A stretch of 52,776 bases of DNA from Candidatus Woesebacteria bacterium RIFCSPHIGHO2_02_FULL_42_20. Its GTDB lineage: Bacteria; Patescibacteriota; Microgenomatia; UBA8517. The stretch is taken from positions 122,882 through 175,657 of the forward strand of contig MGGS01000001.1 in assembly GCA_001792535.1 (NCBI GenBank), read 5' to 3'. Made by a program: the position numbers and the translations under genes. The first letter of the stretch is position 1. Each line of letters begins with the position of its first letter. A model generated the notes under the pieces. That model worked only from the letters and a program-made list of their open reading frames with translations, did not search any database and was not told the DNA's origin. Below are positions 1-52,776 of the stretch, in pieces.

Positions 1-649
1 GGTTGAAATGTAAAGGCTTTCCATTTCTACGAGTTATCCCGTTTTTGAAAAACAGATCGCGGATGTCTTTCATTGAGGAAAATTCGCCAGAGGCGAATTT
101 TCTAAACGACTCATTCACTAATCCCGCAGCTTTTGGGTCAACCATGACACTTCTTGTATTTCTGTCGTTCTTGTAGCCAAGCGGCGCGTAAGACGGCCAG
201 TCTCCACGGCGAAGTTTAAAATATAAACCTCGTTTTACATTCTCGCTCAAATTATCCACATAATACTTTGACTGGCCAAAGGCGATTGAAAGCATGAATT
301 TGCCTTGCGGTGTATTTTCAAACCAGAAAGACGGAAATTTTAATGCTTGCAATTTCCCGGTATCCACTAAGTAAATTATTTTCCCGCCGTCAACTGAATT
401 TCTAGCCAAACGATCCGGATGCCAACTGATAATTCCGTTGATTAACCCTTTTTCAATTAGAGAAATAAGAGAATTGAAAACCGGTCGTCCGGGAACTTTG
501 GCCGTTTCTGCTTCGATCAGAAACTCTGAAATTTCCAAATTCTCTCTTTGAGCAAATGCTTTTAATTCTTCAATTTGCTGTTCGATAGACATGATTTGTT
601 TATCCTTTTCGTCAGTCGATTTTCTGCAGTAAGCAATATATTTGGTCAT
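1..649 (-). CDS. Large serine recombinase (resolvase/invertase family), 3' end truncated by window edge
   Basis: My own translation of the minus strand from ATG at 649: MTKYIAYCRKSTDEKDKQIMSIEQQIEELKAFAQRENLEISEFLIEAETAKVPGRPVFNSLISLIEKGLINGIISWHPDRLARNSVDGGKIIYLVDTGKLQALKFPSFWFENTPQGKFMLSIAFGQSKYYVDNLSENVKRGLYFKLRRGDWPSYAPLGYKND... Hallmarks are YCRKS, the DRLARN motif and a recombinase domain. Open to the window edge, so absent from the supplied ORF track. Confidence 0.93.
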   Translation of the reverse strand, partial: MTKYIAYCRKSTDEKDKQIMSIEQQIEELKAFAQRENLEISEFLIEAETAKVPGRPVFNSLISLIEKGLINGIISWHPDRLARNSVDGGKIIYLVDTGKLQALKFPSFWFENTPQGKFMLSIAFGQSKYYVDNLSENVKRGLYFKLRRGDWPSYAPLGYKNDRNTRSVMVDPKAAGLVNESFRKFASGEFSSMKDIRDLFFKNGITRRNGKPLHFN

Positions 650-681
650 AGTTTATTTCTTCGTTCCCTTGTTTTTGTTTT

Positions 682-847
682 AAATTTTCGCGCTTTTTCT
701 CTATTTCTTATTTTTCTCCGGCTCGAATTTTCCCTGTCCGAAGCCTCTGCGGCGCTGGCCGCGAGGGCGGGCGCGGCTGACGCCGCGCCTCCGAAAAAGT
801 CGGCTCGAAATTTCGCCGAAGGCGGAAAAGAAAAAGCGCGAAAATTT
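682..847. repeat. Palindromic GC-rich element with 19-bp perfect terminal inverted repeats
   Basis: aaattttcgcgctttttct (682-700) and its exact reverse complement agaaaaagcgcgaaaattt (829-847). The interior holds a perfect 8-bp-stem hairpin ggcgcggc-tgac-gccgcgcc (770-789). Confidence 0.7.
770..793 (+). repeat. 24-bp hairpin-forming repeat, copy A (inverted relative to 1397-1420)
   Basis: ggcgcggctgacgccgcgcctccg at 770-793; its reverse complement cggaggcgcggcgtcagccgcgcc is at 1397-1420. Confidence 0.85.
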
Positions 848-1069
848 TTAAAGAACAAAACTCAAATGCACTCACTGGTTGTGCTCAAATCCGTTGAGAT
901 TTGTCCAATGAGGACATTAAAAAACCCAACTGTTATCTTGATCACATCATAAAATGTATCAGATGTAATTATAGAAAATCAAGTGTTATTTGGAATACGA
1001 TATAAATATCTGGTAAAATACTACTTATTAATTTGAAATTCTTTATCTATTGCGAAAGGGGGTGAAAAC

Positions 1070-1339
1070 ATGAGTGAAAAATTAACAGCCGCTGGATTAA
1101 AAGTCGGTGATAAGTTCATTATTGATACGGCAGATGGACCCCATAATGCCCAAGTAGTCAAAGTAGTAGAATATGGTATCTTTTATACTCCTCCAGCACC
1201 TGAAGAAGCACATGTATACATGACCCTGGATGGATCCATCACCGGTATAGCTGGATCACCTTTACGTAGCGATGTCATTCCTGAAGGAGGAATACCAGTT
1301 AAAGGAATAGTTGCTCAAAGGATCGTTACGAAACCGTAA
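1070..1339 (+). CDS. Hypothetical small protein (89 aa)
   Basis: ORF with a strong Shine-Dalgarno (gaaagggggtgaaaacATG). No family recognised. Confidence 0.7.
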   Translation: MSEKLTAAGLKVGDKFIIDTADGPHNAQVVKVVEYGIFYTPPAPEEAHVYMTLDGSITGIAGSPLRSDVIPEGGIPVKGIVAQRIVTKP

Positions 1340-1350
1340 ATCTTATAAAT

Positions 1351-1372
1351 AACTTTTGCGAGGGCAAAAGTT
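1351..1372. repeat. Perfect 9-bp-stem hairpin downstream of the 89-aa ORF
   Basis: AACTTTTGC-GAGG-GCAAAAGTT. There is no following T-tract on either strand, so it is not a canonical terminator. Confidence 0.6.
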
Positions 1373-1396
1373 AAAAATCGCGCGCAAAAAATAGAG

Positions 1397-1420
1397 CGGA
1401 GGCGCGGCGTCAGCCGCGCC
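1397..1420 (-). repeat. 24-bp hairpin-forming repeat, copy B (inverted)
   Basis: cggaggcgcggcgtcagccgcgcc, exact reverse complement of 770-793. Confidence 0.85.
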
Positions 1421-1547
1421 GGAGCTTGGCGAGGAGTGTTAGCCCCGAGCCTGCTGTTTGAAAATAGTTCGAAGTTGTTCGTAAATAGAGCACATTTGGG
1501 GAGTGGCGCAGTTGGTAAGCAAAGCTTGGCCAATTATTTAAATACAA

Positions 1548-1620
1548 CGGAGAGTGGCGCAGTTGGTAGCGCGCGCGGTTTGGGACCGCGAGGTCCCGGG
1601 TTCGAATCCCGGCTCTCCGA
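1548..1620 (+). tRNA. tRNA-Pro(TGG)
   Basis: Cloverleaf: acceptor CGGAGAG/CTCTCCG, anticodon stem CGCGG/CCGCG with loop TTTGGGA (anticodon TGG), T-arm with GTTCGAAT. Discriminator A, no encoded CCA. Confidence 0.95.
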
Positions 1621-1669
1621 CAAGTAACTTAGTGCTTGAAACCTCTTAAGGTTACTGTAAAATAATCAT

Positions 1670-2392
1670 ATGTCGGATGAAGCCTTTGAAAACCTTTCCA
1701 AAACAGAACGTCGCGAATTAGCTCGTCAGATGAAAAAAACTGATGAAACTAAAAAATCTTTTTCTGCCAATATTATGAAATACGCTTTTTATCTAATAGC
1801 ACTTTTTGTCATTGGTTTTATTTTTTATTCTTTTTTGAAACCAACAAGTAATTCTGTTGATAACGCAGGAGAAAAACTAACTGTCACTGGCGGTGAATGG
1901 ATCAAAGGAAACTTAGAAGCAAATAACACGCTTTTTGAATTTAGTGATTTTCAGTGCCCCGCCTGTGCCAGTTACCAACCTATTGTGAAGCAAATCGAGG
2001 ATCAATTAGGTGATCAACTTAAATTTATTTATAAACATTTTCCGTTGATTACGATTCATAAAAATGCCTTTTCGGCCTCACTTGCCAGCGAAGCTGCCGG
2101 AAAACAGGCCAAGTTCTGGGAAATGCACGATTTGCTTTTTAAATTTCAGGATGATTGGAGTAATAAAGGGGATCCATCAACGTTGTTTGAAGAATACGCC
2201 CGAAGTTTAGAACTGAATGCAGATAAATTTAAAGAGGATTACGCCAGCGGTGATCTTAAAAGTAAAGTGGAAAAAGATATTGCCCTAGGCAATACATTAA
2301 GAATTAATTCGACCCCCACTTTTTATCTCAACGGCCAAAAGCTAAATCTCCCTATTTCGGTTGAACAGGTTAAAACCCTTCTCAGTCAGTGA
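1670..2392 (+). CDS. DsbA-family thiol:disulfide oxidoreductase, membrane-anchored
   Basis: N-terminal TM segment, thioredoxin-fold motif DFQCPACASYQP (CPAC active site), C-terminal NSTPTFYLNG (cis-Pro). Confidence 0.93.
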   Translation: MSDEAFENLSKTERRELARQMKKTDETKKSFSANIMKYAFYLIALFVIGFIFYSFLKPTSNSVDNAGEKLTVTGGEWIKGNLEANNTLFEFSDFQCPACASYQPIVKQIEDQLGDQLKFIYKHFPLITIHKNAFSASLASEAAGKQAKFWEMHDLLFKFQDDWSNKGDPSTLFEEYARSLELNADKFKEDYASGDLKSKVEKDIALGNTLRINSTPTFYLNGQKLNLPISVEQVKTLLSQ

Positions 2393-2436
2393 ATTTTGAG
2401 CTTCAAACTGCGAATCTATGGTATAATTTGGCTTGT

Positions 2437-2507
2437 GCGGGATTAGTTGATTGGATCAACACCACCCTTCCAAGGTGGGGAAACGGGTTCGACTCCCGTA
2501 TCCCGCT
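2437..2507 (+). tRNA. tRNA-Gly(TCC)
   Basis: GCGGGAT/ATCCCGC acceptor, CCACC-CTTCCAA-GGTGG anticodon arm, TTCGACT T-loop. Confidence 0.95.
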
Positions 2508-2512
2508 CACGA

Positions 2513-2586
2513 GGCCCGGTAGCTCAATTGGATAGAGCAACTCCCTTCTAAGGAGTAGGTTGTGCGTTCGATTCGCGCCCGGGTCA
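2513..2586 (+). tRNA. tRNA-Arg(TCT)
   Basis: GGCCCGG/CCGGGTC acceptor, ACTCC-CTTCTAA-GGAGT anticodon arm, TTCGATT T-loop. Confidence 0.95.
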
Positions 2587-2590
2587 CAGC

Positions 2591-2662
2591 GGGCCGCTAG
2601 CTCAATGGTAGAGCAATTCCCTCTTAAGGAAAAGGTTGGAGGTCCGAATCCTCCGCGGCTCA
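2591..2662 (+). tRNA. tRNA-Lys(CTT), atypical T-loop
   Basis: GGGCCGC/GCGGCTC acceptor, ATTCC-CTCTTAA-GGAAA anticodon arm, T-stem GGAGG/CCTCC with loop TCCGAAT. Confidence 0.88.
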
Positions 2663-2779
2663 CACGTTAGAAACAAAAACTGGTGATCCAGTTACGGCCC
2701 GGGGACATGGATTTGCAACCTACTCATCTTTCACAAACTTGATTTTGAACTCCAGCTATGTCATCCTCTAATATAACTA

Positions 2780-3376
2780 ATGTTAGGCTCACGCTTAAAC
2801 ATCAAGAGTGCAGTAGTTGTTGGCGTTTTTTTTATATTTACACCTGTTGTTTTAGGAACTAGTCTTTTCTCTCTTTCCGTACTGGCTGAAAACGAAGATG
2901 CTCAAGCTAAAAACAATTCCACATATCAAGGAGCCAAGATATTTGCTTCCCTTCCGTCGCAAAAGAAGTCGATATCACCCGTGCTTGGTATTTCAGACGC
3001 AAGACCTGAAATACTGACACGCTATTTACAACGGTATGATTCACCTTTGGTCCCGTTTGTAAATCAAATGATAGATATAGCAGACAAACATGGCTTGGAT
3101 TTCAGATTAACAACTGCAATTGCCCAACAGGAGAGTAACCTTTGCAAAAAGATACCGCCTGGGTCACATAATTGCTGGGGTTGGGGAATTCATAGCCGAG
3201 GCACTTTAGGTTTTGCCACATACATGGATGCACTAGAGACCGTGTCTGTGGGAATTCGTGCAGAGTATCTTGACAAGGGACTATTTACACCAGAACAGAT
3301 AATGACCAAATATACGCCTTTGTCCAACGGCTCATGGGCTGAGGGCGTCACTAAATTTATGGAAGAGATGGAGTGA
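2780..3376 (+). CDS. Secreted lysozyme-like / glucosaminidase-type peptidoglycan hydrolase
   Basis: Signal/TM N-terminus, then lysozyme-fold motifs LTTAIAQQESNLCKK..NCWGWGIH.RGTLGFATYMDALETVSVGI..EYL. Confidence 0.75.
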   Translation: MLGSRLNIKSAVVVGVFFIFTPVVLGTSLFSLSVLAENEDAQAKNNSTYQGAKIFASLPSQKKSISPVLGISDARPEILTRYLQRYDSPLVPFVNQMIDIADKHGLDFRLTTAIAQQESNLCKKIPPGSHNCWGWGIHSRGTLGFATYMDALETVSVGIRAEYLDKGLFTPEQIMTKYTPLSNGSWAEGVTKFMEEME

Positions 3377-4137
3377 GAGCGAGTGTACGTTCCTACGATA
3401 CTTACGATTATCCTGCTTACTGGCAAAACAGAAGTTATGAACACAAAAGTGAACTTTTGGCTCTAACAAGATTACTCAGCCAGATTCCTGAAATAGAAAC
3501 ACTCGCGGATATTGGTGGAGGCTTTGGCCGACTGATTAATGTCTATAACCCAAGAGCTAAAAGAATATACTTGATTGATCCTTCTATAAAACTTTTGACT
3601 AAGGCTAGAAAGGACTTTGCCAGATTTAAGAAAATAAAATATGTACATTCCTCGCTAGAGAATTTGCTGGCAAAAAAATTTAGAAACAAATTTGATGTTA
3701 TTGTTATGGTCAGAGTGATGCATCATATCTGGGACATTGACAGATGCTTTGAAATACTGGCTAAACTTACTAATAAAAACGCATATTTGATACTGGAATT
3801 TGCAAATAAAACTCATTGGAAAGCATTGCTGACTAAATTTTTACACGGGGATTTTACTTTTCCATTGGACATCTTTTCGATAGACAGAAGATCCAAAATT
3901 TCTAAAAAGAAAAATGCAATAGCTTTTTTGAATCACCATCCGGATGTAATTATTCGAAAATTGGAACAAAATAATTTTAGGGTTGTAGACAAACTTTCTG
4001 TATCAAATTTGCGAAACAGTCTCATTAAAAACCACTTAGCCGAAGAAACTCTTTTAAGTATCGAGAAGAAAATACAAAAACCGTTTGCCAAAGTCAATTT
4101 CGGCCCCTCAATTTTTATCCTAGCTAAAAAAATTTAG
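3373..4137 (+). CDS. Class I SAM-dependent methyltransferase
   Basis: Motif I LADIGGGFGRLI, followed by IDPSIKLL and FDVIVMVRVMHHIWD. Overlaps the upstream CDS by 4 nt. Confidence 0.9.
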   Translation: MRASVRSYDTYDYPAYWQNRSYEHKSELLALTRLLSQIPEIETLADIGGGFGRLINVYNPRAKRIYLIDPSIKLLTKARKDFARFKKIKYVHSSLENLLAKKFRNKFDVIVMVRVMHHIWDIDRCFEILAKLTNKNAYLILEFANKTHWKALLTKFLHGDFTFPLDIFSIDRRSKISKKKNAIAFLNHHPDVIIRKLEQNNFRVVDKLSVSNLRNSLIKNHLAEETLLSIEKKIQKPFAKVNFGPSIFILAKKI

Positions 4138-4192
4138 AGTTTAATTAATAGAAGTAATGCTTATAGGATAATTTAATTAAATAAATTGACTG

Positions 4193-4221
4193 TTGACATT
4201 ATTATATTATAGGTATATAAT
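4193..4221 (+). promoter_or_regulatory. Near-perfect sigma70-type promoter
   Basis: TTGACA (4193-4198), 17-nt spacer, TATAAT (4216-4221). Confidence 0.85.
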
Positions 4222-4227
4222 TTCTCC

Positions 4228-4303
4228 AGGTTTTGAGGCAATCCGTTTTTTGCGTGAAAGCGTCAAGATTTATACGACCCCGACTTTAAAGTCGGGGTTT
4301 TTA
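4228..4303 (+). ncRNA. Candidate small RNA, or tRNA-Leu leader ending in a terminator
   Basis: About 75-nt predicted transcript from the consensus promoter to the ACCCCGACTTTAAAGTCGGGGT-TTTT terminator. No ORF of note. Confidence 0.45.
4277..4303 (+). terminator. Intrinsic terminator
   Basis: accccgactttaaagtcggggt stem-loop followed by tttt. Confidence 0.85.
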
Positions 4304-4329
4304 ATTGTATGCTATATAATTAAACTATT

Positions 4330-4413
4330 GCCGAGGTGGCGGAACTGGCAGACGCGCAGGATTTAGGATCCTGTGGCCGCAAGGCTGTGGAGGTTCAAAT
4401 CCTCTCCTCGGCA
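4330..4413 (+). tRNA. tRNA-Leu(TAG)
   Basis: Class II tRNA with long variable arm: GCCGAGG/CCTCGGC acceptor, CAGGA-TTTAGGA-TCCTG anticodon arm. Confidence 0.96.
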
Positions 4414-4419
4414 CTTTAA

Positions 4420-4881
4420 GTGAATAGAAAGTATCTTGTCGTAACAATCAGTCTTGCCGCAATTATCCTACTTCTAATATTAAGGATTAAAACGCCATCC
4501 AATAAACAAAGTCTGTTGACAATCAATTCCGTTGAATTTAATTTACTCATCGCAAACACAGACGAAAGCCGCCAAAATGGTTTAGCTATTTACGATGCTT
4601 TGCCTCTAGATACCGGCATGCTTTTTGATTTTAAAGAGCAGGATGTCAATGCAACTTTTTGGATGAAAAACATGAAGTTCCCAATTGACATCATTTGGAT
4701 CGATAATAATAAAATTGTCAGTATAAATAAAAATGCGCCTCAACCCCAATCAGAAACTCCTAACGAAGCGTTGACTTTATACTCATCGGGCAAACCAGTA
4801 GATTACGTCTTTGAAATCAACTCCGGATTATCGGATATGTACGGCTTTAAAATAGGTGATGATGTTACTTTTGTAAGGTGA
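4420..4881 (+). CDS. DUF192 family protein with N-terminal TM (GTG start)
   Basis: DUF192 signature: RQNGLAIYDALPLDTGMLFDF...FWMKNMKFPIDIIWIDNNKIVSI. Confidence 0.9.
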   Translation: MNRKYLVVTISLAAIILLLILRIKTPSNKQSLLTINSVEFNLLIANTDESRQNGLAIYDALPLDTGMLFDFKEQDVNATFWMKNMKFPIDIIWIDNNKIVSINKNAPQPQSETPNEALTLYSSGKPVDYVFEINSGLSDMYGFKIGDDVTFVR

Positions 4882-6145
4882 ATTCCTCCAGCTCCTTGAC
4901 TCCTCCGAAAGCGATTCTATCCGGTACTGCTACTTTATCCAAATAAAGCATCCTTGCAGGCGTTAAAACGAAATCGCCCCAAGATTTATTAGTTTCATCA
5001 ATTGAACTAACAAGCCTCTCTCTTTTTTGCAAATCCTCAAATATATTTAGCTGTAAAAAATCTTTCTTTTTTAAATTAAAGCAAGAAATAAATATATTTC
5101 TGATAGGTTTTTTATATGGTGAAAGGCCGGCGATGAATAAAGCTTTTTTAAAAATGTCTCTCGAATCGAATAGGCTCTGCTGGAAAGTCACACCTCTGTG
5201 CCAGAAATAACCATCGCGGTAGTAAATGGCAATATGTACTCCACTGGTTGTAAGATTTGCTTTTCTCAATCTAAATCCTGTTTTTTCAACTAATTTTGAA
5301 AGAACAGGAGCAATTTCATCTAAAGTGGTCAGGGGGTTGGGTAAAGCGTAAGAGTTGCCGTAAGTTTTCCTTCCAAACTCGACATCGTCGATCTCCCAAC
5401 CCCGAAGTCTTAGATACCAATAGTAACCATTGACCGATTTAAAAGCAGCTTGTAATTTCCAAATAGGGGACATGTAAAATTCTTCCACCGTTGCTATTCC
5501 TACAAAGGAAAGCCTGATTGCATTCCTTAATTTTATGTAAGGCAGATCCACTAATTTAAGTTTTTGGTAAATTTCCAGAAAATTTCTTTTGGTTATTTCG
5601 GTCAAACCGTCGGGTTTATATAAATTGGAAGCAACTTTTGCCAAAAATCTGTTCGGCGCGATACCTATCGAAACAGTTAACCAGTCACCGACCTCAACCT
5701 TTATTCTTCTTTTAATCTCCTGTGCTACAAATGTCATGTTGCCCCCAAAAAGGTGAACCGTACCGGCCATAGCCAAAACAAACTCGTCAATCGATTTGGG
5801 AGAAAAATCATCCGTATAGCCTGAAACTATTTTTCGCAAAGCCAAATGCACATTTCTATACTTCCAGGGGTCGCTCTCCAACACAAACAGTCCCGGACAA
5901 AGAAATTTACCTTCCTTGACTTTCATACCTGTTTTTACTCCCATTTTTTTAGCCTCAACAGAAGCAGCCAGAATACAACCATTCGGGCTTCTGTAAGCAG
6001 CCACAGCGACAGGTTTGCCTCGAAGAAATGGGTTCGCCTGTTGCTCGATACTCGCAAAGCAAGAATTAAGATCAATATGCATCACGGCAGGTAGGATCGG
6101 ATTAAAACCTAATTCAGTCTGGTAATCCATCGGATACCTCCTCAA
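4865..6145 (-). CDS. dinB: Y-family DNA polymerase (DinB/UmuC-like)
   Basis: MHIDLNSCFASIEQQANPFLRGKPVAVA (motif 1), SIDEF catalytic motif, little-finger domain. Confidence 0.92.
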   Translation of the reverse strand: MRRYPMDYQTELGFNPILPAVMHIDLNSCFASIEQQANPFLRGKPVAVAAYRSPNGCILAASVEAKKMGVKTGMKVKEGKFLCPGLFVLESDPWKYRNVHLALRKIVSGYTDDFSPKSIDEFVLAMAGTVHLFGGNMTFVAQEIKRRIKVEVGDWLTVSIGIAPNRFLAKVASNLYKPDGLTEITKRNFLEIYQKLKLVDLPYIKLRNAIRLSFVGIATVEEFYMSPIWKLQAAFKSVNGYYWYLRLRGWEIDDVEFGRKTYGNSYALPNPLTTLDEIAPVLSKLVEKTGFRLRKANLTTSGVHIAIYYRDGYFWHRGVTFQQSLFDSRDIFKKALFIAGLSPYKKPIRNIFISCFNLKKKDFLQLNIFEDLQKRERLVSSIDETNKSWGDFVLTPARMLYLDKVAVPDRIAFGGVKELEEFTLQK

Positions 6146-6374
6146 GTTTCCAGTGAAGATTATCAGTATTTAAAACAAGCCGAAAAAATAAAGTTTTGCT
6201 AGTCACCGAGAAAACGTGATAAAGAGTACGACCCATGCGGTAGGTGTGGTGCAAGCCAACTTCACTAACGGGATAGGTTCGATTATTCCAGATAAGAAAT
6301 CTGGGGAAAACCTTATTTACAAGGTGATCAAAAACTAAACTGACAGATACTGATTCGGCTATTCTTTGGTTCAC
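6114..6374 (-). CDS. Small conserved-looking protein upstream of the Y-family polymerase; DUF6504-like by pattern
   Basis: 86 aa, overlaps the polymerase start by 32 nt. Core FPRFLIWNNRTYPVSEV resembles the P-x-x-F-x-W-x-x-R-x-Y-x-V pattern of polymerase-associated DUF6504 proteins. Not searched. Confidence 0.6.
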   Translation of the reverse strand: MNQRIAESVSVSLVFDHLVNKVFPRFLIWNNRTYPVSEVGLHHTYRMGRTLYHVFSVTSKTLFFRLVLNTDNLHWKLEEVSDGLPD

Positions 6375-6455
6375 TAATTAGTTATAAACCCAAAGAAAAC
6401 ACGAAGTCAAGAAGTAATTTTTTAACTATTGACAAAGATTTTTATTTATTTCTAA

Positions 6456-7376
6456 ATGAATTATATGCCAACTACTTACAAAGGCTTATTGAAACTTTTT
6501 CTAACCCTTTTTCTTTTCACTTTTCTTCTCTATAAATTCCCTTTACAAGCCCGCTCAGCGGTTGCTAGTCATCTTGTCATTTCCGAAGTGCAAATATCCG
6601 GAGACGGGGGTGTACCCGCAAGCGATGAGTTCGTCGAGTTATATAACCCGACCGACACCGATATAGTAATGGAAAGTTGGCTACTAACGAGAAAAAATGG
6701 TGCGGGAACAGAAGCGAATCTGGTAAGTGAACTTAATGGAACCGTGCCGGCGCATGGCTATTTTCTGATAGGCCACGAAACAGGTTACAATGGTGCTACT
6801 TCGCTTGACGTTCCATACTCGGCTCCAAGTAATGCTCTGACAAGTAACTACGCCGTTCTTTTATACGACAATACTAATGCTCCTGTGGATAAAGTTGGTT
6901 TTGGAAATAATCCTGACGGCTTTGAAACGGCAGTTTTTGACCAAAACCCAGAGGCAAACAGCAGCGTTGAAAGAAAAGCCTGTCCGCTTTCCACCGACGA
7001 AAGTATGCTGACAGTGGATTTACTAAATGGCAACGCCGAAGACACCGATGACAACTCCGGTGATTTTGTCCTCCGCGAAGTTTCCGATCCGCAGAATTCA
7101 AGTTCCGCTACAGAAACGCCGAACTGTGCCACGCCAAGTGGAACACCGGCTGCCTCACCCACCGAATCGCCCGAAGAGAGCCCTACACCCATTGCAACAC
7201 CCACACCCACAATTGAACCGTCACCAAGCCCAACAGCTACACCCGAACCCACTCCAGAAGGGTTTGTGATTGCGAGATTTGCTTTCCCTGGGAGGACTAC
7301 TCTCTGCACTGTTACCCACGAAGCTAAAACAGTTTGGTTTTTGAAATTTCGTATCCCTAGGATTTCATGTAATTAA
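6456..7376 (+). CDS. Lamin-tail-domain (LTD) surface protein with Pro/Thr/Ser-rich linker
   Basis: LVISEVQISGDGGVPASDEFVELYNPTDTDIVMESWLL is an LTD signature. A (T/S/P/E)n linker and a short C-terminal module follow. Confidence 0.88.
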   Translation: MNYMPTTYKGLLKLFLTLFLFTFLLYKFPLQARSAVASHLVISEVQISGDGGVPASDEFVELYNPTDTDIVMESWLLTRKNGAGTEANLVSELNGTVPAHGYFLIGHETGYNGATSLDVPYSAPSNALTSNYAVLLYDNTNAPVDKVGFGNNPDGFETAVFDQNPEANSSVERKACPLSTDESMLTVDLLNGNAEDTDDNSGDFVLREVSDPQNSSSATETPNCATPSGTPAASPTESPEESPTPIATPTPTIEPSPSPTATPEPTPEGFVIARFAFPGRTTLCTVTHEAKTVWFLKFRIPRISCN

Positions 7377-7391
7377 CTTGCCAATAAGAGA

Positions 7392-8795
7392 ATGAATTTT
7401 AACAAGCAGGAAAAAAAGGCTTTCCCCAAGCCTTTGCCTCTTAGTAAACTCATAGGTCCGTCATTTATCATCTTAGGGATGGGCCTCGGTAGCGGGGAAC
7501 TTGTGCTGTGGCCTTATTTATCTTCAAACTTCGGCCTGGGTATAATTTGGGCAGCAATCTTAGGGATCACTTTCCAATTTTTCATAAACATGGAAATTGA
7601 GCGCTACACCTTGGCGACCGGAGAAAGTATCTTTGTGGGCTTAGCCAGAAAATTCGGCAGGTTTGCCCCAGTTTGGTTCATCTCGACAACACTCATTCCC
7701 TGGATGTGGCCGGGAATTATTGCTTCATCGGCTACCGTACTGGCTGCTGCTCTAAATATCGGGTATTCCAAATACGTAGGCATAGCACTCCTAATCATTA
7801 TCGGCATTTTGTTTAGCCTAGGCCGTGTAGTCTACAAAACCCAGGAGTCCATTCAAAAAACAATAATACTTGTCGGAGTACCTTTTATATTTATTGTCAC
7901 TTTGTTTTTGGCCAAAGGCCCGGACTGGCAAGCCCTGGCGGTAGGCGTCGTGGGCAAAGGAGACGGTTTTTGGTTTTTGCCCGTTGGTCTTCCTTTTGCG
8001 ACCTTTTTGGGTGCTCTGGCTTACGCAGGTGCAGGCGGCAATCTGAACTTGGCCCAATCGTTCTATGTCAAAGAAAAAGGCTATGGCATGGGTAAGTTTT
8101 CAGGCAGAATCACCAATATTCTTAGGGGTAATTCGGAAGACATAAAACTTGAAGGCACAACGTTTAACGTAAACAAAGATAACGTCGATCGATTCAATAC
8201 TTGGTGGAAAAGGATAAATATCGAGCACGCTTTACTCTTCTGGCTTACAGGCGCTTTCACTATGGTCCTGCTTTCGCTTTTAGCTTTTTCGACAGTTTTC
8301 GCCGACCCGGGTGTGGAAACCGGTATCAACTTTTTAATCCACGAAGCCGCTGCAATTGCCAGGCAAACATTTCCTTTTTTGGGTACTATCTTCTTGGTAA
8401 TGGCCGGTGTAATGCTTTTCGGGACCCAATTTGCAGTTTTCGGAAGTAACAGCAGAATAGCAAGCGAAAATTTGGTCATAGCAAACCGGGAAAAGTTTCA
8501 AATAACCAGTCTGCCCAAATACTTTTATATCTTTCTCTGGGTTCAAATATTTGCAGGAATAGCAATCTTTGCTGCAGGATTCACCGAACCGCTCGGGTTG
8601 ATTGTCATTGGTGCCGTAATGAACGCATTTTCGATGTTTATCTACTCCGGAATGCTTTTGCTACTCAACTCATCCATTTTGAGCAAACCACTTCGCCCTT
8701 CTCCATTTAGGCTGATCGCCGTCGGCTTGGCATTCCTGTTCTACGGAGGCTTTTCCGTTTACACCATTTTCCAAAACCTCCAAAAGTTAATATAA
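7392..8795 (+). CDS. Nramp-like (APC superfamily) transporter, non-canonical motifs
   Basis: About 11 TM helices. N-terminal GPSFIILGMGLGSGELVLWPYLSS and LAYAGAGGNLNLAQSFYVKEKGYGMG match Nramp-related proteins. Confidence 0.82.
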   Translation: MNFNKQEKKAFPKPLPLSKLIGPSFIILGMGLGSGELVLWPYLSSNFGLGIIWAAILGITFQFFINMEIERYTLATGESIFVGLARKFGRFAPVWFISTTLIPWMWPGIIASSATVLAAALNIGYSKYVGIALLIIIGILFSLGRVVYKTQESIQKTIILVGVPFIFIVTLFLAKGPDWQALAVGVVGKGDGFWFLPVGLPFATFLGALAYAGAGGNLNLAQSFYVKEKGYGMGKFSGRITNILRGNSEDIKLEGTTFNVNKDNVDRFNTWWKRINIEHALLFWLTGAFTMVLLSLLAFSTVFADPGVETGINFLIHEAAAIARQTFPFLGTIFLVMAGVMLFGTQFAVFGSNSRIASENLVIANREKFQITSLPKYFYIFLWVQIFAGIAIFAAGFTEPLGLIVIGAVMNAFSMFIYSGMLLLLNSSILSKPLRPSPFRLIAVGLAFLFYGGFSVYTIFQNLQKLI

Positions 8796-8806
8796 TTTTA
8801 CAAGAC

Positions 8807-9817
8807 ATGCCGCGTATAAAACACATCTTGCTGATGCTATCGCTGTGCAGCCTTTGTGCCGTCCTGGGTTTATTTGCAGGCAGCCTTGGAAAAACGGCTT
8901 TACTTCTTGATCTGGTTAAACCGGTAAAAATCAGGTCCTATCCGGACTTAAACAGCTTTACCATTGAAAACCTTAGCAAACGACAAAGAGCCGAAAGTGA
9001 AATTAGTATTGAAAGGGAAATTACTGCTAATCAAGATTTCACAGGCTTTTTGGTCAATTTTTTGACTTTTGATCAAAGCGCCAAGGCCAGAAAAATCACA
9101 GGACTGCTAAATGTTCCAAAAGGTGACCGCAGGTTTCCTTTGGTTATTCTTATCAGGGGTTATGTTGACCAAGCACTCTACGAAACAGGCGTAGGCACGC
9201 GGCGAGTCGGAGAATTTTTAGCTTCCAATGGCTTTATCACCGTTGCACCGGATTACCTGGGTTACGGAGCTTCCAACGAGCAGGACGCAAATATTTTTAA
9301 AGCCAGGTTTGAAACTTACACAACCACCTTGGACCTATTAGCGTCGCTTGATTCTATCCCATCTTGGGATAAAACAAACTTATTCATTTGGGCCCATTCA
9401 AACGGCGGTTACATAGCGCTTGTTACACTTGAAGCAACAGGCCAATACATTCCTACCAGTCTATGGGCACCCGTAAGCAAAGCTTTCCCGTATTCAGTGC
9501 TTTACTACACAGATGAGTCGGCCGACGGCGGTAAATTCATACGCAGCGAGTTGGCGCGCTTTGAGGAATATCATACGGCTGATCTTTTTTCAATTCAACC
9601 CTATTTGGGCAAAATCGGAGCGCCGATACAATTACACCAAGGCGGAGCCGATGCAGCTGTTCCAATTGCATGGACAACCGCTCTGGCTTCAACTCTAACT
9701 AAGCTAGGTAAACAAGTGACTTACTTTAAATACTTAGATGCTGACCATAATATGAATCCAGACTGGAACGCCGCGATCCAAGCCGATCTTGAATTTTTCC
9801 GTTCGCTTATGAGATGA
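8807..9817 (+). CDS. Alpha/beta hydrolase (prolyl-oligopeptidase-like), membrane-anchored
   Basis: Nucleophile elbow WAHSNGGYIAL (GxSxG variant), DADHNMNPDW His motif, N-terminal TM. Confidence 0.88.
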   Translation: MPRIKHILLMLSLCSLCAVLGLFAGSLGKTALLLDLVKPVKIRSYPDLNSFTIENLSKRQRAESEISIEREITANQDFTGFLVNFLTFDQSAKARKITGLLNVPKGDRRFPLVILIRGYVDQALYETGVGTRRVGEFLASNGFITVAPDYLGYGASNEQDANIFKARFETYTTTLDLLASLDSIPSWDKTNLFIWAHSNGGYIALVTLEATGQYIPTSLWAPVSKAFPYSVLYYTDESADGGKFIRSELARFEEYHTADLFSIQPYLGKIGAPIQLHQGGADAAVPIAWTTALASTLTKLGKQVTYFKYLDADHNMNPDWNAAIQADLEFFRSLMR

Positions 9818-9827
9818 TAAAAAAACT

Positions 9828-10172
9828 ATGAAATTGCTCATTAAGCTTGCCACTAACGTCTTTGCGCTTTATATTGTCGCTTCTATAGTGCCGGGTGTCA
9901 TAATTAGAGACTTATGGAGTGCGGTTGTCGCCGCTGTGATTATAGGTGTGATAAACACCTTTTTGAGGCCAATTTTGCAAATTCTGGCTTTGCCGGTAAC
10001 TATTTTGACTTTTGGAGTATTTGCCTTCTTAATTAATGTTTCGCTTTTGTATCTGGCTGCAAGCATAGTAGACGGTTTTGTAATTACAAATTTTGCCTCC
10101 GCTGTCGTAGCCTCAATTGCGCTGTTTTTTATTTCCTGGTTCCTTCATAAGTTGGGGGAAGAGAAAAAATGA
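9828..10172 (+). CDS. Phage-holin-family / 4-TM membrane protein
   Basis: Four hydrophobic segments, INTFLRPILQILALPVTILTFGVFAFLINVSLL signature. Confidence 0.88.
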   Translation: MKLLIKLATNVFALYIVASIVPGVIIRDLWSAVVAAVIIGVINTFLRPILQILALPVTILTFGVFAFLINVSLLYLAASIVDGFVITNFASAVVASIALFFISWFLHKLGEEKK

Positions 10173-10188
10173 GCTATAATACTTCCAA

Positions 10189-10335
10189 ATGAAAAAATAC
10201 ATCAAGAAAAAGTCTGGGCCGAAATTGGGCTTTCGCACGGCAGACTTTTTTAGAGGCAGCAAATTTAGCGGCGGGGGCAAGCCACCTTCGGCGAAGTTCA
10301 ATCCTTCAAGATTTAAAATTCAACACAAAGGCTAA
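10189..10335 (+). CDS. Small basic protein (48 aa), below ORF-track cutoff; function unknown
   Basis: Translation MKKYIKKKSGPKLGFRTADFFRGSKFSGGGKPPSAKFNPSRFKIQHKG, ending just before tig; preceded by a TATAAT-like box at 10175-10180. Confidence 0.5.
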   Translation: MKKYIKKKSGPKLGFRTADFFRGSKFSGGGKPPSAKFNPSRFKIQHKG

Positions 10336-10338
10336 CCT

Positions 10339-11190
10339 ATGGTAACCAACAACTCGGCAACTATACCTACAATTACCTCAACTATTGCACGCGAAGCTGA
10401 TAAAAGCGTCCTGGTCAGCCTTAGTGTGCCTATCGGTCTTGTCGAAGATGAAATTGAAAAGGTCTTGGAGCAAGAGGCAAAACATACCGAAGTCGCAGGC
10501 TTTAGAAAAGGCATGGCGCCAAAACATCTGGTCCGGAAAAATATCTCCGAGGATAAACTTCTCAACATGGCGCTTTCTTCAATTTTACCGAAAGCATTTT
10601 CCGAAGCAGTAAAGGAAAACAAGCTAAACATAATAATGTATCCAAAATTTGAAATTTCAGCCAAAAAAGAAAGCGTTATCGAGGTAAAAGCTGTTACCTG
10701 CGAGGTTCCCGAAATAGATCTTGGAGACTATAGAGAACTAATCAAAAGAAACAAACGCATCTCGACTGACCAGCCCACTAGGGAACAAAAAGACGGAGAA
10801 ATCATTCGAATCCTTATTGAAAAATTCAAAAACACGCTTCTTCCAAAAGTATTGGTCAGCGCGGAAGTAGACTTGAAATTGGCAAATTTACTCTCTAGAC
10901 TCGAGAAACTTGGGCTTACCCTTGAGTCTTATCTACAATCGACGGGCAAAACGCCCGAAACACTGCGCAAAGAATACGAAGAGCAAGTCAGAGGCTCGCT
11001 TATTCTTGATTTTGTATTGAGTGGAATTTCTTCAAAAGAAAATATAAAGATTGAAGACACCGAAGCGGTTAGCTACTTTAAAGCAGCTAACCCAAATAGC
11101 ACTTCTGATCCAAATGAAAACCAACTACCGATTGTCAAACAGGCTCTCAAAAAGCGAAAGGCACTTGATATTTTAACCTCCCTGTTGTAA
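10339..11190 (+). CDS. tig: Trigger factor, short form without PPIase domain
   Basis: Ribosome-binding domain with GFRKGMAPKHLVRK (trigger-factor signature) and a helical C-terminal domain. 283 aa with no FKBP segment. Confidence 0.88.
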   Translation: MVTNNSATIPTITSTIAREADKSVLVSLSVPIGLVEDEIEKVLEQEAKHTEVAGFRKGMAPKHLVRKNISEDKLLNMALSSILPKAFSEAVKENKLNIIMYPKFEISAKKESVIEVKAVTCEVPEIDLGDYRELIKRNKRISTDQPTREQKDGEIIRILIEKFKNTLLPKVLVSAEVDLKLANLLSRLEKLGLTLESYLQSTGKTPETLRKEYEEQVRGSLILDFVLSGISSKENIKIEDTEAVSYFKAANPNSTSDPNENQLPIVKQALKKRKALDILTSLL

Positions 11191-11220
11191 AATCCTCCCA
11201 ACTGTTGTATGCTATAGGAT

Positions 11221-11868
11221 GTGTTTTATCAAACCATGAATAGCCAAAATAAACTCAGCGACAAAAAGGCGATCAGGCGAGCTAATGTTTTGGAAAGCCT
11301 CAAAGACATTGGTGGTTCCAGTGTGGATTCTTTTAAAAATGATTTGCTTGGGGGTATGTCCAATGATTTTGTAAACCAGGTTTTCGGCGGAGGTTACGGT
11401 AAAAAGTACTCCGGTGAAATATCTCCAGGCGAGGCTCTCGAATTTTCCGAAGTAATGACAGGCAATCGGGAGGCCAAAGAGAAGCTTGTCAGTCAAGTAA
11501 GAATCGAAAAAACTTTAGTTGAAGAAGAAAGACTTCTACTTGAAAAAAAGGGCAAGGAACTGCAGATGCAGCTTTATGTACTAAAGCAAGAGGTAGAAAC
11601 TTTGACTGCAACCACCGAAGGTCTAGCCAAGGAACTGCGGGTAGCCGCTATCCAAGCACCGGTCGAGCCCGGTGTATATCACTTAATCTTTTTCGAGAAA
11701 TTAATCGAGTTTCTAAAAAGTTTCAGAAAGAAAATTGAAAAAGCGGCCATATGGCTGCACGCTACCAACAAACGTGCCCAAAAGAAAAATTTCTGGGGGC
11801 TGTATAAATCCCAAGGCAGCAAGTTTTTCCTTTCGGGTGAACATTACTCGCAGCGTTCTGCCGGCTAG
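11221..11868 (+). CDS. Coiled-coil protein of unknown function, CPR-type
   Basis: Long Glu/Lys heptads (RIEKTLVEEERLLLEKKGKELQMQLYVLKQEVETLTA), with a C-terminal aromatic/basic tail. Confidence 0.75.
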   Translation: MFYQTMNSQNKLSDKKAIRRANVLESLKDIGGSSVDSFKNDLLGGMSNDFVNQVFGGGYGKKYSGEISPGEALEFSEVMTGNREAKEKLVSQVRIEKTLVEEERLLLEKKGKELQMQLYVLKQEVETLTATTEGLAKELRVAAIQAPVEPGVYHLIFFEKLIEFLKSFRKKIEKAAIWLHATNKRAQKKNFWGLYKSQGSKFFLSGEHYSQRSAG

Positions 11869-11912
11869 AGTCAATTGCTTAAGCCTTCATTATCTTGTAG
11901 AATTCCATTACT

Positions 11913-11986
11913 GGTCGGTTAGCTCAGTTGGCCAGAGCGCATACTTGACGTGTATGAGGTCGCGGGTTCGAGCCCTGCACCGACCA
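11913..11986 (+). tRNA. tRNA-Val(GAC)
   Basis: GGTCGGT/ACCGACC acceptor, CATAC-TTGACGT-GTATG anticodon arm. Confidence 0.96.
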
Positions 11987-12000
11987 CAAATTTTATTTCT

Positions 12001-12071
12001 GGGCCCGTCGTTCAATGGCAGGACACATGGCTGGCAGTCATGGAACGGGAGTTCGATTCTCCCTGGGTCCA
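12001..12071 (+). tRNA. tRNA-Ala(GGC)
   Basis: GGGCCCG/TGGGTCC acceptor with the G3:U70 alanine identity pair; CATGG-CTGGCAG-TCATG anticodon arm. Confidence 0.92.
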
Positions 12072-12119
12072 CAAGAGAGAAAATTGCAAGCAAGAGGTAC
12101 TTGGTGTAATCAAAAATTT

Positions 12120-12818
12120 ATGGCCAACCAACAACTGTCCGATTATGTCGGACAACAACTACGACAAGGGAAAAACAAAGAAGAAATAAGGACCAAACTT
12201 TTAGGAACCGGGTGGCAAGAAACGGATATTAACCACGTGCTCAATGCGACCAATTCTGTTCAATCTTCCAGTCCTCCATTGCCTCCTCAACAGTCTTCAT
12301 TCACTTCAACGGGTATGCAACAACTTGACCCTAAAGCTGTGTGGTTATTTTTTCTTCATTCAGTTTTTATGTTTCTGTTCATTGCGATTTGGATAGTGTT
12401 TGGATTTATAGCCGCATTAACCGATTCATTGGCTGGGACCCTGGAAATTGGGTTGTTAATCCTTCTGGCTTTTTTGGTTTTTTCTTTCATTTGGGCAAAA
12501 CTCACTTATCGTTTCTATCGTTACGAACTCACTGATGCCGGTTTTCGTAAGGAGCTCGGAGTTATTTATAAAAAGTATGTAACCATTCCTTATGACCGCA
12601 TTCAGAACGTCGATATTTATCGCGGTATCTTGGCTCGCATACTTGGATTGTCTGACCTTAACATCCAAACGGCTGGAATGAGCGCAACGGTCGGAAGATT
12701 TGGTATGTCTGGTGGTGGCGCTGAAGGACGATTGCCAGCAGTATCCCGAGAAACTGCCGAGCAACTCCGTGACGAGCTTATTCAACGAGCTCGCCAAGCC
12801 AAGAATCAGGGACTCTAG
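12120..12818 (+). CDS. Bacterial PH (YdbS-like) domain membrane protein
   Basis: Two TM helices followed by YRYELTDAGFRKELGVIYKKYVTIPYDRIQNVDIYRGILARILGLSDLNIQTAG. The ATG at 12120 is preferred because the ORF-track start lies inside tRNA-Ala. Confidence 0.88.
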   Translation: MANQQLSDYVGQQLRQGKNKEEIRTKLLGTGWQETDINHVLNATNSVQSSSPPLPPQQSSFTSTGMQQLDPKAVWLFFLHSVFMFLFIAIWIVFGFIAALTDSLAGTLEIGLLILLAFLVFSFIWAKLTYRFYRYELTDAGFRKELGVIYKKYVTIPYDRIQNVDIYRGILARILGLSDLNIQTAGMSATVGRFGMSGGGAEGRLPAVSRETAEQLRDELIQRARQAKNQGL

Positions 12819-12912
12819 CTTTTATATGCGCTCCGTCTTTATTCTCCGGTAAAACTCGTGTACAATTATGTTTATCCAAAAGACCCGAGTGGGTTTTTTG
12901 TTGTCTAAAAAC

Positions 12913-14643
12913 ATGTATAAAATGCTTAAAACTTTTTATCATTTTTACGCCTCTAGAAGGTTAGTGTTTATATTTTTCATATTTTTGGTAATTTCCTCCG
13001 CAATTCTTGGAAGTCTGACGCCGTATTTTTACAAATTATTTGTCGATTCAATTTCCCTCCAGCAATTTAACAAACTATTATTATTGCTCGTTATTTATAT
13101 ATTCGTTAGAGTCATTGACCTTATAATACACACCCTTTCTTTTTACGTCGGCGATATCCATCTGGCATTACCGTCATCCGCAAACGCCAGAACCGCGATA
13201 TTCAAACATATTCAGGATTTAGATTTTGCTTTCCATGTCAGGAAAAGCACAGGCAGCTTAATCTCGGTTTTTAAAAGAGGGGACGGAGCCTTTTGGAATC
13301 TTTCTCACCAACTGCATTACAAGATCTTAAATATTCTTGTGAGTTTTGTAGTCATGCTTTATTTTTTTTCAAGGCTTAACTTACTCATAACCGTAACTTC
13401 TGTCATTTCATTTCTGGTAACCATCATCGCAGCGAAGATTTGGATCACCTACCACATAAAACTGAGGAATGCCGCAAACACCGAAGAAGACAAAGTATCG
13501 GCAATAATAGTAGACAACATGATCGGTTACGAAACTGTCAAACTATTCTCGAATGAGGCTTGGGAATACCACAGGCTCAAAAATGAATTTAGAATTTGGC
13601 TCAGTAAAAATTTTAATTATCTTTTTTCATACAGAGTTTTTGATATTACGATAGGCTCTTTTGTAAATATCAGCATTTTAGCAGGAATTGCGCTGGCACT
13701 TATCTTGGTTTCCGGGTCTAAACTCGGAGTCGGAGATTTTGTCCTGGTTGTTGCATTCATTGAAAGCTTTCACGCCAAGGTCTGGGATCTAATATGGGGC
13801 TTTCGCGAAATTGCAAAAAGTTACACAGACATCCAAAAATATTTCGGTATTTTAGACAATGAAGTTCAAATAAAAGATCCCGTCAATGAAAAAAAACTCA
13901 CCATAATCAAAGGCGAAATCGAATTTAGCGGTGTTTACTTTGCCTATGAAAAAAATACCAGGGAAGCCTTGAAAAATGTCAACCTGAAAATCCGCGAAGG
14001 CCAAACGGTTGCCTTGGTCGGCCGCTCCGGAAGCGGCAAAACCACACTTGTAAAGCTATTAATGCGATTTTACGACGTTAGCCGAGGGAAAATAACAATA
14101 GACGACATTAATATTAAAAATTTGTCCAAGTCGCGCCTGCGCTCATTTATCGGCGTTGTCCCACAAGAGCCTATTTTATTTAATCATTCGATAAAATATA
14201 ATATAAGCTACGGAAGACCCAGAGCATCGTTAAAGGAAATAGTTTCCGCTGCCAGGATGGCAAATATCGCCGAGTTTATCGAAACCCTCCCCAAAAAATA
14301 CGAGACACAAGTAGGAGAGCGAGGAGTAAAACTTTCTGGTGGTCAAAAGCAAAGATTGGCAATTGCCAGAATGATTCTTGCCGATCCTGAAATAATTATT
14401 TTCGACGAGGCGACGAGCCAGCTGGACAGCGAATCGGAAAGGCTCATCCAAGATGCTATCTGGCGGGTGACGGCAAACAAGACGACAATTATTATCGCGC
14501 ACCGCCTGTCAACTGTCATGAAAGCCGACAAGATAATAGTCATGGACAACGGCAAGATCGTTGAGATCGGCTCGCACAGAGAGTTACTTGCCAGAAAGAA
14601 GTCACTCTACAGGCGATTTTGGAATTTACAAATAAAATTATGA
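12913..14643 (+). CDS. ABC exporter, fused permease/ATPase
   Basis: Six-TM N-terminus, Walker A LVGRSGSGKTT, signature LSGGQKQR, Walker B IIIFDEAT. Start moved to 12913 because a terminator-like hairpin occupies 12883-12899. Confidence 0.93.
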   Translation: MYKMLKTFYHFYASRRLVFIFFIFLVISSAILGSLTPYFYKLFVDSISLQQFNKLLLLLVIYIFVRVIDLIIHTLSFYVGDIHLALPSSANARTAIFKHIQDLDFAFHVRKSTGSLISVFKRGDGAFWNLSHQLHYKILNILVSFVVMLYFFSRLNLLITVTSVISFLVTIIAAKIWITYHIKLRNAANTEEDKVSAIIVDNMIGYETVKLFSNEAWEYHRLKNEFRIWLSKNFNYLFSYRVFDITIGSFVNISILAGIALALILVSGSKLGVGDFVLVVAFIESFHAKVWDLIWGFREIAKSYTDIQKYFGILDNEVQIKDPVNEKKLTIIKGEIEFSGVYFAYEKNTREALKNVNLKIREGQTVALVGRSGSGKTTLVKLLMRFYDVSRGKITIDDINIKNLSKSRLRSFIGVVPQEPILFNHSIKYNISYGRPRASLKEIVSAARMANIAEFIETLPKKYETQVGERGVKLSGGQKQRLAIARMILADPEIIIFDEATSQLDSESERLIQDAIWRVTANKTTIIIAHRLSTVMKADKIIVMDNGKIVEIGSHRELLARKKSLYRRFWNLQIKL

Positions 14644-15434
14644 AAAGTTTTGAAACCAAACAGATCATCATTAAAGTCCCCACAAATAATAATAAATTGC
14701 TGTCTAAAACTCTGGAAAACATCAACCGAAACAAGGAAATTTATGCCCTGTGGAAGGTAATTAACGTCAACGCCATCGACAGACTCGGCATGAGTGACCA
14801 TGGCCCTGTTCACTTTCAAATCGTTGCTAACATTGCCCTTCGTTTGTGCAGAATTATAAGTAAATATGGTATAAAAATGTCAGCGGTTACAGACTTTGGC
14901 CTTACAAACGACCATTGCGAGGTTATTATATTTTTGGCAAGTATTTTTCATGACCTTGGAATGACAATTTGCCGCGAGGGCCACGAAGAATTTAGCTTGA
15001 TTATTGCAAATAATCTCTTGCACCAAGTGCTTGATTTTCTGCCAACAGACGAGAGAACCATTGTTACTTCCGAAGTTTTACACGCGATTATTGCCCACAG
15101 AAAAAACGGCGTACCATATACGTTTGAAGCCGGAATTGTCCGTGTCGCCGATGCCTTGGATATGTCTGAGGGCAGGTCGAGAATCCCTTACGAAGACGGG
15201 AAAATAGATATTCACTCGGTTTCTGCCGCAGCGATTGACAAAATAGAAATTAGAGAAGGTACGGCTAAGCCGATACAAATAACTATCACAATGAATAACT
15301 CCGCGGGGATATTCCAAATCGATGAACTGCTCAAGAGCAAACTCAAAGGTTCAAAAATCGAAGACTTCGTCGAAGTCAAAGCCTACGTCAACCGCGGCAG
15401 CGAAAAAAAGTTGATCAAAGAGTATAAACTATAA
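14640..15434 (+). CDS. HD-domain phosphohydrolase
   Basis: SDHGPVHFQIV...IIFLASIFHDLGMTICREGHEEFS (HD motif). ATGA start/stop overlap with the ABC exporter. Confidence 0.88.
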   Translation: MKSFETKQIIIKVPTNNNKLLSKTLENINRNKEIYALWKVINVNAIDRLGMSDHGPVHFQIVANIALRLCRIISKYGIKMSAVTDFGLTNDHCEVIIFLASIFHDLGMTICREGHEEFSLIIANNLLHQVLDFLPTDERTIVTSEVLHAIIAHRKNGVPYTFEAGIVRVADALDMSEGRSRIPYEDGKIDIHSVSAAAIDKIEIREGTAKPIQITITMNNSAGIFQIDELLKSKLKGSKIEDFVEVKAYVNRGSEKKLIKEYKL

Positions 15435-15442
15435 TTACTAAC

Positions 15443-16051
15443 ATGCCAGAAAGTGCGCAAGAAACTAAAAGTTTGGAGCCTCTGATTCGACAGGAGGTCG
15501 ACAGCATTAACAGAACATTGCTACTTGAGCCACTAATTGACAAGCCAGAACTGTTTAAAAGAGGGCTCCAAAAAAGCGACTTTGAAGATTTTCCTGAAAT
15601 TCAAAGCCTATTTATCAATAAAACAAACCAAGCACGATCAGCACCACCGGACAGAATCGCTGGCGAACTAAAAAGGCGTGATGATTATTTCAATCCTTAC
15701 AGGGTTAATAAATCTGGCAAACTAGTAGGCCAGGCCAGGAGTTTTTTAGTCGGACAGATTTTGGAAAGAGACAGGCATTTTGATCCGCTAATAGATATTG
15801 CAACAAAAATATTTGGTGATCGCTACGACATGTTTACTGCCCGAGTCAGAAACCTTGCTCACCACTTAAGTAAACGCAAGTCCAGCGGCGAACCATTGAC
15901 CAAAGAAGAAGTCCAAGAAGCATTTCTAATCGGCAAAGTTACAAGATATATCTTCAACAGTTATTTGGGTTTACAGCAAAATGACAATCTTGACGAATTG
16001 CTAGAAAATGTAAACTTTTCTCCCATTATTGCCTTCGACTCTAAGCACTAG
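15443..16051 (+). CDS. Hypothetical protein (202 aa)
   Basis: ORF following the HD-domain gene by 8 nt, no recognised family. Confidence 0.65.
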   Translation: MPESAQETKSLEPLIRQEVDSINRTLLLEPLIDKPELFKRGLQKSDFEDFPEIQSLFINKTNQARSAPPDRIAGELKRRDDYFNPYRVNKSGKLVGQARSFLVGQILERDRHFDPLIDIATKIFGDRYDMFTARVRNLAHHLSKRKSSGEPLTKEEVQEAFLIGKVTRYIFNSYLGLQQNDNLDELLENVNFSPIIAFDSKH

Positions 16052-16120
16052 CCTTTGCCTTCAGGATCACTTGGGCCTTCTTCAGCCATATGGTAATGTA
16101 TACTACTTTAGATCTAAGCC

Positions 16121-16501
16121 ATGCAAGAGAAGTTTGAAAAAATTGTCAAACAGGCCTACGACGAGTTACCGGAGGAATTCCGCTCAAAGCTTGATAACGT
16201 TGAGGTCTTTACCGAAGACTTGCCGTCGGTCGAACAAGTCACAAAGTTTAACTTGAGGCGCGAAAACAAAATCCTTCTTGGGCTTTACGAAGGCACGCCG
16301 CAAATCAAGCGCGGGCATTACGGCATAGGCGGTAATTTACCGGATAAGGTTACTTTGTTTCGTACACCTTTACTTTCGCTTACTCGCTCCCAAGCACACC
16401 TGGCAAAACTAATCAAAGACACGCTTTATCACGAAATCTGCCACCACTTCGGCATGAGTGAGGAAGCCATCCGCAGAGCACAAAACAAAAGTCGCAATTA
16501 A
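16121..16501 (+). CDS. Zincin-like metallopeptidase family protein
   Basis: HExxH motif in LYHEICHHFGMSEEAI; family-typical length of about 126 aa. Confidence 0.88.
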   Translation: MQEKFEKIVKQAYDELPEEFRSKLDNVEVFTEDLPSVEQVTKFNLRRENKILLGLYEGTPQIKRGHYGIGGNLPDKVTLFRTPLLSLTRSQAHLAKLIKDTLYHEICHHFGMSEEAIRRAQNKSRN

Positions 16502-16590
16502 GGTTAGAGTTCCTCTGAGGTGATCGCTTTAGTTGAATCTTTTAGCTACACGCTTAGCGGAGAGCCCAGTCATCGTGGTATTGAAACTGA

Positions 16591-16860
16591 ATGCCACTTT
16601 ATTCCAGCGGCCAGTTCCATAACTGCAAGGACTTGGCAATTTCTTTGGCCCTTGAAGCCGGTGAAGTGCTGGAGCACTTTCAGTGGAAAAATGACAAAGA
16701 AATGGGTGAGCGAGCCAAGTCGCACCGTGAAGATATATCCGATGAGCTTGCCGACGTCCTCATATATTTGACTCAAATATCGGACAAATTGGGAATAGAT
16801 TTGATTAAAGCTGCTGAGCGGAAACTCAAAAAAGCTGCCAAAAAAATATCCGGTAAGTAA
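16591..16860 (+). CDS. MazG-like nucleotide pyrophosphohydrolase, apparently N-terminally short
   Basis: QFHNCKDLAISLALEAGEVLEHFQWK...EDISDELADVLIYLTQISDKLGI (EExxE...ExxD pattern). Confidence 0.82.
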   Translation: MPLYSSGQFHNCKDLAISLALEAGEVLEHFQWKNDKEMGERAKSHREDISDELADVLIYLTQISDKLGIDLIKAAERKLKKAAKKISGK

Positions 16861-17252
16861 ATCCCGCAGCCACCACACAAAACACACAGAGCTGTAACTA
16901 CAAGCCCTAAGACTTCATCTGGTACCCCTTTGCGAGGTGGTTGAGTAAGGTTAAATAATTTCAATACATTCTCGCATACTTAGATTTTGAAGGCCAATCG
17001 CATATTACACACTAACTTCTCTGATGTTATAATCAATTGACTTAATTTATGGCGAAGATTGATAAAGAAAAAACCATAAAAACTAATGTGGATAATTAAA
17101 GCTAAAAGAAGAAATCATGACCAAACTTACACGCTTGGTTATACCTATACTAATTACATTTTCGCTAGCATGGCGCTTAGCGCGTTTAAAGCGGGTTATG
17201 GATCTGGCTGTATCAATAGAGATTATACATATTTAACAATTTTAAAAGTAGG

Positions 17253-17900
17253 GTGACAAAAGTAGAGGCCATTAAAAAAGTTCTTGAAGATAACGGTGGA
17301 ATTGCTACTTGGGAAATAATCTATAACGAAATTGAGAGATATTACCCTATGGCAAAGGCATCGATGGAGTGGCAAGCTGGAATTCGAGGTGTTTTATACC
17401 GCGAGATAAAAAATCAACGAAATTTTAAAAAAGTAGACGAGAGTACATACTCGTTGGTAGATTATGATGAGAGAAAACTTTTGCTACATCCGAAAGATGC
17501 CGTTACCTCAAAAGATATTTTGACGGCAATTCGGGTTGGCCAAAACGCTTTCAGGAAAAGATTGTTATTAGCACTAATAAAATGTCCTGTGACCAATATA
17601 GATGATGAGCGTGTTCTTACAGCAAGCCATATCAAACCTTGGACTATGGCTACCAATCTAGAGAGGCTTGATCTCTATAACGGCTTCCTCTTTAGCCCGA
17701 CAATAGACAGGTTGTTCGACCGCGGAATAATCTCGTTTACGAATGATCGATTGCTTATTATTTCGCCAACGTTTTCTTTACAAAATGTTGAGAGGCTGGG
17801 TTTGAGACCAAACCAGTACATTAAAAACTTACCCGTATGGGGCAGAGAGAGTTATCTGGAATATCATCGGACAAAAATATTCTTGCACAAAGGCGTTTAG
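17253..17900 (+). CDS. HNH endonuclease with N-terminal winged-helix-like domain (GTG start)
   Basis: C-terminal HNH_2-type motif CPVTNIDDERVLTASHIKPW...NGFLFSPTIDRLFDRGIISF. N-terminal KVEAIKKVLEDNGGIATWEIIYNEI resembles a HARE-HTH/winged helix. Confidence 0.85.
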   Translation: MTKVEAIKKVLEDNGGIATWEIIYNEIERYYPMAKASMEWQAGIRGVLYREIKNQRNFKKVDESTYSLVDYDERKLLLHPKDAVTSKDILTAIRVGQNAFRKRLLLALIKCPVTNIDDERVLTASHIKPWTMATNLERLDLYNGFLFSPTIDRLFDRGIISFTNDRLLIISPTFSLQNVERLGLRPNQYIKNLPVWGRESYLEYHRTKIFLHKGV

Positions 17901-18019
17901 AAAAAACACAAAGTTACATGTTTATTCACGCCTAAACAAAAAACACTCGAGATCATCATTTGTTTCCAGTATTTATTCACCACATTTGACCAAGAGAACT
18001 TAAAAAGTTAACATTTATT

Positions 18020-18277
18020 ATGTTGCTTATTCACATCCTCGCCGCGACCACTAGCATACTCTTTACAACATACACTGCGTTTTTTCCTTCCTTTAATAAA
18101 ATCCGTATTGCTTACTTTTTGACATTACCTACCTACATAAGCGGTTTTATGCTGGCTTTATCTAAAGGCATTCCGTTCGGAAAAATTTGTTTATCAGGGC
18201 TCGCGTACACTTTTGGGATACTAACTTTATTGATTTTTACAAAGAGGAAATTATCTCCCGCAAAGTTTACAAATTGA
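18020..18277 (+). CDS. Small multi-pass membrane protein (85 aa)
   Basis: ORF with about three hydrophobic segments. Confidence 0.6.
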   Translation: MLLIHILAATTSILFTTYTAFFPSFNKIRIAYFLTLPTYISGFMLALSKGIPFGKICLSGLAYTFGILTLLIFTKRKLSPAKFTN

Positions 18278-18331
18278 CCTATAATTCTTCAGTTTTTAAT
18301 AGATTCTACACTATAATACAACAGTCTAATT

Positions 18332-18805
18332 ATGGCTCTTGCGGAACTAAAAGAAGTGGCTAGCTTAGTCGGGAAGTATGGCGAGCTTGTACTGGCTAAA
18401 GAAGGCCTAGCTTGTTTTCAAAATGCGTTGACTGCTTCCTTTGTGATTTTTATAAATAGCCGCACAGAGGTAATGCCAAGAATTTGGGATGTTTGTATTG
18501 GAGACGACCGGCACGCTTACCTTGAAGTGAATAGGGTAGTTTATAATCAGGGCATAACTTGGTGTGGGTCCGATTACCCCAACTTAGATCTAGATGAACT
18601 GCACAAACTTGGCGATCAGGGGCGAGCCAAAGATGTCACTGCTACTGTCTACTCTCAGGCGATTAGAGAACTTACCGGTGAGATTACGGCTCACGATCAG
18701 AATGTAGGGCTGGGAAGAGTTGTCACAGAGATTTTGGGGGATAAAACTCAAGCGATTAAACTTTTAGAAGTAGCCCTGTTGGTTACCTCCGATATGTTGG
18801 AATAA
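18332..18805 (+). CDS. Hypothetical protein (157 aa)
   Basis: ORF preceded by an AT-rich promoter-like segment; no family recognised. Confidence 0.6.
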   Translation: MALAELKEVASLVGKYGELVLAKEGLACFQNALTASFVIFINSRTEVMPRIWDVCIGDDRHAYLEVNRVVYNQGITWCGSDYPNLDLDELHKLGDQGRAKDVTATVYSQAIRELTGEITAHDQNVGLGRVVTEILGDKTQAIKLLEVALLVTSDMLE

Positions 18806-18953
18806 TTTTCCTCAGCTCTTCATATCACTTACTTTGATTTTAATTTCGACTTTTAGGTAGAGTTGAAATATAATCACATCAAAGGGAATGCAAAAAACAT
18901 TACCCACCTAATCGGCAAAAATTACAAGAAAGGAAAATAGAACTGTATATAGT

Positions 18954-19625
18954 ATGTTTAAACTCTCGCCAAGCGACTTTGCTTATTTATACGAAGAATG
19001 CAAGCTTTGCTATTATCTTAAAATAAAACAGGGAATTCAAAGACCGTTCTCACCTTTTCCGGCAGTCTTTACCGCCCTTAACACACGCATCCAAGGAGCA
19101 CTTATTGGCAAAGATCTGCGAAAACTGTCGTCAGTTTTACCATCAGGCATCGTCGAAAGCCAAGAAGGTTTTGTTGAGTCCCAGCTTGTACCAAATACTC
19201 AACTTTTTATCAAAGGCAAATACGATCTTTTAGTCCGTCAGCCGGATGGAACATATTTAATAGTCGATTTTAAAATCAGTCAGCCGAGCGAGGAAAAGAT
19301 TGCCAAATATCAAACTCAGCTCCAAGCATACCACTACGCTTTTGAGCATCCGCAAAAGGGAGACATCAAAAACATTACCAAACTAGGGCTCATTGTTATG
19401 TACCCGGATAAAACAGTGTTTAATGATGGCAAAGTGGTTGTTGAATTTCCGCCAAAGTGGCTCGAAGTCAGTATCCACAAAGACTCCTTTCTCTCTTTTA
19501 TCTATGAGGTTAATTCCTTATTGAATGGGCCAACACCCAATGAAAATCCAAATTGCGGGTGGTGCCGCTACAGACACTTGGGTGAGCATCTTACCCACCC
19601 GACACAAAGCGACCTGCCGTTTTGA
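18954..19625 (+). CDS. PD-(D/E)XK nuclease, Cas4/RecB-like, with possible Fe-S cysteines
   Basis: GKYDLLV..GTYLIVDFKIS (D...DxK), QLQAY (QxxxY motif), cysteines EECKLCYYLK and NPNCGWCRYR. Confidence 0.87.
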   Translation: MFKLSPSDFAYLYEECKLCYYLKIKQGIQRPFSPFPAVFTALNTRIQGALIGKDLRKLSSVLPSGIVESQEGFVESQLVPNTQLFIKGKYDLLVRQPDGTYLIVDFKISQPSEEKIAKYQTQLQAYHYAFEHPQKGDIKNITKLGLIVMYPDKTVFNDGKVVVEFPPKWLEVSIHKDSFLSFIYEVNSLLNGPTPNENPNCGWCRYRHLGEHLTHPTQSDLPF

Positions 19626-19626
19626 T

Positions 19627-19655
19627 TTGACAAATGAAAATGACAGCAATATTAT
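19627..19655 (+). promoter_or_regulatory. Predicted thrS leader promoter
   Basis: TTGACA (19627-19632), 17-nt spacer, TATTAT (19650-19655). Confidence 0.75.
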
Positions 19656-19668
19656 ACAAACAGCTAAC

Positions 19669-19707
19669 ATGAATTTAGTAACCACCACAACTACTGTAGC
19701 CCTTTAG
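19669..19707 (+). CDS. Candidate thrS leader peptide MNLVTTTTTVAL
   Basis: ATG AAT TTA GTA ACC ACC ACA ACT ACT GTA GCC CTT TAG: five consecutive Thr codons, 62 nt upstream of thrS, followed by alternative hairpins and a terminator. Confidence 0.8.
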   Translation: MNLVTTTTTVAL

Positions 19708-19757
19708 GGAGGTAGAAGAGTGGTTTTATTTTCACCTCCTCACAAGGGAGGTTTTTT
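19680..19757 (+). promoter_or_regulatory. Candidate transcription attenuator (thr leader)
   Basis: GGGAGGT (19707-19713) and GGGAGGT (19746-19752) both complement ACCTCCT (19734-19740). The Thr codon segment AACCAC (19680-19685) complements GTGGTT (19720-19725). Confidence 0.8.
19734..19757 (+). terminator. Intrinsic terminator of the thrS leader
   Basis: ACCTCCT-CACAA-GGGAGGT followed by TTTTT. Confidence 0.85.
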
Positions 19758-19771
19758 AGTATTATATAAGT

Positions 19772-21532
19772 ATGGGTGATCAAAAATATCTAAACAACTT
19801 AGGCCACAGCTGCGCACACCTTCTGGCCAAAGCAGTGAAAGACTTGTGGCCTGGAACTAATAATGCCATCGGGCCATCTATTGAAAACGGTTTTTATCAG
19901 GACTTTGATTTTGGCACCGTAAAAATCAACGAAGCAGATTTTCCAAAAATTGAAGAAAAAATGAGACGGATTCTCCCAACCTGGACACACTTTACATTTA
20001 ATGAGGTTTCATTAGCCGAGGCAAAAGAACTATTTAAGGAAAACCCCTATAAGATTGAGTTAGCGGAAGAGTTTGCAAAAGGAGGGAAAAAGTTGTTAAC
20101 AAATGATCCAGGAAATTTCCTAGACCTTTGCAAAATGGGGCATGTGGAAAATCCAGCTAAGGAAATGCAGCATTTTAAACTACTTTCAATTGCCGGAGCT
20201 TACTGGCGGGGAAGTGAAAAAAATAAAATGCTGACCCGTATTTACGGCACCTGTTGGCCGACTAAAAAGGAATTAGACCATTACATCTGGCAACAGGAAG
20301 AAGCTAAAAAAAGAGATAACAGAAAACTTGGAAAAGAATTAGAACTTTTTACAATTTCCGAGGAAGTCGGCCCAGGGCTCATTTTATGGCTACCCAATGG
20401 AACTATAATCCGGGAAGAAGTAGAAAAATTCGGTAAAAAAGTCGAGGCCGACTATGGCTACCAACGAGTAGTAACACCCCATATTACTAAAGAAGGACTT
20501 TATATAAAATCGGGTCATTTGCCTTATTACGCAGCCGACATGTTCCCCCCAATGGAATACGAGGGCCAAAGATATTACGTCAGGCCAATGAACTGCCCCC
20601 ACATGCACATGATATACCAATTCAAAACGCGATCATACAAGGAGTTTCCAATTAGATACGCCGAGTTTGGAACGGTTTACAGACACGAAGACAGCGGAAC
20701 ACTTTTAGGACTACTTCGTGTCCGCGGCCACACAACCAACGACGCTCACATTTACTGCAGCGATGACAAACAAGTCATAGAAGAACTCGTAAGCGTTCTC
20801 GAGATGCATGAGTACTACTACAAAATATTCGGAATCAAGGATTATTATGTCGAGCTTGCTCTGCCTGATTTTATCAAGAAAAAAGATAAGTATTTCAACA
20901 ACCCGCCCGCGTGGAAAAAAGCTATAAAATTACTTCGAGAAGCTGCCAAGATATCCAAAATAAAAGTAGTGGAGCAGGAAGGCAATGCTGCTTTTTACGG
21001 CCCTAAGTTTGACTTTAACATTAAAAGCGTCATTGGCCGTGAGTTTGGCGCGTCAACCAATCAACTCGATTTCGGATCAGGTAAAAGATTTAATCTAACT
21101 TTTGCGGACAAAAATAGTAAGGAAAAAATAGTTCCTTACATTATCCACCGTGCGCCTTTGGGTTCACTGGAGAGATTTATCGGTTTTCTGATTGAACATT
21201 ATGCAGGTGCATTCCCGATTTGGCTTGCACCTGTACAAGTCAAGGTGTTACCGATCACTGATAGAAATCTAGAGTATGCAAATAAAGTGTTTAACGAGTT
21301 GCGCGTTAACGAGTTGCGCGTTGAACTCGATGACCGCAGCGAGACCTTGCAGGCTAAAATTCGCGATGCCCAAATGGAAAAAGTTCCCTACATGCTTATT
21401 GTCGGCGACAAAGAAGAAGCGGCCGACAAGGTTGCGGTGAGGACGCGCGGGAGCGCTGACCTCGGGCAAGCCTCTTTGGAAAAAATAACCTCAGAGATAA
21501 AAGACAAAATTGCCAACAAAGTCATTGATTAG
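19772..21532 (+). CDS. thrS: Threonyl-tRNA synthetase without TGS domain
   Basis: Begins directly in the editing-domain region (LGHSCAHLLAKAVKDLWP); class II motifs VRPMNCPHMHMIY, FGTVYRHEDSG, IIHRAPLGSLERFIGFLIEHY; C-terminal anticodon-binding domain. Confidence 0.97.
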   Translation: MGDQKYLNNLGHSCAHLLAKAVKDLWPGTNNAIGPSIENGFYQDFDFGTVKINEADFPKIEEKMRRILPTWTHFTFNEVSLAEAKELFKENPYKIELAEEFAKGGKKLLTNDPGNFLDLCKMGHVENPAKEMQHFKLLSIAGAYWRGSEKNKMLTRIYGTCWPTKKELDHYIWQQEEAKKRDNRKLGKELELFTISEEVGPGLILWLPNGTIIREEVEKFGKKVEADYGYQRVVTPHITKEGLYIKSGHLPYYAADMFPPMEYEGQRYYVRPMNCPHMHMIYQFKTRSYKEFPIRYAEFGTVYRHEDSGTLLGLLRVRGHTTNDAHIYCSDDKQVIEELVSVLEMHEYYYKIFGIKDYYVELALPDFIKKKDKYFNNPPAWKKAIKLLREAAKISKIKVVEQEGNAAFYGPKFDFNIKSVIGREFGASTNQLDFGSGKRFNLTFADKNSKEKIVPYIIHRAPLGSLERFIGFLIEHYAGAFPIWLAPVQVKVLPITDRNLEYANKVFNELRVNELRVELDDRSETLQAKIRDAQMEKVPYMLIVGDKEEAADKVAVRTRGSADLGQASLEKITSEIKDKIANKVID

Positions 21533-21564
21533 CGTTCATTACTCATGTAAAATACTTTCAAGCT

Positions 21565-22125
21565 TTGAATAAACCTTTTTGGAAGCTAAACGAAAACATT
21601 AGAGCGAACGAGGTTCGTCTTATTGGCAGAGACGGAAAACAAATCGGCGTGGTAAGTATTCGGGAAGCACTGGAGGCGGCAAAAAAGGAAAAACTCGATT
21701 TGATTGAGATAGCCCCAAATGCCAAGCCTGTAGTCGTCAAAATAGCCGACTTTGGCAAGTTTCGTTACCAGGAGGAAAAAAGATTTAAAAAGGAAAACAA
21801 AAAAGCCAAGCCTGCAGAATTAAAAGAGATTCGCTTTTCGCCGTTTATGGGCAAGGCCGACTTTGAAACCAGAAAATCCCGGGTAAAGCAGTTCTTGGAA
21901 GATGGGAATAAAGTCAAGATAGTGGTGGTTTTCAAAGGCAGACATATGGGCAAAACAGACTTTGGTTATAAATTAATTGAAAAACTAATTGTCGAATTTC
22001 GTGAACGAATTGTTGTAGACATGGCGCCAAAGATGCTTGGGAGGCACTTATCTGCTATAATTTCACCTGTCAAAAAAAAGGTGGCTAAAAATGCCGAAGC
22101 AAAAAACACGCAAGTCAATAACTAA
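21565..22125 (+). CDS. infC: Translation initiation factor IF-3 (TTG or upstream ATT start)
   Basis: NENIRANEVRLIGRDGKQIGVVS...FRYQEEKR...KEIRFSPFMGKADFETR. Confidence 0.95.
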   Translation: MNKPFWKLNENIRANEVRLIGRDGKQIGVVSIREALEAAKKEKLDLIEIAPNAKPVVVKIADFGKFRYQEEKRFKKENKKAKPAELKEIRFSPFMGKADFETRKSRVKQFLEDGNKVKIVVVFKGRHMGKTDFGYKLIEKLIVEFRERIVVDMAPKMLGRHLSAIISPVKKKVAKNAEAKNTQVNN

Positions 22126-22285
22126 AAGATTTAGAGTCACGCCTCGTGGCAAGGTGATGAGGAGGCAGTCTTTTCGAAGACACCTAAAAGAGGGTAAGTC
22201 CAAAAGCAGACTCAGAAATCTTAAAAAATCTGTTCGTGTTACTGGTGCCTACGCAAAAAAGATTAGGAAGGCTTTGGGGAGATAA
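22091..22285 (+). CDS. rpmI: 50S ribosomal protein L35
   Basis: MPKQKTRKSITKRFRVTPRGKVMRRQSFRRHLKEGKSKSRLRNL. Confidence 0.95.
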   Translation: MPKQKTRKSITKRFRVTPRGKVMRRQSFRRHLKEGKSKSRLRNLKKSVRVTGAYAKKIRKALGR

Positions 22286-22621
22286 ATGACCAGAGTCAAA
22301 AGTGTCGAGCGCAAACACAAAAAAATAAGGAAACTGGCAAAAGGCTTTAAGCAGGCCAGACGCAGAAGGTTTGGTGCAGCCAAAGAGGCAGTCCTTCATG
22401 CCGGCCAATACGCCTACATTGGAAGACGGCTCCGCAAAAGAGATTTGAGAAAGTTGTGGATACAAAGGCTCAATGCGGCTGTTCGCGAACAGGGGACTAG
22501 TTATTCAAAATTTGTCAACGGACTCAAAAAGTCACATATCGAACTCGACCGTAAAATCCTCGCCCATATAGCTGTAACCGATCCTGATACTTTCAAAGAA
22601 ATCGTCTCCAAGGTAAAATAA
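22286..22621 (+). CDS. rplT: 50S ribosomal protein L20
   Basis: [68 protein letters not shown]. Confidence 0.97.
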
Positions 22622-22628
22622 CTTCATA

Positions 22629-23621
22629 GTGCGGGAAGAGATAATCAACCTTAAAAACTTAGCCATCGGGCGCATCACCGATACCGACGACCTCGCCGAA
22701 TTGGAAGCGGTTAAAATCGATTACTTGGGCAGAAAAGGCAAGATAAATGCGCTATTAAGTAATCTTAAAAAGGCGGACCCGGGTGAGAGAAAAGATTTAG
22801 GCCAGCTGATTAATGAAACCAAGCAAACGATTGTTGCCACTCTTGAACGTAAACTGCAGGATTCGCTTCCCAAATCCAGCGAAAACTTCGATCCGACAAT
22901 CCCTGGAATAAAACCAAAAATTGGCCACTTGCATCCTACAACAATCGTCATAAAAGAAATGTTTGACATATTCGGGCACTTGGGTTTCTCCATCATGGAG
23001 GGCCCTGAAATCGAAACTGATGACTACAACTTTGGAAAACTAAATTTGCCCCATGACCACCCTGCAAGAAGTCTTCAAGATGTTTTGTATATAGACGAAC
23101 CAGAAATTCTGCTGCGTAGCCACACATCATCCGTCGAGTCCCGTGCACTTGACAACCTCAAGCAGCCATTTAGAATTGTCGTCGCCGGTAAATGCTACAG
23201 ATACGAAAGCGTCAATGCCAGCAACAATGCGATGTTTTACCAGTTTCAAGGCGTTGCGCTTCAGGCAGGCATTTCAATGGCAGACCTCAAAGGCACACTC
23301 TACTACTTTGCCAAGTCATTTTTTGGTCGGGAAAGAAAAATTAGATTCAGATGCAAATATTATCCCGAGGTTGAGCCAGGCGGGGGACTTGATATCGATT
23401 GTATATTTTGCAAACAGACAGGCTGTGCCGTTTGCAAAGGCCGGGGCTGGTTGGAAATGTTAGGCTGCGGCATGATTCACCCAAATATTTTAAGCAATTT
23501 TTCGCTCGATCCCAAAAAAATTAGCGGCTTTGCCTTTGGCATGGGTTTGGACAGGATAGTCATGGACAGGTTTGGCATCAAAGACATCAGAAGTTTATAT
23601 AACGGCGACATTAAATACTAA
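22629..23621 (+). CDS. pheS: Phenylalanyl-tRNA synthetase alpha subunit (GTG start)
   Basis: HPTTIVIKEMFDIFGHLGFSIMEGPEIETDDYNF, LLRSHTSSVESR, GFAFGMGLDRIVMDRFGIKDIRSLYNGD. Confidence 0.97.
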   Translation: MREEIINLKNLAIGRITDTDDLAELEAVKIDYLGRKGKINALLSNLKKADPGERKDLGQLINETKQTIVATLERKLQDSLPKSSENFDPTIPGIKPKIGHLHPTTIVIKEMFDIFGHLGFSIMEGPEIETDDYNFGKLNLPHDHPARSLQDVLYIDEPEILLRSHTSSVESRALDNLKQPFRIVVAGKCYRYESVNASNNAMFYQFQGVALQAGISMADLKGTLYYFAKSFFGRERKIRFRCKYYPEVEPGGGLDIDCIFCKQTGCAVCKGRGWLEMLGCGMIHPNILSNFSLDPKKISGFAFGMGLDRIVMDRFGIKDIRSLYNGDIKY

Positions 23622-23624
23622 AGT

Positions 23625-25574
23625 ATGAGAATACCGCTTAGCTGGCTGGCCAATTACGTAAACTTGCCTTCCAAGCTTTCCGATTTGACGGACGCATTAA
23701 CTTCGGCCGGCCACATGCTCGACAAAAAGGAGAGTGTCGATGGCGACACAGTAATCGACTTGGAACTGCGCGGCAACAGAGCCGATTGTTACAGTATACT
23801 CGGAATTGCCAGAGAAGTATCGGCACTCTTTGCTACCCCGATTAGGCTGCCAAATCTCTACAAAAAACTTTCCACGACTAGGCAGCTTACCGAAGTAAGT
23901 TTGCATATTCACTCGCCATTTGTAAGACGGGCGATGCTAACCGCAATTAAAAATGTCCGAATAGTGACCTCACCCGACTGGCTCAAAAAACCTCTTCTCG
24001 CCTACGGGATTGACTCAGTAAACAATATTGTCGACTTGACCAATTTTGTAATGGTAGAGACGGGCGAGCCCCTGCACGCGTTTGACTTGGACAAAATCGG
24101 TACCAATTTGGCTATCCGCATAGCGCGGCAAGATGAAAAAATGCTGACCTTTCAAGGTAAGACCGTCAACTTGGATAAAAACGACCTTGTATGGGTAAAC
24201 AAAACTGATGTTCTTTCAATTGCCGGCTCAATCGGCGAAAAGAACCATTCAATCTCCGACAGCACTAAGAATGTTTTGCTTGAAGGAGCCAACTATGACA
24301 GAGTAAACATCAGGCGCACAATTCACCGGCATAACCTGATGACAGAAGCTTCGATAAGGCACGAAAAAGAGCTCGATCCCGGTCTTGTTGAGGAGGGGAT
24401 TTACAGATTTTTATATTTAGTGGACAAATACGACTGGGGTCAGTTAACAGCTCAGGTTGCCGACTACTATCCAAGTCCCGTCAAACCCTGGTCCATTAGT
24501 CTAAGTTTTGACTACCTTAATACTTTGGGCGGAGTAAACCCTGGCCCAAACAAAGTAAAAACTATACTCAAAGGCTTGAACTTTAAAATAAAAAACGAAA
24601 CTAAAAATGGTTTGGTGGTAATTTGTCCGCCCTACAGGACAGATGTTACGCTTGAAGAGGATCTTATTGAGGAGGTATTAAGAATCGACGGCTACGACAA
24701 AATTCCGACCCGAACTCTGTCGCTGGAAATTCCACCCATTGTAACACCAGCTTATGTCGGTCAAGAAGAGAATTTTAGAACCGCCGCCCAATCTGTCGGC
24801 TTGGATGAAACCATCACTTCATCCTTTGTCAGTGAAAAATATCACAAGTTTAACCAATATTTGGAAAACGCAAATGTAGCTCCGATAAAAATAGTTAATC
24901 GGCCATCACCAGACAATGAAGTACTCCGATTAACTCTTTTGCCAAACTTAGTTGCTATGACTCAGAAGGTGATTAACGAGAGAGGTCACCAGGCGGGCTT
25001 TTTTGAAATTGGCAAAGTCTACTTCAAACAAAAAGACTACTGCGAAAAAAGAAAGATTGGGATCATTTATTGGCAAAAAGACAGTGAGCCTTTTACAAAA
25101 TTTAAAGGCCTCGTTGAGTCGCTTTTATTAAAAGCCAATATAGAAAAGGTCTCTTTTGGCCGGCAAAATATAAACAATCCCCGGTTGACCAATACATATA
25201 ACCTTTTGCTGGATAAAACGGTTATTGGTTTCGGAGGGCAGAACGGAACTATTTTTTATTGTGAAATAGACCTGGATGTGCTTGTCGGCAAACACCAGAA
25301 AACAGTAGCTCAACTATGGCCGAAATTTCCTCCTCAAATCGAGGACATCACTTTAACCATCCCTGCAAATGTAAGTGTAGGCGAAATTGTTACTTCAATT
25401 AAACAAACTAAGTATGTTACAGCTACTGAATTAATTGACACTTTTGAGAACTATTACACCTTCAGACTTTGGTATCAGGATCCCAGTAAAACTTTGACAG
25501 CAAAAGAAGTTGGAGAGTCGCGTAAAAGTTTACTTTCATTAATTAAACAAAAGTTCAAAGCAAAAATTAAATAA
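23625..25574 (+). CDS. pheT: Phenylalanyl-tRNA synthetase beta subunit, short form
   Basis: MRIPLSWLANYVNLP.., LELRGNRADCYSILGIAREVSAL, VNNIVDLTNFVMVETGEPLHAFD, C-terminal ferredoxin-fold anticodon-binding domain. Confidence 0.95.
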   Translation: MRIPLSWLANYVNLPSKLSDLTDALTSAGHMLDKKESVDGDTVIDLELRGNRADCYSILGIAREVSALFATPIRLPNLYKKLSTTRQLTEVSLHIHSPFVRRAMLTAIKNVRIVTSPDWLKKPLLAYGIDSVNNIVDLTNFVMVETGEPLHAFDLDKIGTNLAIRIARQDEKMLTFQGKTVNLDKNDLVWVNKTDVLSIAGSIGEKNHSISDSTKNVLLEGANYDRVNIRRTIHRHNLMTEASIRHEKELDPGLVEEGIYRFLYLVDKYDWGQLTAQVADYYPSPVKPWSISLSFDYLNTLGGVNPGPNKVKTILKGLNFKIKNETKNGLVVICPPYRTDVTLEEDLIEEVLRIDGYDKIPTRTLSLEIPPIVTPAYVGQEENFRTAAQSVGLDETITSSFVSEKYHKFNQYLENANVAPIKIVNRPSPDNEVLRLTLLPNLVAMTQKVINERGHQAGFFEIGKVYFKQKDYCEKRKIGIIYWQKDSEPFTKFKGLVESLLLKANIEKVSFGRQNINNPRLTNTYNLLLDKTVIGFGGQNGTIFYCEIDLDVLVGKHQKTVAQLWPKFPPQIEDITLTIPANVSVGEIVTSIKQTKYVTATELIDTFENYYTFRLWYQDPSKTLTAKEVGESRKSLLSLIKQKFKAKIK

Positions 25575-25576
25575 TA

Positions 25577-28186
25577 TCAAGGCGCCGGTGAAGGTGAAGG
25601 GGATAGCGTTGAACTGGGAGGTGCAGTCGGCGATGGGGATGGCAAAAAATCCCAAGCCACACCGACACCAATAGCAATTTTGCGGTTGGAGGTATTATTT
25701 TTTTCATCGTAAGCTATAGCGGCAAGCGCGTGAACGCCTTTTTCCAAAGTCAAGTCGTGCTCGTAAGGCAAGCCGTCAAAACTCCTGACTTTTATGCCGT
25801 CGACTTCAAACTCAACAAGTGTTATTTTAGTGCTGGAGTCCGCAGTCACTTTCATTTTGAATGTTCCGGGAAGATTGGAATCCCTGTCTCTGGGGGATAC
25901 AAATTCAACATTAATCGGATTCTGCGTGCCACAATAGTCACTGGGTGGGTGATAGCGCTCGTCACTCTGGGTAGTTAGCCAATTTAAAATTCCTTCCTGC
26001 CACCGGTTCGGTTCCCCGGGTGGGGCTGTCGGGTCTTCCTCTTTAAAGGTAAAGTACTCCTTCTCATTATAGTCTCCCTTGGCCACGTCAGACGGTGTGG
26101 CCAGTTTGCCGTCGGATCTGCAAACTTTGAGCTTCTGGTGCACAGAATCGTCACCGGGTTGGGTGCCTTTGATAAAAATTTCCGTTCGTGACGGGTAGCC
26201 ATCATGTGAACGGTAACCGGACACCAAATCCACACTGGCACTTATTAACCCATCGGGTTGTTCCAAAGTATTGCTTTGCCGTTTTTCAAGTGCCTCAAGC
26301 AAAATTCGCCGCCAGATGGGGGAAGCTCCTGAAACACCGGAAGCAACTTGCTTCATTGCACTATTATCATTGTTGCCAACCCAAACTCCTACCATGCCAT
26401 CCGGACTGCCGCCAACCGTCCAGTTATCCCGCTTGTCGTTTGTTGTCCCTGTTTTAACAGCCACCTTTTTTCCGGAAATGTTTAGGAGCGAATTGGTACC
26501 AAAAACCGCCGATCTTGCTTCGTTATCGGCAAGGATATCGGCAATTATATACGCTTCTTCGCTTGTTAACACCTGCCGGCCGGCTTTGGGCTCATTTTTC
26601 TCAAGTACCCTTCCTGTAATGTCTTCCACCTTCAAAATTGCAACAAGATCAGTCCGTCTACCTGTATTCACAAACGCATTGTACGCATTAGTCAGCTCGA
26701 GTAACCTGACCTCACCCCCACCCAAAGTCAAGGAAAGACCAACACGGCTCAAAGTGTCGTTTGTTGGCTCCAGGGTCGACAAGCCTAAATCATAAGCTGT
26801 CTCCAGTACATCTTGAATCCCAACCAGTGCAAGCATTTTAACAGCCGGCAGATTTATCGAGTTTGCCAAAGCGTAACGCAACTGCACGGGGCCCCGGTAT
26901 TTACCGTCATAGTTGACCGGGTTATAGTCACTCTGGCCGACGCCGCCTGGAAACGTAGTCGGCACATCCATTATCAAGGTGGATGCCGTATAACCTTTTT
27001 TAAGAGCCGTGACATAGGTAACCGGCTTAATCGCAGACCCCGGCTGCCGTAGAGACATGGCCACGTTGACCTGACCGTCATAATCTTTGGCATTAAAATC
27101 CTTGGAGCCGACCATTGCCAATATTTCCCCTGTTTGTGGGTTTGTGACCACCGCCGCACCGTTGGTAATATTTAAGCTTTCTACCTTATTAATCTCCTCG
27201 GCAACAATTTTCTGTGCGGCTTCTTGAAGGTCAAGATCTAATGTCGTGGTTACTTTCAAACCTCCGGATTCGATAACCGATTCGCCATATCTATTTTCCA
27301 TCTCTCTTTGAACATATTGAACAAAATGGGGGGCGCGAAACAAAGCGTCGCGGGATTTAATCTCAACAGTACCCAATTGGCTTTTGGCCTCCTCTTCCTG
27401 CTCCAAAGTAATATAACCATCCTCACGAAGACGCCGTAAAACCGACTCCGCCCGGCCAATATAGGCAGAACTATCACCTGTATACGGAGAATAATACGAC
27501 GGTCGCTGCGGCAGGCCCGCCAAAATCACCGACTGCGCCAAACTAAGGTCTTTTGCACTATTCCCGTAGTACGTTTCGGCCGCGGCTTCGATTCCAAATG
27601 CCGTACCGCCATAAGGCATTTCATTCAAGTAAAGCTCGAGTATTTCGTCTTTGGAATAGCGCTGTTCGACTTGAATCGTAAGAATAAACTCTTTAATTTT
27701 GCGCAAGACCGTCCGCTCGGGCGAAAGCAATACGTTTTTGACAAGCTGCTGGGTTAAAGTTGAGCCGCCTTGCAACTTGCCCCGAAATATGATGTTAAAA
27801 ACCGCCCTGACATAGCCCGTCGGGTCAAATCCCTGGTGGCTGTAAAAGTTTTTGTCTTCGATCGAAATTGTGGCTTTTTTAGCCCAATCGGAAACATTTT
27901 CAAGGGCTACTTTGGTCCGCTTTTGATCCGTGAATATGTCATACAATACTTCACCGTTTCTATCTAATATTTTTGTCGAAAAGCCTTCACGGCGGATAAT
28001 CTGGTCAGGCGGCGGGAGAGTAAACGAAAGAACTGTGACTATCACGAAAAAACCGACAACACCCAAGACTACTCCGATAAATATCAGTTTTGCGACTGTC
28101 AGCAGCTTGGTTGACTTAATTTTGTTCCGGTACTTAGAGAAGCCTTGGTTATATCGATATCTTTTAACTCTTTTCCACCTAGCCAT
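25577..28186 (-). CDS. Bifunctional penicillin-binding protein 1A (GT51 + transpeptidase)
   Basis: GT51 motifs IEDKNFYSHQGFDPTG and GGSTLTQQLVKN; transpeptidase SAIK and KTGTTNDKRDNW; Pro/Ser-rich C-terminus. Start at 28186 (MARWKRVKRY). Confidence 0.95.
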   Translation of the reverse strand: MARWKRVKRYRYNQGFSKYRNKIKSTKLLTVAKLIFIGVVLGVVGFFVIVTVLSFTLPPPDQIIRREGFSTKILDRNGEVLYDIFTDQKRTKVALENVSDWAKKATISIEDKNFYSHQGFDPTGYVRAVFNIIFRGKLQGGSTLTQQLVKNVLLSPERTVLRKIKEFILTIQVEQRYSKDEILELYLNEMPYGGTAFGIEAAAETYYGNSAKDLSLAQSVILAGLPQRPSYYSPYTGDSSAYIGRAESVLRRLREDGYITLEQEEEAKSQLGTVEIKSRDALFRAPHFVQYVQREMENRYGESVIESGGLKVTTTLDLDLQEAAQKIVAEEINKVESLNITNGAAVVTNPQTGEILAMVGSKDFNAKDYDGQVNVAMSLRQPGSAIKPVTYVTALKKGYTASTLIMDVPTTFPGGVGQSDYNPVNYDGKYRGPVQLRYALANSINLPAVKMLALVGIQDVLETAYDLGLSTLEPTNDTLSRVGLSLTLGGGEVRLLELTNAYNAFVNTGRRTDLVAILKVEDITGRVLEKNEPKAGRQVLTSEEAYIIADILADNEARSAVFGTNSLLNISGKKVAVKTGTTNDKRDNWTVGGSPDGMVGVWVGNNDNSAMKQVASGVSGASPIWRRILLEALEKRQSNTLEQPDGLISASVDLVSGYRSHDGYPSRTEIFIKGTQPGDDSVHQKLKVCRSDGKLATPSDVAKGDYNEKEYFTFKEEDPTAPPGEPNRWQEGILNWLTTQSDERYHPPSDYCGTQNPINVEFVSPRDRDSNLPGTFKMKVTADSSTKITLVEFEVDGIKVRSFDGLPYEHDLTLEKGVHALAAIAYDEKNNTSNRKIAIGVGVAWDFLPSPSPTAPPSSTLSPSPSPAP

Positions 28187-28225
28187 GAATTTTATTATAC
28201 TAAAATATGCAGTGTACATGCACCC

Positions 28226-29431
28226 ATGTATGATAAAATGAGAATGATGGACAAGATTGACGATTTATTAACTCGTGGCGTTGCAAATATCATTCCTAAC
28301 AAAAATAAAATGGAGAAGTTGCTGCGCTCAGAAAAAAAATTAAATATCTATAACGGCATTGATCCAACTTCCCCCAAAATTCATTTGGGGAACACTGTAC
28401 CGCTACGTAAGCTACAACTTATGGTTGAGCTGGGGCATAATGTAACTTTCCTGATTGGTGACTTTACGACACTGATAGGAGACTCTTCTGACAAGGACAG
28501 TGAAAGACCCATATTGACTAAAGATGAAATTGATGAAAACTTCAAGACATACAAAAAACAGGCGGAAAAAGTACTGGATTTTTCTAAAATCAAAATAGTT
28601 TATAACTCGCAATGGTTATCAAAACTGAAGTTCGGGGAAATTATTAAACTCTGTCAAAATTTCTCGATAGGGGATTTCGTAAACCGCGAGTTAATTAGAA
28701 GGAGACTTGACGCGTGTAACCGCGTTCGGCTAGATGAAGTATTATACCCCGTGATGCAAGGGTATGACAGCTACTTTATGGATACAGATATCCAATTTGG
28801 CGGAACTGACCAGACTTTCAACATGCAGGCAGGCAGAACCCTTCAGAAAAATATTAGAAACAAGGAGTCGTTTATCGTAGCCAATTATTTTTTGACAGGA
28901 ACTGATGGGAGAAAAATGAGCAAAAGTTGGAATAATGCAATTTGGATTAAAGATGGCCCTGAAGAAATGTACGGCAAATTAATGTCCGTTAAGGATGATT
29001 TGGTTGTTGAGTACTTCACACTAGCCACTAATATTCCGCTTGAGGAAATTGCACAACTGCCCAAGAATCCACTTGAAAATAAAAAAAGATTGGCTTACGA
29101 GATCACCAGACAAATCCACGGCGAAAAGAGAGCTAAAGTTGCGCAAGACAACTTTGCCGAAGTTTTTTCACAAAAAGGTCTTCCCAATGACGTTCCCGAG
29201 TATTTTTTGCCAAAACCAAATCCAACACTGTTGGAACTAATTAGTTCGACCGGCTTAGTCAAAAGCAAAAGCGAGGCCAAACGCTTAATTCTCCAAAAAG
29301 CTGTCGAGGTTGCCGGCAATACTTACCAAAACCCGCACGAAGGAATTGATACATCCGACTGGGTACATGTTAAAATTGGCAAAAGAAAATTTGCCAGAGT
29401 AAAATCTAAAAATGACCGGCAGCAAATCTAA
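28226..29431 (+). CDS. tyrS: Tyrosyl-tRNA synthetase
   Basis: YNGIDPTSPKIHLGNTVPLRKLQ (HIGH region), DIQFGGTDQTFN, KMSKS, C-terminal S4-like domain. Confidence 0.96.
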   Translation: MYDKMRMMDKIDDLLTRGVANIIPNKNKMEKLLRSEKKLNIYNGIDPTSPKIHLGNTVPLRKLQLMVELGHNVTFLIGDFTTLIGDSSDKDSERPILTKDEIDENFKTYKKQAEKVLDFSKIKIVYNSQWLSKLKFGEIIKLCQNFSIGDFVNRELIRRRLDACNRVRLDEVLYPVMQGYDSYFMDTDIQFGGTDQTFNMQAGRTLQKNIRNKESFIVANYFLTGTDGRKMSKSWNNAIWIKDGPEEMYGKLMSVKDDLVVEYFTLATNIPLEEIAQLPKNPLENKKRLAYEITRQIHGEKRAKVAQDNFAEVFSQKGLPNDVPEYFLPKPNPTLLELISSTGLVKSKSEAKRLILQKAVEVAGNTYQNPHEGIDTSDWVHVKIGKRKFARVKSKNDRQQI

Positions 29432-29513
29432 AAAATTTTTTGTTATTTTGACTGTTGTCGCCAGTCTGGCACTTTTACTGACAACCTTTCTGCCTTTTTT
29501 AATGTATTTATAG
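29412..29513 (+). CDS. Small single-TM protein (33 aa)
   Basis: Translation MTGSKSKKFFVILTVVASLALLLTTFLPFLMYL; overlaps the tyrS 3' end and precedes recG. Below ORF-track cutoff. Confidence 0.45.
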   Translation: MTGSKSKKFFVILTVVASLALLLTTFLPFLMYL

Positions 29514-29522
29514 ATACTATCT

Positions 29523-31538
29523 ATGAAGCTTACGGATCCGGTAACCAAGATCCCTACAGTCGGAAATGCCTACTTAATCAGACTTAAAAAACTCGGGATA
29601 GAAACGCTTGAGGATCTAATTAACCATGTACCTACCCGCTACGCCGACTTTAGTAAGGTTGTTAAAATAAAAGCACTCGAGGAAAAGACAACCGTAAGTG
29701 TAATAGGAACAATTAAATCAATTAAAAATGAGTATGCCAGAGGCAGATTCGTAATCCAAAAAGCAGTTTTGCAAGATGAAACGGGGGAGTGTGATGTAGT
29801 TTGGTTTAACCAGCGATTTATCCCAAGAATACTTCCTAAGGGAACTCTGATTGCGCTTTCGGGTAAGATTGAAAGGCAAGGCAGTAAATCGGTCCTAACT
29901 TCGCCTGAATACGAAGTCATAAAGGAAGGCAAAGAGCCCATTCATACCAGACGTCTTGTACCTGTTTACCCGGAAACCAAAGGTATCTCATCTAAGTGGC
30001 TGAGAAGTAAAATTCACCTAGTCTTTGAATCTGCCGATCTTATGATCAAAGAATTTTTAGCAGATCGGCTTTTAACCGACTACCACTTGCCGCAATTGGA
30101 GGAAGCATACAAAAATGTCCACTTTCCAAATCATTTAATTGAGGCCGAACTTGCCAGAAAAAGGCTTGCAATAAACGAGTTTGTGTTCTTGCACCTTAAA
30201 AGCTTGATTCGTAAAAACAACTGGCAAAAAACCAAGCCGACATATAAGCTTAAAATAGCTAAAGGCGTAGTAACTGAATTCATCGGTTGTTTACCCTTTA
30301 AGCTCACCGACTCGCAGGCAACTTCGGTAAAAGAAGTCCTGGAAGACATGGGCAAAAACTTTCCCATGAACCGACTTTTGGAAGGGGACGTCGGCAGCGG
30401 TAAGACAGTCGTCGCGGCGATAGCCGCCCTAGTTTCTTTTTTAAACGGTAAGCAAACGGTAGTCATGGCACCGACCCAAATACTCGCCGAGCAGCACTTC
30501 ACGACTCTAAATGACCTTTTTGAGCGCCTTAAAGTAAGGATCTCGCTAGTTACCTCCGCAAGTAAAAAAATTGCATTGGGTAAAACAGACATATTCATAG
30601 GCACCCACGCCTTAATCCACAAAAAAGTAATTTTTGACAATGTAGCTCTTGTGGTCATCGACGAGCAACACCGGTTTGGAGTCGAGCAACGAGCGCATCT
30701 TATTAAGCGTTCCCGGAAGGGTACTGTGTCGCCTCATGTACTTACAATGACAGCAACGCCAATTCCCAGGACAGTCGCGCTAACTGCATATGGAGACCTT
30801 GACTTGTCTACCCTAAAAGAGCTGCCCACCGGGAGGAAAATTATAAAAACCTGGGTGATACCTGAAACAAAGCGAAACGGCGCTTACACTTGGATCGGCA
30901 AGCAAATTGACGCCTTACGTGCCCAAGTTTTTGTCATTTGTCCACTCATCGAAGAAAGCGCGACCGAGTCCATGCAACAAATAAAAGCCGCCACTTCGGA
31001 GTTTGAAAACTTAAAAAAAGTGTTTAAAAATCAAAAAATAGGCTTACTACACGGCAGGCTTAAATCAAAAGAAAAACAGACAGTGGTGGAAAATTTCAGA
31101 TCCGGAAAAATCGACATCCTTGTTTCAACTCCCGTAGTTGAAGTCGGAATTGACGTGCCCGCAGCTACAATTATGCTGATCGAAGCGGCGGAGCGGTTCG
31201 GCCTTGCCAGTTTGCACCAGCTACGGGGACGAGTAGGCAGGTCCAACGTTCAATCATACTGTCTGCTTTTTACAAAAAGTGCATATAATAAGCGGCTAGG
31301 TGCAATGAAAAAGTCCATGTCAGGGTTCGAGCTCGCGGAGGTCGACCTTGCCATGCGTGGCCCGGGGGAAATCCTGGGGGTAAAACAACATGGTTTTGTA
31401 GATCTAAAAATCGCAAAGTGGTCGGATTCGTTTCTTATAAAACTAAGTCACGAAATTGCAAACAGAATATACACCGACCCGGCTATGTTTAAAAAGGCGG
31501 CAAAATTCATGCGCTTGGGCAACATTGCAATGAACTAA
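29523..31538 (+). CDS. recG: ATP-dependent DNA helicase RecG
   Basis: LLEGDVGSGKTVVA (Walker A), VIDEQHRFGVEQR, MTATPIPRTVALTAYGDLDLSTLKELPTGR, HQLRGRVGRS. Confidence 0.97.
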   Translation: MKLTDPVTKIPTVGNAYLIRLKKLGIETLEDLINHVPTRYADFSKVVKIKALEEKTTVSVIGTIKSIKNEYARGRFVIQKAVLQDETGECDVVWFNQRFIPRILPKGTLIALSGKIERQGSKSVLTSPEYEVIKEGKEPIHTRRLVPVYPETKGISSKWLRSKIHLVFESADLMIKEFLADRLLTDYHLPQLEEAYKNVHFPNHLIEAELARKRLAINEFVFLHLKSLIRKNNWQKTKPTYKLKIAKGVVTEFIGCLPFKLTDSQATSVKEVLEDMGKNFPMNRLLEGDVGSGKTVVAAIAALVSFLNGKQTVVMAPTQILAEQHFTTLNDLFERLKVRISLVTSASKKIALGKTDIFIGTHALIHKKVIFDNVALVVIDEQHRFGVEQRAHLIKRSRKGTVSPHVLTMTATPIPRTVALTAYGDLDLSTLKELPTGRKIIKTWVIPETKRNGAYTWIGKQIDALRAQVFVICPLIEESATESMQQIKAATSEFENLKKVFKNQKIGLLHGRLKSKEKQTVVENFRSGKIDILVSTPVVEVGIDVPAATIMLIEAAERFGLASLHQLRGRVGRSNVQSYCLLFTKSAYNKRLGAMKKSMSGFELAEVDLAMRGPGEILGVKQHGFVDLKIAKWSDSFLIKLSHEIANRIYTDPAMFKKAAKFMRLGNIAMN

Positions 31539-31595
31539 CCTATAAGTTGCTTATTATAGGACTTAGTGTTATTATCACCTCACCAATTTTCGCTT

Positions 31596-33137
31596 ATGCC
31601 TAAAGAAATAAGCAGGGATACGTTCTTAAAATATTTTTTACCAGGTTATGGTCCTTTTGTGGACACGCTTCGTGCACATTCTTTAAATCCTTCGGATTGG
31701 TCCAGAAAAACCAAACAAGGTTTAGTTCTTCAGGGTGCTGTAGCATCGGCATTTCTCCTTCCTTCGTGTGACACGAAACGGATACCTGAAACTTCTCTTT
31801 TATACAATCCCGCCGATACAGCCAACCACATTTTCCAAGACAACCAATTTATAGGTCCACCTAAACCTTGGTCTGACTCTCTTGGAGCAAGTGCATCCGA
31901 ATTGCCGGCCGACGTCGCTGAAGTATTACCAAGAATAGGAACACAGATACTAAATGGTAATAAAAAAACCGTTAGACTTCTTTTTAATATACAAGAGGCG
32001 AGAAGCGGCAATTTAACTAGCGGTGGAATAATTGCTAAAAATCTGGGACATGGTTTCATTCCAGATTATGGAATAAGACCCGACCAATACAACCAGTTGT
32101 TGCTGGAGTATCTTGATTCCTTTGATCCACAAACCAGAAGTTTAATTATGAGAATGCCTGACCCAACGGGTCTAATCCCTGAAGGCCAAATAATGCGAGT
32201 GGTCGAAGTTGCAGGTCAACCAAGAGTTATGCTGCTTCGACCTTTTAGTATTCCTTTAGAACAAGCTGCAAAAATAGATCCCATTTGGAGTAACCCTCCG
32301 CCTGAAGTCTGGGGTGAAGCGGCAGCAAGATTGGCAAAAGTTTACAATTTACGACGGATGGAAGATTTTCCCGTCAAACAGAATGCTGGTATAGCGTGGG
32401 ATAGGCAAACCTTATTGGAGAATTTCGGAGTAACGCCTACGGGAAAGCTCATCGTTCATGACGGAAACCTAGACTCTTTCGCGGATGTCAGAGATAGTCT
32501 CATGGGAAAAGTCAAAGATATTGCCAAATCTCGGACTGCGAAAGACATTGCCTGGCTAAGCGGCCACGACATCGGAGCAATAACCAAGGCCATGAATGCA
32601 ACTCTAACTTCTTTCAATTTGCTTGTAGTGACGCGAGTTTCTCGTGTAGTCGGGATAGCAAGACAAATTGAATACCCCGAGGGAGACGTTTTATCAGCGG
32701 CAAGCAGATTAACAATGCAGGAGACTTTGGGCTACGATGCGCTTCTTTGCCCAACAGTTACTCAGGGAAGTATGAAATACCCAATTAACAGGATTCCAAA
32801 CACTGACAAAGGCCACTTAACATTATTTAGTGATATAGAAGATGACGGTGGAAATTCCTTAATATGTAACCTCATTCACACACGTGTCGCAATAAATTCC
32901 GACAACTCCTTTTCGTTCCAGTTTGATAGAACAACCAAAGATACTAACGCTCCAATCTCTATAGTTACTACTCCAGACGGGCAAGTGTTCACTGTAAATA
33001 ATGAAGAGGATACAATCAATATTGCGCTACATCCTGGGGTAGAAGTCGGGGTCACCTTACAAAGCGGCCTTCACTATAGGACTACAACCAATAGTGAAGG
33101 TTTTCTGAATTTCTCACTCATGGGCATCATAAATTAA
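31596..33137 (+). CDS. Uncharacterised envelope protein with SRxxFLK-type N-terminus and lipobox-like LPSC
   Basis: MPKEISRDTFLKYFLPGYG...VLQGAVASAFLLPSCDTKR. Long ORF, no recognised family. Confidence 0.7.
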   Translation: MPKEISRDTFLKYFLPGYGPFVDTLRAHSLNPSDWSRKTKQGLVLQGAVASAFLLPSCDTKRIPETSLLYNPADTANHIFQDNQFIGPPKPWSDSLGASASELPADVAEVLPRIGTQILNGNKKTVRLLFNIQEARSGNLTSGGIIAKNLGHGFIPDYGIRPDQYNQLLLEYLDSFDPQTRSLIMRMPDPTGLIPEGQIMRVVEVAGQPRVMLLRPFSIPLEQAAKIDPIWSNPPPEVWGEAAARLAKVYNLRRMEDFPVKQNAGIAWDRQTLLENFGVTPTGKLIVHDGNLDSFADVRDSLMGKVKDIAKSRTAKDIAWLSGHDIGAITKAMNATLTSFNLLVVTRVSRVVGIARQIEYPEGDVLSAASRLTMQETLGYDALLCPTVTQGSMKYPINRIPNTDKGHLTLFSDIEDDGGNSLICNLIHTRVAINSDNSFSFQFDRTTKDTNAPISIVTTPDGQVFTVNNEEDTINIALHPGVEVGVTLQSGLHYRTTTNSEGFLNFSLMGIIN

Positions 33138-33179
33138 ACTCGCTTGCATAAAAGAGCCTAGGTAGGCTAAAATATAAGC

Positions 33180-33341
33180 ATGACGCCGTTACCTAAAAAG
33201 AAACATACCAGGGGCCGGAGCAACAGACGCCGGAGTGCCAACTTCGGCACCAATTTACCCAACATGAGTAAATGCACCAAATGCGGCAAGCTTCGCTTTC
33301 CCCACATCGCGTGCCCAAACTGCGGCTATTACAAAAACTAA
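33180..33341 (+). CDS. rpmF: 50S ribosomal protein L32
   Basis: Translation MTPLPKKKHTRGRSNRRRSANFGTNLPNMSKCTKCGKLRFPHIACPNCGYYKN, with the L32 zinc-ribbon cysteines. Not in the ORF track. Confidence 0.95.
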   Translation: MTPLPKKKHTRGRSNRRRSANFGTNLPNMSKCTKCGKLRFPHIACPNCGYYKN

Positions 33342-33390
33342 CCTCATTTGACTATTCACTTAAAAGTTATCCTCTTGTAATCTTAGAAAT

Positions 33391-33753
33391 ATGAAGTCCG
33401 CTCAAGACCCACGTCACCAGCAAAGACGCAAGTTTGTGAAGGAACTGTTCGCAAACTCTTTCACTAAGCAAGCAATGTCGGCAACTGTCAGGAACATTTT
33501 TAACAATAAAGACAGCATCGACAAACAGATCATGGCAGCCGCTCCCGCATGGCCTTTGGAAAAACTAAACAAAATTGACTTAGCAATACTAAGGCTAGCG
33601 GTTTACGAAATTGGCAAAGAAGTAGCCCCAAGTAAGGTCGTTATCGACGAAGCAGTCGAACTCGCCAAGGAATACGGCGGCGAATCTTCTCCTTCGTTTA
33701 TTAATGGAGTACTAGGTACAATACTAAAATCCCAAGATGCAGAGGAATTTTAA
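33391..33753 (+). CDS. nusB: Transcription antitermination factor NusB
   Basis: KLNKIDLAILRLAVYEI...PSKVVIDEAVELAKEYGGESSPSFINGVLG. Confidence 0.95.
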   Translation: MKSAQDPRHQQRRKFVKELFANSFTKQAMSATVRNIFNNKDSIDKQIMAAAPAWPLEKLNKIDLAILRLAVYEIGKEVAPSKVVIDEAVELAKEYGGESSPSFINGVLGTILKSQDAEEF

Positions 33754-34428
33754 ATGAACTTGGAGAAAATTAAAAAAAGCTTTAAAAACAGAAAGCTGTT
33801 TGACACCGCCATGACCCACCGATCCTGGCTGAACGAGAACGGAAAGGGCCAAGAAAGTAATGAGCGGCTCGAATTTCTAGGGGATGCCGTGCTTGAATTT
33901 GTCGTATCTTCGTTTCTGTATAAACTGCTGCCCAATAAAGAGGAAGGGTTTTTGACAGCGATTCGCGCCAACATTGTAAATACCGAAAATCTTTCTTTGG
34001 TTGCCAACAAACTTGATCTCGGGCAAGAGCTTTTTTTATCAAAAGGTGAGGAGGCAGGAGGAGGCAGAAACAACACATCGCTGCTGGCTAACACCGTGGA
34101 AGCTTTGATTGGATCAATCTACATCGATCGGGGACCAGCCGCAGCTAAAAAATTTATCGAAGGGCTGCTGCTGTCGGATATAGACGAAAAATTGAACCAA
34201 CCCTTGAAGGACCCTAAAAGTACCTTGCAAGAAATTGTTCAGGCAAAGGGTCTATCCGCACCAAACTATATGGTAGTCAGCGAGTCCGGCCCGGATCACT
34301 CCAAAAACTTTAAAGTGTCTGTTGTCATCGGCAATGTCGAGACGGCTGTAGGTGTAGGCAAAAGCAAATCCGAGGCTCAACAAAGGGCAGCCGCGGCCGC
34401 GCTTGTAAAATTTAGAGACAAAGGCTAA
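33754..34428 (+). CDS. rnc: Ribonuclease III
   Basis: NERLEFLGDAVLEFVVSSFLY signature, NTVEALIGSIYIDRG, C-terminal dsRBD. Confidence 0.97.
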   Translation: MNLEKIKKSFKNRKLFDTAMTHRSWLNENGKGQESNERLEFLGDAVLEFVVSSFLYKLLPNKEEGFLTAIRANIVNTENLSLVANKLDLGQELFLSKGEEAGGGRNNTSLLANTVEALIGSIYIDRGPAAAKKFIEGLLLSDIDEKLNQPLKDPKSTLQEIVQAKGLSAPNYMVVSESGPDHSKNFKVSVVIGNVETAVGVGKSKSEAQQRAAAAALVKFRDKG

Positions 34429-34443
34429 ACTACGGATACTAGC

Positions 34444-34671
34444 ATGCTAAAAGTAAGATTAGCGCGAGGTGGCAAAACAAACGACCCGGTTTATCGTGTG
34501 GTTGTTTCCGAAGATTCAAAGCGCCCCACGGGAGAAGTTCTTGAAGTATTGGGGTTTTGGCACCCCAAGCCGGGATTAAAAACCGTCAACAAAAAGGCCA
34601 TTGAGGCTTGGCACAAAAAAGGCGCACAAATATCAAAGCCCGTTAAAAAACTCATGGAGGAGACATCTTGA
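34444..34671 (+). CDS. rpsP: 30S ribosomal protein S16
   Basis: MLKVRLARGGKTNDPVYRVVVSEDSKRPTGEVLEVLGFWHPK. Confidence 0.96.
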   Translation: MLKVRLARGGKTNDPVYRVVVSEDSKRPTGEVLEVLGFWHPKPGLKTVNKKAIEAWHKKGAQISKPVKKLMEETS

Positions 34672-34898
34672 AAGAATTGCTTTCGTTTATTGTCAAAAAT
34701 ATTACGGCAAGTGACGCTTTTACGATTGACGAAAATGTCGACGGCTCTAAACACATTTACATCATCAGAGTCAAACCGGAACTTTTTGGAATTGTTATAG
34801 GCAAAGAAGGCCGAACTATTAAATCTATTAGAAATTTAGCCAAGGTGCGAGCCGTGGTTGAAAATAAGTCGATAAGCGTCGAAGTGGACAATCTCTAA
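34668..34898 (+). CDS. khpA: KH-domain RNA-binding protein (KhpA/YlqC-like)
   Basis: KPELFGIVIGKEGRTIKSIRNLAKV (GxxG motif), directly downstream of rpsP. Confidence 0.93.
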   Translation: MKELLSFIVKNITASDAFTIDENVDGSKHIYIIRVKPELFGIVIGKEGRTIKSIRNLAKVRAVVENKSISVEVDNL

Positions 34899-35629
34899 AA
34901 TGTAAAAGGATCTGCTCTATCCACTGCAGATTGAGGACCCAGCTCTTGAGGGATACCCGGCACTTCAAGATTAGAAACATCATTAATCACTTGCTCCTCG
35001 CTACTGGTTAGGGCATTTATCGGTTGGTTCAAAGCCGGTATAGTCTCGGGATAAGGAGAATAGTAACTGGTAAGGTTAACCGTCATGTCGATTAATTTAG
35101 AGTTTAGGTTGTTACCGCCTCCAAACTCAATATTATCCGTCTTAATAAGAGGCGCCACATTTGACAACGAGTCGATAAAATTTAGTATAGATCCCAGATA
35201 ACCTTCTACAGACAGCGACGTGGTACTTTGGGCTAGTTCAGACTGAACTTTCGGCTCCGAAACAGTTATTTCTTGAATAATCACCAGATTATCTGCTGCT
35301 TTTTTTTTGGCTTGAGAAACCACGTATATACTACTACTTCTGGGGGGAAGCGCCAAAGTAAGCTTTTTATCCACAAGAAATGTGTCTTGATCACTCTTTC
35401 TTTGTAAAACTTCTACTTTCTGGCCCAAGGTATTATTTTCTTTGCCTGCAGCCTCCAGGTTTTTTCTTACTTCGCCGAGCCTGACCCACAGCGTGTTACC
35501 TGCAATACCAGCAAAAAGCAAAACACCGAGGAGCGTCAGTAACGGGAAAAGCACTATTTTCAACTCGTTCATAGAAGGAGTTCCGCCAAAAGCTTCAGGA
35601 GACTTTAAACTGGGAAACTGTTTTTTCAT
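34895..35629 (-). CDS. pilO: Type IV pilus assembly protein PilO-like
   Basis: TM + coiled coil + ferredoxin-like periplasmic domain, located directly downstream of pilN. Confidence 0.75.
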   Translation of the reverse strand: MKKQFPSLKSPEAFGGTPSMNELKIVLFPLLTLLGVLLFAGIAGNTLWVRLGEVRKNLEAAGKENNTLGQKVEVLQRKSDQDTFLVDKKLTLALPPRSSSIYVVSQAKKKAADNLVIIQEITVSEPKVQSELAQSTTSLSVEGYLGSILNFIDSLSNVAPLIKTDNIEFGGGNNLNSKLIDMTVNLTSYYSPYPETIPALNQPINALTSSEEQVINDVSNLEVPGIPQELGPQSAVDRADPFTF

Positions 35630-35633
35630 AAAC

Positions 35634-36161
35634 TTACACCAGTTCTAACTCAATTTTGTAATTCCCTGCTCCGCTTAATTCCAACGTATCAAGATTAATA
35701 AAGTCCCAGTCGTCTCCGGAAATCAAACCTTTGAGGAAACTTGACAACCCAGACAGCGAATCAAACTTTAAAAGAATTTTTGATTTAGTTGAATTAACTT
35801 CCAAAGCGTCTGGCTGTGACTTACTTGGCAAAGTATCTAGCATTCTTTGAACCTTGTCGAGTTTTTCTTCAAAGCTAACATCATTCAAAATAGTTTTTAC
35901 CTTAGCAACCCTGTCCCGGACCAAGACCAAGTTTTGCTCGGCTTCCTGAAGAGACTTGATGTTTGATTTGTAAGTGTTATTTTGATCGTTAATTTTTGTG
36001 AGATCGCCGCTGGTTATGAATAAATAGCCGACACCCAAAGAGCCGAAGACCAAGAAAAAAATAAAACATACAACTGCCATGCGGGTGAGCCGCCTGCCCA
36101 TTTTTGCGATTGTCGTATTTAAACTTCCGGCTTGTGGTAAAAGATTAATATTTACGCTCAT
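35634..36161 (-). CDS. pilN: Type IV pilus assembly protein PilN-like
   Basis: MSVNINLLPQAGS N-terminus, TM, coiled coil; between pilM and pilO. Confidence 0.85.
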   Translation of the reverse strand: MSVNINLLPQAGSLNTTIAKMGRRLTRMAVVCFIFFLVFGSLGVGYLFITSGDLTKINDQNNTYKSNIKSLQEAEQNLVLVRDRVAKVKTILNDVSFEEKLDKVQRMLDTLPSKSQPDALEVNSTKSKILLKFDSLSGLSSFLKGLISGDDWDFINLDTLELSGAGNYKIELELV

Positions 36162-36163
36162 TT

Positions 36164-37180
36164 TTATTCTCCACGAAGTGCCAGGCCAACAGCAACAGCA
36201 TATAAAGGATAATAGCCTTGCAAACTTGCAGCCACTTTCAGATCCATTTCAATTTTAGAAAAAGGATTGCCGATAATCACTTCCATTCCTAAAAATTTGC
36301 TTAAAGTCGGCACAATGTCTGGCATGCCACTTGCACCCCCCGTCAATATCAAAGACGTTGGCGACTCACCCTTCTCCTCGGACTGATAAAAATGAATGGC
36401 CTTTTTAATTTCTTCGGCTACAATTTTTACAATAGGGTCAAGTGCCGCCTTTACTTTTCCCTCTAACTGCTCCTTGGAAAGACCGTACGTCCTTTTATAC
36501 TGTTCTGCTTGAACTGCATTTATACCAAGCGACTGGGCCACAGCCCTAGTAAAGGCGTCGCCGGCGGTTGGAATCGATCTTGAAAAAATAAGCATGCCGT
36601 TTTTTGAAATTGCAAGATCAGTTCCTTTAGCCCCGATATCGGCAATTATCACAGTTTGGTCAATCGGCGCCAGACTTCTAATCATTGCCAAAAGCTCTGT
36701 TTCCACTCCCACGCAATTCAGGCCTGCCAAGCTCACTACCCTTACATACTTTTCCACCAAGTTTTTTTGCGCGGCAACCAAAAGAACTAAAACGTCCGGC
36801 GGATTCATATTGTCCCGTTTTTCAAGCACCTGATGCTGCATCACAGCTTCGCTTAAAGGAATTGGGATATATTGCTCGGCTTCCCATTTGACAGCGGAAG
36901 ATATCTCTTGGTCGGTTAGCTGGGGAAAGCTCACGGTTCTCGTAAAGACTTGGGACTCAGGAAGCGAGATCGAAACCTTTTTGTCATAAATCTTGGCTTC
37001 CTTAAAGAGTTTCTTAAGTGCCTCAACTATAGGAACATAATCTTTTTCGTCGTTTAACCTCTCTGGCTCAAGACCAGTATAGCCGATTGCCCCCGACGCT
37101 TTTAATCTGAATTTAGCAGCAGACTTGGCAAGCTCGACAATTTTTATCGTTTTAGTCCCTATATCTATACCCACACTCAT
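36164..37180 (-). CDS. pilM: Type IV pilus assembly ATPase PilM
   Basis: MSVGIDIGTKTIKIVEL, ADIGAKGTDLAI, LTGGASGMPDIVPTLSKFLG. Confidence 0.95.
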   Translation of the reverse strand: MSVGIDIGTKTIKIVELAKSAAKFRLKASGAIGYTGLEPERLNDEKDYVPIVEALKKLFKEAKIYDKKVSISLPESQVFTRTVSFPQLTDQEISSAVKWEAEQYIPIPLSEAVMQHQVLEKRDNMNPPDVLVLLVAAQKNLVEKYVRVVSLAGLNCVGVETELLAMIRSLAPIDQTVIIADIGAKGTDLAISKNGMLIFSRSIPTAGDAFTRAVAQSLGINAVQAEQYKRTYGLSKEQLEGKVKAALDPIVKIVAEEIKKAIHFYQSEEKGESPTSLILTGGASGMPDIVPTLSKFLGMEVIIGNPFSKIEMDLKVAASLQGYYPLYAVAVGLALRGE

Positions 37181-38121
37181 TGAGATATACCTCCTGTCGC
37201 ACTAAAAAGCGAATAATCAAATATTGGAGGTAAGTCGGGGTAGAGTGCTGTAATCTCCACTCTTCGCTGGGCGTCACCCAATTTACCGCTGGACTCAATG
37301 ACGCGGGCTTGTGAAGGGAAAAAACTTCCCGCCCCGGAATTACTAAGTATCACCCCAAAAGGCACAGCTTCGCTTCCGTTATAGAAAAATCTGATTCTTG
37401 CAAAAAGCAGGCCCATCCTGTTTTGGATAACCGCATTAGGAATGCCAAAATAATCCAAGCCCGAATTGTTGAAGTTTATATTAAATGTCCTTCTTGAGTA
37501 ATCAACTCCCTCTCCAGCCACATTATTACATCCGCCTGGGTCATTAGGCCTAAAATTATTTGTAGCCCGGGTAGCTGCATTTGGATCCACGTTGTACCTG
37601 GCAACTTCGACGTCGCTGAAATCCAAGTCATAATCAGGATCGTAGTAGACACTGATTTCTACAGCAGGGTAAAGCGGAGCACCGTCCTCTCCCCAACAAA
37701 GCCTCATTCGCGCGTTTGCAGGCGTGCCGCTGTAACAAGTGGTTCCTGCTCCACAAGAGATGTTGCCGTTGTCATCGTGGTCAACGAACCAGACAGTTGC
37801 TGCCTCTGCCTCAACCAGCTTTTCAGGATAATTCATCTCTCTCTGGTTTTCATACTTAGGTGAAATACTGCCGGTTACTTCGACATTGTTAAGTGTAAAG
37901 TCGCTAAATGTATACGAATAGCTTGTCAAATGACGTTCAATACCGGCTTCGGCCGCACTAAACGCTCGCAGTGAATCCCCCTCTACTGTAGTAATTTTGA
38001 CATCCGTTATTGTGCGCGAAATCACCGATAATACTAAAGTAAGCACCACAGCCAAGGTCAACACAACCAGTAACACAGCTTGACCGCTTAACAGATCTTT
38101 TTTTATCATTAGTATATCCAT
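37177..38121 (-). CDS. PilX-like minor pilus protein
   Basis: N-terminal GQAVLLVVLTLAVVLTLVLSVISRTITD...GDSLRAFSAAEAGIE, in the pilus locus. Confidence 0.75.
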   Translation of the reverse strand: MDILMIKKDLLSGQAVLLVVLTLAVVLTLVLSVISRTITDVKITTVEGDSLRAFSAAEAGIERHLTSYSYTFSDFTLNNVEVTGSISPKYENQREMNYPEKLVEAEAATVWFVDHDDNGNISCGAGTTCYSGTPANARMRLCWGEDGAPLYPAVEISVYYDPDYDLDFSDVEVARYNVDPNAATRATNNFRPNDPGGCNNVAGEGVDYSRRTFNINFNNSGLDYFGIPNAVIQNRMGLLFARIRFFYNGSEAVPFGVILSNSGAGSFFPSQARVIESSGKLGDAQRRVEITALYPDLPPIFDYSLFSATGGISQ

Positions 38122-38134
38122 TCTAACAACGATG

Positions 38135-38635
38135 CTATCGATTACGCAATACTATTGTTGTAGACACGTCAACCTGTGCGCTTTCCACGCCAGTGACATT
38201 TTGCTCATTGGCACTAAGCGAAATTGTCAATGTTCTGGGGTCAGCAAGATCATCGCAAGTAAACGAGCACGCCGTTAAGTCAACAGTATTCGTGTCGAGC
38301 AGACCCCCTGAATAAGCGTTCGTTGTAATATTATCATCAGAGCCTGCAATATCACATAGGTAGTAGACGGCGCCTACGGCCCAGCTATCAGCTTCGTCGT
38401 AAAAATCAATTTGATCAGGATTACCTAAGCAACCAACATCGGTTGCCATCCGCAACCTTCGCTCCATAACTCCCAAAGCATACTCTAAATTCCCCCTAAG
38501 TTTACCTGTCGCCTCAGCTTTACGAGTCCCCTTTACTGAAAGTAAAATCGATTGAGTAGCAATTGCCGCCAATGCCGCAAAAACCCCAATTACAACCAAC
38601 ATTTCCATTAATGTAAAACCTTTATTTTTAGACAT
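38135..38635 (-). CDS. Prepilin-like protein (PilW/GspJ type)
   Basis: KNKGFTLMEMLVVIGVFAALAAIATQ prepilin cleavage motif. Confidence 0.9.
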   Translation of the reverse strand: MSKNKGFTLMEMLVVIGVFAALAAIATQSILLSVKGTRKAEATGKLRGNLEYALGVMERRLRMATDVGCLGNPDQIDFYDEADSWAVGAVYYLCDIAGSDDNITTNAYSGGLLDTNTVDLTACSFTCDDLADPRTLTISLSANEQNVTGVESAQVDVSTTIVLRNR

Positions 38636-38638
38636 CTT

Positions 38639-39109
38639 TTAAGGATAGCTAAAACCCCAGTCACAGGTATTCCCTCCGCCCCCACCGCAATTTGCATTTA
38701 CAGGACAAGTGGAAACTGCTGGATTCTCTTCCAAATTGGCACACAATACGTATTCGTAGGGTGAATTTTGTGAATAATAATATCTTCTGCCGGGGTCCAA
38801 GTCATCAGGAACACTTCTTATATAAAAGTTGCTAGTGGAACAACCAGGTGGTGTGTCGTCACCAATCAAATTAGTACCAAACAATACTAAAATATCACCC
38901 GCCTGAAAAGGCCTAGGAAAATCGCTGCAATCGGTCCTGTAAATTTCCAAACCCTGCTTAATTCTTTCAAGATCAGATTTTCTCTGAGCATCGCGGGTTT
39001 GCACTCTCGCATTCCGCAGCGCAAAAATGGACAATGTTGAAAGAATAGCAATGATCAACATTACCACCATTATCTCAACCAATGTAAAGCCATTTTTGTT
39101 CATTGCCAT
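38639..39109 (-). CDS. GspG-like (pseudo)pilin
   Basis: NKNGFTLVEIMVVMLIIAILSTLSIFALRNARVQTRDAQRKSDLERIKQGLEIYR. Confidence 0.92.
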   Translation of the reverse strand: MAMNKNGFTLVEIMVVMLIIAILSTLSIFALRNARVQTRDAQRKSDLERIKQGLEIYRTDCSDFPRPFQAGDILVLFGTNLIGDDTPPGCSTSNFYIRSVPDDLDPGRRYYYSQNSPYEYVLCANLEENPAVSTCPVNANCGGGGGNTCDWGFSYP

Positions 39110-39564
39110 TTCGTAAAACTGGTGTCGCTTCGGACTTCATGATAATCTTCCTGGCCAAGTTCATTTTCCCACCAGTAAACCCAAACAGTCACGTCAATAC
39201 GCTCGGGACTTGGCAGGTCCATTTGTATTTCTCTTTTATAGAATGTTCCGGGGATATTTACCCAATAACCTGGATCATTGCAAACACCTGCCACGGAGCT
39301 CGTCCAGCTTAGGTCCGGCAAACACCACAACCCCCAATTGGGGGCAGCAATTTTGCTTGTCAGACCAGACCAGCTGTTATCGCGCTCATTTCTTAGCCAC
39401 TCAAGCAGTTCCTGCGCATGTTTGGTTGCCAGCGACTCGTCTCTCGCGAATCTTGAGTTTCTGATTGACCTTGTAGATAACGTTACTACCCCCACCATAA
39501 TCAAAGCAATCACCCCTACTGCAACCACTACCTCGAATAAAGATTGCCCTTTATGACTTTTCAT
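39100..39564 (-). CDS. PilV-like minor pilin
   Basis: KSHKGQSLFEVVVAVGVIALIMVGVVTLSTRSIRNSRFARDESLATKHAQELLEWLR. Confidence 0.85.
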   Translation of the reverse strand: MKSHKGQSLFEVVVAVGVIALIMVGVVTLSTRSIRNSRFARDESLATKHAQELLEWLRNERDNSWSGLTSKIAAPNWGLWCLPDLSWTSSVAGVCNDPGYWVNIPGTFYKREIQMDLPSPERIDVTVWVYWWENELGQEDYHEVRSDTSFTKWQ

Positions 39565-40073
39565 CTAATATTTCCGGATTCATCAATATCAATGTTTATT
39601 AGCTGGCCGGTAACTGCGTCTTGAACACTAACCGTAACACCTGTGCCATGTGGCGTGTAATAGGCATTTGACCTAAATTCTATTGTGACAAAGTTTTGTA
39701 AACAAATACCGGTCGGTAAATTTGCAGTTTTAATATCTGCATAGCCCCCGCCCGAGCAATCGGCACGAATAAGATAACTGTTACGGAAACTTCCTGTGCA
39801 GCCGTTGGCGGCAACTCCTGTTCTTAAAAACTCAACCGCCTCGAGTGGAAAAGCATTACAACCTATCGTGTCAGGTTTCTTACCGGACAAAGCCCATTCA
39901 CGGGCGAGGTTTAAGTCGGCTCTTACTTGTCTGACGCCGGATTCCAACAGCTGTCTTCTAGAAAAACTCCTGTAACTGGCACTGCCTACCAAAAAAATTA
40001 ACCCGAAAATGGCAACCACAATCAATACCTCAACCAAACTGAAACCGAATTTGCGGGAAGCGGGCAGACGCAT
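39561..40073 (-). CDS. FimT/GspH-like minor pilin
   Basis: RKFGFSLVEVLIVVAIFGLIFLVGSASYRSFSRRQ. Confidence 0.88.
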   Translation of the reverse strand: MRLPASRKFGFSLVEVLIVVAIFGLIFLVGSASYRSFSRRQLLESGVRQVRADLNLAREWALSGKKPDTIGCNAFPLEAVEFLRTGVAANGCTGSFRNSYLIRADCSGGGYADIKTANLPTGICLQNFVTIEFRSNAYYTPHGTGVTVSVQDAVTGQLINIDIDESGNIR

Positions 40074-40090
40074 ATATCAAATATATCACA

Positions 40091-40546
40091 CTAGGGGTTG
40101 ATTACGCAGTAGTTGCAAGCCACACCGCATGCACCGCCACAGCCTGGTATACCTGTACAGGCGGTAGCGGGAGCTTCCTCCAAAGCCGCGCAGACTGAGT
40201 AAGTCAAGTTGCCGGCACCCGGAGTGTACAGATATAACCGGGTAGGGCTTTGCGGATCTCCCGGCCTGGCCTGGACATAAACGTTAGTATTGCAACCTTG
40301 ACCGTCCCACACCGCAGCAACCGCTGGCATAGTAGCCGGATAAGTACCACAATCGGCTCTGCGAAACTCAATTGCCGACCTTATCGTCTCCAAATTGGCC
40401 TTTCGTTGCGCGTCCCTTCCTTGAACCCTGGCATTTTGCAGGGCAAACAACGACAAAGTAGCCAGCATCCCAATTATGGTTATTGTCACCAATAGTTCAA
40501 TCAGTGTGAAGCCTTTTTTTAACATGGATCTAAAGTTGCCGGACAA
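40091..40546 (-). CDS. GspG-like (pseudo)pilin
   Basis: MLKKGFTLIELLVTITIIGMLATLSLFALQNARVQGRDAQRKANLETIRSAIEF. Confidence 0.92.
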   Translation of the reverse strand: MSGNFRSMLKKGFTLIELLVTITIIGMLATLSLFALQNARVQGRDAQRKANLETIRSAIEFRRADCGTYPATMPAVAAVWDGQGCNTNVYVQARPGDPQSPTRLYLYTPGAGNLTYSVCAALEEAPATACTGIPGCGGACGVACNYCVINP

Positions 40547-41025
40547 GTACTGTTTGTGGGCTCATCTGCCTCAATCACACAACCGGATCTACCAACTGAG
40601 CATGTCACCCAATAGTTCACATTACCTCCAAGGGGGGTCCGTTCCAGTCGCGCCCATAAAACATACTGTGTCGCCGAAGCCGTGCCTCCTGCTGAACCAT
40701 TGGCACTATATTCATAATGATCTGTCCCCTCGGGATCAGTGGAACAACTGGTCAGCTCCACGTAGCCACAAAGTGTGTTGCCCCCGCCTGTATTTATTAT
40801 CGTATCGTTAGTCCCCGGATACAAACTATTATTACGATTTGCAAATTGCTCCAAGGCAGTCTGGTATTGCTTGATATCACTTTTTCTTTGAGTATCCCGA
40901 GCGGATGACCTGGCACCGGTAAAAGAAATCATCACCAGCGTACCCAAAGCAGCAAGTACACCTGCGACAACCAACAACTCGACCAGGGTGAAACCAGCGA
41001 TCTTAAACTCTAAATCTTTAATCAT
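40519..41025 (-). CDS. Prepilin-like protein
   Basis: FKIAGFTLVELLVVAGVLAALGTLVMISFTGARSSARDTQRKSDIKQYQTALEQF. Confidence 0.9.
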   Translation of the reverse strand: MIKDLEFKIAGFTLVELLVVAGVLAALGTLVMISFTGARSSARDTQRKSDIKQYQTALEQFANRNNSLYPGTNDTIINTGGGNTLCGYVELTSCSTDPEGTDHYEYSANGSAGGTASATQYVLWARLERTPLGGNVNYWVTCSVGRSGCVIEADEPTNSTCPATLDPC

Positions 41026-41555
41026 AAATCTGTCTTTCTTAATTCATTCTCATATTCATCAATTGATTTATCAAGTGGTGTTTCGCGCCATGCAAGGCCA
41101 AAATTACAAATTTTATTTCCGCAGAGAATATTCCGGGCTACTATTTTCGGATCGTATTCGGCTTCCAATGAGCCTTCAAGACTCGCGTAGACCTGATAAT
41201 AAGCGCCGCTTGAAAGATAATAGTAACGGACACCGCGCCCTCCTTGCGGGTCCTCGGGTAGGGGACTGCCTACAAAGTTATCATTGCCCCACTCGCAACT
41301 TCGAAATATTGGATAATCAAATTTATCGACCAAGCCTGTATCACAACCCACTATTTTGCCTTCATCAGACAGCGGAAAGTAAGCATGCTCTTCCCGGAAA
41401 TTATTGAGCAGATCAGTGATGTTTCTGACGTCCTGTTTGCGTTGCACATCACGGCTACGACGTAGCGAGATCCTTAAATTAAGAACCGTAAACGCAACTA
41501 CCACAATAAGCGTAATCACTATTGCAGTGTACTGATTTTTAGAAAGGGAAAACAC
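41022..41555 (-). CDS. Pilin-like protein lacking a GFTLxE motif
   Basis: TM + SLRRSRDVQRKQDVRNITDLLNNFREEHAYFPL + VRYYYLSSGAYYQVYASLEG, parallel to neighbouring pilins but with N-terminus MFSLSKNQYTAIVITLIVVV. Confidence 0.75.
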   Translation of the reverse strand: MFSLSKNQYTAIVITLIVVVAFTVLNLRISLRRSRDVQRKQDVRNITDLLNNFREEHAYFPLSDEGKIVGCDTGLVDKFDYPIFRSCEWGNDNFVGSPLPEDPQGGRGVRYYYLSSGAYYQVYASLEGSLEAEYDPKIVARNILCGNKICNFGLAWRETPLDKSIDEYENELRKTDL

Positions 41556-42324
41556 TCTTAACTATTGTATCACCAAAAATAAGCACTATAAAAAACGAGG
41601 CAATCATAAAAGGGCCAAAAGCGACTTTTTGCCCTAAGTGGGCCTCACCCAAAAAAAGCAATATGACAGCCAGAGCACCACCAAGAATAAAACTGCCAAA
41701 CATCCAAACAGCGCTAAGCGGAATGCCCAGAATTAAACCGCCAACCAAGGCAAGTTTTACGTCTCCCAAGCCCATTCCTCGCCCACGAGTAAGTATGTGT
41801 AGAAGCAACAAAAAAAGCGCAGATCCAAATCCCGCAAGCAAATTTTCCCAAACGTTAGTGTAGCCTGAAAACAGCAATAAGAGCAATGTAACACTTAAAG
41901 CCAAAAATACCGGTTCGTCGGGAATAATTTGATGCTCCAAGTCAATAACAAGAATTGAAATAGAGATAGAGATAAGAATAAAAATAACTAAATAAAATAA
42001 ATAGTCAGGGAGCAACGTAGTCCAACCCACGTTCAGTCTAACAGCACGGCTGCCAAATAAGGCAACGACAAAAAGAATAGCTGTTCCTAATTCAATTAAA
42101 GGATAGCGAAGTGAAATTTTCTTCTTGCACGAGCGGCATTTACCTTCAAGTAATAAATAAGATAAAAGCGGAATGTTATCAAACCAGGCAATTTTTGATT
42201 TGCATCTGGGACAGACCGACCTGCCTTTTATAATGGACTTACCCCGAGGTTGCCTATATGTGTATGCGCTCAAAAAAGATCCTACTACAAGACCAAACAC
42301 TACAACTGATACTATTGAAAGCAT
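41539..42324 (-). CDS. pilD: Prepilin peptidase
   Basis: CPRCKSKIAWFDNIPLLSYLLLEGKCRSCKKKISLRYPLIEL, GRGMGLGDVKLALVGG. Confidence 0.95.
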   Translation of the reverse strand: MLSIVSVVVFGLVVGSFLSAYTYRQPRGKSIIKGRSVCPRCKSKIAWFDNIPLLSYLLLEGKCRSCKKKISLRYPLIELGTAILFVVALFGSRAVRLNVGWTTLLPDYLFYLVIFILISISISILVIDLEHQIIPDEPVFLALSVTLLLLLFSGYTNVWENLLAGFGSALFLLLLHILTRGRGMGLGDVKLALVGGLILGIPLSAVWMFGSFILGGALAVILLFLGEAHLGQKVAFGPFMIASFFIVLIFGDTIVKSVFPF

Positions 42325-42393
42325 TTTATTGACTCCGACACAACCAACGCCAGAACATCAATTAACTTTGTCAATTGCGCCCTGGCGTTAAGG

Positions 42394-42990
42394 TTACTGC
42401 ACAAAGCCCGTTGTTAAAGGTGGGACAAGTGCCGCCGCTGTACCACACCAGAGGCCACCTCTTCCGGCCGCCGTCGAGTAAACAAAGTATGCTAGAGCAG
42501 GTGATGTACATTGAGCTATATTAGCGTTTGCCTCAGCCCTCGTAAATATCACAGCACTAGTACTGTTTCCATCATAACACCAGTCATTTTCTGTTGCAGA
42601 GGCTGCGGTGTCACAAACTGCACCACCTCCCGTCGGTCTCCCAACTGTGGATGGCAACACTTGAACTTCACCAGTTGCCACTAAACAGTCACCTATCCAC
42701 GCATCGTCGGTGTTTATCGGGGATGTCGCACCCGTACAAACAGCGGCTGCTCCCTGATCCGTAGGGTATATACCGTTTCTGGCCGCGGCAAAGGCTTCAA
42801 TCGCGTGCCCCAATTGGGCCACGGTGGACGACCTTCCGGTATCCCTAGTTCTGGCCAACTGCTGCACAGGATTAATGGCAATCAAAACCACGACTGCCAA
42901 AACACCCAAAACAGCCATTACGATCAAAAGTTCCACCAACGTAAAACCTGCCAACGAAGGCAGACCTTTTTTAATTTTCAAATTAGACAG
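42394..42990 (-). CDS. Putative major type IV pilin (non-ATG start; CTG at 42990 or TTG at 42981)
   Basis: SLAGFTLVELLIVMAVLGVLAVVVLIAINPVQQLARTRDTGRSSTV; GGAGGTGA SD spaced 7 nt from the CTG. Confidence 0.85.
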   Translation of the reverse strand: MSNLKIKKGLPSLAGFTLVELLIVMAVLGVLAVVVLIAINPVQQLARTRDTGRSSTVAQLGHAIEAFAAARNGIYPTDQGAAAVCTGATSPINTDDAWIGDCLVATGEVQVLPSTVGRPTGGGAVCDTAASATENDWCYDGNSTSAVIFTRAEANANIAQCTSPALAYFVYSTAAGRGGLWCGTAAALVPPLTTGFVQ

Positions 42991-43022
42991 ATTGTATTCA
43001 CCTCCTTCATGTATATATTCAG

Positions 43023-43050
43023 TATGTAACGATTACAAACTTGTTGTCAA
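43023..43050 (-). promoter_or_regulatory. Predicted promoter for the major pilin
   Basis: Minus-strand TTGACA (43050-43045), 16-nt spacer, TACATA (43028-43023), spanning the pilC 3' end and the gap to the pilin gene. Confidence 0.55.
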
Positions 43051-44238
43051 GTTATAAATTGGTAATATGACTGAAATCACCAGAAACCCGACTCCTATCC
43101 CCAAAAAAATCATAATAATAGGCTCAATTGCCGCAGTCAGCGATTTAAGTTTTTGTTCGCTTTCGGTTTCGAAAACATGGCTTACTTTGGCTAAAACTTC
43201 GTCCATTTTGCCCGTTTCCTCACCCACAGAAATCATTTGCGGCAAAATAAAAGGAAAGGCCTCGGCATGCTTTGCAAAGGAATAAGCGATAGGGAAGCCT
43301 TTGGCGACATTTAGACTAATATCATCCATCGCCTGGGCAATGAGGGAGTTTTTAACAACGTCTCTGGTAATTTTAAGGCCGTCGAGAATGGCAACACCGG
43401 AACCGGCCATAAGTGAAAGCGTACTGGTCAATTCCGTCAAAACGACCTGCCTATTGAGTGGCCCAATTATAGGAATTTTTAATAACAGGCTGTCGATAAG
43501 CAATTTCCCTGACTTTGTCTTGGCATAAGTCCTGATTAATAGTATGCCGAAAAAAATACTGACAATAACCAATGGCCAAAACTTTTGAGAAACAGCCGAG
43601 ATTCCAATGAGTAACCTTGTCATAAACGGAAGCTCGGCGTCAAATTGAGAATACAAATCGGTCATTTTGGGGATAACAAAAATAATCATAATCGCCGAAA
43701 CTACAAGCATGCCAATTACGATTATTATCGGGTAAATCAACGCGCTCTTGACTTTTCCTTTAAATTCTTGAGTTTTTTCCAAGTTATCCGACAAGCGCAT
43801 AAGCACCTTATCCAATACCCCGCCGGTTTCACCGGCTCGAACCAGAGCAACATAGGTCGGCGAAAATATCTTGGGGAACCGCGATAGGGAATTTGACAGC
43901 GACTCGCCGCCTTCCACGTCGGCCAGTATTTGGGTAACCAAAGCGGCAAAGCTCGGACTGGACTGCGCGCGCAAAATAACTAAAGCTTCGGTTATCGGCA
44001 AGCCGGCATTTATCATAGTAGACATCTGCCTAGTAAAATTGGTGACATCAGAGGCTGTCACCTTTTTGGTCAACTTGCCAAAAAAAGAAAAGATGTTTTC
44101 CCGAGAGGGTTTAAGATCGATTACCACCAACCCTTTATTTCGAAGCAGTTTGGCAGCAGACCTGTCGTTTACGGCTTCCACTAACCCCGTGACAGTCTTC
44201 CCTAAACTATCTTTTGCCTTATAGCGAAATTTTTTCAT
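43033..44238 (-). CDS. pilC: Type IV pilus inner-membrane platform protein PilC (GspF family)
   Basis: KFRYKAKDSLGKTVTGLVEA, FTRQMSTMINAGLPITEAL, ALIYPIIIVIGMLVVSAIMIIFVIPKM. Confidence 0.96.
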   Translation of the reverse strand: MKKFRYKAKDSLGKTVTGLVEAVNDRSAAKLLRNKGLVVIDLKPSRENIFSFFGKLTKKVTASDVTNFTRQMSTMINAGLPITEALVILRAQSSPSFAALVTQILADVEGGESLSNSLSRFPKIFSPTYVALVRAGETGGVLDKVLMRLSDNLEKTQEFKGKVKSALIYPIIIVIGMLVVSAIMIIFVIPKMTDLYSQFDAELPFMTRLLIGISAVSQKFWPLVIVSIFFGILLIRTYAKTKSGKLLIDSLLLKIPIIGPLNRQVVLTELTSTLSLMAGSGVAILDGLKITRDVVKNSLIAQAMDDISLNVAKGFPIAYSFAKHAEAFPFILPQMISVGEETGKMDEVLAKVSHVFETESEQKLKSLTAAIEPIIMIFLGIGVGFLVISVILPIYNLTTSL

Positions 44239-44249
44239 TAAAAGGTTTG

Positions 44250-45320
44250 TTAGGTTTTATCTGACTTAACCAGTCTAATGAGCTCTTCGGGGCGAAGTGA
44301 GTAAGACTGGGCCACTTCCATTGCGACTTTGCCGTCACGCACGAGCTTTGCCAGAGTGTAATCGAGGTTTAACATGCCGACTTCCTGGGAAGTCTGGATA
44401 ATCGAGTCGATCTGGTGCGTTTTCCCATCACGGATGGCCGTTTTTATCGCCGTTGTCGCCAGCATTATCTCGTAAGCAGGGTGGCGCCCGCCGGCCACAG
44501 CCAGAACAAGTCGCATTGAAAAAACCGCCTCAAGGACATTAGACAACTGCAGCTTAACCTGATCCTGCTGGTCTTCCGGAAAGACGTCCACAACACGATC
44601 GATTGTCTGTGCAGCCGAGTTCGTGTGCAGTGTAGCAAAAACCAAATGGCCGGTTTCCGCGACGGTCAGCGCGGAGGCTATTGTTTCGTAGTCCCGCATT
44701 TCCCCAATTAAGACCACGTCGGGGTCTTCCCTCAAAGCCGACCTAAGGGCTGTAGACCACGAATGGGTATCATTGTGCATCTCGCGTTGGCTGATAATGG
44801 CCTGCCTGGGCTTAAAAATAAACTCAATAGGATCTTCAATCGTAATAATGTGAACGGCACGATTGGCATTAATTTCATCAATCATCGCAGCCAGGGTCGT
44901 ACTCTTGCCGTGACCCGTCGGACCGGTTACCAATATCAGTCCTTGGCGCAGGTTTGTAAAACTATGAAGAATTTTGGGCAGCTCCAACTTGTCGATGGCG
45001 GGAATCTCGTAGGGTATCATGCGAAAAGCTACCGACGGCCTGCCGCGCTGGGTATAAGCATTGGCCCGAAACCTTGCTTTTTGGGAAAAATGAAGAGAGA
45101 AGTCAATCTCTTTATTGACCGACAGCCTCCCCAGTTGCTCTGCATTTAGAATCTTTTTGAGGTGTTCATCAACAATCTCGGTAGTCAACACCTCTTCACC
45201 GGGTACCGAATACAAAATCCCGTCTATTCGGATACACGGCGGCGTACCAACGACCAAATGAAGGTCAGAAGCATTCCTGTCGACAGTCAACTGCAATAAT
45301 TGGTTTATGTTCATACTCAT
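44250..45320 (-). CDS. pilT: Type IV pilus retraction ATPase PilT
   Basis: ASDLHLVVGTPPCIRIDG, GPTGHGKSTTLAAMIDEIN, LREDPDVVLIGEMRD, GHLVFATLHTNSA. Confidence 0.96.
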   Translation of the reverse strand: MSMNINQLLQLTVDRNASDLHLVVGTPPCIRIDGILYSVPGEEVLTTEIVDEHLKKILNAEQLGRLSVNKEIDFSLHFSQKARFRANAYTQRGRPSVAFRMIPYEIPAIDKLELPKILHSFTNLRQGLILVTGPTGHGKSTTLAAMIDEINANRAVHIITIEDPIEFIFKPRQAIISQREMHNDTHSWSTALRSALREDPDVVLIGEMRDYETIASALTVAETGHLVFATLHTNSAAQTIDRVVDVFPEDQQDQVKLQLSNVLEAVFSMRLVLAVAGGRHPAYEIMLATTAIKTAIRDGKTHQIDSIIQTSQEVGMLNLDYTLAKLVRDGKVAMEVAQSYSLRPEELIRLVKSDKT

Positions 45321-47056
45321 TCCTGACCCACCCGCAAAACCTCCTCCAAACTGGTAATTCCTTCAAGTGCCTTCATATAGCCGTCTTGCTTCAAAGTAAT
45401 CATACCTTCTTCCCTTGCCAATTTTTCAATGTCGCTCGCAGGTCTGCGCTCTAATATCAGTCTACTAATTTTTTCGCTGACAGGCAAAACTTCAAATATG
45501 GCAATCCTGCCTATGTAGCCTGAATTGTCATTTTCTGGCGTAGGTTTACCCCTATACAGCTTAATCTCACGACTTTCAGGAAACAAGGGCCCAAGCACCT
45601 GTTTCATGTCTTCAACGACTTTAGTGGCGGGGATATATTCCTCTTTATTGTTTGTGTCAATTTTGCGCAAAACCCGCTGGGCCACGATGCAAGTCATTGA
45701 AGAGGCAAGCAAAAACGGCTCGGCGTGCATGTCAAGAAGCCGCGGCAAAGCCCCTGCAGCGTCATTGGTGTGTAAGGTGGAAAAAACCAAGTGCCCGGTC
45801 AGTGATGCCTGAATGGCCAAGTCTGCCGTTTCCTGGTCACGAATCTCGCCGACCAAGATCACATTAGGATCTTGGCGCAAAAAAGCGCGTAAACCGGATG
45901 CGAAAGTAAGCCCCACCGACGGGTTAATCTGAATCTGGTTTACACCCGCTATTTTATACTCGACAGGGTCTTCCAAAGTCATTATGTTTACCTTTGGCGT
46001 ATTTATTTTTGAGATTATCGAATAAAGCGTCGTCGTCTTGCCTGACCCTGTAGGCCCGCAAATGGTTATAATGCCGTGGGGGCGCAAAACGGCATCTTCC
46101 AAATTCTTTAAGGCACGGCCACGAAGTCCAAGCTGGGGAAGGTCGGGCACTCCGCCGGACTTTTTAAGCAACCGCAGGACAATTTTTTCCCCCCAGGAGG
46201 TGGGGACGGTCGAGACACGAAGATCAACTTCCTCATCCACAGTCTTAAAATTAAACCTGCCGTCCTGTGGAATCCGTTTCTCGTCAATCTTCATCCCGGA
46301 GAGAATTTTAATCCTGGAAACTATTGCATCATGCAACGCTTTAGGTATAGTCAGCTTCTCCTGAAGTATACCGTCTATCCGGTAGCGCACCCGGGTAGAC
46401 TTTTCCTGGGGTTCAAGATGAATGTCGGAGGCCCTGGACTTAACCGAAAACTCCATGATATGGTTAACAATTTCGGTGGTCTTCTCCTGCCTGATTACAC
46501 CTGTCGCAACCGACAGATCGAGCGTTTTAAGCCGTGAGTCATCAGGCGCCACTTCTTTTAAAGCAGCCGTTACCTGTTGGGAAAGCGAAGTTGCGTACCT
46601 TACCGAAATAAAGTCGACTATTTTGGCCCTCTCGGCAGTCAGTGGCTTAATGCGCATACCAGTCTTTTGTTCGACAAACTCGATCGCCGTTAAATCCAGA
46701 GGGTCTGCCATGGCAATAGTCAAAATTTTTAGATTACGGTCAACGTCGAGCGGAAAAACCAAAAAGCGCTCGGCAACCTCTTTGGGTAGAGCAGACAAGG
46801 CATCGGGATTAACGGGAGATGAGGAAAGATCGACAAACGGTACGTTATAGTAGGCGGCTTTGGCCTTCGTCAATTCCTCCTCGGAGACCATGTTTTGGTC
46901 ACAGAGAATGTCTTCCTGGCTTTTTCCGGACTGCACTTCAGCCAGTTTGACCTGTTCTCCCCGCTGGCTTGTCAAGGATCCTTGTGTCACCAATACATCA
47001 ACCAAAGAAGGAGTATCATCCGTCGTGTCACTTTTTTGAACTTGTTTGGCAGGCAT
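45317..47056 (-). CDS. pilB: Type IV pilus assembly ATPase PilB (GspE family)
   Basis: N-terminal T2SSE domain; ICGPTGSGKTTTLYSII, LRQDPNVILVGEIRDQETADLAIQASLTGHLVFSTLHTND. Start at MPAKQVQK (47056). Confidence 0.95.
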   Translation of the reverse strand: MPAKQVQKSDTTDDTPSLVDVLVTQGSLTSQRGEQVKLAEVQSGKSQEDILCDQNMVSEEELTKAKAAYYNVPFVDLSSSPVNPDALSALPKEVAERFLVFPLDVDRNLKILTIAMADPLDLTAIEFVEQKTGMRIKPLTAERAKIVDFISVRYATSLSQQVTAALKEVAPDDSRLKTLDLSVATGVIRQEKTTEIVNHIMEFSVKSRASDIHLEPQEKSTRVRYRIDGILQEKLTIPKALHDAIVSRIKILSGMKIDEKRIPQDGRFNFKTVDEEVDLRVSTVPTSWGEKIVLRLLKKSGGVPDLPQLGLRGRALKNLEDAVLRPHGIITICGPTGSGKTTTLYSIISKINTPKVNIMTLEDPVEYKIAGVNQIQINPSVGLTFASGLRAFLRQDPNVILVGEIRDQETADLAIQASLTGHLVFSTLHTNDAAGALPRLLDMHAEPFLLASSMTCIVAQRVLRKIDTNNKEEYIPATKVVEDMKQVLGPLFPESREIKLYRGKPTPENDNSGYIGRIAIFEVLPVSEKISRLILERRPASDIEKLAREEGMITLKQDGYMKALEGITSLEEVLRVGQE

Positions 47057-47096
47057 GCTAACAATCATCTTGACACAACCGACCAAAAATTACAAA

Positions 47097-47597
47097 ATGG
47101 AAGTTGTGAGTAATAAAATTTTAATTGCACTCATAGGCGTTCTCTTTATCTTTTCAATTGGAGCCTCTGTTGCTATTTATAAATACAATAGTTCCAAGAA
47201 GTCACAAAGTAATTCTGCACCAAAATACCAGGACTTAAGGGTTGAGCAAAAGTTGACCGAGGCTCTCAAAAAGCCTCAAGAAAGTGCGCCCAAAGAAGAG
47301 AAGCAGGAATACAAAGAACTCGTTGCCGAAGTGGCGGTGGAGGGTAGTCTTATAGACATCACCGGCTGCAATCCGGATCCACTTGTCATGCAGATTACAA
47401 ACAATGGAGTTTTTTCCGTTAAAAACAGTGACCCCAATGAGCACTCATTTGAAATAGAGGATTCTGTCTTTACAATCCCGGCTTCAAACCAAACTGCACT
47501 TACCGCCGGTTTTGGCTTCAAGCGGGGGCCGGGTATCTACACCTATACCTGCGATGGGTCGGGCCAGCCAGTAGGCGCCCTATATATCACAGAGTAG
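47097..47597 (+). CDS. Membrane-anchored cupredoxin-like protein
   Basis: N-terminal TM, then ITNNGVFSVKNSDPNEHSFEIEDSVFTIPASNQTALTAGFGFKRGPGIYTYTCDGSGQPVGALYITE. Confidence 0.82.
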   Translation: MEVVSNKILIALIGVLFIFSIGASVAIYKYNSSKKSQSNSAPKYQDLRVEQKLTEALKKPQESAPKEEKQEYKELVAEVAVEGSLIDITGCNPDPLVMQITNNGVFSVKNSDPNEHSFEIEDSVFTIPASNQTALTAGFGFKRGPGIYTYTCDGSGQPVGALYITE

Positions 47598-47638
47598 TTG
47601 CTTCTTGAAAAGCCCATGCACACCTGTATAATAGTATA

Positions 47639-47732
47639 TGTGATGAAGGTTCCCATTACACTTTTGGAATTTATAATTGAAAGGGTTTTGATAAACACCC
47701 TTAAAATTTCACCCCGCAACCGCGGGGTTTTT
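47639..47732 (+). ncRNA. Candidate small RNA
   Basis: TTGAAA(47605-47610)-16 nt-TATAAT(47627-47632); transcript contains hairpin AAGGGT...ACCCTT and ends at terminator ACCCCGC-AACC-GCGGGGT-TTTT. No credible ORF. Confidence 0.45.
47711..47732 (+). terminator. Intrinsic terminator
   Basis: ACCCCGCAACCGCGGGGTTTTT. Confidence 0.85.
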
Positions 47733-47812
47733 AATGCACAAAATTATACCTATAGTTTAGTTGAAACTTTGGAGAGATGTATGTTATTATAGGCTATTAG
47801 CCTTTAAGTACA

Positions 47813-48292
47813 ATGTCAGCTTTTTCAAGAGAAAATTTTCTAAAACTTGCCGGTATAGCAAGTATTGCGTTAGGGACAAAGTTAAGTTTGGATGGGTTAG
47901 GCGTGCAGAACAAAACGAGGCAACCGGAAGGTTGGTATCCTGTCGAAATCAAAGTAAACGAACCCATGCCCGCACCTTTTTTACTCTACAGAGACGATGC
48001 TTTTTCGGTTGACAAAGGTAATTCCGAACTTCAAATCATACTCTCATCCGACAAACTTTTTTCCGTATCAGGTTTTCAGATTCCAATGGCTCCAACCAGA
48101 CAAGGCGATGGCACTTACATTTTTAAGCTTAACTACTTTACAATTGACGACAAAACTCTTGAAATACCACCGGACAAAAGATTAATAATAGACACAAGTG
48201 GCACAGCTGTAAAAATAGAAGCCGTACTCATCTCAGAGACCCAAGTTCCGAATATTGTCAAAATTGGCTACTTCCCATCAGAGACCAAGTAA
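47813..48292 (+). CDS. Uncharacterised protein with SRxxFLK-type (degenerate Tat-like) N-terminus
   Basis: MSAFSRENFLKLAGIASIALGTKLSLDG, followed by a predicted beta-rich domain. Confidence 0.7.
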   Translation: MSAFSRENFLKLAGIASIALGTKLSLDGLGVQNKTRQPEGWYPVEIKVNEPMPAPFLLYRDDAFSVDKGNSELQIILSSDKLFSVSGFQIPMAPTRQGDGTYIFKLNYFTIDDKTLEIPPDKRLIIDTSGTAVKIEAVLISETQVPNIVKIGYFPSETK

Positions 48293-48294
48293 GA

Positions 48295-50031
48295 ATGGGC
48301 AGAATCGACATAGATAGAAGAGCACTTTTCAATCCAAGGGTTTGGACTACTGCAATAACAGGAGCAGTGTCGAATGTCGAGCAAACAGCTTTACTCAAAG
48401 AAGAACACTTTCTAGCTCTAACAATAGAAAAACATCTGGGCTTAAACGGGAACCAAATCCGTCTGAAAATGATATTTCCACATCACGATCTTACCCCTGA
48501 GGCAATGAAAATTATAAATAAGGATAATATAGACATTCTATTGGGCGAGGTCGAGGCACGATCTCTTGTTGATTCACTAACTACGCCAATTGAAAAGATA
48601 AAAGGCACTGATGTAGCAACACGAGCCACAAGTCCAGGCATAGGCAGCACAACAGAAAGCCGACAATTTGACGCAGAACAAAAACGAAAATTAATTAACG
48701 ACGGGTACACAATAGTGACTACAGACGGTAACAAAAATATTCTACACTTCGATGGCTCGAAATCCGATTCCGCACTACTTGGAATTGTAGGCGGGCTAGT
48801 TTTAGTCGGCGGAGTCATAGGCTCCGTTTTTGACAGATACACACACGACGGCAAATTTTCCAGGAGAGGATTTATTCTAGGTGCAGCAGTAACTACGGCT
48901 AGCAGTGTCATGATCTACCAGGCATACAATTTCTTGTCCAAACCGGGAACTGATAGAAATTCGCTTGACGAAGCGGGCTTGAAACTACTAAAAGAGGTAG
49001 AGAACGTTATAAACGATCCAGTATTTATAGGTTTCTACGAAGGAGTGGGTACACTAAGAAGCAAAGTGATGGCGCAAAACACTTGGCAAACAATCGCAAG
49101 AAGTGCCAACAAGAGTGAAGGGACACCTACAAAAATTCTTTTCAACGCAGGAAGCGGGCACGGGGAAGCGATGGATGAGTTTCTGAAAGGACCGGAAGCC
49201 CTAACAATAGAAATAAGCGTGTACGCTGACAGGCTAGTCGACGAAACATTAAACAGACTACTGGACAACGATCAGAACGAGGAAGCTGTACTCCGTCAGA
49301 TGGCTCTGTATAGTCGGCTTTTCTCCGAACCACACCAGGTCGGCCCATATAACACTTTAACTAATGGTGTAGATGAAGGGAAAATCCCCAATTCCGCGCG
49401 GACAATTCTTATCAACAGAATTTTCAAAAAGCTTAAAGCACATGAAGCCAAAGAGGAACAAAAAAAACACAACAGAAGATTCATAATTTTAGACAGATTG
49501 CTCACAGAGCTTCTGAAAGACGAGTTGGAGGTGGATACAATGTTAGTCGAGGTTGAAAAATCCGTTTCGGGTAGAGATGTGCCCCAAAAGATTGCCTACA
49601 TTAGTCTTCCAAATAGTCAGATTCCTACAATCACCAGCCAGAAAGAAATAACATGGATAAGTAACGGAAGAATGATCAGTGGTCCAGCAATTTTCAGAGG
49701 GCTGTCGCATCCCGCTACTAGAATGTTCACGTACGACCCTGTAATACAAAGGATAAGAACTGCAGACTCAATCTACCTGTATAGGAACACTTGGAGTCAA
49801 CCTAAAATTGAAGAATTCATACTTTTGAAAAACACGGATGGCGCGGCCATTACTCCGTGTAAATCAATTGTGTTTCAAGGTTATGGTGTGGAGCAGACAT
49901 TGTCGGGTGGTAACATAGTAACCCACACCACTCAACCAGATATGTCAGACCAGGACGTCTATGCACCGCTTAACCTAAACAGATCACAAGATCCAAACGA
50001 GATAAATCTCATTCAAGTGCTGAAGTCATAA
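48295..50031 (+). CDS. Uncharacterised large membrane-associated protein
   Basis: 578-aa ORF with two internal hydrophobic segments flanking FSRRGFILGAA; no family recognised. Confidence 0.72.
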   Translation: MGRIDIDRRALFNPRVWTTAITGAVSNVEQTALLKEEHFLALTIEKHLGLNGNQIRLKMIFPHHDLTPEAMKIINKDNIDILLGEVEARSLVDSLTTPIEKIKGTDVATRATSPGIGSTTESRQFDAEQKRKLINDGYTIVTTDGNKNILHFDGSKSDSALLGIVGGLVLVGGVIGSVFDRYTHDGKFSRRGFILGAAVTTASSVMIYQAYNFLSKPGTDRNSLDEAGLKLLKEVENVINDPVFIGFYEGVGTLRSKVMAQNTWQTIARSANKSEGTPTKILFNAGSGHGEAMDEFLKGPEALTIEISVYADRLVDETLNRLLDNDQNEEAVLRQMALYSRLFSEPHQVGPYNTLTNGVDEGKIPNSARTILINRIFKKLKAHEAKEEQKKHNRRFIILDRLLTELLKDELEVDTMLVEVEKSVSGRDVPQKIAYISLPNSQIPTITSQKEITWISNGRMISGPAIFRGLSHPATRMFTYDPVIQRIRTADSIYLYRNTWSQPKIEEFILLKNTDGAAITPCKSIVFQGYGVEQTLSGGNIVTHTTQPDMSDQDVYAPLNLNRSQDPNEINLIQVLKS

Positions 50032-50094
50032 TTTCTCTTTTGTTGACACTCACTCTTTATTGATTTATCTTTAAATTAGGTAAACTTTGCGCCA

Positions 50095-50634
50095 ATGCCC
50101 AAAAAGGTTTTTGTTGCTTTCATAGTTGTATCGATCGTGTCACTTGGCATGGTAATGGTGTACCTATACCAAAAATCAAGGACTCTTGAACAAAAGACCG
50201 CAAAGATTCAATATTCTCAGGCAGTACTTTACGACCAAAGCGGAAGAAACATCTACAGTTATTCAATTACATGGAATGGGGAACCAGTCGCCCAAACTGC
50301 CGACATTAGCCAATTTAAAGAAATAAAGAGTGAGGGAACAAAAATATACGCCTTTACACCTTCAAACCAAAAGCTTCTGGTTGCTCTCCAAGGAAAGCTT
50401 CGGAAGATTGACGCAATCAAAAAGGAAGTAATCATTTCCTCTGAAAATGATGAGGAATTGTTGAGTTTGATGGACTGTGACATAAAATACTCCTATACTG
50501 ACCAAAACTTGGCGTTAGAACTCGAAAATGTTGGTTTAGATGACACTAGAATAAAAATTGGTTCCATGGTTACCTTTAACCCACCACGTTATGAAAATGC
50601 TAAATGCGTATTCATGATTAGGGGGGGTCAATAA
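50095..50634 (+). CDS. Hypothetical membrane-anchored protein (179 aa)
   Basis: N-terminal TM, then a beta-rich domain. Confidence 0.68.
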   Translation: MPKKVFVAFIVVSIVSLGMVMVYLYQKSRTLEQKTAKIQYSQAVLYDQSGRNIYSYSITWNGEPVAQTADISQFKEIKSEGTKIYAFTPSNQKLLVALQGKLRKIDAIKKEVIISSENDEELLSLMDCDIKYSYTDQNLALELENVGLDDTRIKIGSMVTFNPPRYENAKCVFMIRGGQ

Positions 50635-50646
50635 ATTAATTCTAAT

Positions 50647-52776
50647 ATGAAATTAACATTATTAAGACTTTTCGTGTTGTTTACTTCGGTCATCATTTCA
50701 ACTTCAATAACTCCGCCTGAAGCACTGGCTACATGCACTGATCCAGGATGCTCTTCCTCTGGGGGTCCGTGGTGCAGTTCAGTTTCATATGGGAGCGTAT
50801 GTGAATCCGATCCGATGTCAGGAGGAAATCTGAAACGCAAAGAAGTCGATAACTCACTTTGCGGAAACTCGTGTGGTGGAGCGGAACCCTTTTGTACATG
50901 GAGCACTTATTGGACAGCTGAATGTGGTACCTGCTGCGACGGGGGAGGAGGCAACCAAACACCGGTCGGGTGGCACGATGAATACGCCGGTAGCCAACCT
51001 CCAGCAAATTGCCGGGCTTTTGGCTGGGGTGTCGACCCTGATGATAGAAACGCTGATGTAAATATCCGCATTCTTTCTGACGGAGCCAGTGTGTGGAGTG
51101 GTGTTGCCAATGTCGCAAGGGGTGACTTAACCAGCTATTGCCCCGGAGGTACATGCTCATTTTCCGTTGACTTAAACGGGAGGATAACGACAGGAGTAAA
51201 TCATACGATTACCGCTCAAGCCCAAGATATAAACGACAGCTCATGGTATAACCTTTTAGGAACACCAAAAACTCTCAACTGTACTGCAGTCAACAATGCT
51301 TCTTGTATCTCCAATAATATTCCCGGCACCATGCAAACTAATGAAACTAGAGCTGTCTCGGTCACAGTAAACAATAACGGCGACACAACTTGGACAGCGG
51401 CCAGCAATTACAAGTTGGGGTCCCAAGATCCTCAAGACAATATGGTTTGGGGTTTGAGCAGTGTAAACCTACCCGCCACAACCAACCCCGGGCAAAATAT
51501 AACTTTCAATTTTAATATCACTGCACCTTCTACTCCCGGGACTTACTCGAGCAGATGGAGAATGTTTCAAAAAGGAGTGGAATGGTTCGGAGCAACCTGC
51601 GGGCCGGGTACAGTTACCGTAAATGCAGCAGCACCTCCGGAATCCTGCACCATCAACATCCAGAACTTAAGCGTTGACCAGGGATCAGCCACCACAATGG
51701 CTGCCTCAACAAGTGAAGCTAACGGAACAATCAGCCAAGTTACATTCAGCTCTTCAAATACGGGGGTTGCTACTGCCACGTCGCCGGATAATTCCTCTCC
51801 ATTTAGCTCGACGATAACGGGTGTTTTCCTCGGGCTATCCAACATTACTGCCAGAGGATTTATGAGCGGAGTAGAGCGATGCTCAGACACGGCAGCGGTC
51901 ACCGTAAACCCACCCGGATGCGACGTTGGAGTGACACTATCCACAAACCCTTTGATCGGGACAGCGCCTCTTAATAATGTTGATCTGACAGGCGACGTCA
52001 GCGGATCAATTAGCGGAAATATCAGATACCGTTTTGATTGCACAAATGACGGGACTTACGAGCATGATGTGGTAAATTCAAGCGATCCTTATACAGCCGA
52101 CAACCTTTGTAACTATGCATCGGCTGGAAATTACACCGCTTATGTAAGAGTCGACAGAGGAGGATGTAGCGCAAGTGATACTGCAACAGTAAGTGTTGGA
52201 GGCGCGCCGGTTTGCAGCACGCCGACGCCACGAGACCCACCGGCCCCCAGCTGCGATTCCGGAGGCGGCAATGGCCAAATCACCTGGCGATGGGATGCGG
52301 TTGTAGGTGCCAACGAATATGAGATTGACATTTACAACAGTGGGGGAACCAGGATTATTAATAATGACTGGCAGTCTGCAGCCAGTTTTGGTTGCGCAGG
52401 TGGGGGGACCTGCAGTTATACAACCAACCACTCCGCAGGATCATACTATTCACAAGTACGAGCTCGCGGTGCTTGCGCTGCCGGCGGCTGGTCGACTTCA
52501 AATACTGTAACAGTCAACACTTGCGGAGGGCCGACTCTTTCCGTAATACTAACTCCCAATCCGTCAAGCGGAGCACCGCCACTAAATAATATTAATTTAA
52601 CCGGAGACGTTTCGGGCACCGCAACTGGCAACATCAGATACCGTTTTGATTGTACTAATGACGGGACTTATGAACATGACGTGACAAATTCAAGCGATCC
52701 TTATACCGCCTCTAACCTTTGCAGTTACGCATCAGCAGGAACCTACACTGCACGAGTCAGGGTTGACAGAGAAAGC
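50647..52776 (+). CDS. Large secreted Cys-rich surface protein with NBR1-type Ig-like and PKD-like domains, truncated by window edge
   Basis: My own translation from ATG 50647 is open for 710 codons to the window end: MKLTLLRLFVLFTSVIISTSITPPEALATCTDPGCSSSGGPWCSS... Signal peptide, NBR1-Ig-like VNNNGDTTWTAASNYKLGSQDPQDNMVWGLSSVNLPATTNPGQNITFNFNITAPSTPGTYSSRWRMFQKGVEWFG, and two PKD-like units. Not in the ORF track. Confidence 0.92.
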   Translation, partial: MKLTLLRLFVLFTSVIISTSITPPEALATCTDPGCSSSGGPWCSSVSYGSVCESDPMSGGNLKRKEVDNSLCGNSCGGAEPFCTWSTYWTAECGTCCDGGGGNQTPVGWHDEYAGSQPPANCRAFGWGVDPDDRNADVNIRILSDGASVWSGVANVARGDLTSYCPGGTCSFSVDLNGRITTGVNHTITAQAQDINDSSWYNLLGTPKTLNCTAVNNASCISNNIPGTMQTNETRAVSVTVNNNGDTTWTAASNYKLGSQDPQDNMVWGLSSVNLPATTNPGQNITFNFNITAPSTPGTYSSRWRMFQKGVEWFGATCGPGTVTVNAAAPPESCTINIQNLSVDQGSATTMAASTSEANGTISQVTFSSSNTGVATATSPDNSSPFSSTITGVFLGLSNITARGFMSGVERCSDTAAVTVNPPGCDVGVTLSTNPLIGTAPLNNVDLTGDVSGSISGNIRYRFDCTNDGTYEHDVVNSSDPYTADNLCNYASAGNYTAYVRVDRGGCSASDTATVSVGGAPVCSTPTPRDPPAPSCDSGGGNGQITWRWDAVVGANEYEIDIYNSGGTRIINNDWQSAASFGCAGGGTCSYTTNHSAGSYYSQVRARGACAAGGWSTSNTVTVNTCGGPTLSVILTPNPSSGAPPLNNINLTGDVSGTATGNIRYRFDCTNDGTYEHDVTNSSDPYTASNLCSYASAGTYTARVRVDRES
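51931..52176 (+). repeat. PKD-like repeat unit 1
   Basis: VTLSTNPLIGTAPLNNVDLTGDVSGSISGNIRYRFDCTNDGTYEHDVVNSSDPYTADNLCNYASAGNYTAYVRVDRGG. Confidence 0.85.
52543..52776 (+). repeat. PKD-like repeat unit 2 (truncated by window edge)
   Basis: VILTPNPSSGAPPLNNINLTGDVSGTATGNIRYRFDCTNDGTYEHDVTNSSDPYTASNLCSYASAGTYTARVRVDRES, closely similar at DNA level to unit 1. Confidence 0.85.

What the first reader, a model, noticed from the sequence alone, without database searches (positions are those of the whole stretch)
19627..19774. Threonine leader-peptide transcription attenuator controlling thrS in a CPR-type genome
Seen directly: a promoter (TTGACA-17-TATTAT), then a 12-codon ORF MNLVTTTTTVAL with five consecutive Thr codons (ACC ACC ACA ACT ACT), then an intrinsic terminator, then thrS. 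The strand ACCTCCT (19734-19740) can pair equally with GGGAGGT at 19707-19713 (antiterminator) or GGGAGGT at 19746-19752 (terminator). The proximal GGGAGGT starts on the last base of the leader stop codon. The Thr-codon segment AACCAC (19680-19685) can pair with GTGGTT (19720-19725), and CTAC (19691-19694) with GTAG (19712-19715), giving a 1:2 hairpin. This matches the trp/pheS-type logic: stalling at Thr codons frees 2:3 pairing and reads into thrS, while fast translation or no translation leaves the terminator. Established background: thrS in Firmicutes uses T-boxes, and in E. coli it is autoregulated at translation. I am not aware of a described Thr-leader attenuator for thrS in Patescibacteria, so novelty is inference.
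Basis: partly seen in the sequence, partly recalled or inferred. Interest (0 to 1): 0.9.

Follow-up and report, generated by a model that had tools for sequence, protein, structure and literature searches.

The report
Threonine leader-peptide attenuator of CPR thrS
In an uncultured ultra-small bacterium, and in many relatives, the gene for the enzyme that charges tRNA with threonine sits behind a tiny threonine-rich reading frame and a switchable RNA stop signal, so the cell probably makes more enzyme when threonine runs short; this control was known elsewhere, but I found no report of it in this large branch of bacteria.

Summary
A promoter (TTGACA-17-TATTAT), the 12-codon ORF MNLVTTTTTVAL with five Thr codons, a 1:2 / 2:3 / 3:4 set of competing stems and an intrinsic terminator precede thrS. 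Scanning 400 nt upstream of thrS in 136 distinct, nearly all CPR loci, a short ORF with four or more consecutive Thr codons occurs in 22; for any other amino acid at most 1 does; in 69 non-CPR loci none do for Thr. In 28 leaders from at least nine CPR families the strand sequences differ, but the switch is kept. Predicted terminator probability is 0.85 without a ribosome, 0.18 with a ribosome at the Thr codons and 0.95 with one at the stop codon. Real leaders switch in 79% of cases, shuffled strand-2 regions in 3%. No Rfam family matches. Similar cognate leaders precede some hisS, pheS and trpS genes, and His leaders precede most histidine-racemase-like genes found. The kind (ribosome-mediated transcription attenuation) is classical; its use here appears undescribed. 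Main caveat: a -10-like TATTAT 6 nt before the thrS ATG could be a bypass promoter. No wet evidence.

The parts
19627..19655 (+). promoter of the leader transcript: TTGACA (19627-19632), 17 nt, TATTAT (19650-19655); predicted start near 19662, so a 5' end only about 7 nt before the leader ATG
   Evidence: 6/6 and 5/6 matches; a perfect TTGACA at the proper spacing also precedes the leader in 11 of the 24 other leaders examined
19669..19707 (+). leader ORF, 12 codons, MNLVTTTTTVAL*
   Evidence: Thr-run leaders in 28 CPR thrS upstream regions
19681..19695 (+). five regulatory Thr codons ACC ACC ACA ACT ACT; strand 1 (19680-19685) overlaps the first of them
   Evidence: Thr-specific enrichment
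19680..19725 (+). 1:2 hairpin (AACCAC 19680-19685 with GTGGTT 19720-19725; CTAC 19691-19694 with GTAG 19712-19715), which protects the terminator when nothing is translated
   Evidence: pair probability 0.96-0.97 without ribosome; 1:2 pairing above shuffles, Fisher p 1.2e-12, 28 leaders
19707..19713 (+). strand 2 GGGAGGT, proximal antiterminator arm, begins on the last base of the leader stop codon
19734..19740 (+). strand 3 ACCTCCT, shared arm of antiterminator (2:3) and terminator (3:4)
19746..19757 (+). strand 4 GGGAGGT plus U tract: completes the intrinsic terminator
   Evidence: an intrinsic terminator follows the Thr run in all 28 leaders tested
19760..19765 (+). -10-like TATTAT, 6 nt before the thrS ATG and downstream of the terminator: possible second, leaderless promoter (or an unrelated signal); no good -35 (3 of 6)
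   Evidence: such a motif peaks 6-8 nt before start codons in these genomes
19772..21532 (+). thrS, threonyl-tRNA synthetase, the regulated gene; infC (21565), rpmI (22091), rplT (22286), pheS (22629) and pheT (23625) follow closely on the same strand
   Evidence: TIGR00418 615 bits, cutoff 384; infC and pheS also identified; rpmI, rplT and pheT named from ORF positions and sequence by eye

Best explanation
A ribosome-mediated transcription attenuator for thrS that senses charged tRNA-Thr. RNA polymerase starts near 19662 and a ribosome loads on the nearly leaderless 12-codon ORF. With enough Thr-tRNA the ribosome runs to the stop codon (19705-19707), covers strand 2 (19707-19713), strand 3 pairs with strand 4 and transcription ends at about 19757. 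With scarce Thr-tRNA it stalls on one of the five Thr codons, covers strand 1 but leaves strand 2 free, 2:3 forms, the terminator cannot form, and thrS (probably with infC-rpmI-rplT-pheST behind it) is transcribed. Without translation 1:2 forms and the terminator stands. Shown: the sequence anatomy, its recurrence, and the three-state folding. Inferred: transcription start, translation of the ORF, stalling, termination, and the extent of the operon.
For: Exact anatomy. Thr-specific recurrence: 22 of 136 distinct thrS loci against at most 1 for any other residue, 0 of 69 outside CPR. Same order (Thr run, stop, G-rich strand 2, C-rich strand 3, strand 4, U tract, thrS) in the members printed. 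28 leaders from at least nine families: terminator in all, 2:3 pairing p 2.4e-19, 1:2 pairing p 1.2e-12. Fold with ribosome positions, window: P(terminator) 0.91 none, 0.00 stalled, 0.94 at stop; all 28: mean 0.85 / 0.18 / 0.95, 25 of 28 lower when stalled than at the stop; shuffled strand-2 regions switch in 3% against 79%. Strands 2, 3 and 4 change together among genomes (e.g. L190 CGTGG/CCACG/CGTGG, L318 AAGGG/CCCTT/AAGGG). Run-to-stop distance is 6-12 nt in most leaders, so a ribosome on any Thr codon leaves strand 2 free and one at the stop covers it. Cognate logic repeats on other genes: all 5 hisS loci with an upstream terminator carry a His-rich leader, plus one Phe-run leader before pheS and one Trp leader before trpS.
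Against: No RNA-seq, no reporter, no proof that the ORF is translated (no Shine-Dalgarno; 1 of 25 leaders has one). A -10-like motif directly before thrS could feed transcription past the attenuator. Most thrS loci in the sample (114 of 136) have no run of 4 Thr by this criterion, so the device is recurrent, not universal. Single-sequence folding of the whole leader is only mildly unusual (z -1.76). Three of 28 leaders (L004, L190, L209) keep the terminator at equilibrium even in the stalled state, as does the window if only 19707 onward is free; there the switch must be kinetic. The thrS sample is the top-scoring matches, not a random draw.
Confidence: 0.88

Rival explanations
1. thrS is driven mainly by a second, leaderless promoter (-10 TATTAT 19760-19765) just downstream of the terminator; the attenuator exists but contributes little, or acts only on top of a constitutive level.
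For: -10-like hexamer 6 nt before the ATG in the window and a peak of such hexamers 6-7 nt before thrS in members (12 of 25) and non-members (33 of 156); the same peak at start codons in these genomes generally.
Against: No -35 (3 of 6 matches). The motif also appears at genes less than 25 nt behind another gene (13 of 79), so it may not be a promoter at all. The attenuator parts are kept in many genomes, which suggests that they matter.
Confidence: 0.2
2. Chance: the hairpin at 19734-19752 is just the terminator of the upstream nuclease-like gene (18954-19625) and the Thr ORF is a coincidence.
For: Promoter- and terminator-like sites are each no commoner here than in shuffles.
Against: Thr-run ORF plus terminator recurs before thrS in 28 leaders, several of which lie behind or near tRNA-Val; Thr is the only enriched residue; shuffles do not switch.
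Confidence: 0.02
3. Autoregulation by ThrRS binding to a tRNA-like operator (E. coli thrS type) or a T-box.
For: These are the known controls of thrS elsewhere (established knowledge; E. coli thrS is translational, Firmicutes use T-boxes).
Against: No Rfam match to a T-box or any cis-regulatory family in the window or 20 member loci; neither needs a Thr-codon run with this spacing. An operator without an Rfam model was not tested.
Confidence: 0.03

Closest known systems
Classical leader-peptide transcription attenuators of amino acid operons and pheST in enterobacteria (trp, his, thr, leu, ilv, pheA, pheST)
   Same: Short ORF rich in the cognate codon, 1:2 / 2:3 / 3:4 stems, intrinsic terminator, stalling frees the antiterminator
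   Different: Target is thrS, in a CPR lineage thought to take up most amino acids; leader ORF nearly leaderless; no sequence homology (no Rfam match)
Streptomyces lividans thrL-thrS (PMC8079986)
   Same: Proposed Thr leader peptide upstream of thrS, leaderless
   Different: There two Thr in MKRVRPFLETTPGFVPAR and no clear terminator; here five consecutive Thr, full antiterminator/terminator switch, recurrence in many genomes
Actinobacterial trpS and leuS attenuators (PMC1262725) and hisS/hisZ His leader in bacilli (PMC2965389)
   Same: Leader-peptide attenuation of aminoacyl-tRNA synthetase genes outside Proteobacteria
   Different: Other phyla; neither paper mentions thrS under that name
E. 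coli thrS operator (translational autoregulation) and Firmicute T-box before thrS
   Same: Raise ThrRS supply when it is short
   Different: Different sensors; no trace here

Membership tests
Ribosome-mediated (leader-peptide) transcription attenuator | short ORF with a cluster of codons for the amino acid of the downstream gene | tested here: met
Ribosome-mediated (leader-peptide) transcription attenuator | intrinsic terminator between leader and gene | tested here: met
   (28 of 28)
Ribosome-mediated (leader-peptide) transcription attenuator | antiterminator competing for the terminator's 5' arm | tested here: met
Ribosome-mediated (leader-peptide) transcription attenuator | ribosome position selects the structure (stalled = antiterminator, at stop = terminator, none = terminator) | tested here: met
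   by folding only:
Ribosome-mediated (leader-peptide) transcription attenuator | leader ORF is translated and regulation depends on tRNA charging | not testable with these tools
   needs expression experiments
T-box riboswitch | stem I / T-box covariance model match | tested here: not met
   no match
Rfam Thr_leader (enterobacterial thr operon leader) | covariance model match | tested here: not met
   no match; works alike, not homologous by this test
E. coli thrS operator | tRNA-Thr-like hairpins bound by ThrRS at the ribosome binding site | not tested
   no tRNA-like match in the scan, but no operator model was searched

The most novel reading that the evidence does not exclude
Leader-peptide attenuation, often with near-leaderless leader ORFs, is a main way by which Patescibacteria sense single amino acids: Thr at thrS, His at hisS and at histidine-racemase-like genes, Phe at pheS, Trp at trpS, with no T-box seen before thrS; in some genomes the leader is the His-ending C-terminus of a TrpR/YerC-like regulator gene.
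Probability: 0.6. Interest if true: 0.78.

Novelty: new member of a known kind. Interest (0 to 1): 0.66.

Why it matters
I found no described single-amino-acid sensor in CPR bacteria, a very large group of mostly uncultured, gene-poor bacteria whose cultivated members depend on other microbes. If true, leader peptides give a direct read-out, from sequence alone, of which amino acids limit these cells and which genes answer; they suggest a substrate for unknown genes (histidine for a DapF-like family); and they imply that transcription and translation are tightly coupled in CPR. Each leader is a compact part that can be tested in vitro or in a surrogate host.

Tried and rejected
Rfam at gathering and at E<=10: nothing but tRNAs and chance hits. 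A strict DNA pattern (ACCACAACTAC..GGAGGNTTTT) over 374 class genomes found only 3 sites, all upstream of thrS, none with the reversed control: specific but too narrow for a census. ileS upstream regions: no terminator, no Ile leader. Cognate runs alone are not enriched for hisS/trpS; they become clear only when a terminator is required. Chance, T-box and ThrRS-operator readings: see rivals.

Full report
Observation. The promoter and the terminator alone are unremarkable for this stretch and the leader's total folding energy is only mildly low (z -1.76), so the question is whether the combination recurs.

Genome. The window lies in a 1.08-Mb draft genome (G000, 98% complete). The best thrS relatives are Roizmanbacteria, Woesebacteria and other Patescibacteria. 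G003, a genome of the same family, has the thrS contig with the same length and the same thrS start as 'Candidatus Woesebacteria RIFCSPHIGHO2_01_FULL_44_10'. So it is CPR, Microgenomates type.

Recurrence. thrS was searched in the family (50 genomes), order (57), class (374) and phylum (287) and upstream DNA taken. In 136 distinct loci (nearly all CPR, mainly from the own class) a short ORF within 400 nt upstream with at least 4 consecutive Thr occurs in 22 and with at least 5 in 10; the other 19 amino acids give 0 or 1 each; 69 non-CPR loci give 0 for Thr. The sister species of the same genus has MNFVTTTTTLTQ, a family member MLLLTTTTTSSA, a Roizmanbacterium MRKISSYETTTTTFS, BroJett025 MHKVLIVTTTTTTIPV. 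Further members lie in families f5, f8, f10, f11, f19 and f30 of the class, and f72 and f105 elsewhere in the phylum (family labels). The loci are the best-scoring thrS matches and were partly chosen by family, so the frequencies are not a census.

Structure. In 28 leaders an automatic search found an intrinsic terminator after the Thr run in all; pairing of its 5' arm with the region behind the leader beats dinucleotide shuffles (Fisher p 2.4e-19; 19 of 28 below 0.05), and so does pairing of the Thr codons with that region (p 1.2e-12). The leaders are not fully independent, so these p values are best read as strong, not exact. Most leaders stop 6-12 nt after the run, with the terminator 34-61 nt after the run. 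Strands 2, 3 and 4 vary together: GGAGG/CCTCC/GGAGG, GAGGG/CCCTC/GAGGG, GGGAG/CTCCC/GGGAG, CGTGG/CCACG/CGTGG, AAGGG/CCCTT/AAGGG, GAAGG/CCTTC/GAAGG (strand 2 was picked as the best match there, so the shuffles are the control).

Switching. In the window the predicted probability of the terminator is 0.91 with no ribosome, 0.00 with a ribosome on the early Thr codons and 0.94 with one at the stop; in the stalled state 2:3 stands at 0.96. Over 28 leaders the means are 0.85, 0.18 and 0.95, and 25 of 28 are lower when stalled than at the stop. With strand-2 regions shuffled, 3% show a drop above 0.5 against 79% of the real ones. Ribosome footprints were assumed (3' edge about 15 nt from the first base of the P-site codon), equilibrium folding was used, and co-transcriptional kinetics were not modelled.

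Start signals. 11 of the 24 other leaders examined have a perfect TTGACA at the right spacing before a -10 that ends 6-17 nt before the ATG, so those leader ORFs are nearly leaderless; only 1 of 25 has a Shine-Dalgarno. The thrS start itself has a -10-like TATTAT 6 nt upstream, downstream of the terminator. This peak is a general feature of starts in these genomes, including genes less than 25 nt behind another gene, so its meaning is open: bypass promoter, or a mark of leaderless genes. This is the main uncertainty in how much the attenuator governs.

Wider picture. In the same genomes the only hisS genes with an upstream terminator (5) all have a His-rich leader ORF; pheS in G217 has MTGKLALTSFFFFSHC, trpS in G199 a WW leader; ileS has none. 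A scan not tied to any gene, over about 770 kb of two genomes (115 terminators), returned seven candidates: thrS twice, two His leaders, one Ile/Leu/Val-rich ORF before a GCS2-like gene, and two weak Phe-containing ORFs with no downstream gene found (GCS2). The His leaders precede a gene whose only NCBIfam hits in the own genome are histidine racemases (E 2.5e-27, far below the curated cut-off; G170 homologue likewise). Of 14 homologues in 280 genomes about nine are preceded by a His-rich ORF with a terminator (by eye). In three of them the ORF is the C-terminus of a TrpR/YerC-like protein that ends in or near His codons. These were not put through the shuffle test and are leads.

Literature. 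No paper in the library joins leader peptides with Patescibacteria in this sense (one search returned one unrelated mention, checked). thrL-thrS was proposed in S. lividans on two Thr codons without a clear terminator (PMC8079986); leader attenuators of other synthetase genes are known in Actinobacteria and bacilli (PMC1262725, PMC2965389). The library lacks most subscription papers, so absence is not proof.

Verdict. A real, recurrent Thr leader-peptide attenuator of thrS, working by the classical mechanism as far as sequence can show; a new member of a known kind, in a group where none was found described.

Noticed in passing
G000:C1:206380-207330 (own genome, outside the window; L364:6380-7330); also L398, L400-L403, L405-L407: His leader ORF (MTFRFTQNHHHEPA) with antiterminator/terminator before a DapF-like gene whose only NCBIfam hits are histidine racemases (below cut-off); about nine of 14 homologues in the class have such His-rich leaders.
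   Followed up: partly
L398:984-1361, L400:1014-1328, L402:1057-1383: The His-run 'leader' is the C-terminal end of a TrpR/YerC-like regulator gene lying directly before the racemase-like gene: a regulator gene that may double as an attenuator leader.
   Followed up: partly
L286, L289, L292, L300, L312-L315, L317 (family f83, another class of the phylum): Thr-run leaders, most ending ..TTTP or similar, before thrS, followed directly by a CCCC-loop-GGGG-type hairpin overlapping the last Thr/Pro codons but with no U tract: a different, unexplained read-out.
   Followed up: no
L220 (G339): His leader MTNKSKLSHHHRPV with terminator lies before a tRNA-like sequence with anticodon GTG (His, read by eye) and then hisS, so tRNA-His may share the attenuated transcript.
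   Followed up: no
window 19760-19765 and start codons in Microgenomates loci: -10-like hexamers peak 6-8 nt before start codons, suggesting widespread leaderless genes in this lineage.
   Followed up: partly
L135, L146, L150, L172: Where the attenuator lies 290-490 nt from thrS, a small ORF, often behind a good Shine-Dalgarno, sits between terminator and thrS and may be the first regulated gene (by eye).
   Followed up: no
G170:C1 (position 56468, minus strand, of the 200001-600000 stretch): Ile/Leu/Val-rich ORF MTESVLNLVLVIIILTLYIAG with antiterminator/terminator before a GCS2-like (glutamate-cysteine ligase family 2) gene.
   Followed up: no
window 18954-19625: Gene upstream of the attenuator is a PD-(D/E)XK / Cas4-like nuclease.
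   Followed up: no
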